Positions 1-64,000 of a stretch of 64,000 bases of DNA are shown piece after piece. The notes beneath the pieces were generated by a model. The model saw only the letters and a program-made list of their open reading frames with translations, was not told the DNA's origin and searched no databases. Positions within the stretch are counted from its first letter, which is position 1; each line of letters starts with the position of its first letter. This DNA comes from Gammaproteobacteria bacterium (lineage in GTDB: Bacteria > Pseudomonadota > Gammaproteobacteria > Steroidobacterales > PWYM01), in the NCBI GenBank assembly GCA_007693855.1, contig RECU01000040.1, forward strand, positions 1 through 64,000, read 5' to 3'. Made by a program: the position numbers and the translations under genes.

Positions 1-614
1 CCCCGGTGGGCCCGCACCGCCAGACGGCGATCACCGCACTCGACGATCGCGCCCAGCACCTCCAGGGTGTCGGGGTCCTGCACGAGATCGACCACCGCGG
101 TGTCATAACGGCGCTCGATCCGCTCGCGCAGACGCACATTGGCATCAAAGGCCAGCCATACGCCGCTGGGTATCGGCAGGATGGTCGCCGTGTAGGCAAC
201 CGCCGCCCGGGCACCGAACTCGGGAAACTCCAGCACGGCATCACGCTCGCTGAAGCCTGTGCCACGAATGAATTCGGCGCCCGCCTGCGCCGCCCGCGCG
301 CGGATCCAGGGCTCCAGCGTGACCATCTCCTCCGCCCACCACTGGAGCAGCGCTTCGGGCACCGGGTTGGCGCGGCTCATGGCGCGCTGGTAATCGGCCA
401 ACGCCGCGGCGTTGTGCGAGATCAGCAGCGACTGGCCGGCGACACGGCTGTTGCCACCCGCCTCGGCCTCGGGCGCCTTCTCGCAGATCAGGATCCGGGC
501 CTCCGGCGAGAGATCATGCGCTTCGATGGCGGCGCAGGCTCCCGCCAGCCCGTAACCTGCAATCAGCAGATCGGTTTCGATGTCCCAGGTCTCGACGGCA
601 GCAGGACTGGCCAT
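1..614 (-). CDS. FAD-dependent oxidoreductase, FAD_binding_2 type (3' end cut by window)
   Basis: The reading frame is open from an ATG at 614 down to the window edge, so only about the first 204 residues are seen. Near the N-terminus is a Rossmann FAD-binding signature, IAGYGLAGACAAIEA, followed by an acidic stretch and RVAGQS, which is the layout of the fumarate reductase / flavocytochrome c / 3-ketosteroid dehydrogenase superfamily. Members oxidise or reduce C-C bonds using bound FAD; the substrate cannot be inferred because the catalytic half is missing. It is transcribed away from the LysR gene at 748, so that regulator is a natural candidate to control it. The neighbouring SDR, MaoC and HapK-like genes suggest a catabolic setting. 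Family confident, function open. Confidence 0.85.
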   Translation of the reverse strand, partial: MASPAAVETWDIETDLLIAGYGLAGACAAIEAHDLSPEARILICEKAPEAEAGGNSRVAGQSLLISHNAAALADYQRAMSRANPVPEALLQWWAEEMVTLEPWIRARAAQAGAEFIRGTGFSERDAVLEFPEFGARAAVAYTATILPIPSGVWLAFDANVRLRERIERRYDTAVVDLVQDPDTLEVLGAIVECGDRRLAVRAHR

Positions 615-747
615 GAGGTGTGGTCCTTTCAGACTGAAGTGTCCACTCAGCCTAGGCCGCGCGCGGCAGGCCGGGCCAACGAAAAAACGTGTTGTTGACA
701 ACAGTGAGTTGTAAAGTTCATCAATATGGCTGTTGAAAGGGCACGCA
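615..747. promoter_or_regulatory. Divergent intergenic region between FAD oxidoreductase and LysR gene
   Basis: This is the only space for both divergent promoters. It is visibly more AT-rich than its surroundings between 681 and 730. It contains the dyad GTTGaCAAC at 694-702 and a consensus-like -35 box TTGACA at 695-700 on the plus strand; no convincing -10 box is seen at 16-18 nt spacing. LysR proteins typically bind such divergent regions and repress themselves, so this is the likely operator zone, but the exact site is not proven. Confidence 0.4.
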
Positions 748-1692
748 ATGCAGCTGCAGCAACTCCGCTATTTCCTGGCCGTGGTGGAACACGGGGGGTT
801 CTCCCGGGCTGCCGAGGCGCTCGGGCGCACGCAACAGGCCCTCTCCAAGGGAGTCCAGACACTCGAGGACTCGCTGGGGGTCCGGCTGCTGGACCGCGGC
901 ACCCGCGTGGCAAGGCCGACCGTCTTCGGTCAGTTGCTGCTTGAGCCGGCCAGGGCGATCGACCATGAACTCACGGTGTTTCGTCTCCGTCTTGCCGATG
1001 CGCTGGAGGCCGCGTCAGGCCGGGTCCGCGTCGGCGCAAGCCCCACGGCGGCGGCACTGCTGGTCGGCGAGGCCGTGACGGCCATGAGACGACGACTGCC
1101 GGAAGTGCGCATCGAGGTGGTCACCGGCCTGCAGCCGCAACTGCTCGCACGCCTGCTGCAGGGCGAGCTCGACCTGTGCGTCGGCGTGGACACGCGCGAT
1201 GCCGAGCCCCATGGGGTGATCCGCGAGGTGCTCACCCATGAACGCTATCGCATCATCGCCGCGGCCGACCATCCCCTCGCGGGCCAACGTGACCCGGGCC
1301 ACGCCGCGCTGGTCCGGTGGCCATGGCTGCGTGGCAGCAATCTCGGGGTGGTCGAGACGCTGTTCCGGGAGGGCTTCGAGAAGCTCGGCGTCCCCCCACC
1401 GGAACCGGTGCTGGAGACCGATTCCCTGGAACTGGTACGCACCCTGCTGGGCAGCGACCAGTACCTGTGCCTGCTGCCGGAAGGACTGGTCCGGCGTGAA
1501 CTTGAACAGGGACAACTGACGGCGCTCGGCGGCGAGGCCCTGGCGTGGACCCGGCCGATCTCGATGGCGTATCGCGCCGACGCCTCGCCACCTCCGCCGG
1601 CATTGACGCTGGCCCGCGCCCTCCACGAAGCCGCCGATACCCAGAGGGTCAGCCGCCAGCCCTGGCCAGGCAGTAGCCGCCAGTGTCCGTGA
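748..1692 (+). CDS. LysR-family transcriptional regulator
   Basis: A 314-residue protein with the canonical N-terminal winged helix-turn-helix of LysR regulators (LRYFLAVVEHGGFSRAAE, then a recognition helix with TQQALSKGVQTLE and LGVRLLDRG), followed by an effector-binding periplasmic-protein-like domain to the C-terminus. Length is typical. The ATG at 748 is preferred over a TTG at 733 because AAAGG at 736-740 is well spaced from it. It is divergent from the FAD oxidoreductase at 614, the usual arrangement for a LysR gene and its target. The inducer is unknown; control of the adjacent oxidoreductase is inference from position. Confidence 0.93.
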   Translation: MQLQQLRYFLAVVEHGGFSRAAEALGRTQQALSKGVQTLEDSLGVRLLDRGTRVARPTVFGQLLLEPARAIDHELTVFRLRLADALEAASGRVRVGASPTAAALLVGEAVTAMRRRLPEVRIEVVTGLQPQLLARLLQGELDLCVGVDTRDAEPHGVIREVLTHERYRIIAAADHPLAGQRDPGHAALVRWPWLRGSNLGVVETLFREGFEKLGVPPPEPVLETDSLELVRTLLGSDQYLCLLPEGLVRRELEQGQLTALGGEALAWTRPISMAYRADASPPPPALTLARALHEAADTQRVSRQPWPGSSRQCP

Positions 1693-1708
1693 CTCCGCGG
1701 CAGGCCTC

Positions 1709-1834
1709 TCAGAGCGTATCTGATCTGCCGGCGACCGCGGTCAGCGCAGTGACGTCGATTTCCACGGCCATCCCGGGCAGCGCCAGCGCCGAGACCCCGA
1801 CCACGCTTGAGGCCGGCCGTGCCTCCGGTGGAAG
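1709..1834 (-). pseudogene. RidA/YjgF-family C-terminal remnant
   Basis: Reading the minus strand from about 1834 to a TGA at 1711-1709 gives about 40 codons whose translation includes RPASSVVGVSALALPG and then MAVEIDVTALTAVAG. This is the characteristic C-terminal strand-helix ending of RidA (enamine/imine deaminase) proteins, where the Arg of the R-x-x-x-x-V motif and the VEI(E/D)-x-x-A strand are conserved. An in-frame stop lies immediately upstream (near 1840), so the first two thirds of the gene are gone. It lies between the LysR gene and the SDR gene, both intact. I read it as the scar of a deletion rather than a working gene. Confidence 0.7.
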
Positions 1835-1868
1835 GCATCATTTGAGTCGTTGCCGAACGCCAGGCGGG

Positions 1869-2699
1869 TCAGTGCATCTCCACCCCGCCACTGACGTTCA
1901 TCGCCTCGCCGGTGACGTAGGCCGCCGCCTCCGAACACAGGAACGCCACGGCGTTGGCCGTATCACTGGGCAGGCCCACACGACGCATCGGGATGTTGTT
2001 GCGCATCTGCGCAAGGTAGTCCTCGACGCTCAAGCCCTTGTACCGCGCAAAATACTCGTTCTGCACCGAGCCGAGCCCGGTGGTGACATGGTTCGGGCAC
2101 ACGGCATTGACCGTGATCCCGTGCGGACCGAGCTCGACCGCGGTCGTGCGGGTCAGGCCCACCATGCCGTGCTTCGAGGAGACATAGGCACTCATGTGCG
2201 GATGCCCGGACTTGGCCGCCTGGCTGGCGATGTTGACGATGCGTCCGCCCTCGCCCTGCTTGATCATCTGCCGAGCCGCATGCTTGGTGCACAGGAAGGC
2301 CCCCATGAGGTTGACCTCCAGCACGGCGGTCCACTCCTCACGGGTCATCTCCGTGACGGGCTTGATCAGATAGCCGATCCCGGCGTTGTTGATCAGGATA
2401 TCCAGCCGGCCGAAGGCCTCCACCGTCTTTGCCACGGCGGCCTCGACCTGGGCCTCGTCGCGCACATCCAGCGGTACCGTGATGGCCTCGCCGCCGGCGC
2501 GACGGATATCCTCGGCCACCGCCTCCATCTCGTCACTGCTGCCAATGTGCTCTGCGCCCATGTGGGTCTGGGGGGTACCGAGATCGGTGACCACCACCCG
2601 CGCGCCATCGGCGGCCAGCTGCTTGAGGATCGCCTCGCCCAGGCCCTCGCGCCTGCCGGCGCCAGTACACAGGGCCACTTTGCCCTTCAGATCAGCCAT
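1869..2699 (-). CDS. SDR-family NAD(P)-dependent oxidoreductase
   Basis: A 276-residue classical short-chain dehydrogenase. Visible motifs are a glycine-rich cofactor loop CTGAGRREGLGEAI, the NNAG structural motif (LINNAGIGY), the catalytic Ser region IVNIAS and the catalytic YVSSK. The glycine loop has two more residues than the usual TG-x3-G-x-G. The start at 2699 is chosen because GGAG lies about 8 nt upstream and the sequence upstream of it is not SDR-like, although the frame stays open. It is the last gene of a same-strand run that begins with the HapK-like gene at 4369 (HapK-like, MaoC, unknown protein, SDR). Likely an alcohol/ketone oxidoreductase in a catabolic pathway; substrate unknown. 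Confidence 0.9.
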   Translation of the reverse strand: MADLKGKVALCTGAGRREGLGEAILKQLAADGARVVVTDLGTPQTHMGAEHIGSSDEMEAVAEDIRRAGGEAITVPLDVRDEAQVEAAVAKTVEAFGRLDILINNAGIGYLIKPVTEMTREEWTAVLEVNLMGAFLCTKHAARQMIKQGEGGRIVNIASQAAKSGHPHMSAYVSSKHGMVGLTRTTAVELGPHGITVNAVCPNHVTTGLGSVQNEYFARYKGLSVEDYLAQMRNNIPMRRVGLPSDTANAVAFLCSEAAAYVTGEAMNVSGGVEMH

Positions 2700-2728
2700 G
2701 CTGAAATCTCCACTGTGGTGTCGTTGAA

Positions 2729-3484
2729 TCAGGGGCCGTACTGCAGCTCGACAGTCTCGTAGACCGTCTGCATGTAGCCCCCGGCCTGGGCCTTCAAGAA
2801 CAGGAACTCGCCATCGTTGGTGCACCAGACGTCGTAGTCCGGGTGCTCCTGGGGCAGGCCTGGCGCCGACACGAAGCGGAAATGCAGCGCGTCGAAACGC
2901 CCGGCCTCGACTTCAAGCACCTCTTCGCCGACATACTCCATCCCCATGCCGATGCGAAACAGCATTGGCCCCGTCGCACCGCGATGATCCGGCGAGCTGA
3001 GCAGCACCGTATCGATTCCCTGGATGCCCGGACCCTTGCTGCGGTCATACAGCCGGAAGTGCCAGGAATCGCAGACAATGGCGTGGTTCTGGAAGGTCAG
3101 CAGCGGCGCATCGAGCTCCATACGCTGGTGCACGCGCCCCTCATGGGCCGTCCAGGCCTCGCACTCCGCGTGATCCGGGGCGAAGCGAAACCACGCCGAG
3201 CCCATGAAGCGGTCGCCGACACTCAGGCGCACGGAACAGTCGGTCGGCAGCCAGTCGGCATCCAGGCCATAGACGATATCGCGCATGACGTTCGGGCGGT
3301 CATCGATTTCGCAGTGGGCGCTTGCCGTGCGCTTGCCATCGCTGTGCGTGGTGATCAGGAAATACTCCCGGCCACGCTCTTCGCCTTTACGCTCGGGCTT
3401 GTTGCTGGTGTAGCGGATGGTGCCGCGCACGAAACGGTGATCGCGCTGGATGATCGGCAGTGCTGTCTTGTCGTCGCTGCTCAC
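2729..3484 (-). CDS. Conserved protein of unknown function, paralogue of the gene at 13322-14020
   Basis: A 251-residue soluble protein with no signal peptide or membrane segment that I can see. I cannot assign it to a characterised family. It is clearly homologous to the product of 13322-14020: both share an RGRE-[YF]-F block, an AH-x-EI block, R-L-S-x(2)-DRF-x-GS-x-WF-x-F, an [EV]AGRFDA block near residue 200 and a final V-W-x-T-x-DG. The conserved aromatic and Arg/Asp residues suggest a ligand-binding beta-barrel, but this is speculation. It lies 29 nt upstream of the SDR and downstream of the MaoC gene on the same strand, so it probably belongs to that catabolic operon. Confidence 0.75.
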   Translation of the reverse strand: MSSDDKTALPIIQRDHRFVRGTIRYTSNKPERKGEERGREYFLITTHSDGKRTASAHCEIDDRPNVMRDIVYGLDADWLPTDCSVRLSVGDRFMGSAWFRFAPDHAECEAWTAHEGRVHQRMELDAPLLTFQNHAIVCDSWHFRLYDRSKGPGIQGIDTVLLSSPDHRGATGPMLFRIGMGMEYVGEEVLEVEAGRFDALHFRFVSAPGLPQEHPDYDVWCTNDGEFLFLKAQAGGYMQTVYETVELQYGP

Positions 3485-3529
3485 GTGTACTCCCGTGGGT
3501 CGTTGCGTTCCGGCCCGACGCCGGGCGGC

Positions 3530-4048
3530 TCAGTAATTGATCCTGTCTTCCACGCCATGGCCGCGACGAGCCACCAGGATGGTGCGTTCGAAGCTGCAGA
3601 CGATCTTGTCGTCCTGGTTGCGCCCGAGCGTCTTGACCGTCACCAGACCCGCACCGGGCCGCGATTTCGACTCGCGCTTGCCCAGCACCTCGGACTCCGC
3701 ATACAGCGTGTCACCGGCAAACACAGGATGGGTCATGTTGATATCGGTCCAGCCGAGGTTCGCAATCGCCTTCTGGCTGACGTCACTCACGCTCATGCCC
3801 ACAAGCACCGCCAGGGTAAACGGACTGGCGATCAGGGGCCGGGCGAACTCGCTGGCGCGCGCGTACTCGGTGTCGAAGTGCAGCGGATGGGTGTTCATGG
3901 TCAGGAGGGTGAACCAGGTGTTCTCCGTCTCCGTGAGGGTGCGCCCCGGTCGATGTTCGTAGACATCGCCGACGTTGAAGTCCTCGAAGTAGCGACCGAA
4001 GGTTTCCCGGTAGCGCTGCGGCCCGACTTCCTTGATGTTCTGCACCAT
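3530..4048 (-). CDS. MaoC-family (R)-hydratase/dehydratase
   Basis: A 172-residue single hot-dog-fold MaoC protein. The hydratase-2-type signature appears as TMNTHPLHFDTEYARAS, with the Asn/His pair that hydrates the double bond of enoyl-CoA substrates; a second typical segment is HPVFAGDTLYAESEV. Proteins of this size hydrate 2-enoyl-CoA or mesaconyl-CoA-like substrates. It sits 9 nt downstream of the HapK-like gene and upstream of the unknown family protein and SDR, consistent with sequential hydration and dehydrogenation steps on a CoA ester. The precise substrate cannot be read from sequence. Confidence 0.88.
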   Translation of the reverse strand: MVQNIKEVGPQRYRETFGRYFEDFNVGDVYEHRPGRTLTETENTWFTLLTMNTHPLHFDTEYARASEFARPLIASPFTLAVLVGMSVSDVSQKAIANLGWTDINMTHPVFAGDTLYAESEVLGKRESKSRPGAGLVTVKTLGRNQDDKIVCSFERTILVARRGHGVEDRINY

Positions 4049-4057
4049 GACGGGCGC

Positions 4058-4369
4058 TCAGCCCAGCGCTTCACAGACGATGAACTGCGGGCTGTCGGCG
4101 AAGCCCCGGAACTCGGCCGCGACCTGGCGCATCGCATCGGTGCCCACTTCTTCACGAAACCGCGCCATGTCGTTGATGCGGATCACCTCGATGTACTCGT
4201 ACGGTGGCTTGCCATCCCCGCCGAGCAGACCTTCGGCGCGCAGTGCATCGAAACCGTCGACGGCGGACAGTCCGCGGACCGTCGGCAGGTCGGTAGTCTT
4301 TGCCCAGTGTTCGTAGGCGTCGCGGTCGGCGTCGGTCTTGAGATTGAACAGCACGATGATCTGCGGCAT
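4058..4369 (-). CDS. REDY/HapK-like small protein
   Basis: A 103-residue protein starting MPQIIVLFNLK. The pattern VLFNLK, the YEHWAKTTDLPTVRGL block and the PPYEYIEVIRINDM block resemble the REDY-like/HapK family, small ferredoxin-like-fold proteins first noted in prodigiosin-type clusters but also found beside catabolic genes. The start at 4369 is chosen over an upstream extension because the family begins directly with this beta strand. It is the first gene of the minus-strand run toward the SDR and is divergent from the YciI-like gene. Biochemical role unknown; family call moderate. Confidence 0.65.
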   Translation of the reverse strand: MPQIIVLFNLKTDADRDAYEHWAKTTDLPTVRGLSAVDGFDALRAEGLLGGDGKPPYEYIEVIRINDMARFREEVGTDAMRQVAAEFRGFADSPQFIVCEALG

Positions 4370-4496
4370 GAGAGGATTCCTGGCGGTGACGGGGGCCGGC
4401 GGACCCTGAGGGCGCACCGGGCGAGCGCCGGGACTGTAGAATGGCGACCCCACTGTGTCAAACCACCAGGCGGACGCCGATCTGGAGACAACGCTC

Positions 4497-4805
4497 ATGC
4501 ACTACGCCATCACCTGCCGCGACACCCCGGGCTCCAGCGCCGCAAGACAGCACCACCTCGAGGCGCATCTGGCTCACGTCCGCGAGGCCCTGGCCAAGGA
4601 CGATACCCTCTGTCTGGCCGGGCCGCTTCGCGATGAGGCGGGCGCAATCGTCGGCAGCCTGCTGGTCGTCAAGGCCGACTCAGCCGACGCCGCACGCCAA
4701 TGGCTCGAATGCGACCCCTACCATGGCGCGGGGATCTGGGGCGAGATCCGGATCGAGCCCTTCGTGCCGGCCGCTGGGCACTGGCTGGGCGGGGTAAACT
4801 GGTAG
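4497..4805 (+). CDS. YciI-family protein
   Basis: A 102-residue protein beginning MHYAITCRDTPGSS. It shows the features of the YCII domain: a leading beta strand, an R-x(3)-L-x-H-L helix, the A-G-P-L-x-D turn and a late E-x-D/E-P segment (ECDPYHGAGIW) before the final strand. Family members are ferredoxin-like dimers of largely unknown role, sometimes linked to ring-cleavage or dehalogenation chemistry. The ATG at 4497 is preferred to upstream codons because it begins the domain exactly and has GGAG about 10 nt upstream. It is divergent from the HapK-like gene. Confidence 0.85.
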   Translation: MHYAITCRDTPGSSAARQHHLEAHLAHVREALAKDDTLCLAGPLRDEAGAIVGSLLVVKADSADAARQWLECDPYHGAGIWGEIRIEPFVPAAGHWLGGVNW

Positions 4806-4824
4806 CCTGTGCCCAGCACCTGAT

Positions 4825-5334
4825 TCAGGGCATCTGTTGTTCGGGCTCGCCTGCGGCAGGTTCGCCATCCTCGCCGCGACCGAAGCGGATCAACAGTTCC
4901 TGGAGGCCGGCCGGATCCAGCGCCTGCACCGAACTGATGCGGCAGCCTTCGTCGCGGTCACGTCGCGAGTCCAGCCCTGGCAGCGCGGCGCTCAGGCGCT
5001 CTCCGGGAAACCCGCACAAGCGACCGCGATCACCCTGCATTCGCAGGCCGGCGCCAAGCCGCAGCCCCGGGCAGGCGCCGGCCAGCACGATATGGAAGGC
5101 ATTGGCACGGTCCGGGGCATAGACCAGCAGGTTGCGACTGTCGAGCAACTGGTACTCGCGCACCCGTGACAGCTGCACACAGTCCGGGCCCTGCCAGGCG
5201 GCGGCGGTGTCCCCCTCCTCGCCGGGCAGGCTCGCGCAGCCCGACAGTCCGAGCGCGGCGGACACCAGCAGCAGCGCCGTCAATGCCGCCGGGCGCGCAG
5301 CCGACAGTGCCGTCGGCGCGCCGCCGCGTATCAT
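4825..5334 (-). CDS. DUF6491-like lipoprotein
   Basis: A 169-residue predicted lipoprotein. A hydrophobic signal segment (AALTALLLVSAALG) ends in the lipobox LSGCAS, so the mature protein would be anchored through that Cys. The mature part has conserved-looking Cys residues (GPDCVQL, GACPGLRL, GRLCGF, EGCRI), a pattern seen in small DUF6491 lipoproteins of Gammaproteobacteria with a CxGL centre. The function is unknown. Its ATG overlaps the TGA of sseA by 4 nt (ATGA at 5331-5334), so it is translationally coupled behind the sulfurtransferase. Confidence 0.75.
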   Translation of the reverse strand: MIRGGAPTALSAARPAALTALLLVSAALGLSGCASLPGEEGDTAAAWQGPDCVQLSRVREYQLLDSRNLLVYAPDRANAFHIVLAGACPGLRLGAGLRMQGDRGRLCGFPGERLSAALPGLDSRRDRDEGCRISSVQALDPAGLQELLIRFGRGEDGEPAAGEPEQQMP

Positions 5335-6203
5335 ATCTCCACAGGCGCCGGCGCATCCCCCACAGCCGTCGCCACCGGGCGGGCGGGATCACGAATCCAC
5401 TCGCTCCAGGATCCCGGGTAGAGCGCCGCACCGTCGAGGCCCGCGACTTCCATGGCCAGCAGCAGGTGACATGCGGTCACCCCGGAGCCGCACATGGCGG
5501 CCGTTTGCGCCGGCGCAATGCCCCCCAGGCTGGCCTGCAGGCGCTCCCGGAGCACGTCTCTGGCCAGGAACCGACCCGCCGTGTCGAGGTTCTGTGTGAA
5601 CGGATGGTTGACGGCCCCCGAGACATGCCCGGCCACCGGGTCGATCGGTTCCTCGGCGCCGCTGAACCGCTCCGGACCGCGCGCATCCAGCAGCCGCGCC
5701 ACCCGCCCCTGGAGAATATCCTCGGCGTCGACGCACGCTCCGAGCGGCGCCCCCGGCATGAACCGCACCCGCGGCGGGATCACCTCGCCTGGATCCAAGC
5801 TGCGTCCACCCGCCAGCCAGGCCTGCAGCCCCCCGTTCAGCACGGCCACCGCGCCATGGCCCATCCAGCGGAGCAGCCACCAGAGGCGCGCGGCATACGC
5901 GCCGCCCGCGTTGTCATAAGCGACCACTTGGTGGTTGTTGGAAATCCCCAGCATGCCCAGCGTGGCCTCGAAGTCGTGCCGGGAAGGCAGCGGGTGACGG
6001 CCCGTGTGTTCGCTGACCGGGCCTGAGAGGTCGCGCTCCAGATCCGCGTAGACGGCACCGGGAATGTGTCCGCGCAGGTAGGCTGCGCGCCCGGCCCCCG
6101 GATCGGTCAACTGGAAGCTGCAGTCGATCACCCGGAGTGCGGCGTCGTCGAGGCGGGCCGCGAGCGTGTTCGCGTCGATCAGCGTGGTCAGCATGGTGGT
6201 CAT
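5331..6203 (-). CDS. sseA: 3-mercaptopyruvate/thiosulfate sulfurtransferase
   Basis: A 290-residue two-domain rhodanese. The inactive N-terminal domain includes the CRGHIPGA-like segment YLRGHIPGAVYAD, and the C-terminal domain carries the active loop CGSGVTACH with Cys238 as the sulfur-accepting nucleophile. The CGSGVTA loop is the form typical of mercaptopyruvate sulfurtransferases, which move sulfur from 3-mercaptopyruvate to thiol acceptors or cyanide. The start at 6203 is selected because the upstream in-frame extension is not rhodanese-like. It is divergent from etfB, with a lipoprotein gene coupled behind it. Confidence 0.93.
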   Translation of the reverse strand: MTTMLTTLIDANTLAARLDDAALRVIDCSFQLTDPGAGRAAYLRGHIPGAVYADLERDLSGPVSEHTGRHPLPSRHDFEATLGMLGISNNHQVVAYDNAGGAYAARLWWLLRWMGHGAVAVLNGGLQAWLAGGRSLDPGEVIPPRVRFMPGAPLGACVDAEDILQGRVARLLDARGPERFSGAEEPIDPVAGHVSGAVNHPFTQNLDTAGRFLARDVLRERLQASLGGIAPAQTAAMCGSGVTACHLLLAMEVAGLDGAALYPGSWSEWIRDPARPVATAVGDAPAPVEI

Positions 6204-6412
6204 GACGTCTCCAGAGACCCGGGCAGACGCCCGGCAAAATCCGGGGCGCATTCTAACACCCGGGGTAGGCCCGACCGCCGCCCGGCATCCCCGGGCTGCA
6301 ACCCGGGCCGCCAGACGATACAATTGCCGGGTTGTAGACCCGCCAGAGCACCCAAAGGTGCCATGCGGCCTTGAGCAGACTGTCGAATTGCACAGACCAG
6401 GAGACGACTTCC
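6204..6412. promoter_or_regulatory. Divergent region between sseA and etfBA with inverted repeat
   Basis: The 209 bp between the divergent sseA and etfB genes hold an inverted repeat CAACCCGG (6299-6306) / CCGGGTTG (6327-6334). Between its arms lies TACAAT (6319-6324), which resembles a -10 box on the plus strand, though no good -35 box is found at standard spacing. The etfB ribosome-binding site AGGAG is at 6399-6403. I suggest an operator/promoter for etfBA, without direct support. Confidence 0.3.
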
Positions 6413-7162
6413 ATGGAAAAAATCATGGTCGCGGTCAAGCGCGTCGTGGACTACAACGTCCGCGTGCGCGTGAAGCCCGATGGATCGGGCGTGGTGACCG
6501 ACGGGGTGAAGATGAGCATCAACCCCTTCGATGAGATCGCGCTGGAAGAAGCGCTGCGCATCCGCGAACGCGGCGACGCCGCCGAGGTGATCGTCGTGTC
6601 GATCGGCAGCAGCGAGTGCCAGCAGCAGCTGCGCACCGGTCTGGCCATGGGTGCCGACCGCGCCATCCTGGTGGAGACCGGTCAGCCGGTCGAACCGCTG
6701 GCCGCCGCCCGGGTGCTGTTGAAGCTCATCGAGCGCGAGGGCGTCGAACTGGTCATCCTCGGCAAGCAGGCCATCGATGACGACAACAGCCAGACGGGCC
6801 AGATGCTGGCCGCCCTCTGGGAGCGCCCACAGGCCACCTTCGCCTCGGAGATCAAGTTCGCGGACGGCAAGGCCACGGTCACCCGTGAGGTGGATGCGGG
6901 CCTCGAGGTCATCGAGGTAGACCTCCCTGCAGTGGTGACCACCGACCTGCGCCTGAACGAGCCGCGCTATGTGAAGCTGCCGGACATCATGAAGGCGAAG
7001 AAAAAGCCTCTCGATACCATCGCGATTACGGACCTGGACGTGACCACCGACGCGCAGTTCAAGGTGACGAATTTCGCACCGCCAGAGCAGCGTCAGAAAG
7101 GCGTGATGGTCGAGGATGTGGCGGGCCTGGTGAAGGCCCTCAAGGACAAGGGACTCGTCTGA
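6413..7162 (+). CDS. etfB: Electron transfer flavoprotein beta subunit
   Basis: A 249-residue ETF beta subunit. It opens with KIMVAVKRVVDYN, has the SINPFDEIALEEALR motif, and the ETF-beta recognition and AMP-binding region LGKQAIDDDNSQTGQMLA, ending with a Lys-rich K-AKKKPL stretch in the loop that contacts dehydrogenases. With EtfA it accepts electrons from acyl-CoA and related dehydrogenases and passes them to ETF:quinone oxidoreductase. The start at 6413 is supported by AGGAG at 6399-6403. Its stop overlaps the etfA start by 1 nt (TGATG), so the two are coupled. The acyl-CoA dehydrogenase at 33591 is a plausible client. Confidence 0.97.
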   Translation: MEKIMVAVKRVVDYNVRVRVKPDGSGVVTDGVKMSINPFDEIALEEALRIRERGDAAEVIVVSIGSSECQQQLRTGLAMGADRAILVETGQPVEPLAAARVLLKLIEREGVELVILGKQAIDDDNSQTGQMLAALWERPQATFASEIKFADGKATVTREVDAGLEVIEVDLPAVVTTDLRLNEPRYVKLPDIMKAKKKPLDTIAITDLDVTTDAQFKVTNFAPPEQRQKGVMVEDVAGLVKALKDKGLV

Positions 7163-8103
7163 TGAGCAGAATACTGATCGTAGCCGAGCATGACGGCAAC
7201 TCACTGAATGCAGCGACCGCGAAAACCGTCAGCTGCGCCGCCGACTTCGGGGTAGAGGGCATCGACGTGGTGGTCTTCGCCGCCGACGGCGCCGCCATCG
7301 CCGAGCAGGCCGCCAGGCTCACGGGCGTTACGCGGGTCATTCGCGTCGACCACAGCGCCAACGCGCAGCCCCTGGCCGCCGTCCTGGCCCCCCAGGTCGC
7401 CGCCCTCGCCGCCGACTACAGCCACGTGCTCGGCCCCTCGACAACCTTTGGCAAGGACCTCATGCCGCGGGTCGCGGCCCTGCTGGGTGTCGGCCAGCTC
7501 TCGGACATCATGGATGTCCAGTCGGCCTATACGTTCCGTCGCCCGATCTACGCGGGCAATGCCATCATCACGGTTGAGGCCCCTGAGGATCGCACGCTGG
7601 TGGCGACGGTCCGGGTCGCCTCCTACCAGGCGGCCGCCGAGGAGGGTGCCGCGGAGATCGAATCCCGTGACCTCGATGTGGCGCTGCCGGAACACACGCG
7701 CTTCAAGGAAGTGCGCGGCGGTAGCAGCGACCGCCCCGACCTGCAAACTGCCCCGCGTGTGGTCTCCGGTGGCCGCGCGCTCGGCAGCTCGGAGAACTTC
7801 GAGCTGATCTTCGGCTTTGCCGACAGCATCGGTGCCGCGGTCGGCGCCAGCCGTGCGGCGGTCGACGCCGGCTATGTACCGAACGAGTTGCAGGTCGGGC
7901 AGACCGGCAAGATCATCGCGCCTGAGCTCTACATCGCCGTCGGCATCTCGGGCGCCATCCAGCACCTGACCGGGATCAAGGACGCCGGCACCATTGTTGC
8001 CATCAACAAGGATGGCGAGGCGCCGATCTTCGAGGTGGCGGACATCGGTCTGGTGGGCGACCTCTTCCAGGTCATTCCCGAGTTGCAGTCGGCCCTGAAC
8101 TGA
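7162..8103 (+). CDS. etfA: Electron transfer flavoprotein alpha subunit
   Basis: A 313-residue ETF alpha subunit. The N-terminal alpha/beta half starts ILIVAEHDG; the C-terminal half has the FAD-binding core [37 protein letters not shown] as the FAD loop and [15 protein letters not shown], typical of the family. It forms a heterodimer with EtfB in the cytoplasm, binding FAD between domains. The ATG overlaps the etfB stop codon. A strong stem-loop follows the gene at 8112-8143 and likely ends the etfBA transcript before the MFS gene. Confidence 0.97.
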
Positions 8104-8111
8104 CGTGACCA

Positions 8112-8143
8112 GGGCGGTGCCGCGTTTGCCTGCGGCACCGCCC
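8112..8143 (+). terminator. Stem-loop after etfA
   Basis: A perfect 12-bp stem GGGCGGTGCCGC (8112-8123) / GCGGCACCGCCC (8132-8143) with an 8-nt loop lies 9 nt after the etfA stop. There is no U-tract after it, so either it is an imperfect intrinsic terminator or it acts as a 3' stabiliser or Rho-assisted end. Confidence 0.6.
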
Positions 8144-8171
8144 GTTCGCGCTGTAATCGAAGCCTGAGCTG

Positions 8172-9368
8172 ATGGCAGGCCGGCCGTCCCTGGTCCTGTT
8201 GAGCCTTGCCAGTGGCCTGTCCCCGTTCGGCATGGCCGTGATCGTCCCGGCACTCGCCCTGTTTGTGCGCGACCTCGGCACCACCGAGGCCCAGGCGGCA
8301 TTGGTGGTCTCCACCTATCTGATCGGCCTGACCCTCGCCCAACCGCTGTTGGGCACCCTGTGTGACCGCTTCGGACGCCGTCCGGTCCTGCTCTGTGGCT
8401 TTGTGGTGTTCGTGGTGGCGAGCCTGGTGTGCGCCGCCGCGACTGAACTGTGGGTGCTGCTGCTCGGGCGGCTGTTCCAGGCACTCGGTGTCAGCGTCGG
8501 CACGGTAGCGGCCCGGGCCGTGGTTCGCGATACGCGCGAGGGCATGGAGGCTGCGGAGGCCATGGCGTGGATCAGCGCCATCATGGGCGTCGCCCCGGTG
8601 TTCGCCCCCATGATCGGCGGGCTGCTCGGCGTACACTTCGGCTGGCAGTCGATTTTCCTGTTCAGCGCGGCAGTCGGCACTCTGGTGCTCGGATGGGTAG
8701 CCCTGCGGATGCCGGAGACAAGGCCTGCCGGCGCGCCGGCAAGTCTCGAGATCGCTGCAACCCTGCGCGGTTACGCGAAACTGCTGTCACACCGCGGTTT
8801 TCTGGGCTTTACATTGGTCTTTGGCTTCTGCAATGCGGCGTTTTTCGCCTTTCTGGCCACCGGTGCGGCGATCTTCGAACGCGATCTCGGCCTTGGCCCG
8901 GACCGCTTCGGCCTGATCTGGGGCGCGCTCTCCGTCGCCTACATCGTCGGCGCGGCGCTGGGTGGGTTCATGATCCGCCGCTGGGGGATCGGCCGCACCC
9001 TGCGCTTCGGCGTCGGCGCCGCGGCGGTGCTGTCAGTGACCATGCCGCTGGTGCTGCTGACAGCCGGCGTAGACGCCTTTACCCTGCTCGTGCCGCTGAC
9101 CGCGCTCATGGCGTGCAACGGCATCATCGGGCCACAGGGGCTGGCCGGCGCCGTCAGCGACCAGCCGGAACTCGCCGGCACTGCCGCAGGGCTGTCGAGC
9201 AGTCTCGGCCTGCTGCTGTGTGCCTTGTTCGCCGCGCTGGCCGGGGCGCTGTATTCGGGCAATGCCCTGGTGCCGATAGGGCTGATCAGCCTGGCCATGC
9301 TGGCCACGCTGCCCGCACTGGGGATGACCGGCCTGCTGCGCCCTGGTCGGGAGCCTGCACAGGCCTAG
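8172..9368 (+). CDS. MFS multidrug efflux transporter, Bcr/CflA (DHA1) type
   Basis: A 398-residue inner-membrane protein with about twelve hydrophobic segments. After the first helix come [19 protein letters not shown] and the MFS motif [15 protein letters not shown]; the helix-4/5 region ([20 protein letters not shown]) is the Bcr/CflA signature with its conserved Arg-Asp. Such proteins export drugs or metabolites by proton antiport. It lies 68 nt after etfA but behind a strong stem-loop, so it may have its own promoter. The stop TAG sits in the left arm of a palindromic terminator. Substrate unknown. Confidence 0.92.
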
Positions 9369-9387
9369 GCGCCCCTCGGGGCGCCTA
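9366..9387. terminator. Bidirectional palindromic terminator shared by two convergent genes
   Basis: The 22-nt sequence is a perfect inverted repeat, TAGGCGCCCC (9366-9375) / GGGGCGCCTA (9378-9387), with a 2-nt centre. Its outer TAG is the stop codon of the MFS gene on the plus strand, and its outer CTA is the TAG stop of the membrane protein gene on the minus strand. Both convergent transcripts therefore end in the same hairpin. There is no U-tract on either side. Confidence 0.65.
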
Positions 9388-10059
9388 GAACAGCGCCGGT
9401 GGCTTGAAGATGCCCAAGGCGGCGGCAAGGACCAGGCCAGCCCAGATCACCAGCACGAACGGCCGTGCGCGAGCCACCGAGCCACCCAGCTGGGCTTCGA
9501 CTTCCGGCGAGGAGCCCTCCTGCATCAGGCGCCCGAATGCCGGTCCGAACGGCCGGATCGCCGCCCGGATGGCCAGCCCGCAGATCACCAGGACCGCGAA
9601 CAGCAGAAATTTCGCGGCCAGCCAGCCCTGGCCGGCCAGCGGCCCCTCGGCCACCAGCGACCACACGCCGACGCCCCCGACGAGGACGATCACAAACCAG
9701 CGGATGGCCTGATCGATCCGGGCCAGCAGGTGCGACAGGGGCTGGCCTTCGCGCAGGTAAATCGTGACCGCGATCACCAGCCAGGCCAGGCAGCCGACCC
9801 AGATCACGCTCAAGACCCCGCCGCCCAGTCCGAGTCCCCACTTCATCGCCGCCAGTGTCAGGCCCACCGGCAGGATCAGGATCAGGCAGATCCGCGGTGC
9901 CAGATCCACCGCCAGCATGATCTTCGCTGCCGTCGCCCGCGCCTCCGTGCCGAGTGTCGGGTCGGTGACAAAGCGGCTGGAATAGAACACGCCGAGATCG
10001 CCACCCAACCAGTAAACGAACAGCAGGATATGCGCGAGGACAAGCCAGTTGGGATCCAT
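9385..10059 (-). CDS. Multi-spanning inner-membrane protein, paralogue of the gene at 17076-17741
   Basis: A 224-residue, strongly hydrophobic protein with about five or six membrane segments. Near the N-terminus it has HILLFVYWLGGDLGVFY and then DLAPRICLILILPVGLTL. The same two blocks occur in the product of 17076-17741 (LFVYWLGADLGV and FTPRIAFVLMLPVGLQL), so the two genes are paralogues, each about 220 residues. The conserved His, Tyr, Trp, Asp and Arg within or beside helices could mark cofactor or proton handling, as in CopD-like or small haem-membrane proteins, but I cannot assign a family. It lies downstream of the peroxiredoxin gene on the same strand, separated by a stem-loop. Confidence 0.7.
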   Translation of the reverse strand: MDPNWLVLAHILLFVYWLGGDLGVFYSSRFVTDPTLGTEARATAAKIMLAVDLAPRICLILILPVGLTLAAMKWGLGLGGGVLSVIWVGCLAWLVIAVTIYLREGQPLSHLLARIDQAIRWFVIVLVGGVGVWSLVAEGPLAGQGWLAAKFLLFAVLVICGLAIRAAIRPFGPAFGRLMQEGSSPEVEAQLGGSVARARPFVLVIWAGLVLAAALGIFKPPALF

Positions 10060-10086
10060 GGGCTAAAGACTCCGGGCCAAAGCGAA

Positions 10087-10115
10087 CCGGGGCCGCCAGC
10101 GCGCGGCGGCCCCGG
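10087..10115 (-). terminator. GC-rich stem-loop downstream of the peroxiredoxin gene
   Basis: An 11-bp perfect stem CCGGGGCCGCC (10087-10097) / GGCGGCCCCGG (10105-10115) with a 7-nt loop lies 36 nt beyond the peroxiredoxin stop and 27 nt before the next start on the same strand. No U-tract follows it, so termination may be partial. Confidence 0.5.
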
Positions 10116-10151
10116 GTGAGCGGAATGGCTCAATCGATCGGATCAGGCGAC

Positions 10152-10634
10152 TCAGAGCTGTCCGAGCGCATGCTCGGCCGAACTCACCTTGAACTCACCC
10201 GGCCCCTCGATATTGACCTGTTCGACAACCCCGTCGTTGACGATCAGCGAGAAGCGCTGGCCGCGCGTACCCATACCGAAGCCGCTGGCATCGAGCTCGA
10301 GACCGAGCTTGCGGGTGTACTCGGCATTGCCGTCAGCCAGCATCAGGACCTTGTCACCGCAGCCGGCATGCTTGCCCCAGGCGTCCATGACGAACGTATC
10401 GTTGACCGCGAGGCAGGCGATGGTATCGACGCCCTTCGCCGTCAGCGCATCGGCATGCTCGACAAACCCGGGCAGATGCTTGGCCGAACAGGTCGGGGTA
10501 AACGCGCCAGGAACGGAAAACAGCACCACCTTCTTGCCACTGAACAGTTCGCTTGCCGAGAGGCTCTCGGGACCGTTCTCGCCCATGATCCCGAAGCTGC
10601 CTTCGGGCATCCGCTCGCCAGTCTTGATCGTCAT
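10152..10634 (-). CDS. Peroxiredoxin, Prx5 (type II, atypical) family
   Basis: A 160-residue thioredoxin-fold peroxidase. The peroxidatic Cys49 lies in the Prx5 signature VPGAFTPTCSAKHLPGF; other cysteines are Cys74 (TIACLAVND) and Cys92 (AGCGDK). The Prx5 hallmark SGFGMGTRGQRFSLIV-like region with its conserved Arg follows. It reduces hydrogen peroxide and alkyl hydroperoxides in the cytoplasm using glutaredoxin/glutathione or thioredoxin. There is no fused glutaredoxin domain. It follows the TRAP permease genes by 56 nt on the same strand and could be the last gene of that transcript or independently transcribed. Confidence 0.95.
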   Translation of the reverse strand: MTIKTGERMPEGSFGIMGENGPESLSASELFSGKKVVLFSVPGAFTPTCSAKHLPGFVEHADALTAKGVDTIACLAVNDTFVMDAWGKHAGCGDKVLMLADGNAEYTRKLGLELDASGFGMGTRGQRFSLIVNDGVVEQVNIEGPGEFKVSSAEHALGQL

Positions 10635-10690
10635 GTGTGACTCCTCAGTTCATCCAGTTGGGGCAAATCGCCCGCCAAGGGGCGTCGGTT

Positions 10691-11956
10691 TCAACGTTGC
10701 TGCACAAGGTACAGCGAAAGATCTGGCCAGAACGTGACCACGATGAGGCCAACCACCATGATGGCCAGAAACGGCAGGACCGCCCGGCAGATCGTCCAGA
10801 ACTCCTCGCGGAACGCACTCATCGCCACGATGATGTTCAAGCCGAGCGGCGGCGTCAGGTAGCCGATCTCCAGGTTGACGATCATGATGATACCGAAGTG
10901 TACGGGATCAATGCCCTGGGCTTCGGCAATGGGCTGCAGAATCGGCGAGAGAATCAGGATGGCCGAGCCGATGTCCATCACGCAGCCCACCAGGAGCAGG
11001 AACAGATTCATCACGATCAGGAAACTCGTGCGATCCGTGATCACGCCGCTGAGCCAGGTGACGAGCATCTCCGGGACCTGTTCGTAGGTCAGGAAGACGT
11101 TCAGCGCCAGCGCAAACATCAGCACCGGGAACAGCGCCCCCAGCAGCTTGGTGGTCTCGCCGAAGGTCTCGTACATCCCGCGCAGGCCAAGATCGCGATG
11201 GATGAAAAGCTCCACCAGAATCGCGTAGACCACGGCGACCGCCGCCGACTCGGTGGCGGTGAAATATCCGCTGTAGATGCCGCCAAGAATGAGCACCGGC
11301 ATGAACAGGGCCCAGATACCGTGACGCAGCGCAAGCCCGATCTCCCGCAGGCTGAACCCGCCGATGCGCAGTCGCCAATTGCGTGAAATCGCGTACGCGC
11401 TCATCAACAGCACCAGCAGCAGCGCCGGCCCGATGCCCGCGATGAACAGATCGGCGATCGAGGTCTGGGTCATCACCCCGTAGAGGATCAGCGGGATACT
11501 CGGCGGCACGATGATGCCCAAGGTGCCCGCCGCGCAGAGCGCACCGATGGCGTAGGACTTCGAATAGCCCGCCTGCAGCAGCGCCGGGTACATCACCGAG
11601 CCCACCGCGAGCAGGGTGACCACCGAAGAGCCGGAAATCGCGGCGAACACGGCGCAGGAGAGCACGGTCGCGATGGCCAGCCCCCCGGGGATCGGCGCAG
11701 TCAGGGCCCGCATCAGCCGGATCAGACGCTCCGCCATGGTGCCGCGCGACATGATGCTGCCGGCCAGGATGTACAGCGGGATCGACAGCAGCACCTCGCG
11801 ATTCAGGGCATCCCAGCCATCGATCACGATGTTGGCCACCGCGCCGTCGCCCCAGACGAGGTAGGCGTAGCCGGCGGCCATGCCGAGCACCACCACCAGG
11901 TTCTGACGCAGCACGAACAGCGCCAGCACCATCGCGATCAGGCCGAGTGTCGCCAT
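10691..11956 (-). CDS. TRAP transporter large permease (DctM family)
   Basis: A 421-residue integral membrane protein with about twelve hydrophobic stretches. The DctM signatures are visible: SIPLYILAGSIMSRGTMAERL, the AAISGSSVVTLLAVG segment, SYAIGALCAAGTLGIIVPPSIP and the C-terminal IVNLEIGYLTPPLGLN. With DctQ it forms the sodium-driven membrane unit of a TRAP uptake system for organic acids. The start at 11956 is chosen because it overlaps the dctQ stop (TGATG); the frame upstream of it reads through dctQ out of frame and is spurious. No gene for the periplasmic binding protein DctP is adjacent. Confidence 0.95.
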   Translation of the reverse strand: MATLGLIAMVLALFVLRQNLVVVLGMAAGYAYLVWGDGAVANIVIDGWDALNREVLLSIPLYILAGSIMSRGTMAERLIRLMRALTAPIPGGLAIATVLSCAVFAAISGSSVVTLLAVGSVMYPALLQAGYSKSYAIGALCAAGTLGIIVPPSIPLILYGVMTQTSIADLFIAGIGPALLLVLLMSAYAISRNWRLRIGGFSLREIGLALRHGIWALFMPVLILGGIYSGYFTATESAAVAVVYAILVELFIHRDLGLRGMYETFGETTKLLGALFPVLMFALALNVFLTYEQVPEMLVTWLSGVITDRTSFLIVMNLFLLLVGCVMDIGSAILILSPILQPIAEAQGIDPVHFGIIMIVNLEIGYLTPPLGLNIIVAMSAFREEFWTICRAVLPFLAIMVVGLIVVTFWPDLSLYLVQQR

Positions 11957-12528
11957 CAGTCGCGTCCTCCACGGCCAGGCTCGATCTCCGGCGGCAGGCT
12001 CGGGGCCCCGGCGGCCGCCTCTTCGACCCTCGATGGGGGCTTCGGTGCCAGCGTCGGCCAGATGGCATAGCAACCGTGGCGCACCGCGGCGATCAGGAAC
12101 GCCAGCGGGATCACCGCCTGCACCGGCCAGACCAGCAGACGCAGCACCACGGAGCGCTCCTGCAACTGGAAGGTCTCGATGACGACCGCGACCGCCACCG
12201 CGCTGACCACCAGACAGAACAGCGCCATCACGCCTTCCTGCACGTGTGGCATGAAACGTTCAAAACGCGCTGGAATCCAGCTGTCAGCGAAGCGGGGGCG
12301 CAGATGCGCGGCTTCCGAGGAGGCCAGTCCGAAACCGAGCATCACGACAAAAATATTCGCATACACTCCCACCTGCCGCGCCCAATGCAGACCGCTGCCG
12401 GTAATTTCCCGGAAGGCCACATCCGCGAACACGATCAAGACGAGCACGCAGAAGGCCAGAAAGGTGATCACGCGCTCACTGACACGCAGGCCCTCGAGCA
12501 GGCGACCGATACTTGGCGGCGGAGTCAT
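11956..12528 (-). CDS. TRAP transporter small permease (DctQ family)
   Basis: A protein of about 190 residues with four hydrophobic helices. It begins with a short polar segment, then FLAFCVLVLIVFADVAFREITGSGLHWARQ, the first DctQ helix and its conserved R-x-x-G-x-G-L-x-W-A motif, and later VEAAHLRPRF-like polar links. The C-terminus is a Pro/Glu-rich tail. It works as the accessory membrane subunit of the DctM permease. The ATG at 12528 lacks a clear ribosome-binding site; TTG codons at 12540 and 12555 are in-frame alternatives, the former near a GGGGG tract. It is divergent from the GST-like gene across a region with TTGTATACAA-type operators. Confidence 0.88.
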   Translation of the reverse strand: MTPPPSIGRLLEGLRVSERVITFLAFCVLVLIVFADVAFREITGSGLHWARQVGVYANIFVVMLGFGLASSEAAHLRPRFADSWIPARFERFMPHVQEGVMALFCLVVSAVAVAVVIETFQLQERSVVLRLLVWPVQAVIPLAFLIAAVRHGCYAIWPTLAPKPPSRVEEAAAGAPSLPPEIEPGRGGRD

Positions 12529-12582
12529 GAGTGTGGGCAACCCCCGATAAACCAATAAGCGTAAAAAGTGCGTCGTGGCGCA

Positions 12583-12592
12583 TTCTATACAG
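12583..12592. promoter_or_regulatory. Degenerate TTGTATACAA-type site
   Basis: TTCTATACAG differs from the operator consensus by two bases and lies 19 bp (centre to centre) from the better site at 12602-12611, on the TRAP-gene side. Paired sites about two helical turns apart are common for dimeric GntR-family repressors. It also overlaps a possible minus-strand -10 box TAGAAT. Confidence 0.35.
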
Positions 12593-12601
12593 GCCGGTCA
12601 A

Positions 12602-12611
12602 TTGTATACAG
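12602..12611. promoter_or_regulatory. TTGTATACAA-type operator between dctQ and the GST-like gene
   Basis: TTGTATACAG matches 9 of 10 positions of the palindrome TTGTATACAA found at four other places in the window. It lies 53 nt upstream of the GST-like start and overlaps a plausible plus-strand -35 (TTGTAT, with -10 TATACT at 12627-12632 and 19-nt spacing). Its location between two divergent genes suits a shared regulator. Confidence 0.55.
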
Positions 12612-12663
12612 CGGCACCGTGGCGGCTATACTTCACCTTCAAGAACGTCGGGGGGACACGCGA

Positions 12664-13296
12664 ATGATCGACTTTTACTGGGTGCCGACGGCCAATGGCC
12701 AGCGTGCCGCGATCGTGCTGGAGGAGACCGGCGAACGGTATCGCCTGCACCCGGTCGATCTCATGCGCGGTGAACACCTTGCGCCGGAGTATCTGGCGGT
12801 CAATCCGGTCGGCAAAACCCCGACGATTGTCGACGCCGAGACGGGGGCTACGGTCTACGGCACCCTCGCCATCGGTCTGTATCTGTGCGACAAACACGGC
12901 ATGCTGCTCGGTGACAGCCTGGCCATGCGGGCCGCCGTCTATCACTGGGCAGGGCTGGTGGCCTCCGATCTCGGGCCTGCGTTCACGGGCCAATACATCT
13001 TCAACGTGATGGCACCGGAGCACCTGGAGTTTCCGGTACGCTACTTCGACGAACAGGTGATCCGCCTGCTCTCAGCCCTCGAGCGACGGCTTACAGAGAC
13101 GCCTTATCTCGGAGGTGAGGTCTATTCGCTGGCGGACGCCCTGGCCTATCCCGCGGCAGCCACTTCGGCGGCGCGGCTGCCCAAAGGTCTTGAGCAGTTT
13201 CCCGCCCTGCGCGGCTGGCAGCAGACAGTGGCTGCGCGGCCCGCAGTCCAGCGCGCCATGGCGCTGCAGGCCGAGGGGGTACGCGTTCCGGCGTAG
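12664..13296 (+). CDS. Glutathione S-transferase family protein
   Basis: A 210-residue protein with the two-domain GST fold. The N-terminal thioredoxin-like domain has the beta1 strand FYWVPTANGQRAAIVLEE, the cis-Pro motif VNPVGKTPTIVD and the glutathione-binding turn with YGTLAIGLYL; the C-terminal helical domain has the conserved N-capping box region SLADALAYPAA. It resembles YghU/YfcG-like or Ure2p-like bacterial GSTs. The ATG at 12664 is chosen since a GGGGG tract lies upstream and the domain begins there. It is divergent from the TRAP genes and shares their operator region. Confidence 0.88.
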   Translation: MIDFYWVPTANGQRAAIVLEETGERYRLHPVDLMRGEHLAPEYLAVNPVGKTPTIVDAETGATVYGTLAIGLYLCDKHGMLLGDSLAMRAAVYHWAGLVASDLGPAFTGQYIFNVMAPEHLEFPVRYFDEQVIRLLSALERRLTETPYLGGEVYSLADALAYPAAATSAARLPKGLEQFPALRGWQQTVAARPAVQRAMALQAEGVRVPA

Positions 13297-13321
13297 CCGT
13301 CGTCACCGCCGTGCGCCAGCA

Positions 13322-14020
13322 TCAGGCGCGCGCGAACTCGGTGAGCAGATAAGTGTAATCTCGAGGGGCGCCCACTTCTGCCCGCAACACCACGTAATCT
13401 CCATCGGCAGTCACCCAGACATGGTAGGGCGGGTGACCGGCCACCTCGCTATCATCCAGCAGAAACTCGAATTTCCACGCGTCGAAACGCCCTGCGGGGA
13501 CTTCGATGCGTTGCTCACCGCGGAACGCCAGGCTGTAGGTCAGCGCGTGCAGCCGCGGGCCACTCGCGCCATTGAACGCCAGCGAGCTCATCAACGCCGG
13601 TGAGATGACCTGTGGCTCGTCGCGACGCGACATGTCGAACGGCGTCAGCATCCAGGCATCCCCCGAGATCGGGTGAGCGCCGAAACACCGCGGCGGCGTG
13701 GCGGTCGGCAGATGCTGCGACAGCCGCCCGTCATCGCGACTGAAACTCTCGCAGCGTCCTCCATGCTCGTCGAACTGAAACCAGCCACTGCCCAGGAATC
13801 GATCCGCTGCAGAGAGACGCACGAACGCCTCGACAGGACGCCACTGCGCATCGACCGTGTAGGTGACATCACGCAGGATCTCGTTTTCCTCGATCTCGCT
13901 GTGCGCGCGCAGAATGCGGCGGCCATCGCCGTGCATCGTCATCGTGAAGAACTCGCGGCCGCGCTCTGCGCCCGTGGGGCCGACGTAGGCCAGGCGACCG
14001 CGGATGGTTCTGTGTTGCAT
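13322..14020 (-). CDS. Conserved protein of unknown function, paralogue of the gene at 2729-3484
   Basis: A 232-residue soluble protein. It shares with the product of 2729-3484 the blocks RGREFF, AHSEIEE, the RD-x(2)-Y-x(2)-DA-x-W-x-P segment, RLSAADRFLGSGWFQF, VPAGRFDAWKF and VWVTADGDYV. I do not recognise a characterised family. Start ATG at 14020 has a strong GGGAGGG upstream. It is the last gene of a same-strand run flavin reductase - SDR - this gene, so as with its paralogue it follows or neighbours an SDR. Repeated linkage to an SDR suggests the two families act on the same kind of substrate. Confidence 0.72.
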   Translation of the reverse strand: MQHRTIRGRLAYVGPTGAERGREFFTMTMHGDGRRILRAHSEIEENEILRDVTYTVDAQWRPVEAFVRLSAADRFLGSGWFQFDEHGGRCESFSRDDGRLSQHLPTATPPRCFGAHPISGDAWMLTPFDMSRRDEPQVISPALMSSLAFNGASGPRLHALTYSLAFRGEQRIEVPAGRFDAWKFEFLLDDSEVAGHPPYHVWVTADGDYVVLRAEVGAPRDYTYLLTEFARA

Positions 14021-14078
14021 GGGGTTGCACCCTCCCTGGGCAATTCATGGACGGTGGCTCGGCCTCAGTGCCAGCAGC

Positions 14079-14786
14079 TCACCACGGCATGGCCTCGCCG
14101 GCGTAACTGAGGACACGCCCGGCGTTCTCGGGCGTCAACGAGGCGATCACGCTGCGAACGCCGGCGACGGCCTCGGGAGCTTCCAGCGGCGCGTTGTCGC
14201 CGCCCAAGCCGGTTTTCACCCACCCCGGGTGAATCGGTGCCGCAATAATGCCCTTGGGGCCAAGGTCAATGGCCATCGAGCGCATCATCGCATTGACCGC
14301 CGCCTTGCTCGCCCGATAGGCATACAGACCACCAAGGGTGTTGAGCTCCATCGAGCCGAGCATGCTGGTCAACGTCACGATGCGTCGCCACTCACTGGCG
14401 GCGACATTATCCACCAGCAGCTCCGCAAGCTTCATGGGGACGAAGACATTGAGGTGGAACACCTCTGCCCACTCCCCGGCATCACTGGTCCCAAAGCGAA
14501 ACGGCGTGAGCCCCTCTTCGGCAAAGCTGCCACGCCCCATGGTGCCTGCGTTGTTCAGCAGGACATCCAGCGGACGATCTCCGAGGCTGGCGGCGAGTTC
14601 GGCCAGGGCCGCAGGATCGACCAGGTCGAGCTGGTGGATGGTCAGTGGGCCGTGCGCCTGGAGCCCTGACAGCGCCGCCGAAGGCTGGCGCACGCAGGCA
14701 ATGACCTCCCAACCCTCGGCCAGATACTGACTGACAAACTCAAGTCCGAGACCGCGGTTGGCCCCGGTGATCAGGACGGTAGGCAT
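14079..14786 (-). CDS. SDR-family oxidoreductase, CsgA/C-factor-like
   Basis: A 235-residue short-chain dehydrogenase with the cofactor loop ITGANRGLGLEF, the NNAG motif (LLNNAGTMG), a catalytic Ser in TLTSMLGSM and the YRASKAA catalytic pair. The ANRGLGLEF loop is typical of the carbonyl-reductase/C-factor branch, which usually uses NADP(H). Length is normal. It lies 43 nt downstream of the flavin reductase gene, on the same strand. Substrate unknown. Confidence 0.9.
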   Translation of the reverse strand: MPTVLITGANRGLGLEFVSQYLAEGWEVIACVRQPSAALSGLQAHGPLTIHQLDLVDPAALAELAASLGDRPLDVLLNNAGTMGRGSFAEEGLTPFRFGTSDAGEWAEVFHLNVFVPMKLAELLVDNVAASEWRRIVTLTSMLGSMELNTLGGLYAYRASKAAVNAMMRSMAIDLGPKGIIAAPIHPGWVKTGLGGDNAPLEAPEAVAGVRSVIASLTPENAGRVLSYAGEAMPW

Positions 14787-14829
14787 GACTGACTCACTAT
14801 TTGGTGTGGGCTACGGAGACGTGAAGAAC

Positions 14830-15315
14830 TCAGAATTCCCGGAAACGGCCACGATGGAACAGCAACGGCGGGATATCGCGGACCAGATGAGCGAGCACCC
14901 GACCGACGATAATCGTATGGTCGCCTCCGGGGTAACTGGCTTCGGCCTGACAATGGAACTCCGCCGCACACCCGGGCAGCAGGGGCGCGCCCCACTCACT
15001 GCGTCCCCAGGCCAGCGCCGCAAACTTGTCGCCGCCGCTGCGCGCGAAGTTCATCGCCAGGCCATCCTGGCCTGCCGCCAGGACATGGACGCAAAAGGCA
15101 CTCTGAGGACTGAAGGCTCCGGCACAGGTTGCCGTCTTGGCAACACTCCACAGAACCAGGGGCGGATCCAGCGAAACCGACGCAAAGGAATTGACGGTGA
15201 TCCCGACGGGGTGCGACGCTTCGAAGGCGGTGATGACCGTCACACCGGTGGCGAAGACACCGAGGGCAGAGCGCAGGGCGCGCATGGCCTCGGCGTCCGG
15301 AACGCGTGGGATCAC
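14830..15315 (-). CDS. Flavin reductase domain protein (HpaC-like)
   Basis: A protein of about 161 residues with the flavin-reductase split-barrel fold. The typical start LRSALGVFATGVTVITA is followed by GITVNSFASVSLDPPLVLWSV, the FMN-binding motif, then the FCVHVLAAGQ strand and GGDHTIIVGRV with the Gly-Asp-His motif that binds NADH. It supplies reduced flavin to a two-component monooxygenase. I choose the GTG at 15315, about 10 residues before the first conserved strand, which matches family length; an ATG at 15285 would truncate the first strand. No obvious monooxygenase oxygenase component is adjacent. Confidence 0.88.
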   Translation of the reverse strand: MIPRVPDAEAMRALRSALGVFATGVTVITAFEASHPVGITVNSFASVSLDPPLVLWSVAKTATCAGAFSPQSAFCVHVLAAGQDGLAMNFARSGGDKFAALAWGRSEWGAPLLPGCAAEFHCQAEASYPGGDHTIIVGRVLAHLVRDIPPLLFHRGRFREF

Positions 15316-15438
15316 GCAGGGCGACCCTGAATCTGCTGCAGTGATGGCCGGTACTCCATTACCGCCCCTGACGAGGCATCCATTTCCAACCCGTGATCGT
15401 ACAACGGATAAGTCATCCAGTGCACGGCTGGAGGTGCT

Positions 15439-15453
15439 GTTCACCAAGTGGAC
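15439..15453. promoter_or_regulatory. Possible IclR operator
   Basis: GTTCACCAAGTGGAC is an imperfect inverted repeat (one mismatch, arms GTTCAC and GTGGAC) in the divergent region between the flavin reductase and the IclR gene. IclR-family proteins bind such short inverted repeats near their own promoters. The assignment rests on symmetry and position only. Confidence 0.3.
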
Positions 15454-15542
15454 AAGTACGGTAGGCTGGTGGCAGTCCCGAATGGGTGCGGCGCATGGTT
15501 GCCGCCATACCCGTCACCAGGTAGACAGGAAGACGAGCCACG

Positions 15543-16349
15543 ATGACATCCACCCGCCCGATTCGCGCTCTGATCCGCGGCCTAGACGCGCTCACGATCC
15601 TGAACCTCAAGGATGGTGTCACCGTCTCGGAGGTGGCTCAGGAAATCGACCTGCCCCGCACCACAACGTACCGAATTCTCGAAACGCTCTGCCACGCCGG
15701 CTACGCTTATCGGTCAGACAGCGACGAGAAATATCGGCTGACCATCATGGTCCGCGGCCTGTCGGACGGTTTCGACGACGAGGCCTGGATCACGCAGACC
15801 GCCAAGCCGTTCATCTACGAACTCTGCCGGGAAATCGTCTGGCCAGTGTCGATCGCCACGCTGTCGGGCACCAGCATGTTGGTCCGCGAGACCACGGATC
15901 ACCAGAGTCCCCTGGCGGTGGAGCGCTACGGTCCCGGGTATCGCGTCCCAATGCTTGCCAGCGCCTCCGGGCTCGCCTATCTGGCCTTCTGCGAAAAGAC
16001 ACACCGGGAAGCCCTGCTGGATATGCTGGCCCGCTCGAAAAATACGGTAGACCACCCTGCCCGCAACCGCGCACCGGTCCAGAAGCTCCTGCTGGAGACC
16101 CGGGAACGCGGCTTCTCGATCCACACGCGGCCGCGCCGGGTCTCCGATCTCACCACATTCTCTGTGCCGGTGATCTCCGACGGCAGACTCATGGCGGCCC
16201 TGACCGTGCGCTTCTCCAGTACCGCGCTCACGCAGGCGGCTGCCATTGAACGCTTCGTGCCCCGCATGCGGCGTGCTGCCGACCAGATCGGCAGTGAATT
16301 CGCCAGGCAGCGGGCGGAGTATCAGAACGCTCAGCCAAGCGGGCGCTGA
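15543..16349 (+). CDS. IclR-family transcriptional regulator, MhpR-like
   Basis: A 268-residue regulator. The N-terminal winged helix includes IRALIRGLDALTILN, EVAQEIDLPRTTTYRILETL with the recognition helix, and a wing with YRLT. The C-terminal effector domain contains the family's typical SG-x-AYLAF segment (ASASGLAYLAFC). The IRGL-x-LTILN and PRTTTYRIL stretches recall MhpR, which responds to phenylpropionate-type acids, but the effector here cannot be known. It is divergent from the flavin reductase-SDR operon, which is its likely target. Confidence 0.92.
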   Translation: MTSTRPIRALIRGLDALTILNLKDGVTVSEVAQEIDLPRTTTYRILETLCHAGYAYRSDSDEKYRLTIMVRGLSDGFDDEAWITQTAKPFIYELCREIVWPVSIATLSGTSMLVRETTDHQSPLAVERYGPGYRVPMLASASGLAYLAFCEKTHREALLDMLARSKNTVDHPARNRAPVQKLLLETRERGFSIHTRPRRVSDLTTFSVPVISDGRLMAALTVRFSSTALTQAAAIERFVPRMRRAADQIGSEFARQRAEYQNAQPSGR

Positions 16350-16368
16350 GTGGCAGGCTGGTGACCCC

Positions 16369-17037
16369 TCAGAGTGCCGTCGCCCGCGACGCAGTCTCCC
16401 GGCCCATGGCCCGGTAAAACGCCGTGCGCGCCCCCAGCACATGCGCACGCATGATGGATGCGGCACTCGCCGGATCTCCGGCTTCCATGGCCAGCACGAT
16501 CTCGAGGTGGTGCTGCGAGCTCCGGAGCAGCTGCTCACCGCTGTACTTGCGAAAAGTCTGTGCGACCAGCGGCACCTCGATCAATGCCACGAGCATGCGC
16601 TGCAGGCGTTCGCTGGCAGCAATCTGTTGAAGTCGCTCGTGAAACTGGCTGTTGAGACGGGTGATTTCCTGCAATTGCCCCTCACCACCCGCCTGTGCTG
16701 CGGCAATCTGCGCCTCGGCCAGCGCCCTCAGGGCGGCAATATCCTCACTGCTGGCCAGCCGGGTGGCGCGCTCGACCGCGTAGGCCTCGAGCATCGCCCG
16801 AAGTTCGAACATGTCATCGATTTCCGACTCGCTCCAACGCGGCACTACCGTGCCATGATTCGGCACGAACTCAAGCAGGCCCTCGTTCTGAAGCCGTCGC
16901 AACGCCTCGCGCACCGGGGTGCGGCTGACGCCGGACAAGGCTGCCGCCTCGTGTTCGGTGACCCGCGTACCCGCGGCGAACCGCCCGTCGAGAATCGCCC
17001 GACGGACTGCACTGTAAGCCCGATCCACCGCCGTCAT
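16369..17037 (-). CDS. GntR-family regulator with FCD effector domain
   Basis: A 222-residue protein. Residues 1-70 form a winged helix with AILDGRFAAGTRVTEHEAA and SGVSRTPVREALRRL, the classic GntR recognition helix; the rest is an all-helical FCD domain with the metal-site-type residues (ELRAMLE, NSQFHERL, HHLEIVLAM). Such proteins usually bind short palindromes with a GT-N(1-3)-AC core, so the TTGTATACAA sites in this window are good candidate targets. No such site lies in front of its own gene. It is divergent from the membrane-protein gene at 17076. Confidence 0.93.
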   Translation of the reverse strand: MTAVDRAYSAVRRAILDGRFAAGTRVTEHEAAALSGVSRTPVREALRRLQNEGLLEFVPNHGTVVPRWSESEIDDMFELRAMLEAYAVERATRLASSEDIAALRALAEAQIAAAQAGGEGQLQEITRLNSQFHERLQQIAASERLQRMLVALIEVPLVAQTFRKYSGEQLLRSSQHHLEIVLAMEAGDPASAASIMRAHVLGARTAFYRAMGRETASRATAL

Positions 17038-17075
17038 GACCGGCCCGCCCGGCCCCGGACCCCGAGGAGTTGCTG

Positions 17076-17741
17076 ATGTCCTGGTATGAGTTCTGGATTT
17101 TCGTCCACGTCGTGCTCTTCGTTTACTGGCTCGGTGCGGATCTCGGTGTGCTCCTGCTCGCGCGCCGCGCCCGCGACCGCCACATGCCGCTGGAGCAACG
17201 CGCGCTGCTGCTGGAGATGGCCATGAAAATCGACTTCACACCGCGCATCGCATTCGTTCTCATGCTGCCCGTGGGCCTGCAGCTCGCCTGGACCAGTGGC
17301 CTGCTGCCCGGACAAGCCTGGCTACCCCTGCTGGCATGGGGTATCGCCGCTCTCTGGCTCGCCCTTGTGCTGCGCCTGGCGATGACGGGAGGTGCAGATC
17401 CGCTGCTCCAGCGGATCCAGAGCGCGTGGCTGCTCACCCTCGCACTGCTGATGGCACTGGCCGCTCTGTTGCCCTGGCTGCTGCCGGCCATATCGTGGCC
17501 GGGATGGTTTTCCGGGAAACTCGGACTGTACGCCTTGATCTGCCTGATGGCCCTGGGGATCGACCGGGCGTTCCAGCCCGTGGCGCATGGGTTTTCGCTG
17601 CTGGCCGGAGATGCGAAGGACGCCGCACGCGGTGAGGCGCTGGTTGGCCCCGGAATCGACGCGACCTTGCGCATCGTCGTGTCACTCTATGTTGCACTGA
17701 TGGCCGCCGCCTGGCTGGGCATCGTCAAGCCAGGCTTCTGA
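17076..17741 (+). CDS. Multi-spanning inner-membrane protein, paralogue of the gene at 9385-10059
   Basis: A 221-residue very hydrophobic protein with about five to six membrane segments. Its N-terminal helix contains HVVLFVYWLGADLGVLLL, and the next has FTPRIAFVLMLPVGLQL, matching the product of 9385-10059. ATG at 17076 is preferred because GAGGAG at 17064-17069 is ideally spaced. Function unknown; the conserved polar residues in the first two helices (His, Tyr, Asp, Arg) hint at ligand or proton binding. It ends in front of a convergent terminator facing the hydantoinase genes. Confidence 0.7.
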   Translation: MSWYEFWIFVHVVLFVYWLGADLGVLLLARRARDRHMPLEQRALLLEMAMKIDFTPRIAFVLMLPVGLQLAWTSGLLPGQAWLPLLAWGIAALWLALVLRLAMTGGADPLLQRIQSAWLLTLALLMALAALLPWLLPAISWPGWFSGKLGLYALICLMALGIDRAFQPVAHGFSLLAGDAKDAARGEALVGPGIDATLRIVVSLYVALMAAAWLGIVKPGF

Positions 17742-17748
17742 GCGACGA

Positions 17749-17783
17749 CCGGTCGGGCGTGGCGACCCGCCACCCCCGACCGG
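17749..17783. terminator. Convergent stem-loop between membrane protein and hyuB-like gene
   Basis: CCGGTCGGG (17749-17757) pairs with CCCGACCGG (17775-17783), and after a single mismatch GTGGC pairs with GCCAC, leaving a 5-nt loop. It stands between two convergent stops and so can end transcripts from both sides. No U-tract is present. Confidence 0.55.
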
Positions 17784-17795
17784 ACGCCCGGACCA

Positions 17796-19700
17796 TCAAC
17801 CAGCCATCTTCATTTTCGGCGCTGTCTGATCGGTCTTCAGCCACCGCGGAAACTCCGGCTGGGCCGGCGGCTCGAGCCCGGTCTCGGCCTTGCACCGGGC
17901 TTTGAGCTCCTCGACCGTACCGCCGAAATCGAACAGTTTGGTCTTGCCACGGTCGGCGGCCATGCGCACCCGAAGCTCGTCGCTCGCCTGTGCATCGATC
18001 TGGCCATCCGCACCCACGACCACACCATAACGGTGAACACCCTCGGGGGTCACCAGCCCGGCATCCAGGTCGAACTGGACCTTGTCGTAGGGGCGTTTCA
18101 GGGGATCGCCCCAGCCACCGCCACCCCAGGTGTCGAAGTAGAGGATATCACCGCTGTTCACGACCACCCGGTCGCACTTCGACGGCATCAGTTCCTGGCT
18201 GCCATCAGTGCGCACCATCAGTTTCTGGCTGCGCTGGCCCGGCAGACCGCCGTTCACCCCCCAGGGATAAGTCAGCCAGCGGTCGTCATGGATGGAGATT
18301 TCACCGGGCTCGAGGAAGCAGTACCCCACGCGCAGCGCATTGCCGCCGCGATGCAGCCCTGGGCCGCCGCTGTCGGGCAGCGTCTCATACGTCTCGATAC
18401 GCAGCGGGAAGTAGCTCTCGAGGAACTCATTGGGCACGTTGGTAAAGCTCGGCCACAGCGAATGACCATCCGGGCCATCACCCGAGGGCTTGCCGGGAAC
18501 GCCCCCGAAGCCGATCTGATAGAGCTGGTACCACTCACCTTTCTTGTCGTACCCCGAGTACATGAAGTGCGGGCTGTCGGAGAAGCCGGCGGCGCAGAGG
18601 AAGTCCGGACTGCCCTGACCGAGAAGCCCGCCGAGGATATCGAAAATGCGCCCCAAGGCGTGCGTACGGCAGGACAAGGCGGCCGGCTTCTTGGGCTTGA
18701 GCAGCGTGCCCTCGGGAATACGCACTTCCATGAGGTCGTAGAAGCCGTCGTTGAACATGATCTGGGGATCGAACACCATGATCATGTAGACGCCGCAGAA
18801 CATCTTGAACATCTCCTCATTGAGGAGAAAGTTCACCGGCCCGACGGATTGCGGATCGGTCCCGGCAAAATCAAAGATGACCTTCTCGCCCTCACGCCAC
18901 ATGGCGCAACGGATCTTGTACGGACCCATGCCCATACCATCATCGCAGATGTAGTCTTCGAAGTACTGCTTGGTCTCCGGCACGGTGGTATGGATCAGCT
19001 TGCGCATTGCCCGGTAGTTGCGATCAAGCAATTCTTCCAGCGCCGAATAGTAGACATCATCACCAAAGCGTTTCGCGAGCTCGATGCAACGCTTCTCGGC
19101 AGTGCGGATAGCCGCGACGATGGCGTTGAAATCGCTCAGGTTCCAGTGTGGCAGGCGGCAGTTGTGCAGAATGAGCTTGAGTACATCTTGCTGCAATTCG
19201 CCCTTGCGAAAGATCTTCACCGGCGGGATCACCACGCCTTCCTCAAAAATCTGCCGCGCATCAGTCGGCAGGCTGCCCGGAACCTTGCCGCCGATATCGG
19301 TCATATGCCCGAACATCGCGGCCCAGGCAATGATGCGGCCATCCTTGAAGATCGGCTTGAGCAACAGCCAGTCGTTGGCGTGGCTGATCGCGCCGTTGGC
19401 CGAGTACGGGTCTGAAGTGAGGAATACGTCGCCTTCCTCGATGGTCTCGTCGAATCCCTTCAGGAAGCCATGAATGAACGAGCCAAACTGGCCGACGACC
19501 ATCTTGCCGTCACGGTTCGCGATCATTGGAAACGCATCGCCCTGCTCGCGGATGCCCGGGGACATCGCGGTGCGAAACAGCACGGCGTCCATTTCATGCC
19601 GCGCATTGAGCATGGCGTTTTCAACAATGTCGAGGGTGATCGGGTCGACCTTCTTGCGTTTGAAGGCCTTTTTACTGGTTTCGATGATCTGTGCTGGCAT
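17796..19700 (-). CDS. Hydantoinase B/oxoprolinase family protein (acetone/acetophenone carboxylase alpha-like)
   Basis: A 634-residue member of the HyuB family. It begins with the typical DPITLDIVENAMLNARHEMD, then GDAFPMIANRDGKMVVGQF and the metal-site-like SDPYSANGAISHANDW and GHMTDIGGKVPGS, and ends with the VVVNSGDILYFDTWGGGGWGDPL motif. With HyuA-type ATPase subunits these proteins hydrolyse hydantoins or 5-oxoproline, or carboxylate ketones such as acetone and acetophenone; the short N-terminal KKAFKRKK stretch is unusual. It follows the HyuA gene by 55 nt on the same strand. Carboxylase or hydrolase cannot be decided from sequence alone. Confidence 0.9.
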   Translation of the reverse strand: MPAQIIETSKKAFKRKKVDPITLDIVENAMLNARHEMDAVLFRTAMSPGIREQGDAFPMIANRDGKMVVGQFGSFIHGFLKGFDETIEEGDVFLTSDPYSANGAISHANDWLLLKPIFKDGRIIAWAAMFGHMTDIGGKVPGSLPTDARQIFEEGVVIPPVKIFRKGELQQDVLKLILHNCRLPHWNLSDFNAIVAAIRTAEKRCIELAKRFGDDVYYSALEELLDRNYRAMRKLIHTTVPETKQYFEDYICDDGMGMGPYKIRCAMWREGEKVIFDFAGTDPQSVGPVNFLLNEEMFKMFCGVYMIMVFDPQIMFNDGFYDLMEVRIPEGTLLKPKKPAALSCRTHALGRIFDILGGLLGQGSPDFLCAAGFSDSPHFMYSGYDKKGEWYQLYQIGFGGVPGKPSGDGPDGHSLWPSFTNVPNEFLESYFPLRIETYETLPDSGGPGLHRGGNALRVGYCFLEPGEISIHDDRWLTYPWGVNGGLPGQRSQKLMVRTDGSQELMPSKCDRVVVNSGDILYFDTWGGGGWGDPLKRPYDKVQFDLDAGLVTPEGVHRYGVVVGADGQIDAQASDELRVRMAADRGKTKLFDFGGTVEELKARCKAETGLEPPAQPEFPRWLKTDQTAPKMKMAG

Positions 19701-19755
19701 GGGTCTTCTCTCTGCGTAATCCGATTATGTGGGTCGCCCTGCGAAGTGAGGCCCG

Positions 19756-21954
19756 TTAGCGCTTGGCAGCGGCTTTCTTCTTCGCCGCTGGTTTCTTGGC
19801 CACGGCTTTCCTGGTTGCCGGGGTTGCCTTTTTCCCGGCTGCCTTTTTCTTCGCCGTGGCGGCCTTGGTCGAGGTCTTGGCGGCACTGCCCTTGACGCCG
19901 ACCCCGTTGGGATTGATCAGAATATTGCCGAACTTGTCCACGCTGCCGGTATGCCCCGCCAGAATGACGGTCGTTGAATCCATCTCCATGACGACCGCTG
20001 GCCCCTCGATCTTGTTGCCAGCCTTGAGCTTGCTGCGATCGTAGATCTGGGCCTTGCGCATCTTGCCGTCGGCGTAGATCTTGTGCTCGGCAATGACCGC
20101 CGCCTTGGCGCTCGGTCCGCCGCGCTTGAGTTCAGGGGCCTTGACCTTGGTCGGCTTGCCCTGGACGACGGCGCGCAGGTTGACCAGCTCCTTGTCGAGT
20201 TCGAGCGCGAAGGTAAACAGCTGACGGTGCATCTCGTCGAAGGGCCCGCCGATGGCGGCCAGCCCCTGCTTGCGCAGCTGCTTGAGATCGACATCGACCG
20301 TCAGCTGCAGACCCTGGCCGTGATAGCGCACATCGACCTGGTAGCTCACCGACTGGTCCTTGCGTGCCACACCCTCCTTGTCGAGTGTCTTGGCAGCGAC
20401 GTCAGCCAGATCCTCGAAAATCCGTGCGACCTCGTCGACGTCGGTATCGGCGAACTTGCGGATGAAGGTGCGCGAGGCCTCATCACGTACCCGCGTGGTC
20501 GCATCACCATAGGCGCACAGCACGCCCGGACCCGGCGGAATGATGACCGGCCACGAGCCCATCAGCTTGCCGAGCGCATTGGCATGCAAAGGTCCGGCGC
20601 CACCGAAGGCGATCAGCGCGAAATCACGTGGATCATGGCCCTGTTCGACCGAGACCAGGCGCAGCGCGCCGCACATGTTTTCGTTGACAATATCGACGAT
20701 TCCAGAAGCGGCCTCGTGCACGGAGAGATCCAGCGCCTTGGCGATGCTCTGCACGGCGGTCTCGGCCAGGTCCTTGCGGATTTCCATGTCACCGCCGAGT
20801 TTCACCTCGGCCGGCAGATACCCGAGCACCACGTTGGCGTCGGTGACGGTGGGCAGCTCGCCACCCTTGTTGTACGCCGCGGGGCCTGGTGCCGCGCCGG
20901 CACTCTCCGGCCCGACGCGCAGCGCCTTGGTGAGCTCGGGGACCTTGGCGATGGAGCCGCCGCCGGCGCCCACCGTGCGCACATCGACAGACGAGGCCCG
21001 TACCGTCACGTCGCCCACCGTCGTCTCGCGGCGCAGCTGTGCCTTGCCACCCTGCACCAGGCAGACATCGGTCGAGGTGCCGCCCATGTCGAAAGTCAAC
21101 AGGTTCGGAAAACCAGCCTGGCTCGCCACCCAGATGGCACCGGACACGCCACCCGCCGGGCCACTCATCAGCAGGTTGACCGGTGTCTCCTCGGCTGCCT
21201 TGGCTGCCGCCAGACCGCCGTCGGAGCGGAGCACGTGCAGCTGCACGTTCTTCATCTTGCGGGTGAGCTCGCGGTGGAGGTTGCGGATGTAGGTCTGTAC
21301 CTTCGGCCGCACAAAGGAATTGGCGACAGTGGTGACGGTACGCTCGTATTCCTGCATCTCCGGAACGATCTCTGAAGACAGCGACACCGGAATCTCTGGC
21401 ATGACCCGCGCGGCCACGCGCTTGATCTTCTTCTCGTTGGCCGGGTTGGCGAACGAGTTGATCAGCGACACCGTCAACGCCTCGATGCCCTTCTCGCGCA
21501 GACGGATCAGCTCCGCCTCGATCTGCGCCTCGTCGAGCTTGCGCACGACTTTACCCTGCGCGCTCATCCGCTCTTCCGCCTCGATGGTCAGGGCAAGGGG
21601 CGCGATGGGGTTGGATTTGTTGTAGATCACCCAGCCGCCGAGACCCCCGGGTACGTAGGAGCGGGCGATCTGCAGCACCTGGCGGTAGCCGCGGGTCGTC
21701 ACCAGGCCCACTGTGGCACCGTTGCCTTCCAGCATGGTGTTCGTGGCCACGGTAGTCCCGTGCATCACGTGGGTGATTTCCTTCGGATCGATGCCCGCGT
21801 TGGCGCAGACCTTCTCGATGCCGTTGAGCACACCGATCGAAGAATCATGCGGGGTACTGGGCACCTTGGCCGTAAACACATCTCCGGACTTTTCGTTCAC
21901 CAACAGAAGGTCGGTAAAAGTGCCCCCTACGTCGACTCCCAAGCGATAACTCAT
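19756..21954 (-). CDS. Hydantoinase A/oxoprolinase family ATPase subunit with histone-H1-like tail
   Basis: A 732-residue HyuA protein. ATP-binding signatures of the acetate/sugar kinase/actin fold are visible: GVDVGGTFTDLLLVN at the N-terminus, HGTTVATNTMLEG, and later TFDMGGTSTDVCLV and FGGAGPLHA. It should activate the substrate carbonyl with ATP for the HyuB partner. Residues 689-732 form a separate low-complexity tail with 14 Lys, 2 Arg and 16 Ala in 44 residues, containing KK-x-A repeats like histone H1 or AlgP tails. Such a tail is not part of the enzyme family and could bind nucleic acid or polyphosphate. The stop is in frame and the tail is continuous with the ORF, so it does not look like a frameshift. 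Confidence 0.9.
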   Translation of the reverse strand: MSYRLGVDVGGTFTDLLLVNEKSGDVFTAKVPSTPHDSSIGVLNGIEKVCANAGIDPKEITHVMHGTTVATNTMLEGNGATVGLVTTRGYRQVLQIARSYVPGGLGGWVIYNKSNPIAPLALTIEAEERMSAQGKVVRKLDEAQIEAELIRLREKGIEALTVSLINSFANPANEKKIKRVAARVMPEIPVSLSSEIVPEMQEYERTVTTVANSFVRPKVQTYIRNLHRELTRKMKNVQLHVLRSDGGLAAAKAAEETPVNLLMSGPAGGVSGAIWVASQAGFPNLLTFDMGGTSTDVCLVQGGKAQLRRETTVGDVTVRASSVDVRTVGAGGGSIAKVPELTKALRVGPESAGAAPGPAAYNKGGELPTVTDANVVLGYLPAEVKLGGDMEIRKDLAETAVQSIAKALDLSVHEAASGIVDIVNENMCGALRLVSVEQGHDPRDFALIAFGGAGPLHANALGKLMGSWPVIIPPGPGVLCAYGDATTRVRDEASRTFIRKFADTDVDEVARIFEDLADVAAKTLDKEGVARKDQSVSYQVDVRYHGQGLQLTVDVDLKQLRKQGLAAIGGPFDEMHRQLFTFALELDKELVNLRAVVQGKPTKVKAPELKRGGPSAKAAVIAEHKIYADGKMRKAQIYDRSKLKAGNKIEGPAVVMEMDSTTVILAGHTGSVDKFGNILINPNGVGVKGSAAKTSTKAATAKKKAAGKKATPATRKAVAKKPAAKKKAAAKR

Positions 21955-22074
21955 CTGTTCACCCGATTTGGCTGGTTGTTACCTGTTATCACGAACCCGT
22001 CGGGTCCGCCCTGTTTACTCTGACCAACAACGGCACGTTGCGCGCGCCTGTGCGCTGGCCCATCCGAAGCGCGG
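21955..22074. other. Intergenic region upstream of hyuA-like gene
   Basis: This 120-bp stretch separates the hydantoinase A start from the stop of the HMG-CoA-lyase-like gene on the same strand. It is AT-richer than its surroundings and has GTTGTTACCTGTTATC-type sequence, suggesting a promoter for the hydantoinase pair, but I find no clear -10/-35 pair or TTGTATACAA site in it. Confidence 0.35.
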
Positions 22075-22989
22075 TCAGGCGGCATTCTGCGCCACGACCT
22101 CCGGAAAACTGCCGGCCTTGGGAAGCATGGCCGGGACGCCGCGCCCAAGCACTTCCGCAAGCCACTCACTCGTGGCGATGATACCGGCAAGATCCACCCC
22201 GGTGGTTATACCCGATCGATTGAGCATGTACACGAGGTCATCCGTTGGAATATTACCGGTCGCTGCCGGCGCGAACGGACAGCCGCCGATCCCGCCGATG
22301 CTGGCATCGAGCGCGCTGACGCCCGCCTGCACCGCGGCATAGGCATTCGCCAGGCCGGTGTTGCGCGTGTTGTGGAAGTGACAGCGGATGGCGATGTGCG
22401 GCAGACGCTCGCGCACGGCACCGATCATGTCGGTCACCTGGGCGGGCACCCCGACGCCAATGCTGTCGGCCAGCGCAATTTCCACGGGCTCGGCCTCGGC
22501 CACCTGCTCGGCGATCTCCAGCACCCGCGCGAGCGGCACCTCGCCTTCGAAGGGGCAGCCGAACGCCGCGGAAATGGTCACGCTTGCGCGGATGCCGCTC
22601 TGCCGCGCCGCTGCGGCGATATCGAGCCAGTCGCGGATCGACTGCGCCGTCGGCACGCCCTGATTGCGCTGGTTATAGGTATCGGTGGCGACCACCGGCA
22701 TGCCGATTTCGTCGACCCCGGCCTGACGCGCCCGGTCGAATCCCTGGCGATTGAGCACCAGCCCCGCGTAAATGACGTCCTCCCGCTTGGGCAGCCCGGC
22801 GAGCACGGCCTCGGCATCGGCCATCTGCGGCACCTTGCGCGGGTGCACGAAGCTGGCCACCTCGAGGCGCCGGATCCCGGCCGCCACGGCTCGGTTGATG
22901 TATTCAAGTTTGCTGGCCGTCGGCAGGACCTCGGGCTCACTCTGCAGGCCGTCGCGCGGCCCGACTTCGACGATCTCGATGTGCTGCAT
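22075..22989 (-). CDS. Hydroxymethylglutaryl-CoA lyase-like protein (HMGL/DRE-TIM family)
   Basis: A 304-residue TIM-barrel enzyme. The catalytic start EVGPRDGLQSE, the metal-binding RCHFHNTRNTGLANAY region and the GGIGGCPFAPAATGNIPTDD loop, with its catalytic Cys, are the hallmarks of HMG-CoA lyases and their relatives. These cleave beta-hydroxy-beta-methyl acyl-CoA esters to acetyl-CoA and a keto acid or ketone. Start ATG at 22989 has GGAGG upstream; the upstream extension in the frame lacks homology. It is divergent from the CaiB-type transferase, and a TTGTATACAA operator overlaps its probable -10. Some homologues instead cleave other acyl-CoAs, so the substrate may differ. Confidence 0.9.
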   Translation of the reverse strand: MQHIEIVEVGPRDGLQSEPEVLPTASKLEYINRAVAAGIRRLEVASFVHPRKVPQMADAEAVLAGLPKREDVIYAGLVLNRQGFDRARQAGVDEIGMPVVATDTYNQRNQGVPTAQSIRDWLDIAAAARQSGIRASVTISAAFGCPFEGEVPLARVLEIAEQVAEAEPVEIALADSIGVGVPAQVTDMIGAVRERLPHIAIRCHFHNTRNTGLANAYAAVQAGVSALDASIGGIGGCPFAPAATGNIPTDDLVYMLNRSGITTGVDLAGIIATSEWLAEVLGRGVPAMLPKAGSFPEVVAQNAA

Positions 22990-23065
22990 GGATAACCTCC
23001 CGGGTCCCGGTGCCAAGCCGCGCCGCATCCCCCGGCGCAGGCATCGGACAGATGCCCCGCCCTTG

Positions 23066-23075
23066 ATTGTATACA
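23066..23075. promoter_or_regulatory. TTGTATACAA operator on the HMG-CoA-lyase-like promoter
   Basis: A perfect TTGTATACAA palindrome lies 77 nt upstream of the lyase start. On the minus strand it overlaps a candidate -10 (TACAAT) that is 18 nt from a -35-like CTGACG. Its centre is 65 bp from that of the second site at 23131-23140, so both divergent genes have one site each. Confidence 0.6.
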
Positions 23076-23130
23076 ACCTGGAGCGCCCGCGTCAGTCCCG
23101 CTGTGCGCCTTGACCCTTGGCGAAGCGGGA

Positions 23131-23140
23131 TTGTATACAC
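23131..23140. promoter_or_regulatory. TTGTATACAA-type operator on the CoA-transferase promoter
   Basis: TTGTATACAC matches the palindrome at 9 of 10 positions. It contains the candidate -10 TATACA (23134-23139), which is 18 nt downstream of a good -35 TTGACC at 23110-23115 on the plus strand. Binding there would block RNA polymerase, consistent with repression. Confidence 0.6.
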
Positions 23141-23227
23141 TAGCCCCTGTCCGGCCGCGTGCGCGGCCCGCCAGCACGGCATTCTGCCTCCGACGAACTC
23201 CAATCAGAAACCATGGGACAAGAACGC

Positions 23228-24442
23228 ATGACCACCGACGCCACTTCACCTGCCGGGGCCCTGTCCGGGCTGCGTGTCATCGAGATGGGGACCCTGCTTG
23301 CAGGGCCATTCTGCGGCCAGCTGCTGGGCGATTTCGGCGCCGAGGTCATCAAGATCGAACCGCCCGGCAAGGGCGATCCAATGCGCGAGTGGGGCCAGGA
23401 AAAAGCCCATGGCAAGTCCCTCTGGTGGCCCGTCATTGCCCGTAACAAGAAGTCGATCACCCTGAACCTGCGCGAAGAGGCCGGACAGGAGATCGTTCGC
23501 GAGTTGGTGCGAGACGCCGATTTCCTGCTTGAGAATTTCCGTCCGGGCACGATGGAGCGCTGGAACCTGGATTACCAGACGCTCGCCGAGATCAACCCGA
23601 AGCTCATCATGATTCGCGTCTCCGGGTTTGGTCAGACCGGCCCCTATTCGAAGCGCGCCGGCTTTGGCGCAGTCGGCGAATCCATGGGGGGGCTACGGTA
23701 TGTCTGCGGAGATCCGCGGACGCCCCCAAGCCGCATGGGGATCAGCATCGGTGACTCGCTGGCGGCTACCTTCGCCTGTGTTGGCGCCCTGTCCGCACTG
23801 CATTACCGGGAGCGGACCGGTCGGGGCCAGGTGGTCGACTCGGCCATCTACGAGGCCGTGTTGAACATGATGGAGTCGCTGGTCACGGAGTACGACGCCG
23901 TCGGGTACATTCGCGAGCGTCAGGGATCGATCCTCCCCAACGTGGCACCCTCGAACGTCTACCCCACGAAAGACGACAAGCTGCATCTGATCGCCGCCAA
24001 CCAGGACACGGTTTTCAGGCGGCTTGCGGCCGCCATGGGACGGCCGGAACTCGCCGAAGACCCGCGCTACAGCAGTCACACCGCCCGCGGTCAGCGCCAG
24101 CAGGAGCTCGATGAGCTGATCTCCGAGTGGACCCGGACACTGACCCAGGAGGAGTTGATCGGCTTGATGGATGAGCATGGCATCCCGGCCGGCGGCATCT
24201 ACCGCGCCCCGGAAATGCTCGAAGACCCGCACTTCAAGGCGCGCCAGGCCATCATCGAGGTGATGCACCCTGAGCTCGGTTCGCTGAAGATGCAGAATAT
24301 CGCTCCAAAGCTCTCCCTCACCCCCGGCCAGGTTCGGGCCGTCGGCCCGGAGCTCGGGCAGCATAACGAAGAGGTTTACCGCGGCGTGCTGGGCTACGAC
24401 GATGCGCGACTGCAAAGCCTGCGCGATCAGGGGATCATCTGA
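23228..24442 (+). CDS. CaiB/BaiF-family (class III) CoA-transferase
   Basis: A 404-residue protein with the interlocked-ring class III CoA-transferase sequence. It opens GLRVIEMGTLLAGPFCGQLL, then GAEVIKIEPP, ENFRPGTMERW, and the catalytic aspartate Asp176 in GISIGDSLAAT, which forms the acyl-Asp intermediate. It moves CoA between carboxylic acids. The start at 23228 fits the family; an ATG 15 nt earlier at 23213 is possible. It is followed by the isochorismatase-like gene after 2 nt and a VOC gene, in an operon divergent from the lyase. Together with that lyase it suggests activation and cleavage of a branched or hydroxylated acid. Confidence 0.93.
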   Translation: MTTDATSPAGALSGLRVIEMGTLLAGPFCGQLLGDFGAEVIKIEPPGKGDPMREWGQEKAHGKSLWWPVIARNKKSITLNLREEAGQEIVRELVRDADFLLENFRPGTMERWNLDYQTLAEINPKLIMIRVSGFGQTGPYSKRAGFGAVGESMGGLRYVCGDPRTPPSRMGISIGDSLAATFACVGALSALHYRERTGRGQVVDSAIYEAVLNMMESLVTEYDAVGYIRERQGSILPNVAPSNVYPTKDDKLHLIAANQDTVFRRLAAAMGRPELAEDPRYSSHTARGQRQQELDELISEWTRTLTQEELIGLMDEHGIPAGGIYRAPEMLEDPHFKARQAIIEVMHPELGSLKMQNIAPKLSLTPGQVRAVGPELGQHNEEVYRGVLGYDDARLQSLRDQGII

Positions 24443-24444
24443 CC

Positions 24445-25077
24445 ATGACCAAGACGCTTGAAGCGGATTATGCGGCCGCCGGCTTTGGGGGGAATCTCCC
24501 GCTCGGCACGCGCCCGGCACTGGTGGTGATCGATTTTGTGCAGGCGTATCTTGTGCCGGAGTCGCCGTTGTATGCCGGCGTGGAGACTGCCCGCGAGCAC
24601 TGCGTGCAGTTGCTGGCGGGCGCCCGCAAGGCCGGCGTTCCCGTACTGCACACCAACGTGGTCTTCACCCCTGGCGGCGTCGATGGCGGGGTGTTCTTCC
24701 GCAAGGTCAAGGCCTTGCGGGCTTTCGAGCAGGGCTCTCCGATGGGCGCGTTCGCCGAAGGCCTGGAGCCGATTGCCGGCGAGCCGGTGATCAGCAAGCA
24801 ATATGCAAGTGCGTTCTTCGGCACGAGCCTGGCCTCTACGCTCACCGCGCTTGGTGTGGATACCGTCCTGATCGCGGGCTTGTCGACTTCCGGATGCGTG
24901 CGAGCCTCGACGGTCGACGCCATGCAGCATGGGTTCATCCCGGTGGTGGTTCGCGAAGCCGTGGGTGACCGCGACCCGGGCCCTCACGAGGCCAACCTGT
25001 TCGATTTGCAAGCGAAGTACGCCGAGGTCAAGACGCTGGCGGAGGTGCTGGCTTACCTTGACGGGCTGACGTCGTGA
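24445..25077 (+). CDS. Isochorismatase-family cysteine hydrolase (maleamate/N-carbamoylsarcosine amidohydrolase-like)
   Basis: A 210-residue hydrolase with the three catalytic residues of the family: Asp30 in ALVVIDFV, Lys118 in VISKQYAS and Cys151 in LSTSGCVRAST. The pattern STSGCVR and overall length resemble amidohydrolases such as maleamate amidase or N-carbamoylsarcosine amidase, which hydrolyse C-N bonds. It begins 2 nt after the CoA-transferase stop and its stop overlaps the next gene by 4 nt, so the three genes are co-translated. The amide substrate could tie the block to the hydantoinase genes at 17796-21954. Confidence 0.9.
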   Translation: MTKTLEADYAAAGFGGNLPLGTRPALVVIDFVQAYLVPESPLYAGVETAREHCVQLLAGARKAGVPVLHTNVVFTPGGVDGGVFFRKVKALRAFEQGSPMGAFAEGLEPIAGEPVISKQYASAFFGTSLASTLTALGVDTVLIAGLSTSGCVRASTVDAMQHGFIPVVVREAVGDRDPGPHEANLFDLQAKYAEVKTLAEVLAYLDGLTS

Positions 25078-26003
25078 GCGAGCGCGCTGCGTCCTCGATC
25101 CCTCAGCCATACCTCGGCCCAATCACCTGCGTCACCGTCACCAGCGAAGACCCCGCAGGTCTCGCGGCCCTCTACAGCGAATGGCTGGACTACCGCGAAG
25201 TCCCCGCGGGAGCAGGCCCGCTGCCGGAAGCGCTCGCCGACGGCTGGGGCGCCCCCGCTCAGGCCGGCGCCGAGACCAGACTGCTGGCGCCTGCCCGGGG
25301 CAGCGGCTTCTGGTTCCGCTTCGTTGCCGGGCAGACCGGCAACTATCGCGCCCTGACCACCTGGGGCTGGAACGCCGCGGAGCTGATCGTCCAGGACGTC
25401 GATGCCCTGGCCGCCCACCTGGCGGACTCGCCCTTTCGCATCATCGGGCCGCCCGAGGACCTGTCGTTCACCGACGCCATCCGCGCCATGCAGATCGAAG
25501 GCCCTGCCGGTGAGGTGGTCTACCTGACCCAGTTCAAGCGCCGGTTGGAGGAATTCGATACGCCGGAGCCCGAGTGCGCCGTGGATCGATGCTTCATCGT
25601 GATTCTTGGCGGGGCAGACCTGTCTGCGCTCAAGCGCTACTACGAGACACGTTTCGGCGTACCCAACGCCCCGGTCATGCCGGTGAAGATCACTGTGCTG
25701 TCGAATGCGCTCGGACTGCCGGCCGAGCAGCCGCATGACCTCTCGGCACTGCCACTCGCTGGGCAGAGTTTCATCGAAGCCGATCAGTACCCGCCAGAGA
25801 CCGTCGCACGGCCGACGCCCGAGGGCGCACTGCCCCCGGCGATGGCGATCGTCAGTTTCCGCGTGCCCGATCTGTCACCGTACCGGGCAGCGGCGCTGGG
25901 GCCAGTCTATACCAGCGACCTCCCGCCCTATGCCGGAGCCCGTGCGCTCACGCTGCGCGGCCCTGCAGGCGAGCTCATCGAACTGATCGAAGCCGTGTGC
26001 TGA
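25074..26003 (+). CDS. VOC-superfamily (glyoxalase/dioxygenase-like) protein
   Basis: A 309-residue protein from a GTG at 25074 that overlaps the previous stop (GTGA). Two beta-alpha-beta-beta-beta modules appear, at about residues 15-150 and 160-305, as in vicinal-oxygen-chelate proteins. The first module has GPITCVTVTSEDPAGLAALYSEWLDY, a typical glyoxalase opening, and ends LTQF; the second ends with ALTLRGPAGELIEL. Metal-ligand residues are not clearly conserved; His is scarce in the first module, so it may be a binding or isomerising protein rather than a metal dioxygenase. It is the last gene of the CoA-transferase operon. Confidence 0.75.
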   Translation: MSERAASSIPQPYLGPITCVTVTSEDPAGLAALYSEWLDYREVPAGAGPLPEALADGWGAPAQAGAETRLLAPARGSGFWFRFVAGQTGNYRALTTWGWNAAELIVQDVDALAAHLADSPFRIIGPPEDLSFTDAIRAMQIEGPAGEVVYLTQFKRRLEEFDTPEPECAVDRCFIVILGGADLSALKRYYETRFGVPNAPVMPVKITVLSNALGLPAEQPHDLSALPLAGQSFIEADQYPPETVARPTPEGALPPAMAIVSFRVPDLSPYRAAALGPVYTSDLPPYAGARALTLRGPAGELIELIEAVC

Positions 26004-26013
26004 CCACGCGCCT

Positions 26014-26676
26014 TCAGCACTTTCGCACGATGGTCAACCCATCACCGATGGGCACCATGCTGAGCTCGATCCGATCGTCGGCGTGTAACTGACGGTTGAG
26101 TGCCCGCAGCGCGCGCGTATCGGCATCATCGCGCTCAGGGTCGGCCACGGCGCCCCCCCAGAGGACGTTATCGAACAGGATCAGCCCGCCGGGGCGAAGC
26201 AGCGCCAGACACAGGGCGTAATACTCTGCGTAGCTTTCCTTGTCCGCGTCGATAAAGGCGAGATCCCACTGGCCCGCCTCGCCCGCATCGAGACGCGCCT
26301 GCAACGTCTCCAGCGCCGGGGCGATCCGCAGGCTGATGCGCCCGGCGACCCCCGCCTTCGCCCAGTAACGCCGGGCCACCCCGGTCGACTCGTCGTTCAC
26401 ATCGCAGGCGAGCAGATGTCCGTCCGGCGGCATCGCCAGAGCCATTGCCAGACTGGAGTAGCCGGTGAAGACCCCGACTTCGATGATCCGCCGGGCCCCC
26501 GAGATCCGCACGAGCATCTGCATGAACTGCCCCTGCTCCGGCGCAATCTGCATGTTGGCGCCCGGCATCCGCGCGGTTTCCTCACGTAACCGCCGCAGGA
26601 TATCGGCTTCGCGTAGAGACACCTCCAGCAGGTACTCGTGCAGTTGGGACGTCAGCGTCAGGGTTCGTCTCGACAT
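26014..26676 (-). CDS. Class I SAM-dependent O-methyltransferase (catechol/caffeoyl-CoA type)
   Basis: A 220-residue enzyme. Motif I is IIEVGVFTGYSSLAMALAM, the metal-binding and motif II segment is DLAFIDADKESYAEYY, and RPGGLILFDNVLWGGAV forms the Asp-Asn metal site. This is the cation-dependent OMT family that methylates catechol-like hydroxyls. The start at 26676 is chosen because GGAGG precedes it and the family begins there; the much longer open frame upstream is the antisense of the TSUP gene. It is convergent with the VOC gene and divergent from the TSUP permease. Confidence 0.92.
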   Translation of the reverse strand: MSRRTLTLTSQLHEYLLEVSLREADILRRLREETARMPGANMQIAPEQGQFMQMLVRISGARRIIEVGVFTGYSSLAMALAMPPDGHLLACDVNDESTGVARRYWAKAGVAGRISLRIAPALETLQARLDAGEAGQWDLAFIDADKESYAEYYALCLALLRPGGLILFDNVLWGGAVADPERDDADTRALRALNRQLHADDRIELSMVPIGDGLTIVRKC

Positions 26677-26757
26677 CAATGGCCTCCGCGCAAGTGGCTG
26701 CGGCGCCATCCTACTACGCGTCACACGTACAATGCCCCGACACCTGAGGAACCCGCC

Positions 26758-27585
26758 ATGAATCCAGACCCGCAGCAGCTGTACTGGCTGGTCGCCGCGC
26801 TCGTGCTGGCTGGACTGCTGGCGGGCCTGCTCGCGGGCCTGCTCGGCGTCGGTGGCGGCCTGGTGATCGTCCCGGTCGTCTACCAGGTGTTGCTCACCAC
26901 CGGGGCCTCGGAAGAGCACCTGATGCAGGTGGCTGTTGGCACCTCGCTCCTGTTGATCGTCCCGACAGGCCTGCGCTCGGCACTCGGCCACCATCGCCGC
27001 GGCGCGGTCCTTGGCTGGCTGCTGCGTCGCTGGGCACTGGCGCTCGTCTTCGGGGTGATGGTGGGCGTCGTGGCGGCACATACACTGAGCAGCGGCGCAC
27101 TGGCGCTGGTGTTCGCGACGCTCGTTCTTGCCATGGCCGGATGGCTGATCTGGGCGCCCGAGAGTTTCCGCTTGGGCCAGGCTCTGCCCACCGGCCCGGT
27201 CGCCCACGCCATTCCAGCCAGCATCGGCGGCTTGTCCGCGCTCATGGGAATCGGCGGCGGCTCGCTGTCCGTCCCGATCATGTCCGCCTACGGCATCCCC
27301 CTGCTGCAGGCCGTCGGTACCTCTGCCGCCCTGGGTCTGATGATCGCGCTCCCTGGCGCTGCCGGCTTCATGATCGCTGGCTGGCCGATCGAAAACCTGC
27401 CGCCCTACTCGCTCGGCTACGTCAACCTGCTGGTGGCCGCCTGCATACTCCCAAGCATGCTGCTCGCCGTCCCTGCCGGAGTGCGCCTCGCACACCATGT
27501 GTCCGGGCGTACCCTGCGCCTGGCCTTCGCGCTATTCCTGATCGTTACCGGCCTACGCATGTCCTGGGCGGGACTCGCAGGATAA
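26758..27585 (+). CDS. TSUP-family permease (TauE/SafE type)
   Basis: A 275-residue membrane protein with about eight helices. The duplicated TSUP motif appears as GLLAGLLGVGGGLVIVPVVY near residue 20 and as LMGIGGGSLSVPIMS in the second half. These proteins move sulfite, organosulfonates or other anions across the inner membrane. Start ATG at 26758 has TGAGGA upstream. It is divergent from the O-methyltransferase and convergent with the ferredoxin gene. The substrate is unknown. Confidence 0.9.
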   Translation: MNPDPQQLYWLVAALVLAGLLAGLLAGLLGVGGGLVIVPVVYQVLLTTGASEEHLMQVAVGTSLLLIVPTGLRSALGHHRRGAVLGWLLRRWALALVFGVMVGVVAAHTLSSGALALVFATLVLAMAGWLIWAPESFRLGQALPTGPVAHAIPASIGGLSALMGIGGGSLSVPIMSAYGIPLLQAVGTSAALGLMIALPGAAGFMIAGWPIENLPPYSLGYVNLLVAACILPSMLLAVPAGVRLAHHVSGRTLRLAFALFLIVTGLRMSWAGLAG

Positions 27586-27594
27586 GCGCCGAGC

Positions 27595-27915
27595 TCAGTG
27601 TTCGTTCTGGGCCACGTGCACAATCAAACCGTCAAGCGCCTCGGTGACCTCAATCTGGCAGGTCAGACGACTGGCGTCGTTGCGCTCATAGGCCGCATCC
27701 AGCATGCAGTCTTCCATGTCGTCCATCCGCGGCAACCGTTCCAGCCAGGCCTCATCGATGTAGGCGTGACATGTCGCACAGGCGCAAGCACCCCCACACT
27801 CCGCGACAATACCATCGACATCGTTGTTGACGGCGCCCTCCATGACCGTCAAACCGACCTCGACTTCGATCTCACGCCGACTGCCATCCGGCTGAATATA
27901 AATTACCTTGGGCAT
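27595..27915 (-). CDS. [2Fe-2S] ferredoxin, adrenodoxin/putidaredoxin type
   Basis: A 106-residue ferredoxin. Cys40, Cys46 and Cys49 (pattern C-x5-C-x2-C, ECGGACACATCHA) with Cys86 (LTCQI) would bind the 2Fe-2S cluster, as in ferredoxins that serve cytochromes P450 or ring hydroxylases. An extra Cys at 44 is also present. I choose the ATG at 27915; a GTG at 27924 is possible. It is transcribed alone between the TSUP gene and the terminator of the TonB operon, and no P450 or reductase gene is adjacent, so its partner is elsewhere. Confidence 0.93.
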   Translation of the reverse strand: MPKVIYIQPDGSRREIEVEVGLTVMEGAVNNDVDGIVAECGGACACATCHAYIDEAWLERLPRMDDMEDCMLDAAYERNDASRLTCQIEVTEALDGLIVHVAQNEH

Positions 27916-28020
27916 GCTGCTCACTTCAGAGTTACCGGAAACCGCGCGATTCTAGGGACTGTGACCGGCCCGCGCAAACCACCGTGTCGCCTGTGTCCAT
28001 AGGCCGGCTGAAGCACGCAT

Positions 28021-28052
28021 AAAAAAACGGGCCTGCCATGCCAGCAGGCCCG
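28021..28052 (-). terminator. Intrinsic terminator of the TonB2-type operon
   Basis: On the minus strand, a 9-bp stem (CGGGCCTGC with GCAGGCCCG) and 7-nt loop is followed by seven consecutive Ts (A-run 28021-28027 on the plus strand). It lies 21 nt beyond the stop of the TPR gene at 28073 and is a textbook rho-independent terminator for that operon. Confidence 0.93.
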
Positions 28053-28072
28053 TCATTCGGTGCGGCCAGCGC

Positions 28073-29395
28073 TCAGCTACGCGCCAGCTGCCGCTGGAGA
28101 TCCTGCCGGCGGGACACCTCTCGCTCGATGAACTCGATCCACTGATTTGCCGTGCGCCGGCTGCGATCATCGCTGCGCGCAGCCCTGAACGCCGTCTTGG
28201 CAGGCTCATACTGCTGCAGTTCGTACAGGCACATCCCCAGGACAACGTTGGCGGTATCCGGTCGACGCAGTCCGCCCCGATTCAATCCCGCGCGCGCAGC
28301 CTCCACGCACTGCTCGTGCTGGTCCAGATTGAGGTGAGACTGAGCAAGCTGCAGATACAGCTGTCCGTCGCCCGAACGGCGCGCGGCCTCCTGCAGCGGT
28401 GGAATGGCCCGGCGGTCATCCTGTGACATCATCCAGGCCTGCGACAGCAGCCGATAATTACGCTCATTGCGTTCCACGATGCCATCCGCCATGCCGCGCT
28501 CAAGAATCCTCGCGCCCTTGTACGGCCCACCGGACTGCAGGTAGAGCTGCGCGAGCTGCACGATTTCGTTCTCGCGGTCCATGAGGCCTTCCTCATAAAT
28601 CGCCTCAAGCACCGCAACCTGTCGCCGCTGCATCCCCAGCTCGCCATACACCGCGGAAAGGTGGGTCCAGTACTCTTTCTTGGGCCAGCGCGTCACCAGC
28701 AACTCCAGCACCTCGCGCAGCCGCGCCGTGTCCTCCAGCTGGAAATATCCGGCGCGCAGCAAACCGTACCATTCCTCACGCGCACCGCCGTCACGGTCAC
28801 GCTCGGCAATCTCGATCGCGCGGTTCAGGTACTCGACTGACTGACGGTACTGCTCAAGCTGGTAATGCGCCACGGCAAGCAGGTAGAACGGATCGCCACC
28901 CGGGTTCTGAGCCGAGGCCAACCAGCGGTTCCCGTACTCCAACGCCTTCTCGTACTGCTCAGTGGCCATCGCCAATTGGACCAGCGTCCACAGGGTGTCG
29001 TTCATGAACCCTTGTGGCAGATCAGGAAGCGCCACGACCTGCTCGAAAGCGCGTACCGCGGCCGTGAGATTTTCCTGCTGATAGTCGATCAGACCGGTGA
29101 AATAGAGGATTTGACCACGCTCGTAGCTGTTCAGATCCTGGATGGTCCGAATACGATCCAGTTCACGCCGTGCGCCGGCGTAATCCTCTTCCTCGAGCCG
29201 CTCCTGCGCCCCGGACAACCCCTGGAACACACGCTCACGAAGCGCCTGCACCTGCCGGGTTTCCTCTTCCTGGGCCACAGCACTCGCGACTGGCGAGAAG
29301 CCACCAGGCCCGGCACCGAGCAACAAGGCGACGGCCGTAGCCAGCGCCGCAATCACCGGGCCTTTACCGCTCCGGGGGGTTGCTGAAGTCTCCAT
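28073..29395 (-). CDS. Secreted TPR-repeat protein of the TonB2-type operon
   Basis: A 440-residue protein with a signal peptide (GPVIAALATAVALLLGAG, cleavage likely after ASAVA-Q) and then tandem tetratricopeptide-like helical pairs from about residue 60 to the end (ILYFTGLIDYQQ, FYLLAVAHYQLEQY, QLYLQLAQSHLNLDQ, NVVLGMCLYELQQY). The start at 29395 has GAGGAGG upstream. It is the last gene of the DUF3450-ttpC-exbB-exbD-tonB operon. A TPR protein at this place is typical of these TonB2 systems, and it is thought to help the periplasmic complex assemble or select receptors. No enzymatic motif is seen. Confidence 0.88.
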   Translation of the reverse strand: METSATPRSGKGPVIAALATAVALLLGAGPGGFSPVASAVAQEEETRQVQALRERVFQGLSGAQERLEEEDYAGARRELDRIRTIQDLNSYERGQILYFTGLIDYQQENLTAAVRAFEQVVALPDLPQGFMNDTLWTLVQLAMATEQYEKALEYGNRWLASAQNPGGDPFYLLAVAHYQLEQYRQSVEYLNRAIEIAERDRDGGAREEWYGLLRAGYFQLEDTARLREVLELLVTRWPKKEYWTHLSAVYGELGMQRRQVAVLEAIYEEGLMDRENEIVQLAQLYLQSGGPYKGARILERGMADGIVERNERNYRLLSQAWMMSQDDRRAIPPLQEAARRSGDGQLYLQLAQSHLNLDQHEQCVEAARAGLNRGGLRRPDTANVVLGMCLYELQQYEPAKTAFRAARSDDRSRRTANQWIEFIEREVSRRQDLQRQLARS

Positions 29396-29436
29396 TTCTG
29401 CCGCCTCCTCTCGCATCCGTCCTCGCACCACTGGTG

Positions 29437-30036
29437 TCAGTCCTCAAGCCGGAAGGTGATACGGAATCTGACCCCCGGAACATCGACGGGTTCACCGTCG
29501 ATCACGCGCGGCCGATAACGAAACCGCATCACGGCATCGGCCGCTGCACTTTCGAAGATCGAGTTGGACGATTCCACAACGATCGGATCTCGCACGGTGC
29601 CTTGTCGAGTCACGGTAAATTCCAGCGTCACCCATCCCTCGAGACCACGCATCTGGGCCCGGCGGGGATAATTGGGTGCCACCTGCACGATCGGCATGTA
29701 CTCACCGTCGCTGAAGAAGCCGTCGCGGCCGATGTCCATATCATGGGATACCGTGGGGGCACTCACGCCGATCGCTGCGCCCGCCGCCATGTCCATGTCA
29801 TCCATCTGCCGGTCCGGCTGGTCCGGCGGCGGCGCATCGGGCTCGGGTGGCCGCTCGGGGCGGTCTTCGCGGGTTTCAGTCTGCTCGTCTCGCTGCACGC
29901 GCACGAAGTCGACGAACCTGAAGGTACGCTCATCGGTCAGGGCAGGCACGCCCATGACGATCAGGTACTGCATCACCCACAACAGCGTGAAGGTGACGAA
30001 GGTACCCACCACCACGGAGATCAGGATTCTCACCAT
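29437..30036 (-). CDS. tonB: TonB energy-transducing protein (TonB2 type)
   Basis: A 199-residue protein. It has one N-terminal transmembrane helix (ILISVVVGTFVTFTLLWVMQYLIV), a Pro/Asp/Glu-rich linker (RPERPPEPDAPPPDQPDR) and the C-terminal TonB fold with YPRRAQMRGLEGWVTLEFTV and FRYRPRVIDGEPV. It links proton-motive force from ExbB/ExbD to outer-membrane receptors. The short linker and absence of the usual long Pro-Lys stretch match TonB2 proteins. It lies between exbD and the TPR gene on one operon. Confidence 0.93.
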   Translation of the reverse strand: MVRILISVVVGTFVTFTLLWVMQYLIVMGVPALTDERTFRFVDFVRVQRDEQTETREDRPERPPEPDAPPPDQPDRQMDDMDMAAGAAIGVSAPTVSHDMDIGRDGFFSDGEYMPIVQVAPNYPRRAQMRGLEGWVTLEFTVTRQGTVRDPIVVESSNSIFESAAADAVMRFRYRPRVIDGEPVDVPGVRFRITFRLED

Positions 30037-30115
30037 GCTTCAGCCCTCCTGCTCGATACCCGCCCCGCCAGGGGCGCCTGGCCTATCGACCGTGCGCGTT
30101 CGCCCGCGGGGATCA

Positions 30116-30526
30116 TCAGTTCTCCTGCGCCGCGATGGAGACGTTGAACACACCCGCCTGCCGTGAAGCGTCCATGACCTGAATCAAAGTTTCCGTCACG
30201 GCTCTCTTGTCCGCCTGGATGACCACCGAGCCCTCAGGGTTTTCGGCGTGCAGCCGCTCGATGTTCGCCCGGAGGGCACGCGGATCTACCTGCCGCCGAT
30301 CGATCCAGATCTCGTTGTTCTCGGAAATGGCGATCAGGATGTTGGCCCGCTCCTGGCGCACGGCGGTCTGTGCATCCGGACGGTTGACATCGATACCGGC
30401 TTCCTTGACGAACGAGGCGGTCACGATGAAGAAGATGAGCATGATGAACACCACGTCGAGCATCGGCGTGATGTTGATTTCATTCTCTTCTTCTTCAGTC
30501 CCGGCTCCAGCGAAATTCCTGCGCAT
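30116..30526 (-). CDS. exbD: Biopolymer transport protein ExbD
   Basis: A 136-residue protein with a short cytoplasmic N-terminus, one transmembrane helix with the essential Asp (INITPMLDVVFIMLIFFIVT, the membrane Asp in MLDVV) and a periplasmic domain (VVIQADKRAVTETLIQVMD). The Asp is the proton carrier of ExbB-ExbD motors. It lies 11 nt downstream of exbB and is followed by tonB. Confidence 0.96.
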   Translation of the reverse strand: MRRNFAGAGTEEEENEINITPMLDVVFIMLIFFIVTASFVKEAGIDVNRPDAQTAVRQERANILIAISENNEIWIDRRQVDPRALRANIERLHAENPEGSVVIQADKRAVTETLIQVMDASRQAGVFNVSIAAQEN

Positions 30527-30537
30527 GGCTTGGTTCC

Positions 30538-31065
30538 TCAGTGATCCATCGTGAGCTCGTCTTCGAGCAGTGCAACTTCACGGTTGGCGCGGTTGGTCAG
30601 GATAGTGGCGAACAGAACTCCCGAGAGTGCCCCCACCATGCCGGCCATGGTCGGAATGGTGGCCTTCGACACCCCGGAGGCCATGGCGCGGGCGTTGCCC
30701 GTGCCGGTGACCGCCATGACGTCGAACACCTCGACCATGCCGGTGACCGTGCCCAGCAGACCCAACAGCGGGCACAGCGCCACCAGCGTCTTGATCATCG
30801 GCAGGCCGGCATTGGCAGACAGTCGCACCTCTGAGACAAGGGCCTGGCGAATATTCGCGGCCTCCCAGGATCTCCGCTCCGAGCGTGCCTCCCACTTGCG
30901 GAAAACCTCCCGGCTCTGCTGCTTCAACCCGGTGTTGAAGTAGATGAACCGCTCGAGGATCAGCACCCACATGAAGAAGATCGTCCACCCGATTATGACC
31001 AGTACGTCGCCTCCAAGTTCAAGGAAGTCGCGTATCGGTTCCCACATGTCAATCAGTAGTTGCAT
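30538..31065 (-). CDS. exbB: ExbB-type proton channel protein (ExbB2)
   Basis: A 175-residue MotA/TolQ/ExbB protein with three helices (VLVIIGWTIFFMWVLILERFIYF, then CPLLGLLGTVTGMVEVF and MAGMVGALSGVLFATIL). The LGLLGTVTGM stretch is the family signature. With ExbD it forms the proton channel that energises TonB. It is short and lacks the periplasmic extension carried by the upstream TtpC-like protein, so the operon encodes two ExbB-type proteins. Confidence 0.94.
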   Translation of the reverse strand: MQLLIDMWEPIRDFLELGGDVLVIIGWTIFFMWVLILERFIYFNTGLKQQSREVFRKWEARSERRSWEAANIRQALVSEVRLSANAGLPMIKTLVALCPLLGLLGTVTGMVEVFDVMAVTGTGNARAMASGVSKATIPTMAGMVGALSGVLFATILTNRANREVALLEDELTMDH

Positions 31066-31107
31066 GGACTACCTCTCGCGTCGCGTCGGCAAGGAATGAC
31101 GGCGGCC

Positions 31108-32496
31108 TCAGGCCGCCGCCCCCTTGTGCTCTGCTTCCGAGTGCTGGGCCACGATGCCGGCGCTCTGCTCATTGAGAACGTGCAGAATGCGCTTGCTGCG
31201 ACCGCTGACGACGGTGTGCAGGAGCACGATCGGAATGGCAACCACCAGACCGAGCACCGTGGTCACCAGGGCCTGCGAGATACCGCCCGCCATCAGCGTG
31301 GGATCACCCGTACCGAACAGGGTAATGGCCTGGAAGGTCTGGATCATACCGGTGACGGTACCCAGCAGACCCATCAATGGTGCGACCACCGAAATGATCT
31401 TAAGGAACAACAGGAACCGTTGCAGACGTGGCGTCTCTTTAATGATCGCCTCACCCAGCTTGAGTTCCAGCGTCTCGGTATCCACACCCCTGTTGGCGTG
31501 ATACACCTTCATGACCCGACCCAGCGGATTGTCATCTCGGGCTTCGGCCGACTTCAGCTGACTACTGACCTTGCTGCTCGTAATCCCGAGGGTAATCAGG
31601 CGTTCAATGGCAAGCAGCAGACCCAGCAGACCCAGAGCGATAATCACGTAACCGACTTCAGCACCCTGCTGAATGCGCTCGACTATCGAGGGGTATTCGA
31701 TAAGCAGGGCCAGCAGCTGACCGCGCGTCGGATCAAGCGCGAACGGCGTGAAACCGTCGCTTGCATTCACCAGCCGCGAGGTGCTGGTAATGAAACGCCG
31801 CTGGTCGGGCTGGCGGGCAATCTCGCTGATCGTGCCCGTGGAAGGCGAATAGGCGAGGTAGGCGCCATCGGAGATGATGTTGAACGCACCCACCCGGACG
31901 ACGTTACGCGTCTCGCGATCGCCGCCGGCAGAGACCACCTCCATCGGCATCCGGGCCACCCGGCCAAGCTCGGTGGCCTCACGCTGCAGCTCGAACCACA
32001 GACGCTCGATCTCTTCCACGGAGGCAATGCGGGCTGTCTGCCCCATGCGCTCGGCAAGACTGAGGAGGAAGTCGCGCCGATCGGGGTACTGGATCGCGGT
32101 CAGCGAATTGTCGAACTGGCTGGCGGCATCGCCTGCAACCAGCTGCACCACGCCGAACAGCTCGCGCAGCTCACCCAGGCTCTCATTGAGTTCAGCATTG
32201 AGCCGGGAGAGTTCCCGCTCGTTTTCACCGAACGTACCCTCGAGCCGCTCGCTGCGGCGCTCTTCGTTGGTCTGGCGTTGACGCGCTTCCCGGAGCAGCC
32301 GCTCCTGCTCGCCTCGCTGCGCCTCGAACTCGCGCTCGCGCTGCCGGGCCTCCTCGGAGTCCCGCGCACGGCCCTGCTCCACCAGACGGAGAAGCTCTTC
32401 CAGGCTGCGGGCCTGGCCATTGGCATCGGCAGGCGCAAGCGTACCGAGCCCGAAAATGACGGCGACGACCGTCGCCAGCAAAAATTTGACTCTCAT
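31108..32496 (-). CDS. TtpC-like protein: ExbB/TolQ domain with long periplasmic coiled coil
   Basis: A 462-residue protein with a signal peptide (LLATVVAVIFGLGTLAPADA), a charged coiled coil at about residues 30-125 rich in Glu/Arg/Gln, a periplasmic domain, and a C-terminal MotA/TolQ/ExbB domain (helix GYVIIALGLLGLLLAIERLI, then APLMGLLGTVTGMIQTFQAI and TVLGLVVAIPIVLLH). This is the architecture of TtpC, the extra component needed for TonB2-type iron uptake in Vibrio and relatives. It follows the DUF3450 gene with only 2 nt between. Confidence 0.9.
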   Translation of the reverse strand: MRVKFLLATVVAVIFGLGTLAPADANGQARSLEELLRLVEQGRARDSEEARQREREFEAQRGEQERLLREARQRQTNEERRSERLEGTFGENERELSRLNAELNESLGELRELFGVVQLVAGDAASQFDNSLTAIQYPDRRDFLLSLAERMGQTARIASVEEIERLWFELQREATELGRVARMPMEVVSAGGDRETRNVVRVGAFNIISDGAYLAYSPSTGTISEIARQPDQRRFITSTSRLVNASDGFTPFALDPTRGQLLALLIEYPSIVERIQQGAEVGYVIIALGLLGLLLAIERLITLGITSSKVSSQLKSAEARDDNPLGRVMKVYHANRGVDTETLELKLGEAIIKETPRLQRFLLFLKIISVVAPLMGLLGTVTGMIQTFQAITLFGTGDPTLMAGGISQALVTTVLGLVVAIPIVLLHTVVSGRSKRILHVLNEQSAGIVAQHSEAEHKGAAA

Positions 32497-32498
32497 TG

Positions 32499-33275
32499 TC
32501 AGATGTCCTCCGGAGCGGCGATCGGCATCATGAGCAACTCAGGCGCGATCTGGCGACGAGCGACCCGGAGACCCTGACGAATCCGGTTGCGGTAATCACT
32601 GCCAAGCTCGACCCACTGACCGGCGCGCTGGTCCCACGCGCCCTGGCGCTGGCCATCCGCGGTCTGGTAGACGAGGGCAATACGGCCCACGCGCAGGAAA
32701 TCCACCTGGCGTTCGACACCACCGACCTCGAGCATCCCCGAGTAATACTCGATGGTCCGGCCGTACTCGTTCTCGATCTGGTAGGCCTCCATGACGCGGC
32801 GGAATTTCTCAGCCACCGTCACGTCCTGGCGCTCAAGGATATTGCGCAGATCCTCGACCCGATTCCGCCGCTCATCGGCGAGAAACGGCACATCGAGAGA
32901 GACAAATTGATCGAGACCTTCGATCATGCGGTCCATCAGCGGCACAACCTGACGCTGGATGACCGTAACCTGCTCGATCGAGTTCTGGATCTCCTGTTTC
33001 TGGTTCTCCTGGCGCTCGACCTGCCGCTCCAGCAGTGCGTTGTAGACTTCCAGGCCCTCGATCTCCCGAGAGACCTGCCGGAACTGGTCGGTAAGGCTGC
33101 GGGTCTGGTTGACGATGTTATCGACCCGTTGCTGCGACTCCTGGGCGATCGTGATGCGACGCTCCCCCTGGGTGAGCACCTGATCCAGGTTCTGCGCGGA
33201 CGCGGCGGTAACCAGCAAGCTTCCCGCCGCGCCAGCGCAGACGGCGGCGAGCACGCTACTACGCTTGGGTTTCAT
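32499..33275 (-). CDS. DUF3450 periplasmic coiled-coil protein
   Basis: A 258-residue protein with an N-terminal signal peptide (VLAAVCAGAAGSLLVTAASA-Q) and a long coiled coil at about residues 30-125 (ESQQRVDNIVNQTRSLTDQF, then RQVERQENQKQEIQNS), then a compact domain with VERQVDFLRVGRIALVYQT and AGQWVELGSDYR. This is the DUF3450 family, encoded first in TonB2/TtpC operons. Its role is unknown; it probably contacts TtpC in the periplasm. First gene of the operon behind the promoter at 33428-33456. Confidence 0.9.
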   Translation of the reverse strand: MKPKRSSVLAAVCAGAAGSLLVTAASAQNLDQVLTQGERRITIAQESQQRVDNIVNQTRSLTDQFRQVSREIEGLEVYNALLERQVERQENQKQEIQNSIEQVTVIQRQVVPLMDRMIEGLDQFVSLDVPFLADERRNRVEDLRNILERQDVTVAEKFRRVMEAYQIENEYGRTIEYYSGMLEVGGVERQVDFLRVGRIALVYQTADGQRQGAWDQRAGQWVELGSDYRNRIRQGLRVARRQIAPELLMMPIAAPEDI

Positions 33276-33427
33276 TGACTCTCCTCAAGTCCGGTCATCT
33301 CTGTCGGATTCTGGAATGGATTGCTACTACAAAGAAAAATTCGAGGATATGGGGAACCCCATTCCGGACGAACCCGGCTTCCCTGCCCCTCACCCGCGCT
33401 GACACTTTGTCCGGTCAGCATCCCCCT

Positions 33428-33456
33428 ACTAAAACGGCTTGGCGGCGCCAAGTCAA
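33428..33456 (-). promoter_or_regulatory. Sigma-70 promoter for the TonB2-type operon with internal inverted repeat
   Basis: On the minus strand, -35 TTGACT (33456-33451) and -10 TTTAGT (33433-33428) are 17 nt apart. The spacer holds the inverted repeat CTTGGC (33438-33443) / GCCAAG (33447-33452), which would be a natural repressor site; another GCCAAG lies upstream. It does not look like a Fur box (GATAATGATAATCATTATC type), so regulation may not be by iron through Fur. Confidence 0.5.
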
Positions 33457-33566
33457 TCCCGCCAAGCGATTCATCGGAGCAATACCCGCCTCCCGAGCGG
33501 ATCTGTTCCCGTTAGATAGAGCGGGATCGAAACACGCATCAAGCGTCCGCCAACCCAGCTTGCGAA

Positions 33567-33576
33567 CTGTATACAA
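33567..33576. promoter_or_regulatory. Isolated TTGTATACAA-type site
   Basis: CTGTATACAA (9 of 10 to the palindrome) lies 14 nt past the acyl-CoA dehydrogenase stop and 292 nt upstream of the DUF3450 start. It does not overlap a promoter I can recognise. It may be a functional operator for the TonB2 operon, or chance. Confidence 0.35.
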
Positions 33577-33590
33577 GGTCAGCCCCTTGA

Positions 33591-34820
33591 TCACAAGCCC
33601 CGATCTGGATCCGCAGGCGTGCGACGGCCGATTTCCACCCGCCCGACCGTGCGCAGATGCACCTCGTCCGGACCGTCAGCGATCCGCAGCGTCCGCGCCT
33701 GCGCCCAGAACCATGCCAGCGGAAAGTCCTGGCTCACGCCTGCGCCGCCATGCCCCTGGATGGCCCGGTCGATCACCGCCAGCGCCATTCGCGGCGCAAC
33801 GACCTTGATCATCGCGATCTCGCTGCGCGCCCGACGATTGCCATAACAGTCCATCATGTGCGCGGCCTTCAGCGTCAACAGGCGCGCCTGCTCGATTTCC
33901 AGCCGACACTCCGCGATCCTCTCGACCATCACACCGTGGCCCGCCAGGGGCTTCCCGAACGCCGTCCGTGACACTGCGCGGTCGACCAGCATCTCGAGCG
34001 CCCGCTCGGCCAGGCCGATCAGGCGCATGCAGTGGTGAATCCGCCCCGGGCCCAGCCGGCCCTGGGCAATCTCGAAGCCGCGACCCTCGCCAAGCAGCAT
34101 GTTGTCGGCTGGGACCCGCACGCCGTCGAAGCTGACCTCCGCATGCCCATGCGGCGCATCGTCATAACCGAACACGGTCAGGGGGCGCTCGACGCGCACC
34201 CCAGCTGTCGCCATCGGGACCAGAATCATCGACTGTTGCCGGTGGCGCTCAGCCTCGGGATTGCTGCGGCCCATGAAGATCATGATCTGGCAGCGCGGAT
34301 CCATGGCGCCCGAGGTCCACCATTTACGTCCGTCGATCACATATTCATGACCCTCGCGCCGGAGGGTCGCGGCAATATTGGTGGCGTCGGAGGAGGCGAC
34401 GGCCGGCTCGGTCATCGCGAAGGCCGAGCGGATCCTGCCCTCCAGCAACGGCACCAGCCAGTCGCGTTTCTGCGCCTCCGTACCATAGCGCACCAGCACT
34501 TCCATGTTGCCGGTGTCCGGCGCGCTGCAATTGAACACCTCGGGGGCCAGGGGCGAGCGCCCCATGATTTCGCACAGCGGTGCGTATTCCAGATTGCTCA
34601 GCCCGGCGCCGTACTCACTGTCCGGCAGAAACAGGTTCCACAGGCCTTCGCCACGCGCCTTGGCCTTGAGCTTCTCCATCACTGCAGGCACTGACCAGCG
34701 GGTGCTGGCGGCCGCCTGTTCGGCGGCGTAGATCGCTTCGGCCGGGTAGACCTCCTCGGCCATGAATGCCTCTAGCCGCGCAAGCAGCCGAGCCACTTTC
34801 GGGCTGTGCTCGAAATCCAT
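33591..34820 (-). CDS. Acyl-CoA dehydrogenase family protein (ACAD10/11-like)
   Basis: A 409-residue acyl-CoA dehydrogenase. Visible motifs are [19 protein letters not shown], the FAD-binding [26 protein letters not shown], the [15 protein letters not shown] stretch and the C-terminal [14 protein letters not shown]. These match the ACAD10/11-like branch, acting on branched or long-chain acyl-CoA. Electrons would pass to EtfAB (6413-8103). It is divergent from the SDR at 34981 and has a TTGTATACAA-type site past its 3' end. Substrate unknown. Confidence 0.94.
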
Positions 34821-34980
34821 CTCGTCCTTTTCGCTCCCGGCAGCACCCTGCGGGACTATAGCATGGGCCTGCCGACGCGCAGGGGGCCCGGCGACCCCTG
34901 CGGGCTGGCAGGGGATCGCCGTGACAGCCTGCAGGCGCTAGACTCACGGCCCTGCCGAAGCAGCTTCCGAGGACGTTTGC

Positions 34981-35751
34981 ATGAGCCTGTTCGATCTCAG
35001 TGGCGGTGTCGCCATCGTCACCGGCTCCAGCCGAGGCATTGGCAGGGCCATCGCCGAACAGCTGGCGGCGCACGGCGCCAGGGTGGTGGTCTCCAGCCGC
35101 AGCGCCGAGAGCTGTGAGCCGGTGGCCGAGGACATCCGCCGTCGCGGCGGCGAGGCCATGGTGGTGCCCTGCAACGTTGGCGATGACGAGGCCCTCGAGG
35201 CGCTGGTGAGCCGTACCCTGGCCGCCTGGGGGCGTATCGACACGCTGGTCTGCAACGCGGCTGCCAATCCGGTCTACGGCTCGATGCAGGACGTCGATGA
35301 CGCGGCGTTCGACAAGATCATGCGCGTCAACGTCCGCGCCAACATGAAGCTGGCACACGCGGTCCTGCCGCAGATGGCCGAACGTGGCCAGGGCAGCCTG
35401 ATCATCGTCTCCAGCGTCGTAGGCCTGACCGGTACCCGTCTGATCGGCACCTATGCCATGTCGAAAGCCGCCGACTTCCAGCTCGCGCGCAATCTCGCCG
35501 TCGAATGGGGCGACCGCGGCATCCGGGCCAACTGCATCGCGCCGGGGCTGATCCGCACGGACTTCGCCCGGGCCTTGTGGGAGGATGATCGCCAGCGCCG
35601 TCAGGTCGAGCGGGTCACGCCGCTGGGGCGGATCGGCGAGCCGGACGACATTGCCGGGGTCGCGGTATTCCTGGCCTCGGCGGCGGCGCGGTTCGTGACG
35701 GGACAGGCCATCGTCGCCGACGGCGGGCTGCTGATCCGCGAAAGCCTTTAA
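34981..35751 (+). CDS. SDR-family oxidoreductase (FabG/DHRS4-like)
   Basis: A 256-residue short-chain dehydrogenase. Cofactor loop VTGSSRGIGRAIAE, N-A-A-A motif (VCNAAAN, an NNAG variant), catalytic Ser in IIVSSVVGL and YAMSKAA with Tyr and Lys are visible, and the C-terminus has VTGQAIVADGGLLI. It leads a three-gene run (SDR, quinone oxidoreductase, histidine phosphatase) with 17-nt and overlapping junctions. It is divergent from the acyl-CoA dehydrogenase, hinting at a beta-oxidation-like function. Confidence 0.92.
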   Translation: MSLFDLSGGVAIVTGSSRGIGRAIAEQLAAHGARVVVSSRSAESCEPVAEDIRRRGGEAMVVPCNVGDDEALEALVSRTLAAWGRIDTLVCNAAANPVYGSMQDVDDAAFDKIMRVNVRANMKLAHAVLPQMAERGQGSLIIVSSVVGLTGTRLIGTYAMSKAADFQLARNLAVEWGDRGIRANCIAPGLIRTDFARALWEDDRQRRQVERVTPLGRIGEPDDIAGVAVFLASAAARFVTGQAIVADGGLLIRESL

Positions 35752-35768
35752 GCACGGAGTTTCCAGAC

Positions 35769-36737
35769 ATGCGCGCCATGCTTTGCCACCAGCACGGGGG
35801 TGTCGAACGCCTCGAGGCGGGCGAGTTGCCCGACCCGATGCCTGCCGACGGGGAAGTCGTGATCGAGATCCGCGCCTGCGGTCTGAACTTTCCCGATGTA
35901 CTGATGATCGCCGGCAAGTATCAGAATCAGCCGCCCCTGCCCTTCGCCCCGGGCGCAGAGGTCGCTGGCGTGGTCAAGGCCTGCGGGCCGGACGTGGACT
36001 CGCTGTCGCCCGGCCAGCGGGTCCTGGCCTATTGTGGTCATGGCGGTCTTGCTGAGCAGGTCGCTGTGCCGGCGGCCCAGGTGCTGCCGATCCCCGACCG
36101 GATGCCGTTCGCGGAAGCCGCCGCGTTTCTGCTCACCTTTGGCACCTCATGGCACGCATTGAAGCAACGTGCGGCCCTGAGGGCGGACGAGACCCTGCTG
36201 GTGCTGGGGGCGGCCGGGGGCGTCGGGCTGGCGGCGGTCGAACTCGGCAAACTGCTGGGCGCGCGGGTGCTTGCCGTGGCCAGCAGCGAGGAGAAGCGCG
36301 CACTCGCGGCGGCACACGGCGCCGATGAGGTGCGCGACTACGCCGACCTGCGCACCAGCATCGCAGAGTTCACCGCAGGGCGCGGCATCGATGTCGTGTT
36401 CGATCCGGTAGGCGGGCCACTGTTCGAGCAGGCCTTGCGCTCCTGCGCCTGGAACGGCCGGGCTCTGGTGATCGGCTTCGCTGGCGGCGAGATTCCGCAG
36501 GTGCCGATGAACCTCCCGCTGCTCAAGGGCGCAAGCATCGTCGGCGTATTCTGGGGCAGTTTCGTCGCTCGGGAACCTGAGGTGGCCCGCGAAAACCATC
36601 TCGAGCTGCTCGACCACTACGCCGCCGGCCGCCTGCAGGTGCACGTCGGTGCGACCTATCCGCTGGCACAGGCTGCCGAGGCGCTGGCGCTGCTGGCCGG
36701 CCGGGGGGCCCTGGGCAAGGTGGTGGTCACACCGTGA
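35769..36737 (+). CDS. NADPH:quinone oxidoreductase-like MDR-family protein
   Basis: A 322-residue medium-chain reductase without the structural or catalytic zinc Cys ligands. The QOR signature NFPDVLMIAGKYQNQPPLPF and APGAEVAGVV are present, and the NADPH-binding loop is VLGAAGGVGLAAVEL. It reduces quinones or alpha,beta-unsaturated carbonyls. Some relatives are called NADPH:quinone reductase in short-chain acyl-CoA pathways. The stop overlaps the start of the next gene (GTGA). Confidence 0.9.
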   Translation: MRAMLCHQHGGVERLEAGELPDPMPADGEVVIEIRACGLNFPDVLMIAGKYQNQPPLPFAPGAEVAGVVKACGPDVDSLSPGQRVLAYCGHGGLAEQVAVPAAQVLPIPDRMPFAEAAAFLLTFGTSWHALKQRAALRADETLLVLGAAGGVGLAAVELGKLLGARVLAVASSEEKRALAAAHGADEVRDYADLRTSIAEFTAGRGIDVVFDPVGGPLFEQALRSCAWNGRALVIGFAGGEIPQVPMNLPLLKGASIVGVFWGSFVAREPEVARENHLELLDHYAAGRLQVHVGATYPLAQAAEALALLAGRGALGKVVVTP

Positions 36738-37450
36738 GTCGCCTGTTGTTGGTCCGGCATGGCCAGGCGTCTTTTTTCGGCGGCGACTACGACCAGCTGT
36801 CACCGCAGGGCCTGGCGCAGGCACGCCGGCTTGGGCAGCACCTCGCCGACACCGGGGTGTCGATCGACATCAGCTATGTCGGCCCGCTGCGTCGCCACCG
36901 GGAAACCGCCGCGGCTGTCGCCACCACCTACCGGGCCGCGCGCGGCGACTGGCCTGCCGAGCACTCGGTCGAGACCCTCGCCGAGCATGCAGCCGCGGCG
37001 GTCATGAAGAGCGTCCTGGGCCTGACGGAGGCCTCCGGGAATGGCGGACTTTCGCTCACCCCCTCGGAAGATCCTGCCGAGCGCCAGCGCCTCGTCCGGG
37101 ACTACTTCCGGCGTTGGGAACAGGTCTCCCGCCGCTGGATCGACGGTGAGTTCACCGAGCTGCCGCACGAATCCTGGCAGTCTGCCCGCCGCCGCGCAGC
37201 AGAGGCACTCGCGCTGATGACGGCACCTGGACGCACCGGCGAGACCCGGATCGCCTTCTCCTCGGGTGGCCTGATCTGCATGATCGTGGGCGAACTGCTC
37301 GGCCTGGACGACCAGCGGATCTTCGACCTGAGCCTGGTGTTCGGCAACAGCGCGATGGCTGAAATCCGGTTTTCCGGACAGCGCCGGACCCTTGCCGGTT
37401 TCAACCTGACCCCGCACCTTGTCGACCAGGGACTGGCCACGATGGTCTGA
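36734..37450 (+). CDS. Histidine phosphatase (phosphoglycerate-mutase-like) family protein
   Basis: A 238-residue protein with the RHG phosphohistidine motif near the N-terminus (LLLVRHGQAS), the second conserved Arg in YVGPLRRHRETA, and a C-terminal ISFSSGG-like segment (IAFSSGGLICMIVG) where the usual second catalytic His of the family is not obvious. The GTG start overlaps the previous stop. It may be a general phosphomonoesterase. Whether it could act on histidinol phosphate, given the degenerate HisB at 53249, is speculation, as the genes are 16 kb apart. Confidence 0.85.
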   Translation: MSRLLLVRHGQASFFGGDYDQLSPQGLAQARRLGQHLADTGVSIDISYVGPLRRHRETAAAVATTYRAARGDWPAEHSVETLAEHAAAAVMKSVLGLTEASGNGGLSLTPSEDPAERQRLVRDYFRRWEQVSRRWIDGEFTELPHESWQSARRRAAEALALMTAPGRTGETRIAFSSGGLICMIVGELLGLDDQRIFDLSLVFGNSAMAEIRFSGQRRTLAGFNLTPHLVDQGLATMV

Positions 37451-37478
37451 CCGAGGAGCCGGCGCGGGACACCAGGTG

Positions 37479-37507
37479 TTGACAGCCCCGGTTGTATACA
37501 ACATGAT
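37479..37507 (+). promoter_or_regulatory. Candidate sigma-70 promoter of the leu operon
   Basis: Consensus -35 TTGACA (37479-37484), 17-nt spacing and -10 CATGAT (37502-37507, four of six matches). A start site near 37514 would place the leader ATG at 37515 almost at the 5' end, so either the message is nearly leaderless or the in-frame GTG at 37566 is used. This promoter assignment is therefore moderate. Confidence 0.5.
37491..37502. promoter_or_regulatory. Perfect GTTGTATACAAC palindrome in the leu promoter
   Basis: A 12-bp perfect palindrome with the TTGTATACAA core at 37492-37501 lies between the -35 and -10 boxes of the leu promoter. It is the most symmetrical of the five sites in the window. 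It suggests that transcription initiation, besides attenuation, is controlled by a GntR-type regulator. Confidence 0.55.
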
Positions 37508-37514
37508 CCAGGCC

Positions 37515-37628
37515 ATGAACATCGCTGCGCCCAGGCTGAATCTGTTCGTCACAGGCACCCTGTCTGTGCGGGGCGCGCTTGCCGGCCTTCTCCTGCTTAG
37601 CCGCTGGAGGTGCGGGCTGTCCGGCTGA
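37515..37628 (+). CDS. leu operon leader peptide
   Basis: A 37-residue ORF, too short for normal gene calls. It holds nine Leu codons, including the run CTT CTC CTG CTT at 37587-37598 (residues 25-28, GLLLLSRW). After the Leu run, GGTGCGGG at 37609-37616 is complementary to the 5' arm of the terminator at 37654-37661. If leucyl-tRNA is scarce, a ribosome stalled on the Leu run would leave 37609-37616 free to form the antiterminator, while completed translation to the TGA at 37626-37628 would mask it. The exact start codon is uncertain. Confidence 0.8.
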   Translation: MNIAAPRLNLFVTGTLSVRGALAGLLLLSRWRCGLSG

Positions 37629-37686
37629 ACACCACGTTTCGCTGAACACCAACCCCGCACCGGCAGACGATGCGGGGTTTTTTTTT
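37609..37686 (+). terminator. leu attenuator: antiterminator/terminator pair
   Basis: The terminator is a perfect 9-bp stem AACCCCGCA (37651-37659) / TGCGGGGTT (37671-37679), 11-nt loop, followed by nine Ts (37678-37686). Its 5' half can pair instead with GGTGCGGG (37609-37616), with an additional copy GTGCGGGG at 37566-37573. These mutually exclusive structures, directly after a Leu-rich leader ORF, define a transcription attenuator controlling the leu operon. Confidence 0.88.
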
Positions 37687-37727
37687 GCCGCTTCAGGGCG
37701 GCGGGACCCACGGAGTGACTGGCAGAC

Positions 37728-38825
37728 ATGATCGACCAACGCCTACCGGCCGAGCTGGCCGCGACCGACTGGGGTGCCGAGCCCGAGCAGCAGGAACAGC
37801 CGTCGACGTTTGCCGACATCGAGGCTGCCGCCGAGGTGATCGCCGCGTGGCTGCAGCCGACACCCCTCATCCGCCATCCCCTGCTCAACCAGCGCGCCGG
37901 CTGCGATCTGTGGGTGAAGCTGGAAAATGCCCAGCCGGTGGGCTCTTTCAAGATCAGGGGAACACTGAATCTGCTGGCCGCGCTGACCCCCGCTCAGCGT
38001 TCGGTCGGCCTGGTGACCGCCACGCGCGGGAACTTCGGTCAGGCGCTCGCGCGCGCCGCGGCGCTCTACGGCGCCCGCTGCACGATCTTCGTCCCCATGG
38101 GTAACGCGCCGGGCAAGAACGCCGCGATGCGCGCCACCGGCGCGGAGGTGATCGAACGCGGCCACGACTTCGATGCCGCCTGGGATGCTGCAGCACGGCA
38201 TGCGCGACGCAGTGGCCAGCCCTGCATTCATCCGGCACGTCACCGTGCCCTGGTCGCCGGACAGGGCACGGTCGCGCTGGAGATGCTCCGCCAGGTCTCT
38301 CAGCCTTTCGATGCCATCATCGTCCCGGTCGGCGGCGGCAGCCTGGCTGCCGGGACCGCACTCGCCGCGCGCAGACTCAGCCCGCATACCCGCATCATCG
38401 CGGTGCAGGCCGAGAATGCACCGGCTTTCCACCATGCCTGGCACACCGGCGAGGATCGTGCATTCGCCACCGCGCCGACGATTGCCGACGGCCTGGCCAG
38501 CCGGATCCCCGTCGCCTACACGATGTCGGTGCTGCGCGAGCATATCGACGAGTTCGTGACGGTCAGCGAGGCCGAGATCGCCGCCGCCATCCGGCTCTAT
38601 CTGGACACCGTCCACCAGCTTGCCGAGGGCGGGGGTGCCGCGCCCCTGGCGGCAGCCTGCAAACTCGCCGATGAACTCTCGGGCCGGCGCGTCGGCGTCG
38701 TGCTCAGCGGCGGCAACATCGATATCCCGACGCTGCGCGAGGTGCTCGACGAGGCGCCGACTCAGCACCATCCCCGGGCCATGGGCATCTATCCCATGGC
38801 CTCCCTCGATTACGGTAGCCGTTGA
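37728..38825 (+). CDS. Threonine dehydratase-like PLP enzyme without ACT domain
   Basis: A 365-residue fold-type II PLP enzyme. The PLP lysine motif is VGSFKIRGTLN, then ATRGNFGQALA and the phosphate-binding VPVGGGSLAAG; the C-terminus has VVLSGGNID. It resembles threonine/serine dehydratases and serine racemases. There is no C-terminal ACT-like regulatory domain, and a roughly 30-residue N-terminal extension precedes the catalytic domain. As first gene of the leu operon it probably makes 2-oxobutyrate for isoleucine, acting as an IlvA. The missing domain means that isoleucine feedback would have to act otherwise. Confidence 0.85.
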   Translation: MIDQRLPAELAATDWGAEPEQQEQPSTFADIEAAAEVIAAWLQPTPLIRHPLLNQRAGCDLWVKLENAQPVGSFKIRGTLNLLAALTPAQRSVGLVTATRGNFGQALARAAALYGARCTIFVPMGNAPGKNAAMRATGAEVIERGHDFDAAWDAAARHARRSGQPCIHPARHRALVAGQGTVALEMLRQVSQPFDAIIVPVGGGSLAAGTALAARRLSPHTRIIAVQAENAPAFHHAWHTGEDRAFATAPTIADGLASRIPVAYTMSVLREHIDEFVTVSEAEIAAAIRLYLDTVHQLAEGGGAAPLAAACKLADELSGRRVGVVLSGGNIDIPTLREVLDEAPTQHHPRAMGIYPMASLDYGSR

Positions 38826-38843
38826 CCGACAGGAGCCAAGACC

Positions 38844-40409
38844 ATGACCACACTGGCAGATGACAACCGCGTCAAGATCTTCGATACCACCCTGCGCGAT
38901 GGCGAGCAGGCTCCGGGCTGCAGCATGACGCTCCGTGAGAAGCTTCGCGTGGCCCAGGCGCTGGCCGATCTGCGCGTGGACATCATCGAGGCAGGGTTCC
39001 CGGCCGCGTCCCCGGGCGACTTCGAGTCCGTACAGGCCATCGCTGGCAGTATCCGCGGCCCGGTGATCTGCGGCCTGGCACGCTGTAACCCCGCCGACAT
39101 CGAGCGTGCCTGGCACGCGCTGCGCGAGGCCGAACACAAACGTATCCACGTGTTCGTCGCCACCAGTGCGATTCACCGCGAGCACAAGCTGCAGATGGCC
39201 AAGGAGGAGATTCTCAAGAGCGCGGTGGAGGGCGTGAAGCTCGCCCGCAGCTTCTGCGACGACGTGGAATTCTCCCCGGAAGACGCCTCGCGCACCGAGC
39301 TCGAATACCTGGCAGAGGTCGTCGCCGCCGTCATCGAAGCCGGCGCCAGAACCATCAACATTCCGGATACCGTGGGCTACACGGTCCCGGGTGAATTCCA
39401 TGAGGTCTTCCGCTATTTAAAGGAGCACGTCCCGGGCATCGATAACGTGGTGCTCTCGGTCCACTGCCATGACGATCTGGGTATGGCAGTGGCCAACAGC
39501 CTGGCTGCGGTGCAGGCCGGGGCACGTCAGGTGGAGTGCACGATCAACGGCATCGGTGAGCGGGCCGGCAACTGCTCGCTCGAGGAAATCGTGATGGCGC
39601 TGAAGACCCGCGAGGCCTACTTCGGACTGCACACGGGGATTGAGTCACGGCGTCTGTATCCCACCAGTCGGCTGGTCTCCTCGATCACCGGCATGCACGT
39701 CCCGCGCAACAAGGCGGTGGTCGGTGAAAATGCCTTCGCCCACGAGGCGGGCATCCACCAGCATGGCATGCTGCGTCATCATGCCACCTACGAGATCATG
39801 CGCCCGGAAGATGTCGGCATCAGCCGCTCCAACCTGGTGCTGGGCAAGCATAGCGGGCGTCATGCGTTCCGCGAGCGCGTCGAGCAACTCGGTTTCCGCC
39901 TGGATGACGCCGAGCTCAAGCGCTGTTTCGACGAGTTCAAGAAGCTCGCTGATCGGAAGAAGGAGATGTTCGACGCCGACATCGAGGCGATACTCATGAA
40001 CGCCGAGACTGGCCAGGCGGGATACTGGCGCATGGAAGAGCTGCATATCACCGCCGGCACGGGGACGATTGCGGCAGCCGCCGTGAAGCTCGTCTCTGAA
40101 GAAGACGAGGAGGTTCAGGAAGCGGCCGTCGGCGACGGCCCGGTCGCGGCGGCGTTCCGCGCCCTGGAGCGCGCCACCGGTATCGAACTGGTGCTGAAGA
40201 ACTTCGAGTTGCGCAGCGTGACCCTCGGGAACGATGCCCAGGGTGAGGTCACCGTGACGGTCGAATATAATGGGCAGTCCTTCAGGGGCCAGGGGCTGTC
40301 CACGGACATCGTCGAGGCTGGCGCGCGCGCTTACCTGGAGGTCATCAACCGCATCCAGCGACGACTGCGCAGCCCGGCGGCCGCGCCCGCCGCGGCGGCG
40401 AGCGCCTGA
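38844..40409 (+). CDS. leuA: 2-isopropylmalate synthase
   Basis: A 521-residue enzyme of the first committed step to leucine (acetyl-CoA + 2-oxoisovalerate). The N-terminal TIM barrel has IFDTTLRDGEQAPGCSM, the metal site VHCHDDLGMAVAN and GIGERAGNCSLEE; the GIHQHGML helix follows, and the C-terminal half contains the LeuA leucine-binding domain ending in a Pro/Ala-rich tail. AGGAG at 38831-38835 precedes the start. It lies 18 nt after the dehydratase gene within the attenuated operon. Confidence 0.97.
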   Translation: MTTLADDNRVKIFDTTLRDGEQAPGCSMTLREKLRVAQALADLRVDIIEAGFPAASPGDFESVQAIAGSIRGPVICGLARCNPADIERAWHALREAEHKRIHVFVATSAIHREHKLQMAKEEILKSAVEGVKLARSFCDDVEFSPEDASRTELEYLAEVVAAVIEAGARTINIPDTVGYTVPGEFHEVFRYLKEHVPGIDNVVLSVHCHDDLGMAVANSLAAVQAGARQVECTINGIGERAGNCSLEEIVMALKTREAYFGLHTGIESRRLYPTSRLVSSITGMHVPRNKAVVGENAFAHEAGIHQHGMLRHHATYEIMRPEDVGISRSNLVLGKHSGRHAFRERVEQLGFRLDDAELKRCFDEFKKLADRKKEMFDADIEAILMNAETGQAGYWRMEELHITAGTGTIAAAAVKLVSEEDEEVQEAAVGDGPVAAAFRALERATGIELVLKNFELRSVTLGNDAQGEVTVTVEYNGQSFRGQGLSTDIVEAGARAYLEVINRIQRRLRSPAAAPAAAASA

Positions 40410-40436
40410 ACAACAAACGATTACAAGGTACACCCC

Positions 40437-41381
40437 ATGCCCATCCAAGCAAGTCGCTTCATCTGGTTCAACGGCAAGCTCGTCCCCTGGGAGGAAGCCA
40501 ACGTCCACGTCCTCTCACACGCGCTGCATTACGGCTCGTCGGTGTTCGAGGGCATCCGCGTCTACCGCAGTCCCGCAGGCAGCCAGATCTTCCGCCTGGA
40601 GGAACATCTCCGGCGGCTGCATGACTCGGCCAAGATCTACCGTTTCCCGATCCCCTATGACGTGCCCACGCTCGCGGCGGCCTGCAAGCAGGTCATCCGC
40701 GACAACGGCCTGGAAAACGGCGCCTACATCCGACCTGTGGCCTTTCGCGGCTATGGCGAGATCGGGCTGGCGGCCAAACCGGACCATCGCGTCGACACCG
40801 CCATCGCCGCGTGGGAATGGGGGGCCTACCTGGGTGCCGAGGGCATGGAAAAGGGTGTGGATGTGTGCATTTCCTCCTGGCAGCGGGTCGCGCCCAACAC
40901 CCTGCCCGCATTGGCCAAGGCCGGAGGAAACTATCTCTCGAGCCAGCTGATCAGCATGGAGGCACGGCGGCTTGGCTTCGCCGAGGGCATTGCGCTGACC
41001 ACCCGTGGCACGGTCAGCGAGGGCGCGGGCGAGAACGTCTTCGTGGTCAAGAACGGCCGGATCTTCACACCGACGGCCACTGATTCCATCCTCACGGGGA
41101 TCACCCGCGACACCATCATCACGCTGGCACGCGAAGCGGGCCTCGAAGTGATCGAGAAGGAGCTCCCGCGCGAGATGCTGTATCTCGCCGACGAGATCTT
41201 CCTGACAGGTACGGCGGCGGAAATCACGCCAGTGCGCTCGGTGGACCGCCTGGAGGTCGGGACGGGCTGTCGCGGACCCGTGACCGAGATGCTTCAGTCA
41301 CGCTTTTTCGGCCTGTTCGACGGCTCGACCCCGGACCGTTGGGGCTGGCTTGACCCGGTCGACGCAAGCACGGCGGCCTGA
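40437..41381 (+). CDS. ilvE: Branched-chain amino acid aminotransferase
   Basis: A 314-residue fold-type IV PLP aminotransferase. The [21 protein letters not shown] opening, [13 protein letters not shown], the PLP-Lys region [18 protein letters not shown] and [15 protein letters not shown] match BCAT enzymes. It does the last transamination to leucine, isoleucine and valine. Its presence inside the leu gene cluster couples keto-acid supply with transamination. Confidence 0.95.
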
Positions 41382-41434
41382 TTCACAGCCGGGCACCGCG
41401 GCCCGGTCCAAACCATCTCGAGATAGGGAGTGTC

Positions 41435-42841
41435 ATGAGCGCCAAATCGCTGTTTGCCAAGGTATGGGACGAGCATATCGTCGTGCCCGAATCCGACGAC
41501 CATCCGGCCGTCCTGTACATCGACCTGCACCTCACCCACGAGGTCACCTCGCCGCAGGCGTTCTCTGTCCTGCGCGAGCGGGGCCTGCCGGTGCGCCGCA
41601 CCGACCTGACCCTGGCGACCATGGATCACTCCACTCCTACGCTGCCGGTACGCAGCTTCAAGGAGCTGCAGGTGGTGGCAGAACCCAAGGCCGCCGCCCA
41701 GATCGTGAAGCTCGAGCAGAACTGCGCGGAGTTCGGCGTGACGCTGCACGGCTTCGACAGTGAATATCGCGGCATCGTGCATGTCATCGGGCCGGAACTC
41801 GGCGCTACCCAGCCCGGCAAGACCATTGTCTGCGGCGACAGCCATACCTCAACCCACGGCGCCTTCGGTGCGCTGGCCTTTGGCATCGGCACGACGGAAG
41901 TCGGCCACGTGATGGCCACCCAGTGCCTGTTGCAGCGCCGGCCGAAGACCTTCGCGGTCAACTTCGAGGGGCAGCTCCAGCACGGCGTCACCGCCAAGGA
42001 CATGATTCTCGCGCTGATCGGCAAGATCGGCGTGGATGGCGGCGTCGGGCACGTGTTCGAGTACCGGGGCAGCGCCATCGCCGGGCTAGACATGGAGCAG
42101 CGGATGACCATCTGCAACATGTCGATCGAGGCCGGTGCGCGCGCCGGCATGATTGCACCGGACGATACCACCATCGAGTACCTGGCCGGGCGCCCGCTGG
42201 TGCCCCAGGGTGCCGCCTGGGATCAGGCCGTGGCCCGCTGGCGCAGCCTGCCCTCGGACCCCGATGCACACTTCGACCGGGAGGTCACCCTCGACGTCTC
42301 GGCGCTGCGCCCGATGGTCACCTTTGGCACCAATCCGGGCATGGTCGTCGCCATAGACGAGGCCATCCCCGAGCGCAGCGATGCCAATTTCCGCAAGGCA
42401 CTGGAGTACATGGGCGTGACGGCCGGGCGCCCGCTGGCCGGACATCCCGTGAACGTCGTGTTCGTAGGCAGCTGCACCAATTCGCGGCTCTCCGACCTCG
42501 AGCAGGCGGCCGCCGTGATGAAGGGACGGCATGTCGCCGAAGGTGTGCGCATGCTGGTGGTCCCCGGCTCCCAGCAGGTCAAGAAGGCCGCCGAGGCGCG
42601 CGGACTCGACCGGGTGTTCACCGAAGCAGGCGCCGAGTGGCGGGAATCCGGCTGCTCGATGTGCCTTGGCATGAACGGCGATACCGTACCCTCCGGGCAA
42701 CTCGCCGTCAGCACCAGCAACCGCAACTTTGAAGGGCGTCAGGGCAAGGGGGCACGCACCGTGCTGGCCAGCCCGGCCACGGCCGCTGCCAGCGCACTGG
42801 CGGGCAGCGTAGCTGATCCGCGCCCTTACCTCGCGAACTGA
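41435..42841 (+). CDS. leuC: 3-isopropylmalate dehydratase large subunit
   Basis: A 468-residue aconitase-family protein. The [4Fe-4S] ligands are in [14 protein letters not shown] and GCSMCLGMN; the substrate-site signature [19 protein letters not shown] is visible. With LeuD it isomerises 2-isopropylmalate to 3-isopropylmalate. Spacing to ilvE is 53 nt, to leuD 11 nt. Confidence 0.97.
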
Positions 42842-42852
42842 CGGAGACCCCC

Positions 42853-43437
42853 ATGGAACCCATCAAAGTCATCCGCTCGCGCACGGTCGTTCTGCCCTAT
42901 GACGATGTGGATACGGATCAGATCATTCCCGCGCGCTACCTGACCACCACCACCCGCGATGGCCTCGGCGAAGCCGCGTTCGCCGACTGGCGTTACGACG
43001 AAAACGGCGAGCCCCGGCCAGACTTCGAACTCAACCAGCCGGAGGCGGCGGGTTGCCAGGTGCTGGTTGCCGGCAACAACTTCGGCTGCGGCTCGTCGCG
43101 CGAACACGCCCCCTGGGCACTGCTCGACTCCGGCATTCTTGCCGTGATCAGCACCGAAATCGCCGATATTTTCCGCAGCAACTCCCTCAAGAACGGTCTG
43201 CTCCCGGTGGTCGTCGACGCAGACACGCACGCCTGGCTGCTGGCCAACCCCGGTGCGGAAGTCAGTATCGACCTGGCTGAGCGCCTTGTCGGGTTGCCGG
43301 ACGGCCGCCAAGTGGCGTTCCCCATCGACGGCTTCTCGCGTTACTGCCTGATGAACGGCATCGACCAGCTCGGCTTCCTGCTGCAGCAGGAAGCCGAGAT
43401 CCTGAAATTCGAGCAGAACCGCCCATGGCAGCCCTGA
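42853..43437 (+). CDS. leuD: 3-isopropylmalate dehydratase small subunit
   Basis: A 194-residue swivel-domain subunit. The family signatures [17 protein letters not shown] and [18 protein letters not shown] are intact. It completes the LeuCD isomerase. Its 3' end overlaps leuB by 13 nt, implying translational coupling. Confidence 0.97.
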
Positions 43438-44480
43438 TTGCCGTACTGCCCGGGGACGGCATCGGCCCGGAGGTTACCGCCGAGGCGGTGCGGGTGCTGA
43501 AGGCCGCCGGCGCGCGTCACGGCCTCGAACTCGAGTTCCGGGAAGGCCTGATCGGCGGCGCGGCCATCGATGCCGGAGAGCCGCCTCTGCCGCTGAAAAC
43601 GGCGGAGCTGTGCGCCGAGGCCTCGGCCGTCCTGCTCGGCGCCGTGGGCGGACCCAGGTGGTCCGATCCGGGCGCGGCCTACCGCCCGGAGCAGGGGCTG
43701 CTCGACCTGCGCGCGACGCTGGGTGTCTACGCCAATCTGCGTCCCGTCAAACCGCACCCGGCACTGCTGGCCGCCTCGCCGCTGCGCCCTGAGTTGCTGT
43801 CAGGCGTGGATATCATGGTCGTACGGGAGCTCACCGGTGGCATCTACTTCGGGCGCAAGACCCGTAGCGAGTCGGTGGCCACCGATGAGTGCCGCTACAG
43901 CGTCGAGGAAATCGAACGCATCGTCCGCATCGCCGGTCGGCTGGCCCAGGCCCGGCAGCGACGCATCGTGTCGGTCGACAAGGCCAACGTTCTGGAGACT
44001 TCCCGGCTGTGGCGGACAGTCACCAGCCAGGTGCTCGCGGCGGAATTCCCGGACGTCGAGGTCGAGCACATGCTGGTCGATGCCGCCGCGATGCACCTGC
44101 TGAGCCGCCCGGCGAGCTTCGATGTCATCGTCACCGAGAACATGTTCGGCGACATCCTCACCGACGAGGCCTCCATGCTCGCCGGCTCGCTGGGACTGCT
44201 GCCCTCCGCTTCGCTCGGCGAGGGTGGCCGAGGCCTGTACGAACCGATCCACGGCTCCGCGCCCGACATTGCCGGCCAGGGGATCGCAAACCCCTGCGGC
44301 ACGATACTCAGTGCCGCGCTGCTGCTGCGCCACTCGCTGGACTGCGAAGCGGCGGCGCGCGACATCGAGAGCGCCGTCTCTGCGGTCCTCGACGACGGCC
44401 TGCGCACGGCGGATCTGGCGCGCGGGGGCAGCAGCATTGGCACGCGGGCCTTCGGCGACGCCGTGCTGGCGAAACTCTGA
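43425..44480 (+). CDS. leuB: 3-isopropylmalate dehydrogenase
   Basis: A 351-residue NAD-dependent beta-decarboxylating dehydrogenase. [42 protein letters not shown] and the C-terminal [20 protein letters not shown] are the LeuB motifs. It yields 2-oxoisocaproate for IlvE. It is the last gene of the operon; a stem-loop follows at 44501-44528. Confidence 0.97.
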
Positions 44481-44500
44481 CGGAACGCCGCATGTGCCGG

Positions 44501-44528
44501 TCCTGGCGGCAATGGATTGCCGCCAGGA
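44501..44528 (+). terminator. Stem-loop after leuB
   Basis: A perfect 12-bp stem TCCTGGCGGCAA (44501-44512) / TTGCCGCCAGGA (44517-44528) with a 4-nt loop lies 20 nt past the leuB stop. No U-tract follows, so it may be a Rho-assisted end or a mRNA 3' stabiliser for the leu operon. Confidence 0.6.
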
Positions 44529-44599
44529 TCGCCTCGTAAGCGCCATGACGCCGGCGCCAGAGGGTGCAGAACGCGCAATAATGGTGGCGATAGCCTGAT

Positions 44600-44616
44600 T
44601 TAAGACAATAGCTTAA
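44600..44616. promoter_or_regulatory. Inverted repeat upstream of the sigma-54 promoter
   Basis: TTAAG (44600-44604) and CTTAA (44612-44616) form an inverted repeat about 25-30 bp upstream of the -24 element, in an AT-rich stretch. Sigma-54 promoters usually need an activator bound 80-150 bp upstream, or IHF closer in, so this could be part of the activator or IHF zone; it does not match a known consensus. Confidence 0.3.
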
Positions 44617-44633
44617 GTACGATTCCTGGTTTT

Positions 44634-44649
44634 TGGCACGATCATTGCT
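44634..44649 (+). promoter_or_regulatory. Sigma-54 (RpoN) promoter of the diguanylate cyclase gene
   Basis: TGGCACG (44634-44640), four bases, then TTGCT (44645-44649) matches the sigma-54 consensus TGGCACG-N4-TTGCW exactly. The invariant GG (44635-44636) and GC (44647-44648) are separated by 10 bases. The start would be near 44660, leaving a leader of about 22 nt. The site is 33 nt upstream of the ATG of the GGDEF gene. Confidence 0.88.
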
Positions 44650-44655
44650 GTAGAC

Positions 44656-44673
44656 CTCCATGAATACATGGAG
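44656..44673 (+). promoter_or_regulatory. Inverted repeat covering the start region and ribosome-binding site of the GGDEF gene
   Basis: CTCCATG (44656-44662) and CATGGAG (44667-44673) form a 7-bp inverted repeat with a 4-nt loop. The right arm contains GGAG, the ribosome-binding site placed 8 nt before the ATG at 44682. If transcription started upstream of 44656, the hairpin would hide it; a sigma-54 start near 44660 would remove most of the left arm. Confidence 0.4.
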
Positions 44674-44681
44674 TCCCCGAG

Positions 44682-45575
44682 ATGACCACCGCCGATACCT
44701 TGTCACGCCCCACCCCCACGACCCGTCCGACCTGGCTGGGCAGCGCAGCGTCGACCTCGTTCAACCCCTTCGCGCTGCTGTGCGCCCTGCAACAGTCACT
44801 GGATCCGGCGGAGCTTCTCGCGATCTTCTCGCGGGGTCTCGCCAGGCATGTACCCATCGAGGGCCTGAGTCTCACCTACCCTGAGGGCATGGCTCACAGC
44901 GGTGACGGCGGGCTGCATGTCAGTGGCTGGCCCCTGGTCACCCGTGGGATCGAGGTGGCGATGCTCCGCGTCCACAGCGGCCTGCCGCTGACGCGCCAGG
45001 AGCTCGGCGTGCTGCGCGAGGCAACGGCGTTGCTCGCCCAGCCGATGTACAACGCATTGAGCTGTGAGCGCCTGCGCCGCCACGCCCAGGAGGATGCGCT
45101 GACCGGCCTGTTCAACAGGGCGACCCTGACCAGAATGCTCCCAAGGGAAGTGGCTCTGGCCGAGCGCGAAGGCACACCTCTGGCGGTCCTGATGCTCGAC
45201 CTTGATCACTTCAAAGCCATCAACGACACCCATGGTCATGGCCTGGGTGATCGCGCCCTCGCCCTGCTCGGCGAGGTCCTGCGTACCACACTGCGCCGCT
45301 CCGATCTCGCCTTCCGCTATGGCGGTGAGGAATTCGTCATCATCCTGCCCGATACCCATGTGGAAGGGGCAACACTCGCCGCCCGCCGTATCGCCACCAC
45401 GCTGCGCCAGCAGGCCGAGGCGGAACTGGGATTCCCAATCACTGCGAGCATCGGCATTGCCGCCATGCCGGTGCCAGGCGAGCCTGCCACCGACGCAGAG
45501 CGCCTGCTGACCCGCGCGGATCGCGCCCTGTACCTGGCGAAGAGTCAGGGACGCGACCGCACCCTGGTCGCCTGA
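44682..45575 (+). CDS. Diguanylate cyclase (GGDEF domain)
   Basis: A 297-residue protein. Residues 30-120 are a small alpha/beta module that may be a GAF-like or degenerate sensory domain. The GGDEF domain spans about 133-297, with the active loop GGEEF at 214-218 and an RxxD inhibitory site (Arg205-Asp208) five residues before it. LDLDHFKAINDTHGH is the metal/GTP-binding signature. It makes cyclic di-GMP from GTP in the cytoplasm. No membrane segment is apparent. A sigma-54 promoter in front suggests expression tied to a motility, nitrogen or stress program. Confidence 0.93.
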   Translation: MTTADTLSRPTPTTRPTWLGSAASTSFNPFALLCALQQSLDPAELLAIFSRGLARHVPIEGLSLTYPEGMAHSGDGGLHVSGWPLVTRGIEVAMLRVHSGLPLTRQELGVLREATALLAQPMYNALSCERLRRHAQEDALTGLFNRATLTRMLPREVALAEREGTPLAVLMLDLDHFKAINDTHGHGLGDRALALLGEVLRTTLRRSDLAFRYGGEEFVIILPDTHVEGATLAARRIATTLRQQAEAELGFPITASIGIAAMPVPGEPATDAERLLTRADRALYLAKSQGRDRTLVA

Positions 45576-45583
45576 AAGGTCGC

Positions 45584-48078
<2,495 letters not shown>

Positions 48079-49251
48079 TCAGGCGGACTCGAACTGCGCA
48101 GTCGCGCGATCGAGCGCACCGATCAGATCGGCGACCAGGTCCTCACCGGCCTCGGCGCCCAACGAGAGGCGGACCAGCCGGTCGGAGATGCCGGCCGTGC
48201 GCCGGGCCTCGGGGTCCATCGCCGCGTGGGTCATGGTGGCGGGGTGGCACACCAGGCTCTCGACGCCACCCAACGACTCGGCCAGTGAAAACAGCGAGAG
48301 GCCTTCGAGGACACCGCGCAGCGTACGCTCATCCCCGGCCACCTCGAAGCTCACCATGCCGCCGAAACCCCGCTGCTGCCGATTCGCCAGGGCGTGGCCC
48401 GGATGGCTTTCCAGGCCAGGGTAATAGACCGCCTGGACCGCCGGGTGCCCGACCAGCGCGGCCGCCACCTGGCGGGCATTGGCCTCATGCTGGCGCATCC
48501 GCGGAAACAGCGTGCGCACGCCACGCAGAGTCAGATAGCTGTCAAACGCGCCGCCGCTCAACCCAAGCGCATTGGCCCAATCGGCCAGCACGGTGTGGAC
48601 TGCCGCATCCGCGCTGATGACCGCGCCGCCGATCACATCACTATGCCCGTTCAGGTACTTGGTCGTCGAATGCACCACGATGTCGGCGCCCAGTGCCAGA
48701 GGCGTCTGCAGCGCCGGTGAGAGGAACGTATTGTCGACCGCCAGCAACGCGCCTGCCGCATGCGCAGCATCCGCCAGGGCGGCGATATCCACGATCCTCA
48801 GCAACGGATTGCTCGGCGTCTCCACCCAGACCAGGCGGGGCCGCTCGGCGAGCGCCTCCGCCACGGCCTGCGAGTCGTTCTGATCGATAAAACGCACGCG
48901 GAACTGTCCGCGGGCCGCCAGGCTTTCGAACAGGCGATAGGAGCCCCCGTAGCAGTCGTGCGGCGCGATCAGGAGGTCACCGGGGTCGAGCAGCTGGCAG
49001 ACCAGCAGGATGCCGGCCATGCCTGAGGCCGTGACCACGCAGCCCGCGCCGCCCTCGAGGTCCGCCAGCGCGCCAGCGAGGGCGTCGCGGGTCGGATTGC
49101 CGCTGCGACTGTAATCGTAAACCCGCTTCTCGTTGAATCCCGAAAAGGTGTAGTTGGTCGACAGGTGCAATGGTGGCACGACCGCGCCGTGCTGGCTGTC
49201 GGACTCGAGTGCACTGCGCACCGCGACAGTCTGGGGATCGGGTTTTGCCAT
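48079..49251 (-). CDS. metB: Cystathionine gamma-synthase
   Basis: A 390-residue PLP enzyme. The motifs VVPPLHLSTNYTFSGFNEKR and YSRSGNPTRDALAGALADLEGG precede the PLP lysine in HSTTKYLNGHSDVIGG. It condenses an activated homoserine with cysteine to cystathionine (or acts as a lyase). It has a separate transsulfuration role from MetY. The ATG at 49251 is preferred to the longer frame. A SAM-I riboswitch occupies its leader. Confidence 0.9.
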   Translation of the reverse strand: MAKPDPQTVAVRSALESDSQHGAVVPPLHLSTNYTFSGFNEKRVYDYSRSGNPTRDALAGALADLEGGAGCVVTASGMAGILLVCQLLDPGDLLIAPHDCYGGSYRLFESLAARGQFRVRFIDQNDSQAVAEALAERPRLVWVETPSNPLLRIVDIAALADAAHAAGALLAVDNTFLSPALQTPLALGADIVVHSTTKYLNGHSDVIGGAVISADAAVHTVLADWANALGLSGGAFDSYLTLRGVRTLFPRMRQHEANARQVAAALVGHPAVQAVYYPGLESHPGHALANRQQRGFGGMVSFEVAGDERTLRGVLEGLSLFSLAESLGGVESLVCHPATMTHAAMDPEARRTAGISDRLVRLSLGAEAGEDLVADLIGALDRATAQFESA

Positions 49252-49282
49252 GTTCGCTGAAGCTCCGCGGGCCTGCCTGTAC

Positions 49283-49300
49283 CCGCACCCTGGGGTGCGG
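49283..49300 (-). promoter_or_regulatory. Stem-loop between riboswitch and metB
   Basis: CCGCACCC (49283-49290) pairs with GGGTGCGG (49293-49300), giving a 7-8-bp hairpin about 30 nt upstream of the metB start. With the hairpin at 49320-49338 it may be part of the riboswitch expression platform. Neither is followed by a U-tract on the minus strand. Confidence 0.4.
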
Positions 49301-49319
49301 CGCTCTGCCCATCGAAGCA

Positions 49320-49338
49320 ACCGGCAGTCACTGCCGGT
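49320..49338 (-). promoter_or_regulatory. Stem-loop downstream of the SAM-I aptamer
   Basis: ACCGGCAG and CTGCCGGT form an 8-bp hairpin with a 3-nt loop, 53 nt 3' of the aptamer on the minus strand. It could be the terminator or antiterminator element of the riboswitch, but lacks a clear U-run (TTGCTTC follows). Confidence 0.4.
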
Positions 49339-49390
49339 GGGAGGATGTCATGCGCCTGCCTGGCCTTTCGCTGCCAGTCGCCGCTCGACC

Positions 49391-49510
49391 CTCATCTGTC
49401 GCCGGGCGCCTGATCCGCACCCCGCGCAGGAGTTGGCACCTTGTCGAGGTGGTGAGCCCCGATGGTTGCCCCGGCATCACTGGGCCTGTCCCTCAGCCGG
49501 TCTCGATGAG
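49391..49510 (-). ncRNA. SAM-I (S-box) riboswitch controlling metB-metY-metX
   Basis: The minus-strand RNA contains the S-box core in order: GAGGGACAGGCCC, TGATGCC then GGGGCAACC, and GGTGCCAACTCCTGC, closing with GACAGATGAG. The outer P1 helix is CTCATC (49510-49505) with GATGAG (49396-49391). This matches the SAM-I consensus GAGGGA-N-GGCCC ... GCAACC ... GGTGC-AA-TCC-GC ... GAxAGATxAG. It lies 140 nt upstream of metB and should turn off the operon when S-adenosylmethionine is abundant. Confidence 0.94.
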
Positions 49511-49583
49511 CGCAACGAGTCTATTGCGCGAGTGCTGGAAGCGTCAAGGCCAGGCCACGGGGGCTTGTGCCGCGCCGCAGCAT

Positions 49584-49609
49584 GTATTAATGTGCTAGTA
49601 CATTAATAC
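49584..49609. promoter_or_regulatory. 26-bp operator palindrome with CTAG centre before the TrpR/YerC-family gene
   Basis: Arms GTATTAATGT (49584-49593) and ACATTAATAC (49600-49609) are perfect complements around the central GCTAGT. The CTAG core recalls trp operators, which TrpR-type proteins bind. It ends 12 nt upstream of the ATG at 49622, so it overlaps the promoter/leader of that gene and the his operon. It is likely an autoregulatory and his operon operator. Confidence 0.8.
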
Positions 49610-49621
49610 GTTCGAAGGTCA

Positions 49622-49951
49622 ATGAAAGATCGCCGCACCACCACGCCTGAGCAGGACGACGCCGCCGAACAGGCGCTGTATGCCGCGATCCTGTCGTTAC
49701 GCGACGCCGGAGAATGCCGACGGTTCTTCAGGGACCTGCTGACCCCGGCAGAACTGCAGGCCATGGCCGATCGCTGGTCGGTGGTGCCCCTGCTGGCCGC
49801 GGGACTGCCTTACCGGCGGATCAGCGAGGTGACTGGTGTCAGCCTCACCACGATCGGCCGGATCGCCCGGTTCCTCGCCGACGGCCATGGGGGTTACGCC
49901 CTCGCCCTGTCCAGAACGCCTGAAGCCCTCAAGGAAGACCCTGCCCCATGA
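49622..49951 (+). CDS. TrpR/YerC-family transcriptional regulator, likely histidine operon regulator
   Basis: A 109-residue TrpR-superfamily protein. The helix-turn-helix is LPYRRISEVTGVSLTTIGRIARFL, after LLTPAELQAMADRWSVVPLLAAG, both typical of YerC/YecD proteins. YerC-type genes often lie at the start of his operons; here the TGA overlaps the hisG ATG (ATGA). A large palindrome with a CTAG core lies in front of it. I infer that it represses its own operon in response to histidine or a related signal. Confidence 0.88.
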   Translation: MKDRRTTTPEQDDAAEQALYAAILSLRDAGECRRFFRDLLTPAELQAMADRWSVVPLLAAGLPYRRISEVTGVSLTTIGRIARFLADGHGGYALALSRTPEALKEDPAP

Positions 49952-50853
49952 CCCCCCAGAACCCCGACCGCATCAAGATCGCCGTACAGAAATCCGGGCG
50001 CCTCACCGAACACTCGCTGGCGCTTCTGTCGCGCTGCGGACTGAAGTACAGCAAAGGCCGCGACCAGCTGATCTGCTACGGCGAGAATCTTCCGATCGAC
50101 GTACTGCTGGTGCGCGACGACGACATCCCCGGCCTGGTGCGCGAAGACGTGTGCGATCTTGGGATCGTCGGCGCCAACGTGCTTGAGGAGAAACGCCTCG
50201 CGTTTGCCGCGGCCGGTGACGCCGCGCCGTTCACGATTGTCCGGAAACTTGATTTCGGCCATTGCCGGCTGTCGTTCGCGGTGCCCGAAGAGGCGCCCTG
50301 GACGGGCCCGGCGGATCTCGAAGGCCGCCGGATTGCCACCAGCTATCCGCACATCGTTGGCGATTTCCTGCGTCGGCACGGCATCGCGGCCGGCGTGGTG
50401 GAATTTTCGGGCGCCGTGGAGATCGCACCCAAGCTGGGCAGGGCCGACGTGATCTGCGACCTGGTGTCCACGGGTGGAACGCTCCGGGCCAATCACCTGC
50501 GCGAGGTGGACACCATTCTCGAGAGTGTCTCGTCACTGATCCAGACCCCGAAGGCGGTCCCGGCCGGCAAGGCCGAGTGGATGGAACGGATCAAAAAGCG
50601 CATCGACGGCGTCATCCAGGTCAGCGAAAGCAAGTACATCATGTTGCATGCGCCGCGGGCGGCGCTGGCCGAGATTACGCGGCTGCTGCCCGGCTCGGAG
50701 GCGCCCACCGTCATGCCGCTGGAGGGTCGTGAGGACAGGGTGGCCATCCATGCGGTCTGCCGGGAGAATGTGTTCTGGGAGACGCTGGAGGAGCTCAAGC
50801 AGGCAGGTGCCAGCTCGATGCTCGTGCTGCCCGTCGAGAAGATGCTTTACTGA
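49948..50853 (+). CDS. hisG: ATP phosphoribosyltransferase (long form)
   Basis: A 301-residue long-form HisG with the catalytic domain (KIAVQKSGRLTEHSLALL, DLGIVGANVLEE, DLVSTGGTLRANHL as the PRPP loop) and a C-terminal ACT-like regulatory domain (about 225-301), so histidine feedback is likely and no HisZ is needed. It starts inside the previous stop codon. Confidence 0.96.
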   Translation: MTPQNPDRIKIAVQKSGRLTEHSLALLSRCGLKYSKGRDQLICYGENLPIDVLLVRDDDIPGLVREDVCDLGIVGANVLEEKRLAFAAAGDAAPFTIVRKLDFGHCRLSFAVPEEAPWTGPADLEGRRIATSYPHIVGDFLRRHGIAAGVVEFSGAVEIAPKLGRADVICDLVSTGGTLRANHLREVDTILESVSSLIQTPKAVPAGKAEWMERIKKRIDGVIQVSESKYIMLHAPRAALAEITRLLPGSEAPTVMPLEGREDRVAIHAVCRENVFWETLEELKQAGASSMLVLPVEKMLY

Positions 50854-50860
50854 GGTCACC

Positions 50861-52174
50861 ATGAAGATCACCCACTGGAACCGGCTGTCGGAACGCGAGC
50901 GCGACGCGCTGCTCGAGCGCCCGGCAAACCGTATCTCCGGCGAACTGCGCCGCCAGGTCGACGAGATCATCGCGCAGGTCCGCCAGGACGGCGACGCCGC
51001 CCTGCGGGAGTTCACCGCGCGGTTCGACCGGGTCGAACTCGACGGACTCAGGGTCGGGGCAGCGGAACTCGAGGCCGCGGAATCACAGCTCCCGAACGAC
51101 GCACTGGCCGCCATCGACCGTGCCATCGATAACGTCCGCACCTTCCATGCCGCCCAGCGCCCGGCCGAGATCGACCTCGAAACCTCGCCCGGCGTGCGCT
51201 GCCAACGCGTCAACCGCCCCCTCGCCGCTGTGGGCCTGTACGTGCCCGCCGGCAGTGCCCCGCTGCCCTCCACGGCCATCATGCTCGCGGTGCCGGCGGC
51301 ATTGGCCGGCTGCCCGACACGGGTCATCTGCACACCGCCGAATCGCGACGGTCGCGCCGACCCGGCGGTGCTGGCCGTCGCCCGTCGCTGCGGCGTCGAG
51401 CAGGTGTTCAAGGTCGGCGGCGCCCAGGCGGTTGCCGCGATGGCCTTTGGCACCGCAACCATTCCCAAGGTGGACAAGATCTTCGGCCCGGGTAACGCCT
51501 GGGTCACGGCGGCGAAGACAGCGGTGGCGGAGGATCCCCGCGGCGCCGCGCTGGACATGCCGGCGGGGCCTTCCGAAGTGCTGGTGATCGCCGATGACAC
51601 GGCCGATCCGGTGTTCGTGGCCTCCGATCTGCTCTCCCAGGCCGAACACGGGCCCGACTCGCAGGTCATCCTGCTGACCACCCGCGAATCGATCGCCGAG
51701 CGCGTCGCCGACGAGGTGGCGCGCCAGCTGGAGCGGCTGGGGCGCCGTGAAACAGCCGGCAAGGCCCTGGCAAACAGCGCCCTGATCGTCGTCGGCTCCG
51801 TCGCCGAGGCCATCGAGGTGAGCAACCGCTATGCGCCGGAACACCTGATCGTCCAGGTCGATCAGCCACGGCGCTGGCTGGATGCCATCAGCCATGCCGG
51901 CTCGGTGTTTCTTGGCCCGTGGACGCCGGAGTCGATCGGGGACTACTGCAGCGGTACCAACCACGTCCTGCCCACCTACGGCTTTGCGCGCAGCTACAGC
52001 GGCCTGTCGCTGACCGCCTTCCTGCGCCAGATGACGGTCCAGGAGCTGACCCCCGCAGGCCTCGCGGATCTCGGACCGGTCGGCCGCCGGCTGGCCGAGC
52101 TCGAGGGCCTCGACGCCCACGGCGAAGCCATCAGCCTGCGCCTGGCAGCCCTGCGCCGACGGACCGTGGCATGA
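50861..52174 (+). CDS. hisD: Histidinol dehydrogenase
   Basis: A 437-residue Zn enzyme that oxidises histidinol to histidine in two NAD steps. GLYVPAGSAPLPSTAIML, VKVDKIFGPGNAWVTAAK-like IPKVDKIFGPGNAWVTAAK, DMPAGPSEVLVIAD, QAEHGPDSQVILLT with the catalytic Glu-His, and AGSVFLGPWTPESIGDYCSGTNHVLPT are intact. The start at 50861 follows TGAGG; it overlaps hisC by 4 nt (ATGA). Confidence 0.96.
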   Translation: MKITHWNRLSERERDALLERPANRISGELRRQVDEIIAQVRQDGDAALREFTARFDRVELDGLRVGAAELEAAESQLPNDALAAIDRAIDNVRTFHAAQRPAEIDLETSPGVRCQRVNRPLAAVGLYVPAGSAPLPSTAIMLAVPAALAGCPTRVICTPPNRDGRADPAVLAVARRCGVEQVFKVGGAQAVAAMAFGTATIPKVDKIFGPGNAWVTAAKTAVAEDPRGAALDMPAGPSEVLVIADDTADPVFVASDLLSQAEHGPDSQVILLTTRESIAERVADEVARQLERLGRRETAGKALANSALIVVGSVAEAIEVSNRYAPEHLIVQVDQPRRWLDAISHAGSVFLGPWTPESIGDYCSGTNHVLPTYGFARSYSGLSLTAFLRQMTVQELTPAGLADLGPVGRRLAELEGLDAHGEAISLRLAALRRRTVA

Positions 52175-53256
52175 CCACCGATTTCCTGGCCCTCGCGCGC
52201 CCCGAGCTGCGCACCCTCGAGGCCTATCGCCCGGCCGGCTACGAGCCCGACTGTGTCCGGCTGAATGCCAACGAGGCGCCCTGGCGAGCGCCCAACGACG
52301 ACTCCGAGCGTGGCCTGAACATCTACCCGCCGCCGCGGCCGTGGGCGTTGACCGAACGCCTGGCCAGCCATTACGGCGTCACCCCCGACAGCCTGCTGGT
52401 CACCCGCGGCAGCAGCGAGGCGATCGACCTGCTGGTGCGCGGGTTCTGCGTGCCCGGCCAGGACGAGATCCTGATCTGCCCGCCGACCTTCGGCATGTAC
52501 CAGGTCTATGCCGCCATCCAGGGTGCCGCCGTCCGCCGGGTGGCGCTGCATCGCGACCAGGGCTTCACACTCGACACCGACGGCGTGGTCGCCGCATTGG
52601 CCGACACCGCAGTGAAACTTGTCTTCCTGTGTTCGCCGAACAATCCCACCGGCAGCGTGCTGGAGCGCGCGGCCATCGAGCGCGTCTGCGAAGCCGTGGC
52701 CGGCAAAGGCCTGGTGGTACTCGACGAGGCCTACATCGATTTCGTCGACGGCCGCGGGCTGCTCGAGCTGCGCGGCCGTTACCCGCACCTGGTGATTCTG
52801 CGCACGCTGAGCAAGGCGCATGGCCTGGCCGGGGCGCGCTGCGGCAGCCTGATCGCCGAGCCTGTCGTGATCGACCTGCTGACGCGCATGCTGCCGCCCT
52901 ACGGGCTGCCGACGCCGACCCTGGAAGCCGCGCTGGCCAGCCTCGAAGGCGACACCGTGGCGTTGATGCGGGAACGGGTCGAGGGCCTGCGGCAAGAGCG
53001 TGCACGGGTCGCGGCGGGACTGAGCGACCATCCCCAGGTCACCCGGGTCCATCCCTCGGAAGCCAATTTCCTGCTGATCGAGACGCGCGCGCCGGCGCAG
53101 CTGGTCGCCGCCGCCCGTGCCCACGGTATCCTGATCCGCGACTTCTCCGCCGACCCTGATCTGCCATCGGGGTGTCTGCGTATCAGCATCGGTACCCCGG
53201 AGCAGAACGACCGCCTGCTCGTGGCCCTGGCAACGGAGCGCCGCGCCCATGGCTGA
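52171..53256 (+). CDS. hisC: Histidinol-phosphate aminotransferase
   Basis: A 361-residue fold-type I aminotransferase with LNANEAPW near the N-terminus, SSEAIDLLVRGF, CSPNNPTGSVL, DEAYIDF and the PLP lysine in TLSKAHGLAGARCG. It converts imidazole-acetol phosphate to histidinol phosphate. Overlaps hisB by 8 nt. Confidence 0.96.
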   Translation: MTTDFLALARPELRTLEAYRPAGYEPDCVRLNANEAPWRAPNDDSERGLNIYPPPRPWALTERLASHYGVTPDSLLVTRGSSEAIDLLVRGFCVPGQDEILICPPTFGMYQVYAAIQGAAVRRVALHRDQGFTLDTDGVVAALADTAVKLVFLCSPNNPTGSVLERAAIERVCEAVAGKGLVVLDEAYIDFVDGRGLLELRGRYPHLVILRTLSKAHGLAGARCGSLIAEPVVIDLLTRMLPPYGLPTPTLEAALASLEGDTVALMRERVEGLRQERARVAAGLSDHPQVTRVHPSEANFLLIETRAPAQLVAAARAHGILIRDFSADPDLPSGCLRISIGTPEQNDRLLVALATERRAHG

Positions 53257-54247
53257 TCCCCGACAGGTCTGGGTGCAGCGCGACGGCACGCTGCTGCGCA
53301 CGCAAACTCCCCCGCTGGCGGTAGACGCGCTGCTGCCGCAGCCGGGTGCACTGCCAGCCTTGCTGGCCCTGCGCGACGCCGGCTACCAGCCGGTCCTGAT
53401 CGGCGGTGGCCAGACACTCCCGGCTGCGGTAAGCGCGTGGTTCGACGCGTGGCTGGCCGCGCACGGCCTGCCGGACCTGCCGGTGATCGACGGTGCCGAC
53501 CCGCCCGCCACGCTGTTGACCGGCGCGGTGGCCCGGACGCGTTTCGACCGGGAACACTCGGTGCTGCTTGCAGACGACAGACTGGCCGAGGTGGCCCGGA
53601 CCCTGGGCCTGCCGCGGCTGGCCCTCGACGCCGACCACTCCTGGCCGCTGCTCGCCCGCGAGCTGACCGGCCAGGCACGCCGAGCCCGGGTCACCCGCAG
53701 GACCAAGGAAACCGCCATCTCGGTGGAGGTGGATCTCGATGCCGAAGGGCCTCAGGAAATCTCCACGGGAATAGGATTTTACGATCACATGCTCGAGCAG
53801 ATTGCCAAGCATGGTGGCTTCGCCCTGAAGCTCAGCTGTCAGGGCGATCTGCACATCGACGAGCACCATACCGTCGAAGATTGCGCCCTCGCCCTGGGCA
53901 GCGCGCTGGACCGCGCGCTGGGCGAGCGCCGCGGAATCGGCCGCTACGGCTTCCTGCTGCCGATGGACGAGACCCGCGCCGAGATTGCCATCGATCTCGG
54001 TGGACGGCCTTATGCAGTGTTCGAAGGGGACTTTCCACGCAATGAGGTCGGCGGACTGTCGACCGAGATGGTGCCGCATTTTTTCCGGTCCCTGGCCGAG
54101 ACGCTGCGCGCGGCGATCCATGTCCGCGTCTGGGGTGAGAACACCCACCATATGGTCGAGGCCTCGTTCAAGGGCGTCGGGCGCGCGCTGCGCCAGGCAT
54201 TCACCCGCGAGGGCCGCGAGCTGCCGAGCACCAAGGGGGTGCTCTGA
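53249..54247 (+). CDS. hisB: Imidazoleglycerol-phosphate dehydratase with degenerate histidinol-phosphatase-like domain
   Basis: A 332-residue protein in bifunctional HisB format. Residues about 145-332 are a complete IGPD domain (RTKETAISVEVDLD, GFYDHMLEQIAKHGGF, DEHHTVEDCALALG, EASFKGVGRALRQ). Residues 1-140 resemble the HAD phosphatase half but are degraded: the DxD motif (FIDRDGTL in other HisBs) reads VWVQRDGTLL, so the nucleophilic Asp is Gln10 while Asp12 remains; NQDGLGT is replaced by GGGQTLP; and the CPH-CxC zinc loop is missing. Histidinol phosphate dephosphorylation must therefore come from another enzyme. The IGPD activity looks intact. Confidence 0.93.
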   Translation: MADPRQVWVQRDGTLLRTQTPPLAVDALLPQPGALPALLALRDAGYQPVLIGGGQTLPAAVSAWFDAWLAAHGLPDLPVIDGADPPATLLTGAVARTRFDREHSVLLADDRLAEVARTLGLPRLALDADHSWPLLARELTGQARRARVTRRTKETAISVEVDLDAEGPQEISTGIGFYDHMLEQIAKHGGFALKLSCQGDLHIDEHHTVEDCALALGSALDRALGERRGIGRYGFLLPMDETRAEIAIDLGGRPYAVFEGDFPRNEVGGLSTEMVPHFFRSLAETLRAAIHVRVWGENTHHMVEASFKGVGRALRQAFTREGRELPSTKGVL

Positions 54248-54846
54248 TGGCTGCGGGCCCCGTGGTGCTGGTCGACGCCGGCGGCGCCAACATCGCCTCG
54301 CTGAAGTTCGCCCTGGCCCGCCTGGGACGCGAGAGCCTGTTCACGGCTGACGAAGCGACCATCCGCAGTGCCTCGCATGTCATCATCCCCGGCGTCGGCG
54401 CGGCGGCCGACGCCATGGCGCGGCTGCAGGCCAACGGGCTCGACCGGCTTATCCCGGAGCTGCGCCAGCCGATCCTCGGCATCTGCCTCGGGATGCAGCT
54501 CCTGTTCGAGGGGTCCGACGAGGACCATGCCCGCTGCCTCGGCATCCTCCCCGGCCAGGCCCACCGTTTCACGCCCGCACCCGGACGGCCGGTCCCGCAG
54601 ATGGGCTGGAATGCCTTGGTCCCGCGCGCGCAGCATCCACTGCTCGAGGGCGTGGCCGATGAGGCGTACGTCTACTTCGTGCACAGCTATGCGCTGCCGG
54701 TATCCCGGCACACCGTGGCCAGCGCCAACTATGGCGAAGAATTCGCCGCCCTGGTGGCCAGCGAGAATTTCCATGGCGCCCAGTTCCACCCGGAACGTTC
54801 CGGCCCGGTGGGTGAACGCATACTCAAGAATTTTCTGGATTTATAG
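54247..54846 (+). CDS. hisH: Imidazole glycerol phosphate synthase, glutaminase subunit
   Basis: A 199-residue class I glutamine amidotransferase. The catalytic Cys is in GICLGMQLLFE, the His and Glu in GAQFHPERSG; the substrate loop PGVGAAADAM is visible. Delivers ammonia to HisF. Its start overlaps the hisB stop by 1 nt (TGATG). Confidence 0.96.
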   Translation: MAAGPVVLVDAGGANIASLKFALARLGRESLFTADEATIRSASHVIIPGVGAAADAMARLQANGLDRLIPELRQPILGICLGMQLLFEGSDEDHARCLGILPGQAHRFTPAPGRPVPQMGWNALVPRAQHPLLEGVADEAYVYFVHSYALPVSRHTVASANYGEEFAALVASENFHGAQFHPERSGPVGERILKNFLDL

Positions 54847-54850
54847 ATAG

Positions 54851-55627
54851 ATGGAACTGATACCTGCAATAGATCTCAATGAAGGGCAATGCGTCAGGCT
54901 CTACCAGGGGCGCTTCGATGAGGTCACCCACTACCCTGTCGCGCCGGCGGCGCTCGCGCGTCGCTACCGGGACGCAGGCGCGCGCTGGCTGCACGTCGTC
55001 GACCTTGATGGCGCCCGCTACGGCACGCCCGCCAATACCGCCACCATCGCGGCGATCCTCGCGGCCAGTGACATCCGCGTGCAGGTCGGCGGCGGCTTGC
55101 GCACCCTGGAAGCCGTGGAAACGCAGCTGGCGGCGGGGGCCGAGCGGGTGGTCATCGGCAGTCTCGCCGTGCGCGAGCCGGCGACGGTCGGCGCCTGGCT
55201 TGAACGGCTGGGCCCCGAGCGCATCGTTCTGGCACTCGATGTCCGCCTGGTCGACGGCGTGCCCATGACGCTCACCCATGGCTGGACCGAGGCCTCGGCG
55301 TCCAGCCTGTGGCAGGTGCTCGACGGCTTCCTGCCGCATGGGCTTCGGCATGTGCTGTGCACCGATGTCGAACTCGACGGCGCCATGCAGGGACCGAACC
55401 TGACCCTGTACCGCGAATGCTGTAACCGCTATCCGACCCTGGCGGTCCAGGCTTCGGGCGGCGTGCGTGACGCTGAGGACCTGGCTGCGCTGGCCGGCAC
55501 CGGGGCCGCCGGGGCCATTTCCGGCCGCGCCCTGCTCGAGGGCGCCCTGCCCCTCGAAGGGCTCGAGGCCTTTCTGCCCGATCACGTCCCTGCCCCGCAG
55601 CACGCCGCCGGCGACCCTGCATGCTGA
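54851..55627 (+). CDS. hisA: Phosphoribosylformimino-AICAR ribotide isomerase
   Basis: A 258-residue TIM-barrel isomerase. [30 protein letters not shown] and [11 protein letters not shown] match HisA, with the ALDVRLVDG strand and the C-terminal [12 protein letters not shown]. It isomerises ProFAR for HisF/HisH. It lies 4 nt after hisH and overlaps hisF. Confidence 0.95.
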
Positions 55628-56409
55628 CCCGGCGCATCATTCCCTGCCTGGATGTGCGTGATGGCCGGGTGGTCAAGGGTGTGCAGTTCCGCAATCATGA
55701 GGATGTCGGCGGCATCCTGGAGCTCGCGCGCCGCTACCGCGAACGCGGCGCCGACGAACTGGTGTTCTATGACATCACGGCCAGCCCCGAGGGACGCCAG
55801 GTCGACCGCAGCTGGGTCAACCGCGTCGCCGAGGTGCTCGACCTGCCCTTCTGCGTGGCCGGCGGTATCCGTTCGGTCGCTGATGCCGAGGAAGTGCTCA
55901 ACCTGGGCGCCGACAAGATCTCCATCAACTCCCCCGCCCTGGCGGATCCCGATCTCATCAACCGACTCTCGCGTCGCTTCGGTGCGCAGTGCGTGGTCAT
56001 CGGCATCGACAGCCTGGCCGCAGACGCGGACTGGCAGGTCTACCAGTACACCGGTGACCCGGATCGCACCCAGGCCGCGCGCCGGCGTACCCTGGACTGG
56101 GTGCGTGAAGTCCAGGATCGCGGCGCCGGCGAGATCGTGCTGAACTGCATGAATTCCGATGGCGTACGTCAAGGCTACGACATCGAACAGCTCGCACGTG
56201 TACGCGAGTGTTGCGATGTGCCGCTGATCGCCTCGGGCGGCGCGGGCACCGAGCAGCACTTTCTCGATGTCTTCGAGCAGGCGAACGTGGACGGCGCCTT
56301 GGCGGCCAGCGTGTTTCACAAGGGGCTGATCGACATCCTGGCCCTGAAACGCTGGCTCGCCGAGCGGGGTGTCGCCATGAGGCTGCTGGAGGACCCTGCC
56401 GATGGCTGA
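55621..56409 (+). CDS. hisF: Imidazole glycerol phosphate synthase, cyclase subunit
   Basis: A 262-residue TIM-barrel cyclase. [55 protein letters not shown] and [11 protein letters not shown] are the HisF signatures. It forms imidazole-glycerol phosphate and AICAR with ammonia from HisH. The ATG overlaps hisA by 7 nt. Confidence 0.97.
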
Positions 56410-56698
56410 TGACCACGCCTTTCTCGCCGAGCTCGAAGCCCTCCTGGACCAACGCCTGCGTGAGCGCCCGGAAGCCAGTTATGTCACCCGACTCAGCGAG
56501 CGCGGCGCCCGCCGGGTGGCACAGAAAGTCGGCGAGGAAGGGGTCGAATGTGCGCTGGCCGTGGCCGCCGGCGATCGCGACGAGGCCCGCGAGGAGGCGG
56601 CCGATCTACTGTTCCACCTGATGCTGGCCCTGCGGCAGGTGGACCTGCGGCTGGCGGATGTCGTCGCGGTACTGGCGCAGCGGCATCAGGATCGCTGA
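56402..56698 (+). CDS. hisE: Phosphoribosyl-ATP pyrophosphatase
   Basis: A 98-residue MazG-like helical protein with [24 protein letters not shown] and [15 protein letters not shown], which bind Mg and hydrolyse PR-ATP. It is a free-standing HisE, not a HisIE fusion, and no hisI (PR-AMP cyclohydrolase) is found next to it. Overlaps hisF by 8 nt and is the last his gene. Confidence 0.94.
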
Positions 56699-56745
56699 GT
56701 GCGATACACCATGCGTGCTTCGGACACACTGAGGCTAGCTTCGAC

Positions 56746-57582
56746 ATGACCCCCGAGCGCTTCTTCGAACACTTGTGGGACGACTATATCCGCATCGCGC
56801 CCGCCGCCGGCCGGCTGCACGCGCTGGTCGCCGCGCGCGGAGAAACCCTGGTCAACGACCATGTCGCCTTCCGGACCTTCGACCTCGACCCCATTCGGCT
56901 GGAGCGCCTCGAACCCCAGCTGCTGAGCCTCGGGTATCAGCGCTTCGAACCCTACAGCTTTGCGGACAAGCACCTGCGGGCCTGGGGCTACGTGCATCCG
57001 CAAGGGCATCCGCGGATCTTCCTGAGCGAGCTCGAGACGCGATATTTCAGTCGCGCGTTGCAGGACATCGTAGCCGGACTCTGTGCGCAGGTCCCGCTCG
57101 CCGCGATAAACGAGCCGGCGATCTTCTGGGCCGGCCGGCCCTGGGCGCCGGTGAGCCATTCCACCTGGGCAGCACTCCGGGAGGAAAGTGAATACGCCGC
57201 CTGGGTGGCCGCGCTCGGGCTGCGGCCCAACCACTTCACCATCAGCGTCAATGCCCTGCAGAGCTTCAGCGATCTGCCGGCATTGCTCACGTTCATCGAG
57301 GGTCACGGTTTCGCCCTGAACGAAGCTGGCGGACGCATCAAGGGTGGGCCTGAGGTGTTGCTGGAGCAGGCGTCGACCCTGGCCGACCGCGTCGCTGTGG
57401 AGTTCGCCGGCGGCGAGCACCACGTCATCCCGACCTGCTACTACGAATTCGCCCGGCGCTATCCTGCGGCCGGGGGCCAGCTCTACGAGGGCTTCGTGGC
57501 GGCCAGCGCCGATCGCATCTTTGAATCGACCGACAGCCGACAGCCCGGCGCTGCGGTCAGCACGTCGCCTGCGAACGATTGA
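56746..57582 (+). CDS. DUF1338 family protein (2-oxoadipate dioxygenase/decarboxylase-like)
   Basis: A 278-residue protein. NDHVAFRTFDL near residue 35 holds the conserved first metal His, and LYEGFVAASADRIFEST at the end holds the family's final Glu; FAGGEHHVIPTCYYEFARR lies between. The DUF1338/HglS family includes Fe(II) enzymes that turn 2-oxoadipate into 2-hydroxyglutarate during lysine degradation. This is the short form of the family. It begins 47 nt past hisE. Whether it belongs to the his transcript is unknown. Confidence 0.85.
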   Translation: MTPERFFEHLWDDYIRIAPAAGRLHALVAARGETLVNDHVAFRTFDLDPIRLERLEPQLLSLGYQRFEPYSFADKHLRAWGYVHPQGHPRIFLSELETRYFSRALQDIVAGLCAQVPLAAINEPAIFWAGRPWAPVSHSTWAALREESEYAAWVAALGLRPNHFTISVNALQSFSDLPALLTFIEGHGFALNEAGGRIKGGPEVLLEQASTLADRVAVEFAGGEHHVIPTCYYEFARRYPAAGGQLYEGFVAASADRIFESTDSRQPGAAVSTSPAND

Positions 57583-57612
57583 ACCGCCGCTACTGCTGGA
57601 CTCACGCCGTTC

Positions 57613-59001
57613 ATGAATGCCAGGGAACTACAGGGTTTGGTCTCCGAGCTCGCCAACGAATTCGGCGTACCGGGTGTGGCCGCCGGACTGTGGTCGAGAG
57701 GAAGAACGACTTACGCCTGTCACGGCATCACCAGCGTCGAGAATCCGTTACCGGTCGATAAGCACACGCTGTTCCAGGCCGGTTCGATCGGCAAGACCTA
57801 TACGGCCACCGCGCTGGTGCTCCTGGAGGCCGAGGGTCGCGTGGCACTGGACGCGCCGGTGCAGCACTACGTCCCGGAGTTGCGCCTGCAGGACACGACG
57901 GTGGCCACTCAGGTCACCCTGCTGCAACTCCTGAACCATACTGCAGGCTGGGAAGGCGATTTCTTCCCGGATACCGGCGAAGGCGATGATGCGCTGGCGC
58001 GTTTCGTGTCTCGCCTGAACGAGCTTGAGCAATTGACTGCGCCCGGTGCAGCGTTCTCCTATAACAATGCCGCTTTCTGCCTGGCAGGGCGGGTCATCGA
58101 GAACGTGACCGGTGACACCTACGAGGCCGCGATTCGACGCCGCCTGCTCGAGCCTCTCGGGTTGCAGGCGTCGTTCTTCGACCGTGATGAAGTCATGACC
58201 CGCCGGTTTGCCGTGGGCCACAAGCCTTCTGCAGCGGATGAATTGCAGGTCGCAAGGCCCTGGGGGCTGCCGCGCAACGGGGCACCTGCCGGCGGCATTG
58301 TCACCAGCGTCGCCGACCTGCTGGCCTGGGGCAGGTTCCATTCAGGCGATGCTCTGCAGGCAGGTCACCTGCCCCTGCTGAGCACTTCTCGGCTACAGGC
58401 GATGCGCACGCCCACGGTCCACATGCCAGGCTGCGCATTCGGCGATGCATTCGGTATCGGCTGGTTTCTCAACAACATCGGCGACGGCCAGTGGCTGGTG
58501 GAGCATGGCGGCAGTACCAATGGCCAGGAGGCGAGTCTGTCGTTACTCCCTGAGCATGACTGCGCGCTGGCGCTGCTGACCAATTCAAGCCCCGCTGGCA
58601 TGGCGTTTAACCAGACGGTCCGGCAACGCGTGCTTGCGGAGTGTCACGGGATCGTCGAAAAGCAACTTCAAGCTGTAGCAACCGCCAGTGAGATGCTCAC
58701 TGCCTACGAGGGCCAGTATGGCGCCCGCGGCATGCGCTGCAGGATCACCATTGGCGAGGCGGGGCATCTCGTATTTACCCTGCATGATGATCCCGAACTG
58801 CTGGCACTGCTGTTCGAGCACGCAAAATTGCAAGAACCACAGGCGACCGTCCTGCATGCCGGACTTTCCGGCACACACGCAGACCGATACGTGTTCGCGG
58901 ATGGTCCGCTGAAGGGCTGCCCGGGATATTTCGAGCGGGACACCGCGGGCCGGGTGCACGCACTGCACATTTTCGGGCGCAGGCTGCCTCGCTTGGCATA
59001 G
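57613..59001 (+). CDS. Serine hydrolase, beta-lactamase class C (CubicO) family
   Basis: A 462-residue protein. The catalytic SxxK tetrad is S58-I-G-K61 in FQAGSIGKTYTATALVL, the YxN motif is in FSYNNAAFCLAG, and the third motif is VEHGGSTNG (HGG). No signal peptide is evident, so it is probably cytoplasmic, as many CubicO-type esterases are. A C-terminal extension of about 110 residues beyond the catalytic domain forms a beta-rich region. Substrate unknown; esterase or D-aminopeptidase-like activity is plausible. Confidence 0.9.
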   Translation: MNARELQGLVSELANEFGVPGVAAGLWSRGRTTYACHGITSVENPLPVDKHTLFQAGSIGKTYTATALVLLEAEGRVALDAPVQHYVPELRLQDTTVATQVTLLQLLNHTAGWEGDFFPDTGEGDDALARFVSRLNELEQLTAPGAAFSYNNAAFCLAGRVIENVTGDTYEAAIRRRLLEPLGLQASFFDRDEVMTRRFAVGHKPSAADELQVARPWGLPRNGAPAGGIVTSVADLLAWGRFHSGDALQAGHLPLLSTSRLQAMRTPTVHMPGCAFGDAFGIGWFLNNIGDGQWLVEHGGSTNGQEASLSLLPEHDCALALLTNSSPAGMAFNQTVRQRVLAECHGIVEKQLQAVATASEMLTAYEGQYGARGMRCRITIGEAGHLVFTLHDDPELLALLFEHAKLQEPQATVLHAGLSGTHADRYVFADGPLKGCPGYFERDTAGRVHALHIFGRRLPRLA

Positions 59002-59072
59002 TCGCGATCAACCTCGCCAAGCCGCCCCGGTGGTGGCCTCGTTTCACTGCCTGCGTTGGCGCTCGCAGCGCC

Positions 59073-59666
59073 TCAACGGGCTGCCGGCGCGTCGGTCGCC
59101 ACCACCTCGGCGTCTTCGAAAACCTCCCAGTAGCCCGATCCACCCTGCGCTTCGCGGATCGAATCTCCCGCCGAGACTTCGAACACGTGCTCGTCTTCGA
59201 AGCGGCGCATGCGCCCGCGTACAACGTAGAGCAGGACATCCGAGCGCGCAATCCCGGGTATCGTCACGCTGCCCGCCTGGTCACGCGTAGACACCGGCTG
59301 GCCCTCCGCGTCGTACCACTGGGCAATCTCCACCCAGCCGACTGACTCACCCTTCATCACAGCGTGCTCCGCGGCCGCCGGATCGTTATCGAAGACGAAT
59401 TCCAGGATCACGGTATCGCCTACGGGAGCATCGTTTTGCAACGTAGTCGAACTCAGAATCGCAGCATCGCCCGGGACAAGCGTAAACGCGCCTTCTGCGT
59501 CGGACGCTTGCAGTGAGCCTTCCACGATGAACACGCGCGCGGGCTCCGGCAGGCGCCTGAAGACCGGGCCGGAGCCCGCGGTCCAACGCAGTACGCGGAC
59601 CAGGCCAAAGGGATATTCATGCTTGGTGCAGAGCCTCGGCATAAGGGATATGCAGCCGCGCCGCAT
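59073..59666 (-). CDS. Cupin-domain protein
   Basis: A 197-residue protein with two beta-rich modules. The first has RRLPEPARVFIVEGSLQAS and PGDAAILSS, and the second LLYVVRGRMRRFE and VSAGDSIRE, resembling bicupin barrels, though the metal His residues are mostly missing. Start ATG at 59666 is supported by GGAAG upstream. It is convergent with the serine hydrolase gene and downstream of the binding protein gene on the same strand. Function unknown. Confidence 0.7.
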   Translation of the reverse strand: MRRGCISLMPRLCTKHEYPFGLVRVLRWTAGSGPVFRRLPEPARVFIVEGSLQASDAEGAFTLVPGDAAILSSTTLQNDAPVGDTVILEFVFDNDPAAAEHAVMKGESVGWVEIAQWYDAEGQPVSTRDQAGSVTIPGIARSDVLLYVVRGRMRRFEDEHVFEVSAGDSIREAQGGSGYWEVFEDAEVVATDAPAAR

Positions 59667-59722
59667 AGCAACACTTCCGCCGGCCGCGCCGAAACGCGGC
59701 GCCTGCTGCAGAGGAGATCAAG

Positions 59723-61282
59723 TCAGCGCCGGGAGTTCACCGCTTCCATCTCGAGTGTCTCGTACACCGGGACGCGATTGGCGATGTCAAACCGCGTCAC
59801 CGCCGGGTGGGTTGCGAACAGCGTGATCTGCTCTACCAGAAACAATGATGGTGCAAGTGCATGGATCTTCACCGCCAGATCTTTCAACAGCATGAGTCGT
59901 GCTTCCGGATCGAGCTCGCCTGCAGCCTGCTGGATCACCGGCATGATCGACGGCTCGCAGAAAAACGCGTTTCGCTGGGCGCAGGAGTAGTACTCGATCG
60001 GGCGCAGCACGTCATTGTAGGGCGCGGCATTCCATGGCAAGCCGAAGATATCCGCGCGCGTGGTGCCGCCAAGGTAGTCACGCACCCAGGCGGAGAAGGG
60101 CCGCAGCTGCAAACGGGCCCGCACCCCTACCCTGCCGAGATCCTGTACGACCACCTGGAAGATCTGGTTCGCCCCGGGAATACCCCCGTCGACGGCCTCG
60201 ATCAACAGATCGAGCCCATCGGCGTAGCCTGCTTCGGCCAGCAGCGCCCGCGCGCGCGCGGGATCATGCGGATACGCGAACACCTCGGGGTTATATCCTG
60301 GTGTGGAACGTGATGCCGGTTGACCGGCGGGTTGAACCAGTCCCTGCAGCAGTACCTCGGCAATGGCCTGCTGGTTCACAGCGTAGTTCAGCGCCTGCCG
60401 GACGCGCTGATCGCGCACCGGCGACGGAGGATCTCGCTCGGTATTGAACGCCAGCGCCATGACCTGCATTGAAGGCCTGTGATGAATATCGAAGCCGCGT
60501 GACGCCAGGAACTCGATGTCCTCGATATCCACGATCGTGAGATCAACTTCGCCCGACCGCAACGCCTGTACACGCACGGCATCGTCAGGCAAGGCAATCA
60601 GCTCCAGTCCAGACAGGACGGGCTTGCGCCAGGAGTCATGGTTCGCCACCATCGTCACACGCCGGCGCGTATCATTCCATTGCACAAGCCGGAACGGCCC
60701 CGTGCCGACGGGCTGGCGCGCAAAGCCCTCCGGCCCCAGCGTGGCCCAGGCCTCGGGAGCCACGATCATCACGGCCGAGAGTCGCTGCGGCAGGATCGCA
60801 TCGGGCATGCGAGTGGTGACGTCCACGACATGGGTGTCAACGACCTTCGCTGACTCGACCCCGCGAACTTCGTTACCGATCAGGGTGCGCAGCCCGGCCG
60901 GCGAACCCAGCCATTCGATCGTCGCGACCACGGCCTGCGCATCCAACGGCTCCCCATTGCTGAAACGCACACCTTCACGCAAATGGAAACGCCACGTACG
61001 CTCGCCCACCACTTCCCAGACTGTCGCCAGTCCGGGCTCGAGTCTGCCCTCGGTATCGAGTCTCGTCAGGGCATCGAACAGTGCCATCCAGGTGTAGCTG
61101 GAAGGGGTACCGTTTTCGGTATAGGGATTCCCCATACTGCGAGGGATATCGGACACACCGAAGCGCAGCTCGCGTGCCGAACTGGAAGACTGGGGCCACG
61201 CCATGACCAGCGCAAAGGCCGCCAGCCAGGCCAGCCGCGTTGGCCAGCGAAGCCACTCGATAGTGGTGTCAGGTTTCAGCAT
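59723..61282 (-). CDS. Peptide/nickel-type ABC transporter solute-binding protein (SBP_bac_5)
   Basis: A 519-residue periplasmic binding protein. A hydrophobic stretch near the N-terminus (TRLAWLAAFALVMAW) is a signal peptide, and the mature part has the SBP_bac_5 markers FSNGEPLDAQAVVATIEWL, VGTGPFRLVQW and ALNYAVNQQAIAEVLLQG. The start at 61282 is chosen because GCGGAG lies 6 nt upstream; a start at 61303 is possible. It should bind oligopeptides or similar solutes. No permease or ATPase genes are adjacent, so it is an orphan. Confidence 0.9.
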   Translation of the reverse strand: MLKPDTTIEWLRWPTRLAWLAAFALVMAWPQSSSSARELRFGVSDIPRSMGNPYTENGTPSSYTWMALFDALTRLDTEGRLEPGLATVWEVVGERTWRFHLREGVRFSNGEPLDAQAVVATIEWLGSPAGLRTLIGNEVRGVESAKVVDTHVVDVTTRMPDAILPQRLSAVMIVAPEAWATLGPEGFARQPVGTGPFRLVQWNDTRRRVTMVANHDSWRKPVLSGLELIALPDDAVRVQALRSGEVDLTIVDIEDIEFLASRGFDIHHRPSMQVMALAFNTERDPPSPVRDQRVRQALNYAVNQQAIAEVLLQGLVQPAGQPASRSTPGYNPEVFAYPHDPARARALLAEAGYADGLDLLIEAVDGGIPGANQIFQVVVQDLGRVGVRARLQLRPFSAWVRDYLGGTTRADIFGLPWNAAPYNDVLRPIEYYSCAQRNAFFCEPSIMPVIQQAAGELDPEARLMLLKDLAVKIHALAPSLFLVEQITLFATHPAVTRFDIANRVPVYETLEMEAVNSRR

Positions 61283-61454
61283 CAGCTGCTCCGCGAGAGA
61301 CATCTGCCAGTCAGCAGCTTCCTGCCGACCAGCGACACCTCGTCCTGATCCGGCTGACGGGGCGAGCATAGCACCCACTGCTTCACGCACCATACAGCAT
61401 GCCGGGAGGACGGTTGATCCACCCACACCTCGAGCATGACGACAAGCGCGCACC

Positions 61455-63008
61455 CTAGACGCGATGGCGCAGGGCGGTCTCCGCGGCAAACAGTGCCTGG
61501 TTCGCCAGCGCCGCGGCCCTCTCCTCAGCCATGAACGGCAGCTGCACCAGGCCCTGCGGCAACACCAGCACCAGCGTCACCAGTCCGTGCCGACGGAGAT
61601 AGGGACTGCTGCGCAGCTGAACCTGCTGCACCCGGGCAAGCTCGAAGGCTTCGAGCCGTTGGCCGAACAGTCCCCGGCGCACCCAGATCACCGTTCGATC
61701 CAGCCACCAGCCCCACTGGCGCCAGCGCAGCCACACCAACGGCGGCAGCAGCACCAGCAAGACGGTCAGCGGCAATATCGCAGCATGCTCGCGACCCAGC
61801 GTGACCAGCAGCGCACCAAGGACGCCGGCCACGACAAGGAACCCGCGCCCGAGCCACCAGCTGCGATACCGGATATGGATAGGTTCAAAGGCTGCCGGCA
61901 CGACAGCCCCCGGATACAGCCGCCCGACCAGCAGCCGATCGGCCGCACGCAGCCCGGGCACCAGGAAACTGCGCTGACTGACCTCGTTGCCGCGGCCATC
62001 GCTGCGGGTCTGCAAGCCGGCCAGCACCCAGCAGCCCAGCAGGCGACCGACGGGAGACTGCTGGAGCACCACGCCGGTGAGCTTGTCGCGTCGCAGGGTC
62101 TGTTCACGGCGCTCGAGCACACCGCCACTGCCCACCAGCCGCTGGCCGTAGTCGTGCAGGCGATAAGGGTGGAACCGGAGCAATGCGGCCGCCCCGCCGG
62201 CGGCGAGCAACGCGGCCAGCACACCTGCCAGCAGCGGCAGAACTGCCGACCAACCGGCCGAAAACTGAGTCTCGAGCCAGGCGACCAGCTGGGTCATGGC
62301 AAGCGAATCCGCCGTCTGCCGGAACACCAGATCCAGCGCATACACCACCACGCCCGCGACCACCCAGACCTGGTTGCTGCTCAGCCCGTGCACGAACAGC
62401 CGACCGACACCGGGCGCATGCAGCAGCACGGGCGTGACGGCGTCAGCGCCCTGCTCCATGCGCCCGGCCTCATCCGCCGCCAGCTCATCGGCAACCTCAT
62501 TGTCGGCGCCGACCGCCGCCCGGGCACCCACGATCCGGTCACGAATCTCCTCGGCCAGACGACGCGGAATACCTGGCAGCTCGACTTCCCGCTCCGCAGC
62601 CCCCGGCGTCTCCAGGCTGAACTGCACCAGCCCAAACGGGCGGAAATAGACCGGTTCGCCGAGCTGGACGTTCTGGACGCGGCTGAAGCGTATCCGCAGT
62701 TCCTTGTGCTCGAGCACCCCGCGGCGAACACGCACCGCATCCTCCTCGACGCGGAAACGAAACCTGCGATGGTAGATCGCAGTGGTGACCACAATGATCA
62801 GGAACAGCGCGCTCGCGCCCAACAGCAACTCGCGCATCCCCAGTCGTTCCACGAACGCAACACTGGCGCCGGCGCCGAGGAACACCACGAGGTTTTCGCG
62901 AATGAACTTCTGCAGCGCCCGGACGATGAGGAACACCAGGGCGACGGGCGAGAGGCGCTGCCACGCACCTGCGCCGGGATCAGCCCTCGTCACCGCGCTG
63001 CGCCCCAT
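61455..63008 (-). CDS. bPH2-domain membrane protein, YdbT-like
   Basis: A protein of about 517 residues with several membrane helices and three bacterial PH (bPH2) domains. Each has an R-x-x-V-L-E-x(4)-R-x(8)-Q-V pattern: RRGVLEHKELRIRFSRVQNV, VGSGGVLERREQTLRRDKL, and VRRGLFGQRLEAFELARVQQ. YdbT-type proteins are membrane-bound, often encoded next to YdbS, and their role is poorly known. The start at 63008 is uncertain (GTG at 62993 also possible) and overlaps the upstream gene by 29 nt. Confidence 0.88.
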   Translation of the reverse strand: MGRSAVTRADPGAGAWQRLSPVALVFLIVRALQKFIRENLVVFLGAGASVAFVERLGMRELLLGASALFLIIVVTTAIYHRRFRFRVEEDAVRVRRGVLEHKELRIRFSRVQNVQLGEPVYFRPFGLVQFSLETPGAAEREVELPGIPRRLAEEIRDRIVGARAAVGADNEVADELAADEAGRMEQGADAVTPVLLHAPGVGRLFVHGLSSNQVWVVAGVVVYALDLVFRQTADSLAMTQLVAWLETQFSAGWSAVLPLLAGVLAALLAAGGAAALLRFHPYRLHDYGQRLVGSGGVLERREQTLRRDKLTGVVLQQSPVGRLLGCWVLAGLQTRSDGRGNEVSQRSFLVPGLRAADRLLVGRLYPGAVVPAAFEPIHIRYRSWWLGRGFLVVAGVLGALLVTLGREHAAILPLTVLLVLLPPLVWLRWRQWGWWLDRTVIWVRRGLFGQRLEAFELARVQQVQLRSSPYLRRHGLVTLVLVLPQGLVQLPFMAEERAAALANQALFAAETALRHRV

Positions 63009-63588
63009 GTGAACTGGACACGGCGGCCGGTCGATCATCATCGCCATCGCGGATACGCTCGAGCAGAAACTGCCTGACCCGCCGCGCCGTCTCACGGTCC
63101 AGCCCCGCGACCGTGAGATCGCCACCCGCGCCTCCGGCGGTATAGCACTTCAGGCGGGTCAGGCCGAAACGACGCTCGAGGGGCCCGGAGACCGTCTCCA
63201 CATGCTGGATCCGCGCAAACGGCACAATCACGCTGCGCCGCCACAGCACCCCGGAGCGGTAGATCAGGTCATGCTCACGCAACGCCCAGGCCCGACGCCG
63301 CGCATCGAGGGCCGCAAACACGCCGTTGATCGCCGCAATCAGCAGCAGACCACCGAGCACGAACGGCGCCAGGACCCCGAGAGCCGCGGGCAACAGTCCC
63401 GCCGCTGCAGCGCTCCAGGCCAGCAGCGCCGCCCCCAGCGGTGCCAGCCAGCCCAGCACCGCGGCGACCACGGCATATGGAGCATAGGCCTGTACCACGG
63501 GCACAAGCGCCACGGCGCGGAAATCAGGCAGCATCTCCGCCGCAACCGCCGGGTTGGTGAACGTCCCCTCCGGTGCGCTGGCCGTCAT
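62980..63588 (-). CDS. bPH2-domain membrane protein, YdbS-like
   Basis: A 202-residue protein with two or three membrane helices and a bPH2 domain (IYRSGVLWRRSVIVPFARIQHVET then RRFGLTRLKCYTAG). It pairs with the YdbT-like protein directly downstream, the usual arrangement. The ATG overlaps the lysA stop by 4 nt. Function unknown. Confidence 0.88.
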   Translation of the reverse strand: MTASAPEGTFTNPAVAAEMLPDFRAVALVPVVQAYAPYAVVAAVLGWLAPLGAALLAWSAAAAGLLPAALGVLAPFVLGGLLLIAAINGVFAALDARRRAWALREHDLIYRSGVLWRRSVIVPFARIQHVETVSGPLERRFGLTRLKCYTAGGAGGDLTVAGLDRETARRVRQFLLERIRDGDDDRPAAVSSSHGAQRGDEG

Positions 63589-64000
63589 GACTCCGGTGGC
63601 AGGGCGATCTCACGCGCCGGCTGACGCAGGTTGTAGTGCGAACTCATCACGTAGCCGTACGCACCGGCATTGGCAATGAGCACGACGTCGCCCTCGCGCG
63701 ACGGCGGCATCAGTCGATCCGTGCCCAGCTTGTCGCCACTCTCGCAGTTTGGCCCGACGATGCTGACGATTTCGGTTGCCGGCTCGCCGAGCCGAGTCAG
63801 GTTGACGATCTCGTGGAAAGCGCCGTAGAGGGCTGGTCGGATCAGTGAATTCATGCCCGTGGCAATGCCGACGTACTGGACGTCGCCCTTGCCCTTGATC
63901 TGGGTCACCTCGCTGACCAGCACGCCAGCGGCCGCCACGAGGTAGCGCCCGGGTTCCAGCCAGAGTGCGTAATGCGGATGCGCCTCACGAATCGCGGCCA
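63585..64000 (-). CDS. lysA: Diaminopimelate decarboxylase (5' part cut by window)
   Basis: The frame is open to the window end; about 138 C-terminal residues are present. LEPGRYLVAAAG, VGPNCESGDKLG and the GAYGYVMSSHYN loop are LysA motifs; the GPNCESGD segment carries the active-site Cys and substrate contacts. It decarboxylates meso-diaminopimelate to lysine with PLP. Since the N-terminus lies outside, a fused aspartate kinase, as seen in some Xanthomonadales, cannot be excluded. Confidence 0.93.
   Translation of the reverse strand, partial: AAIREAHPHYALWLEPGRYLVAAAGVLVSEVTQIKGKGDVQYVGIATGMNSLIRPALYGAFHEIVNLTRLGEPATEIVSIVGPNCESGDKLGTDRLMPPSREGDVVLIANAGAYGYVMSSHYNLRQPAREIALPPES

Follow-up and report, generated by a model that had tools for sequence, protein, structure and literature searches.

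Lysine- and alanine-rich C-terminal tails on either subunit of HyuAB-family complexes

The window analyzed here, a stretch of 64,000 nucleotides from a gammaproteobacterial contig (RECU01000040.1), contains adjacent genes for the two subunits of a hydantoinase/oxoprolinase-type enzyme. The features of the locus are as follows.
17796..19700, minus strand: HyuB partner subunit, 634 aa, without a long basic tail; Pfam Hydantoinase_B over cut-off
19756..21954, minus strand: HyuA, hydantoinase/oxoprolinase ATPase subunit, 732 aa, core residues 1-682, TAA stop
19759..19908, minus strand: Lys/Ala-rich C-terminal tail of HyuA, residues 683-732, net charge +17, no acidic residues
22075..23076, minus strand: HMG-CoA lyase-like protein, conserved neighbor upstream of hyuAB
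23159..24442, plus strand: CoA-transferase family III, conserved divergent neighbor
24445..25077, plus strand: isochorismatase-family hydrolase, conserved neighbor in part of the loci

The hyuB gene is complete and lies 55 bases downstream of hyuA. The order HMG-CoA lyase-like gene, hyuA, hyuB, accompanied by a CoA-transferase gene in divergent orientation and frequently by one of the isochorismatase family, is common to genomes with tailed HyuA, with tailed HyuB and without tails. The neighborhood of Luminiphilus-type loci (L253, L254) departs from this conserved synteny. No comparable tail was found on any other gene of the hyuAB cluster. A 309-aa protein encoded at 25074-26003 is also kept in this neighborhood, beside the CoA-transferase and isochorismatase-family genes, and has no significant Pfam match.

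HyuA contains the Pfam domains Hydant_A_N, Hydantoinase_A and Hydant_A_C, all over their cut-offs, and its nearest solved structures are N-methylhydantoinase (7hk5) and the caprolactamase subunit CapA (6yra). Judged by sequence, the enzyme is a member of the HyuA/HyuB ATP-dependent hydantoinase/oxoprolinase/caprolactamase family. Both subunits align with CapAB and hydantoinase/oxoprolinase structures (6yra, 7hk5) over the entire core and the Pfam set is conserved, as are the metal ligands: in an alignment to 6yra_B, HyuB residues D55, H107, D110 and H132 correspond to D41, H99, D102 and H124, the metal ligands of CapB (PMC8453981). The assignment does not extend to caprolactamase identity, with scores of 544.5 and 204.4 bits lying below the NCBIfam equivalog cut-off of 1000. 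In contrast to the enzyme described here, CapA (696 aa) and CapB (581 aa) carry no such tail.

The original prediction placed a histone H1-like tail on this metabolic subunit, in frame and followed by a proper stop, with 14 Lys, 2 Arg and 16 Ala in the last 44 residues. A recount reproduces this composition exactly and finds zero Asp or Glu, the 732-aa reading frame closes with TAA and the catalytic core ahead of the tail is complete, with all three Pfam domains. Because alignment with orthologues sets the end of the core at residue 682 (...FGNILINP), the tail starts at residue 683 (nucleotide 19908) and comprises 50 aa, a little more than the 44 initially described, ending in ...FGNILINPNGVGVKGSAAKTSTKAATAKKKAAGKKATPATRKAVAKKPAAKKKAAAKR. 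AlphaFold2 models residues 690-732 with pLDDT values of 24-30, compared with about 90 for the C-terminal barrel, and places no secondary structure beyond residue 682; the tail is thus predicted to be intrinsically disordered. A repeat scan lists no DNA tandem repeats at the tail. The tail does sit on HyuA as proposed, but the wording "fused to" does not hold in the sense of a domain fusion, since a Pfam search with the tail alone gave no match and such tails seem to have grown in place, short repeats having expanded in one relative.

About 90 usable HyuA orthologues were obtained from a genome contig scan and searches of relatives, and 89 of them were used for a core tree from which tail columns were omitted. 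As a protein query against relatives, the tail matched only the window and the nearest congener owing to its low complexity, and the tail survey was therefore based on direct scans of sampled genome stretches. In the genus of the window, every one of the five species sequenced has a HyuA with a basic tail (50, 50, 31, 50 and 125 aa). The alignment of homologues suggested earlier as a check shows the tail to be lineage-specific, with most orthologues outside the genus ending 1-3 residues past the core. HyuA tails of 11-54 aa also occur in a second clade, whose members are labelled Steroidobacteraceae, Nevskiaceae and uncultured proteobacteria, and a single additional HyuA, L071, has its own tail of 65 aa. 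Presence of any HyuA tail requires about 3 changes on the 89-orthologue tree, at least 2 of which are forced by well-supported branches, and the tail has been lost in none of the 5 congeners and none of the 15 members of the second clade. Because congeners assembled separately have it in the same position, the tail is neither an error nor a chance product, which disposes of the sequencing error named initially as a possible refutation. In the literature library searched, nothing relevant turned up on hydantoinases bearing basic tails.

When the partner gene was read at every locus, many tail-less HyuA proteins were found to be paired with a HyuB ending in a Lys/Ala tail, a pattern that is new here and goes beyond the original prediction. 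Examples are L032 (...PAKKAAGKKPAAKKRTVRRKAA), L051, L028, L047 and the Luminiphilus/HTCC2080 group, in which the HyuB tails extend roughly 50-73 aa beyond the core with net charges of +16 to +25. Among 71 dereplicated complexes, a strong tail (net +10 or more) is found on HyuA in 9, on HyuB in 11 and on both in none; 28 complexes have only short tails (net +4 to +9) and 23 have no tail. Strong tails on HyuA and strong tails on HyuB each correspond to 5 changes on the tree. The lack of complexes with strong tails on both subunits falls short of significance (p 0.20, even when phylogeny is ignored), and strict exclusivity was therefore dropped and the claim limited to either subunit. The tail, predicted to be disordered, keeps its composition in every sequenced member of its clade, and tails of this kind have arisen repeatedly and can sit on either subunit. 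The earlier reading of the tail as an oddity of HyuA holds in that the tail is unusual for its genome; other proteins have such tails as well, with several origins in the HyuAB subfamily, and the tail is not a property of HyuA, since HyuB is tailed in many relatives. The unit to consider is therefore the complex.

Within the genus, the tail is loosely constrained, because its dN/dS lies above that of the core but below 1. Specifically, the tail value is 0.30 (core 0.03) against the nearest congener and 0.49 and 0.44 against two others, the last from a gapped, near-saturated alignment; core values range from 0.03 to 0.05 across comparisons. In the closest pair of tails, basic positions were kept at 17/18 sites and other positions at 22/32 (p 0.07), and pooled equal-length tail pairs gave no significantly better per-site retention of basic residues (p 0.33). 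It is net charge and position of the tail that persist, rather than its sequence. In one relative (L007/L087), the 3' end of hyuA shows a (GTGGCCAAGAAGAAG)n expansion within the 125-aa tail, the perfect 15-base repeat encoding VAKKK, and this repeat represents one way in which tails lengthen. The VAKKK tract is likely to be length-variable between strains.

Tails are also unevenly distributed with respect to core charge. Of 16 complexes with strongly acidic cores, 15 have no tail, as against 8 of the 55 others; this comparison comprises about 4-6 independent contrasts, a number too small to support a test. The idea that tails compensate for acidic cores was rejected, as acidic cores are without tails. 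Their absence there is expected if tails act electrostatically and are useless in salt-adapted proteomes, and the very acidic cores are presumably salt-adapted. In L026, L027, L033, L038, L190-L193 and others, the cores are very acidic, with a net charge of -55 to -75 for each AB pair, and all of these lack basic tails. Non-acidic relatives without any tail likewise exist, namely the low-GC marine group L053-L074 as well as L012, L069 and L197.

Such basic tails are rare in the genomes concerned, at about 0.1-0.3% of sampled ORFs. A loose basic Lys-tail filter was passed by 2 of the 796 non-overlapping ORFs (at least 100 aa) in a 962,529-base sample of the window's own genome, by 2 of 356 in G423, which has a tailed HyuB, and by 1 of 356 in G013, which has a tailed HyuA. 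Of these five, three are the HyuA and HyuB proteins under study, whose loci the samples deliberately took in; the remaining two are a DeaD-type DEAD-box helicase and a DNA topoisomerase I. A lineage-wide habit of adding Lys/Ala tails is rejected for these three sampled genomes. The helicase (L135:115-1971, contig C2 of the window's own genome) has a moderately basic Lys/Arg/Ala tail that is weaker than that of HyuA and is the only other such tail in the sampled 962 kb. The topoisomerase (L208:16536-19124 in G423, a gammaproteobacterial MAG) has a Lys-rich stretch near its C-terminus.

Histone H1-like tails are already known from DNA, RNA and granule proteins. The enzyme-DNA complex of Streptomyces TopA is stabilized by its Lys repeats (PMC7398561), the C-terminus of AlgP is needed for polyphosphate granule spacing (PMC9239181) and PHA granules are attached to the nucleoid by the PAKKA lysines of PhaM and the tail of PhaF (PMC9049629). 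The HyuA tail resembles those of Pseudomonas AlgP and PhaF and Cupriavidus PhaM in being a Lys/Ala/Pro-rich, acid-free C-terminal extension predicted to be disordered. It differs from this group in having one KPAA and no tandem KPAA, in its length of 50 aa compared with about 154 aa, and in sitting on a catalytic metabolic subunit instead of a phasin or a small helical domain. Only hydantoinase domains score over Pfam cut-offs in HyuA, which lacks a phasin or AlgP-type N-terminal domain. By analogy, the tail may work like those of AlgP and PhaF, but HyuA is no member of that group. Streptomyces topoisomerase I and DEAD-box helicases are likewise enzymes with a C-terminal Lys/Ala-rich extension; however, they act on nucleic acid, whereas HyuAB has no known nucleic-acid substrate.

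We tentatively propose, as a reading we rate at somewhat under an even chance, that the disordered polycationic tail serves as a non-specific tether between the HyuAB complex and a polyanion, nucleic acid being the most probable one. The tail would have been added to a complete and probably active ATP-dependent lactam/hydantoin/amide hydrolase-type enzyme, each assembly presenting two or more flexible basic tails contributed by HyuA or HyuB depending on lineage. These tails could grip a cellular polyanion through non-specific, salt-sensitive electrostatic contacts. Nucleoid DNA or RNA would be the likeliest ligand by analogy with the tails of topoisomerase I, AlgP, PhaF and PhaM, and the purpose of the tail would be localization rather than catalysis. 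Electrostatic tethering to a polyanion, an idea close to the tether to DNA, RNA, polyphosphate or a membrane surface in the original prediction, is the best reading because the tail is disordered by prediction, polycationic, freely evolving, recurrent and present on either subunit, and because the sampled genomes otherwise have such tails on nucleic-acid enzymes alone. Weighing against it are the per-site retention of basic residues and the A-versus-B exclusivity, neither of them significant, the small number of contrasts behind the acidic-core correlation and the several non-acidic relatives that do without a tail.

The chief rival, which we consider unlikely, is neutral or nearly neutral expansion, in which read-through and slippage of AAG/GCC-rich triplets do no harm at an exposed C-terminus and leave a basic tail without a function. 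This would account for a tail whose dN/dS is roughly tenfold that of the core, its free length (11-125 aa), the evident (GTGGCCAAGAAGAAG)n growth in L007/L087, the lack of significant per-site charge retention when pooled and the existence of relatives without tails. Yet tails that are rare elsewhere recur on both subunits of one complex in several lineages, the remaining tailed proteins in the sampled genomes are nucleic-acid enzymes, neither tailed clade shows a loss and the tail dN/dS stays below 1. The last point, together with the common tail position in separately assembled genomes, also refutes an assembly or frameshift artefact, to which we assign practically no probability.

Two further proposals retain an electrostatic role with a different partner, and we regard both as improbable. 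The polycation may touch acidic patches of its own HyuA/HyuB, aiding assembly, solubility or substrate/ATP capture. The HyuB of a near-identical congener has a net charge of -13 over the whole chain next to a nearly neutral HyuA core, and in an (alpha beta)2 assembly like that of CapAB (PMC8453981) a tail on either subunit could reach the same surface; however, the most acidic complexes, which offer the most surface to bind, have no tails, and neither do orthologues at 70-77% identity or the solved CapAB. Alternatively, and about equally improbable, the ligand may be polyphosphate or a PHA granule instead of nucleic acid, as for AlgP and PhaF/PhaM. Both remain candidate ligands because the window's genome and all congeners have genes for PPK and PhaC, and the Hyu carriers without a PPK match (G012, G025, G047, G016, G029, G051) all have a tail-less HyuA. 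PPK and PhaC are, however, also present in tail-less lineages, e.g. G011 and G006, while G031 has a moderate HyuB tail without a PhaC match and the PF05597 phasin was not found in the window's own genome. Presence of PHA synthase or PPK was not informative as a predictor of tails.

If tethering to a polyanion is correct, a metabolic ATP-dependent amidohydrolase complex may have been recruited to the nucleoid, RNA or a condensate, with selection acting on the tail through the complex as a whole, so that it can migrate between subunits in evolution, an extension we find rather doubtful. Repeated gain of a tail on either subunit of a catabolic enzyme would then amount to a natural experiment demonstrating that it is the complex that benefits from the tail, and would suggest that ordinary bacterial metabolism is spatially organized. 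The many orthologous pairs with tailed HyuA, tailed HyuB or no tail and with conserved synteny permit a clean test. The HyuA tails of L056, L057, L065-L068, L070 and L083 vary in sequence and length, yet have a common terminal (S/K)KGRK or KGRK motif, and this shared ending suggests a constraint on the extreme HyuA C-terminus.

Follow-up and report, generated by a model that had tools for sequence, protein, structure and literature searches.

A promoter palindrome and a leader attenuator as two putative brakes on the leucine operon in a genus of uncultured Gammaproteobacteria

In an uncultured bacterial group, the leucine genes appear to be doubly braked, by an old leucine-sensing RNA switch and by a newer DNA repressor site that also marks genes for nutrient breakdown, nutrient uptake and glutamate synthesis. 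The two brakes, a GntR repressor site and a leader attenuator, would act on the leucine operon independently of each other; we give this reading a probability of roughly 0.7, and the case for dual control is comparative throughout. The order in which the two layers were assembled seems to be visible, with an RNA attenuator found across the order followed by a repressor site that is confined to one genus and stands there alongside sites at gltB, and both a candidate regulator and its operator can be named for experimental testing. The window, i.e., the whole stretch of 64,000 nucleotides that was analyzed, corresponds to contig C36 within a 3.28-Mb draft genome, and those of its near relatives that carry a name (L002-L006) are metagenome-assembled Gammaproteobacteria. 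The genus was sampled with five genomes, that of the window (G000) and four congeners (G001-G004), which provided six leader copies since G003 has two. The order-wide comparison covered 396 genomes, the five of the genus and 391 others.

The elements that a first-pass annotation had listed at the leucine operon were all present when the nucleotide sequence was read directly. They are, with the operon itself:

37479..37507, plus strand: promoter, with -35 TTGACA (37479-37484) and -10 CATGAT (37502-37507) separated by a 17-nt spacer
37491..37502, plus strand: palindrome GTTGTATACAAC, proposed FCD GntR operator, read directly and conserved in the genus
37515..37628, plus strand: leader ORF MNIAAPRLNLFVTGTLSVRGALAGLLLLSRWRCGLSG, 37 codons, with ATG at 37515 (7 nt past the -10) and stop codon TGA at 37626-37628
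37587..37598, plus strand: four Leu codons CTT CTC CTG CTT, read directly, proposed stalling site
37609..37616, plus strand: 5′ arm of the antiterminator, GGTGCGGG, within the leader ORF and ending 9 nt before its stop codon
37653..37686, plus strand: terminator CCCCGCA...TGCGGGG followed by nine T, -16.4 kcal/mol
37728..44480, plus strand: controlled operon, coding for threonine dehydratase (ilvA/tdcB type), leuA, ilvE, leuC, leuD and leuB

The perfect palindrome GTTGTATACAAC sits between the -35 and -10 hexamers as annotated, with the small correction that its final base doubles as the initial base of the -10. When up to two mismatches were allowed, four matches to GTTGTATACAAC were found in the window compared to a mean of 0.21 after shuffling, and the expectation for a promoter-like match in the pattern scan was 0.1 per stretch. 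Comparison of the six genus copies shows both the conservation and the placement of the site. The 17-nt spacing between -35 and -10 is identical in all of them, GTTGTATACAA is invariant across the six copies of the leu/ilvC palindrome, and palindrome, arm and terminator form invariant columns in an alignment in which most leader positions vary. The composite TTGACA-N7-TTGTATACAA was found at six places in five of the 396 order genomes, each time at a branched-chain leader; these are the five genomes of the window's genus, and none of the 391 order genomes outside the genus includes it. The first gene of the operon is threonine dehydratase in G000, G001, G002 and G004 and ilvC in G003, where the composite operator-promoter is kept as well.

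The same site recurs at other promoters. A search of the whole genome with TTGTATACA gave 13 matches at ten distinct places, compared to one match for the reversed control, and the matches in G001, G002, G003 and G004 were 13, 17, 19 and 9 (reversed control 0, 0, 2 and 0). Five of the ten distinct places fall in the 64-kb window (binomial 6.5e-7, a guide only, as the window was non-randomly drawn). Besides the leu/ilvC promoter site, which is kept in all five genus genomes, the following sites were identified in the window:

23066..23077, plus strand: ATTGTATACAAC, first site in the divergent HMG-CoA lyase (-)/CaiB (+) promoter, found in 5/5 genomes
23130..23141, plus strand: ATTGTATACACT, second HMG-CoA lyase/CaiB site, overlapping the -10-like TATACA of the CaiB promoter
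33568..33576, minus strand: TTGTATACA site upstream of the DUF3450/ExbB operon, overlapping a -10-like TATACA, found in 5/5 genomes
12601..12612, plus strand: ATTGTATACAGC, between the divergent genes for DctQ (-) and a GST-like protein (+), found in 4/5 genomes

The two HMG-CoA lyase/CaiB sites of the window are 64 bp apart. The palindrome at 33568-33576 lies over the -10 of a conserved -35/-10-like pair. This pair follows the stop codon of an acyl-CoA dehydrogenase gene by about 20 nt and precedes the DUF3450/ExbB operon by about 290 bp. Outside the window, each of the five genus genomes has a TTGTATACAA palindrome immediately next to the gltB -35 (L054:1501-1510, corresponding to G000:C59:6017-6026). 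This gene codes for the large subunit of glutamate synthase; its score falls short of the full-length cut-off, as the reading covered no more than the N-terminal third. TonB-dependent receptor genes are preceded by TTGTATACA at G000:C18:173289 and C18:177886 (L045 and L046), and these sites are kept in most of the genus: one group is found in four of the five genomes, and a second can be followed in all five, although in two genomes, where the contig ends, it shows up only through the neighboring gene. The sites occupy core-promoter positions, abutting the -35 at gltB, covering the -10-like TATACA at CaiB and at the ExbB operon, and filling the spacer at leu. The first-pass annotation had proposed that the palindrome links leucine synthesis to a catabolic regulon. 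That proposal is supported at the HMG-CoA lyase/CoA-transferase promoter, where the site is kept, and proved too narrow for the putative regulon as a whole, which in the genus genomes extends beyond catabolism to gltB, TonB-dependent receptors and the ExbB operon.

The palindrome is likely read by a regulator encoded in the window, 20 kb from the leu operon palindrome:

16369..17037, minus strand: FCD-type GntR regulator, candidate reader of the palindrome; VanR group according to the closest solved homolog

The GntR and FCD domains of this protein score 60.0 and 78.9 bits, respectively, compared to curated cut-offs of 27 and 24.3, which places it in the FCD subfamily, and orthologs were found in all five genus genomes with 64-94% identity in the four congeners. 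The gene is part of a group (16369-24442) that includes GntR, hydantoinase B and A, HMG-CoA lyase and CaiB; portions of this group recur in other families, with GntR beside hyuB or HMGL, and HMGL beside CaiB. An IclR-type regulator gene (15543-16349) adjoins it. No TTGTATACA site was found in the region upstream of the GntR gene itself.

Outside the genus, a GntR match at E <= 1e-40 was found in 13 of 142 genomes. These 13 genomes include 14 perfect TTGTATACAA sites, seven of which are within 10 kb of the GntR gene compared to 0.1 expected; after merging pairs located 63 bp apart, five of 12 sites lie within this limit (p 1.4e-8), which was picked after the sites were seen. Of the 34 palindrome loci outside the genus, 19 were inspected (L127-L145), and in four of them (L132, L133, L137 and L142) the palindrome is located between HMGL and CaiB homologs. 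A surplus of palindromes in ortholog-bearing genomes was not seen (14 sites in the 13 genomes with the ortholog and 20 sites in 20 genomes without it), and four of the 13 genomes have no perfect TTGTATACAA site. Because site numbers fail to separate the two groups of genomes, the connection between GntR and palindrome shown by this comparison is one of location.

The closest solved homolog of the window GntR is Atu1419, a VanR-group FCD GntR repressor of Agrobacterium fabrum described as binding ATGTATACAT and as needing the G base of TTGTATACAA, with DNA contacts at Arg31, Glu34, Ser44, Arg45, Thr46 and Arg49 and zinc ligands Asn137, His141, His192 and His214 (PMC7797058). All ten positions, the six named DNA contacts and the four zinc ligands (N,H,H,H), are identical in the window protein, and the wing residue Gly66 of Atu1419 is replaced by Asn. 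The SRTPVRE contact motif is common among FCD regulators; therefore, identity at the contact residues says little about specificity. Relatedness to Atu1419, the zinc ligands and the palindrome core TGTATACA all agree with the VanR group, an assignment made by closest homolog. Taken together, the FCD GntR in the window, its orthologs in all five genomes, the linkage elsewhere and the identical 8-bp core of the homolog's site lend support to the annotation's suggestion of a possible GntR regulator at the leu promoter, and binding of the palindrome and repression by the window GntR are predicted.

Dual control could also be real with another regulator reading the palindrome, be it a second FCD protein (encoded on contig C5), the adjoining IclR-type protein or an unlinked factor. 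The second FCD protein and the IclR protein at 15543-16349 are indeed encoded in the genome, and two genomes that have no close GntR ortholog (G006 and G028) nonetheless have the palindrome at a TonB-dependent receptor. However, the contig with the second FCD gene has no TTGTATACA site, and in other families it is the GntR gene that is found near the palindrome, with no IclR match in the 19 inspected loci. Since, in addition, the nearest solved homolog of the window GntR is described as binding the same core as that of the palindrome, we consider a different reader unlikely. A separate idea, that GntR took over following the loss of Lrp, was rejected, as each of the five genomes has 3 to 5 AsnC/Lrp-type matches.

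It is considerably less probable that the GntR protein activates the leu promoter instead of repressing it. Some FCD regulators, such as FadR, can both activate and repress, and the site at gltB abuts the -35; on the other hand, the polymerase is normally blocked by a protein that occupies the stretch between -35 and -10 or the -10 itself. The sites of Atu1419 are of this kind, lying over the -10 or, in one copy, between -35 and -10, and repression of two target promoters and of its own promoter is reported (PMC7797058). Repression by the VanR-group GntR is the sign of control that we infer at the leu promoter.

The second brake would act on elongation. Direct reading agreed with the annotation on a leader ORF that has four Leu codons in a row at 37587-37598, a run with a simulated chance of 0.0022 within 37 codons. 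The ATG is located 6-7 nt past the -10 in all six genus copies, and translation of the leader is therefore probably leaderless. All six copies have GGTGCGGG, with the stop codon starting 9 nt past the arm in each. Its pairing partner, CCCGCACC, is at once the 5′ half of the terminator, of whose 5′ arm it includes most, and the 3′ arm of the antiterminator. The mutually exclusive structures and the terminator that had been annotated are conserved in the six genus copies, and comparison shows the two folds to be exclusive in each; the same was found in all 19 leaders that were folded. Among the genus copies, folding energies range from -22.8 to -26.8 kcal/mol for the antiterminator stretch and from -16.4 to -17.5 kcal/mol for the terminator. 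The terminator and arm are nearly invariant among the leaders compared, and for this reason base-pair covariation lends little support.

The leader peptides are rich in codons for the end products, as in an attenuator. The four dehydratase-first copies include a run of LLLL (that of the window) or LLLLL, and the two ilvC-first copies, both from G003, have the mixed Val/Leu/Ile runs LVLLGLLLRI or LVLLGLILRI, so that the runs fit the products of each operon. Readthrough that responds to Leu is predicted at this leader. The two diverged copies of leader and ilvC-ilvA in G003 (T3Sed10_137) are on separate contigs (L004 and L005) and reflect duplication or a mixture of strains. The terminator was not listed by the pattern scan because its 11-nt loop exceeds the limit of 8. 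None of the Rfam families at the gathering and E-value thresholds was usable for the leader, which scores 13.0 bits with Leu_leader (RF00512) compared to a gathering score of 50; it would work like Leu_leader without being a member. The window has an attenuator below every Rfam cut-off, yet of fixed geometry, with the arm inside the leader ORF and the stop codon 9 nt past it. A conserved 1:2 pause hairpin was considered and dropped: as judged by eye on the genus sequences, the GCCGG/CCGGC pairing can be written in the window and G001, but G004 and G002 have a different upstream half. Elsewhere in the window, a SAM riboswitch was found on the minus strand at 49389-49512 (77.8 bits, cut-off 44.4).

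The relative age of the two controls was approached with an RNA model of the leader that was built without the promoter. At E <= 0.01 it matched 197 of the 396 order genomes, a loose list that includes partial and reverse-strand matches and from which 20 loci (L146-L165) were inspected. At all 15 of the best loci outside the genus, the downstream gene is ilvC and the stop codon is 9 nt past the arm, and no TTGTATACAA occurs within 250 nt upstream of the arm. The outer helix of the antiterminator has eight pairs in 17 of 19 leaders and seven in the other two, a count that omits L162, whose terminator falls outside the pattern of the script, and the second G003 copy. Because ilvC leaders outside the genus keep the RNA part without TTGTATACAA, the attenuator looks older than the operator; it appears to be old in the order, and the operator would have been added within the window's genus. 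In other families the homologous operon makes do with attenuation. That the same is true here, with the palindrome as a promoter peculiarity or a relic, is very improbable: all six copies keep the palindrome unchanged, at GntR identities as low as 64%, whereas other spacer positions vary, and unrelated promoters have conserved the same word.

With both brakes in place, the pathway could proceed as follows. At initiation, the VanR-group FCD GntR repressor (16369-17037) would bind GTTGTATACAAC in the promoter spacer and exclude RNA polymerase until it is released by an effector presumably connected with the catabolism and uptake genes of its regulon. At elongation, ribosomes would translate the leader peptide, probably by leaderless initiation at a 5′ AUG. 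A shortage of charged tRNA-Leu would stall the ribosome on CTT CTC CTG CTT, with a footprint expected to leave GGTGCGGG (37609-37616) free; pairing of the latter with CCCGCACC would then prevent formation of the terminator and the operon would be transcribed. When leucine is ample, the ribosome would reach the stop codon 9 nt past the arm and should cover the arm, the CCCCGCA/TGCGGGG hairpin would form and transcription would terminate. The order of assembly would be an attenuator old in the order and an operator gained later in the window's genus. More tentatively, we propose that in this genus a VanR-type FCD GntR has broadened into a general nutrient regulator comparable to Lrp or CodY. Elsewhere in the order it is apparently local, at an HMG-CoA-lyase/CoA-transferase/hydantoinase cluster and TonB-dependent receptors; in the genus, its operator may have spread to the core promoters of leu/ilvC and gltB, at the former on top of an older attenuator whose leader has become leaderless, such that catabolic status would gate initiation and tRNA-Leu charging would gate elongation.

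The proposed arrangement resembles that of the E. coli trp operon, which has a TrpR operator in its core promoter followed by a leader-peptide attenuator; in that case both layers sense tryptophan, whereas those of the leu operon would sense different things. Dual control by attenuation and a possible GntR regulator had been annotated as unusual. Two controls on a branched-chain operon have a precedent, however, in the S. aureus ilv-leu operon, which likewise combines a trans-acting repressor, CodY, with a Leu-rich leader-peptide attenuator (PMC5794164). As described, S. aureus differs in that CodY is a sensor of isoleucine with no relation to GntR, and in that its leader has a ribosome binding site and an antiterminator that pairs with the poly-U tail. 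Atu1419 shares with the window GntR a 10-bp palindrome with core TGTATACA and sites over the -10 or between -35 and -10; its regulon, however, is one of hydroxycinnamate catabolism, it is self-repressing and responds to folate as effector, and the passages of PMC7797058 that were consulted contain no amino-acid biosynthesis targets. In the trpL attenuator of S. meliloti, the leader ORF is at the 5′ end of the RNA (PMC7298713), as is probable at the leu leader, where it would begin at or beside the transcript 5′ end; trpL differs in being specific for tryptophan, in having no repressor in the account given, and in that its 5′ end was mapped, while that of the leu leader is deduced. The ArgR regulons, whose gltBD and ilvMGDA members are specific to certain lineages (PMC5343134), offer a parallel for a regulator with a pathway core that acquires gltB and ilv genes in one lineage, although ArgR belongs to another regulator family and attenuation plays no part there. 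Literature searches found no case of an FCD GntR that controls leu or gltB by way of a site of this kind, and nothing linking TTGTATACAA with GntR or DgoR with half-sites. Comparative work on proteobacterial attenuators may already describe this attenuator in related orders. The parts are each of a known type; to the extent covered by the literature searches, what is new is their combination, its origin in two steps and the regulon.
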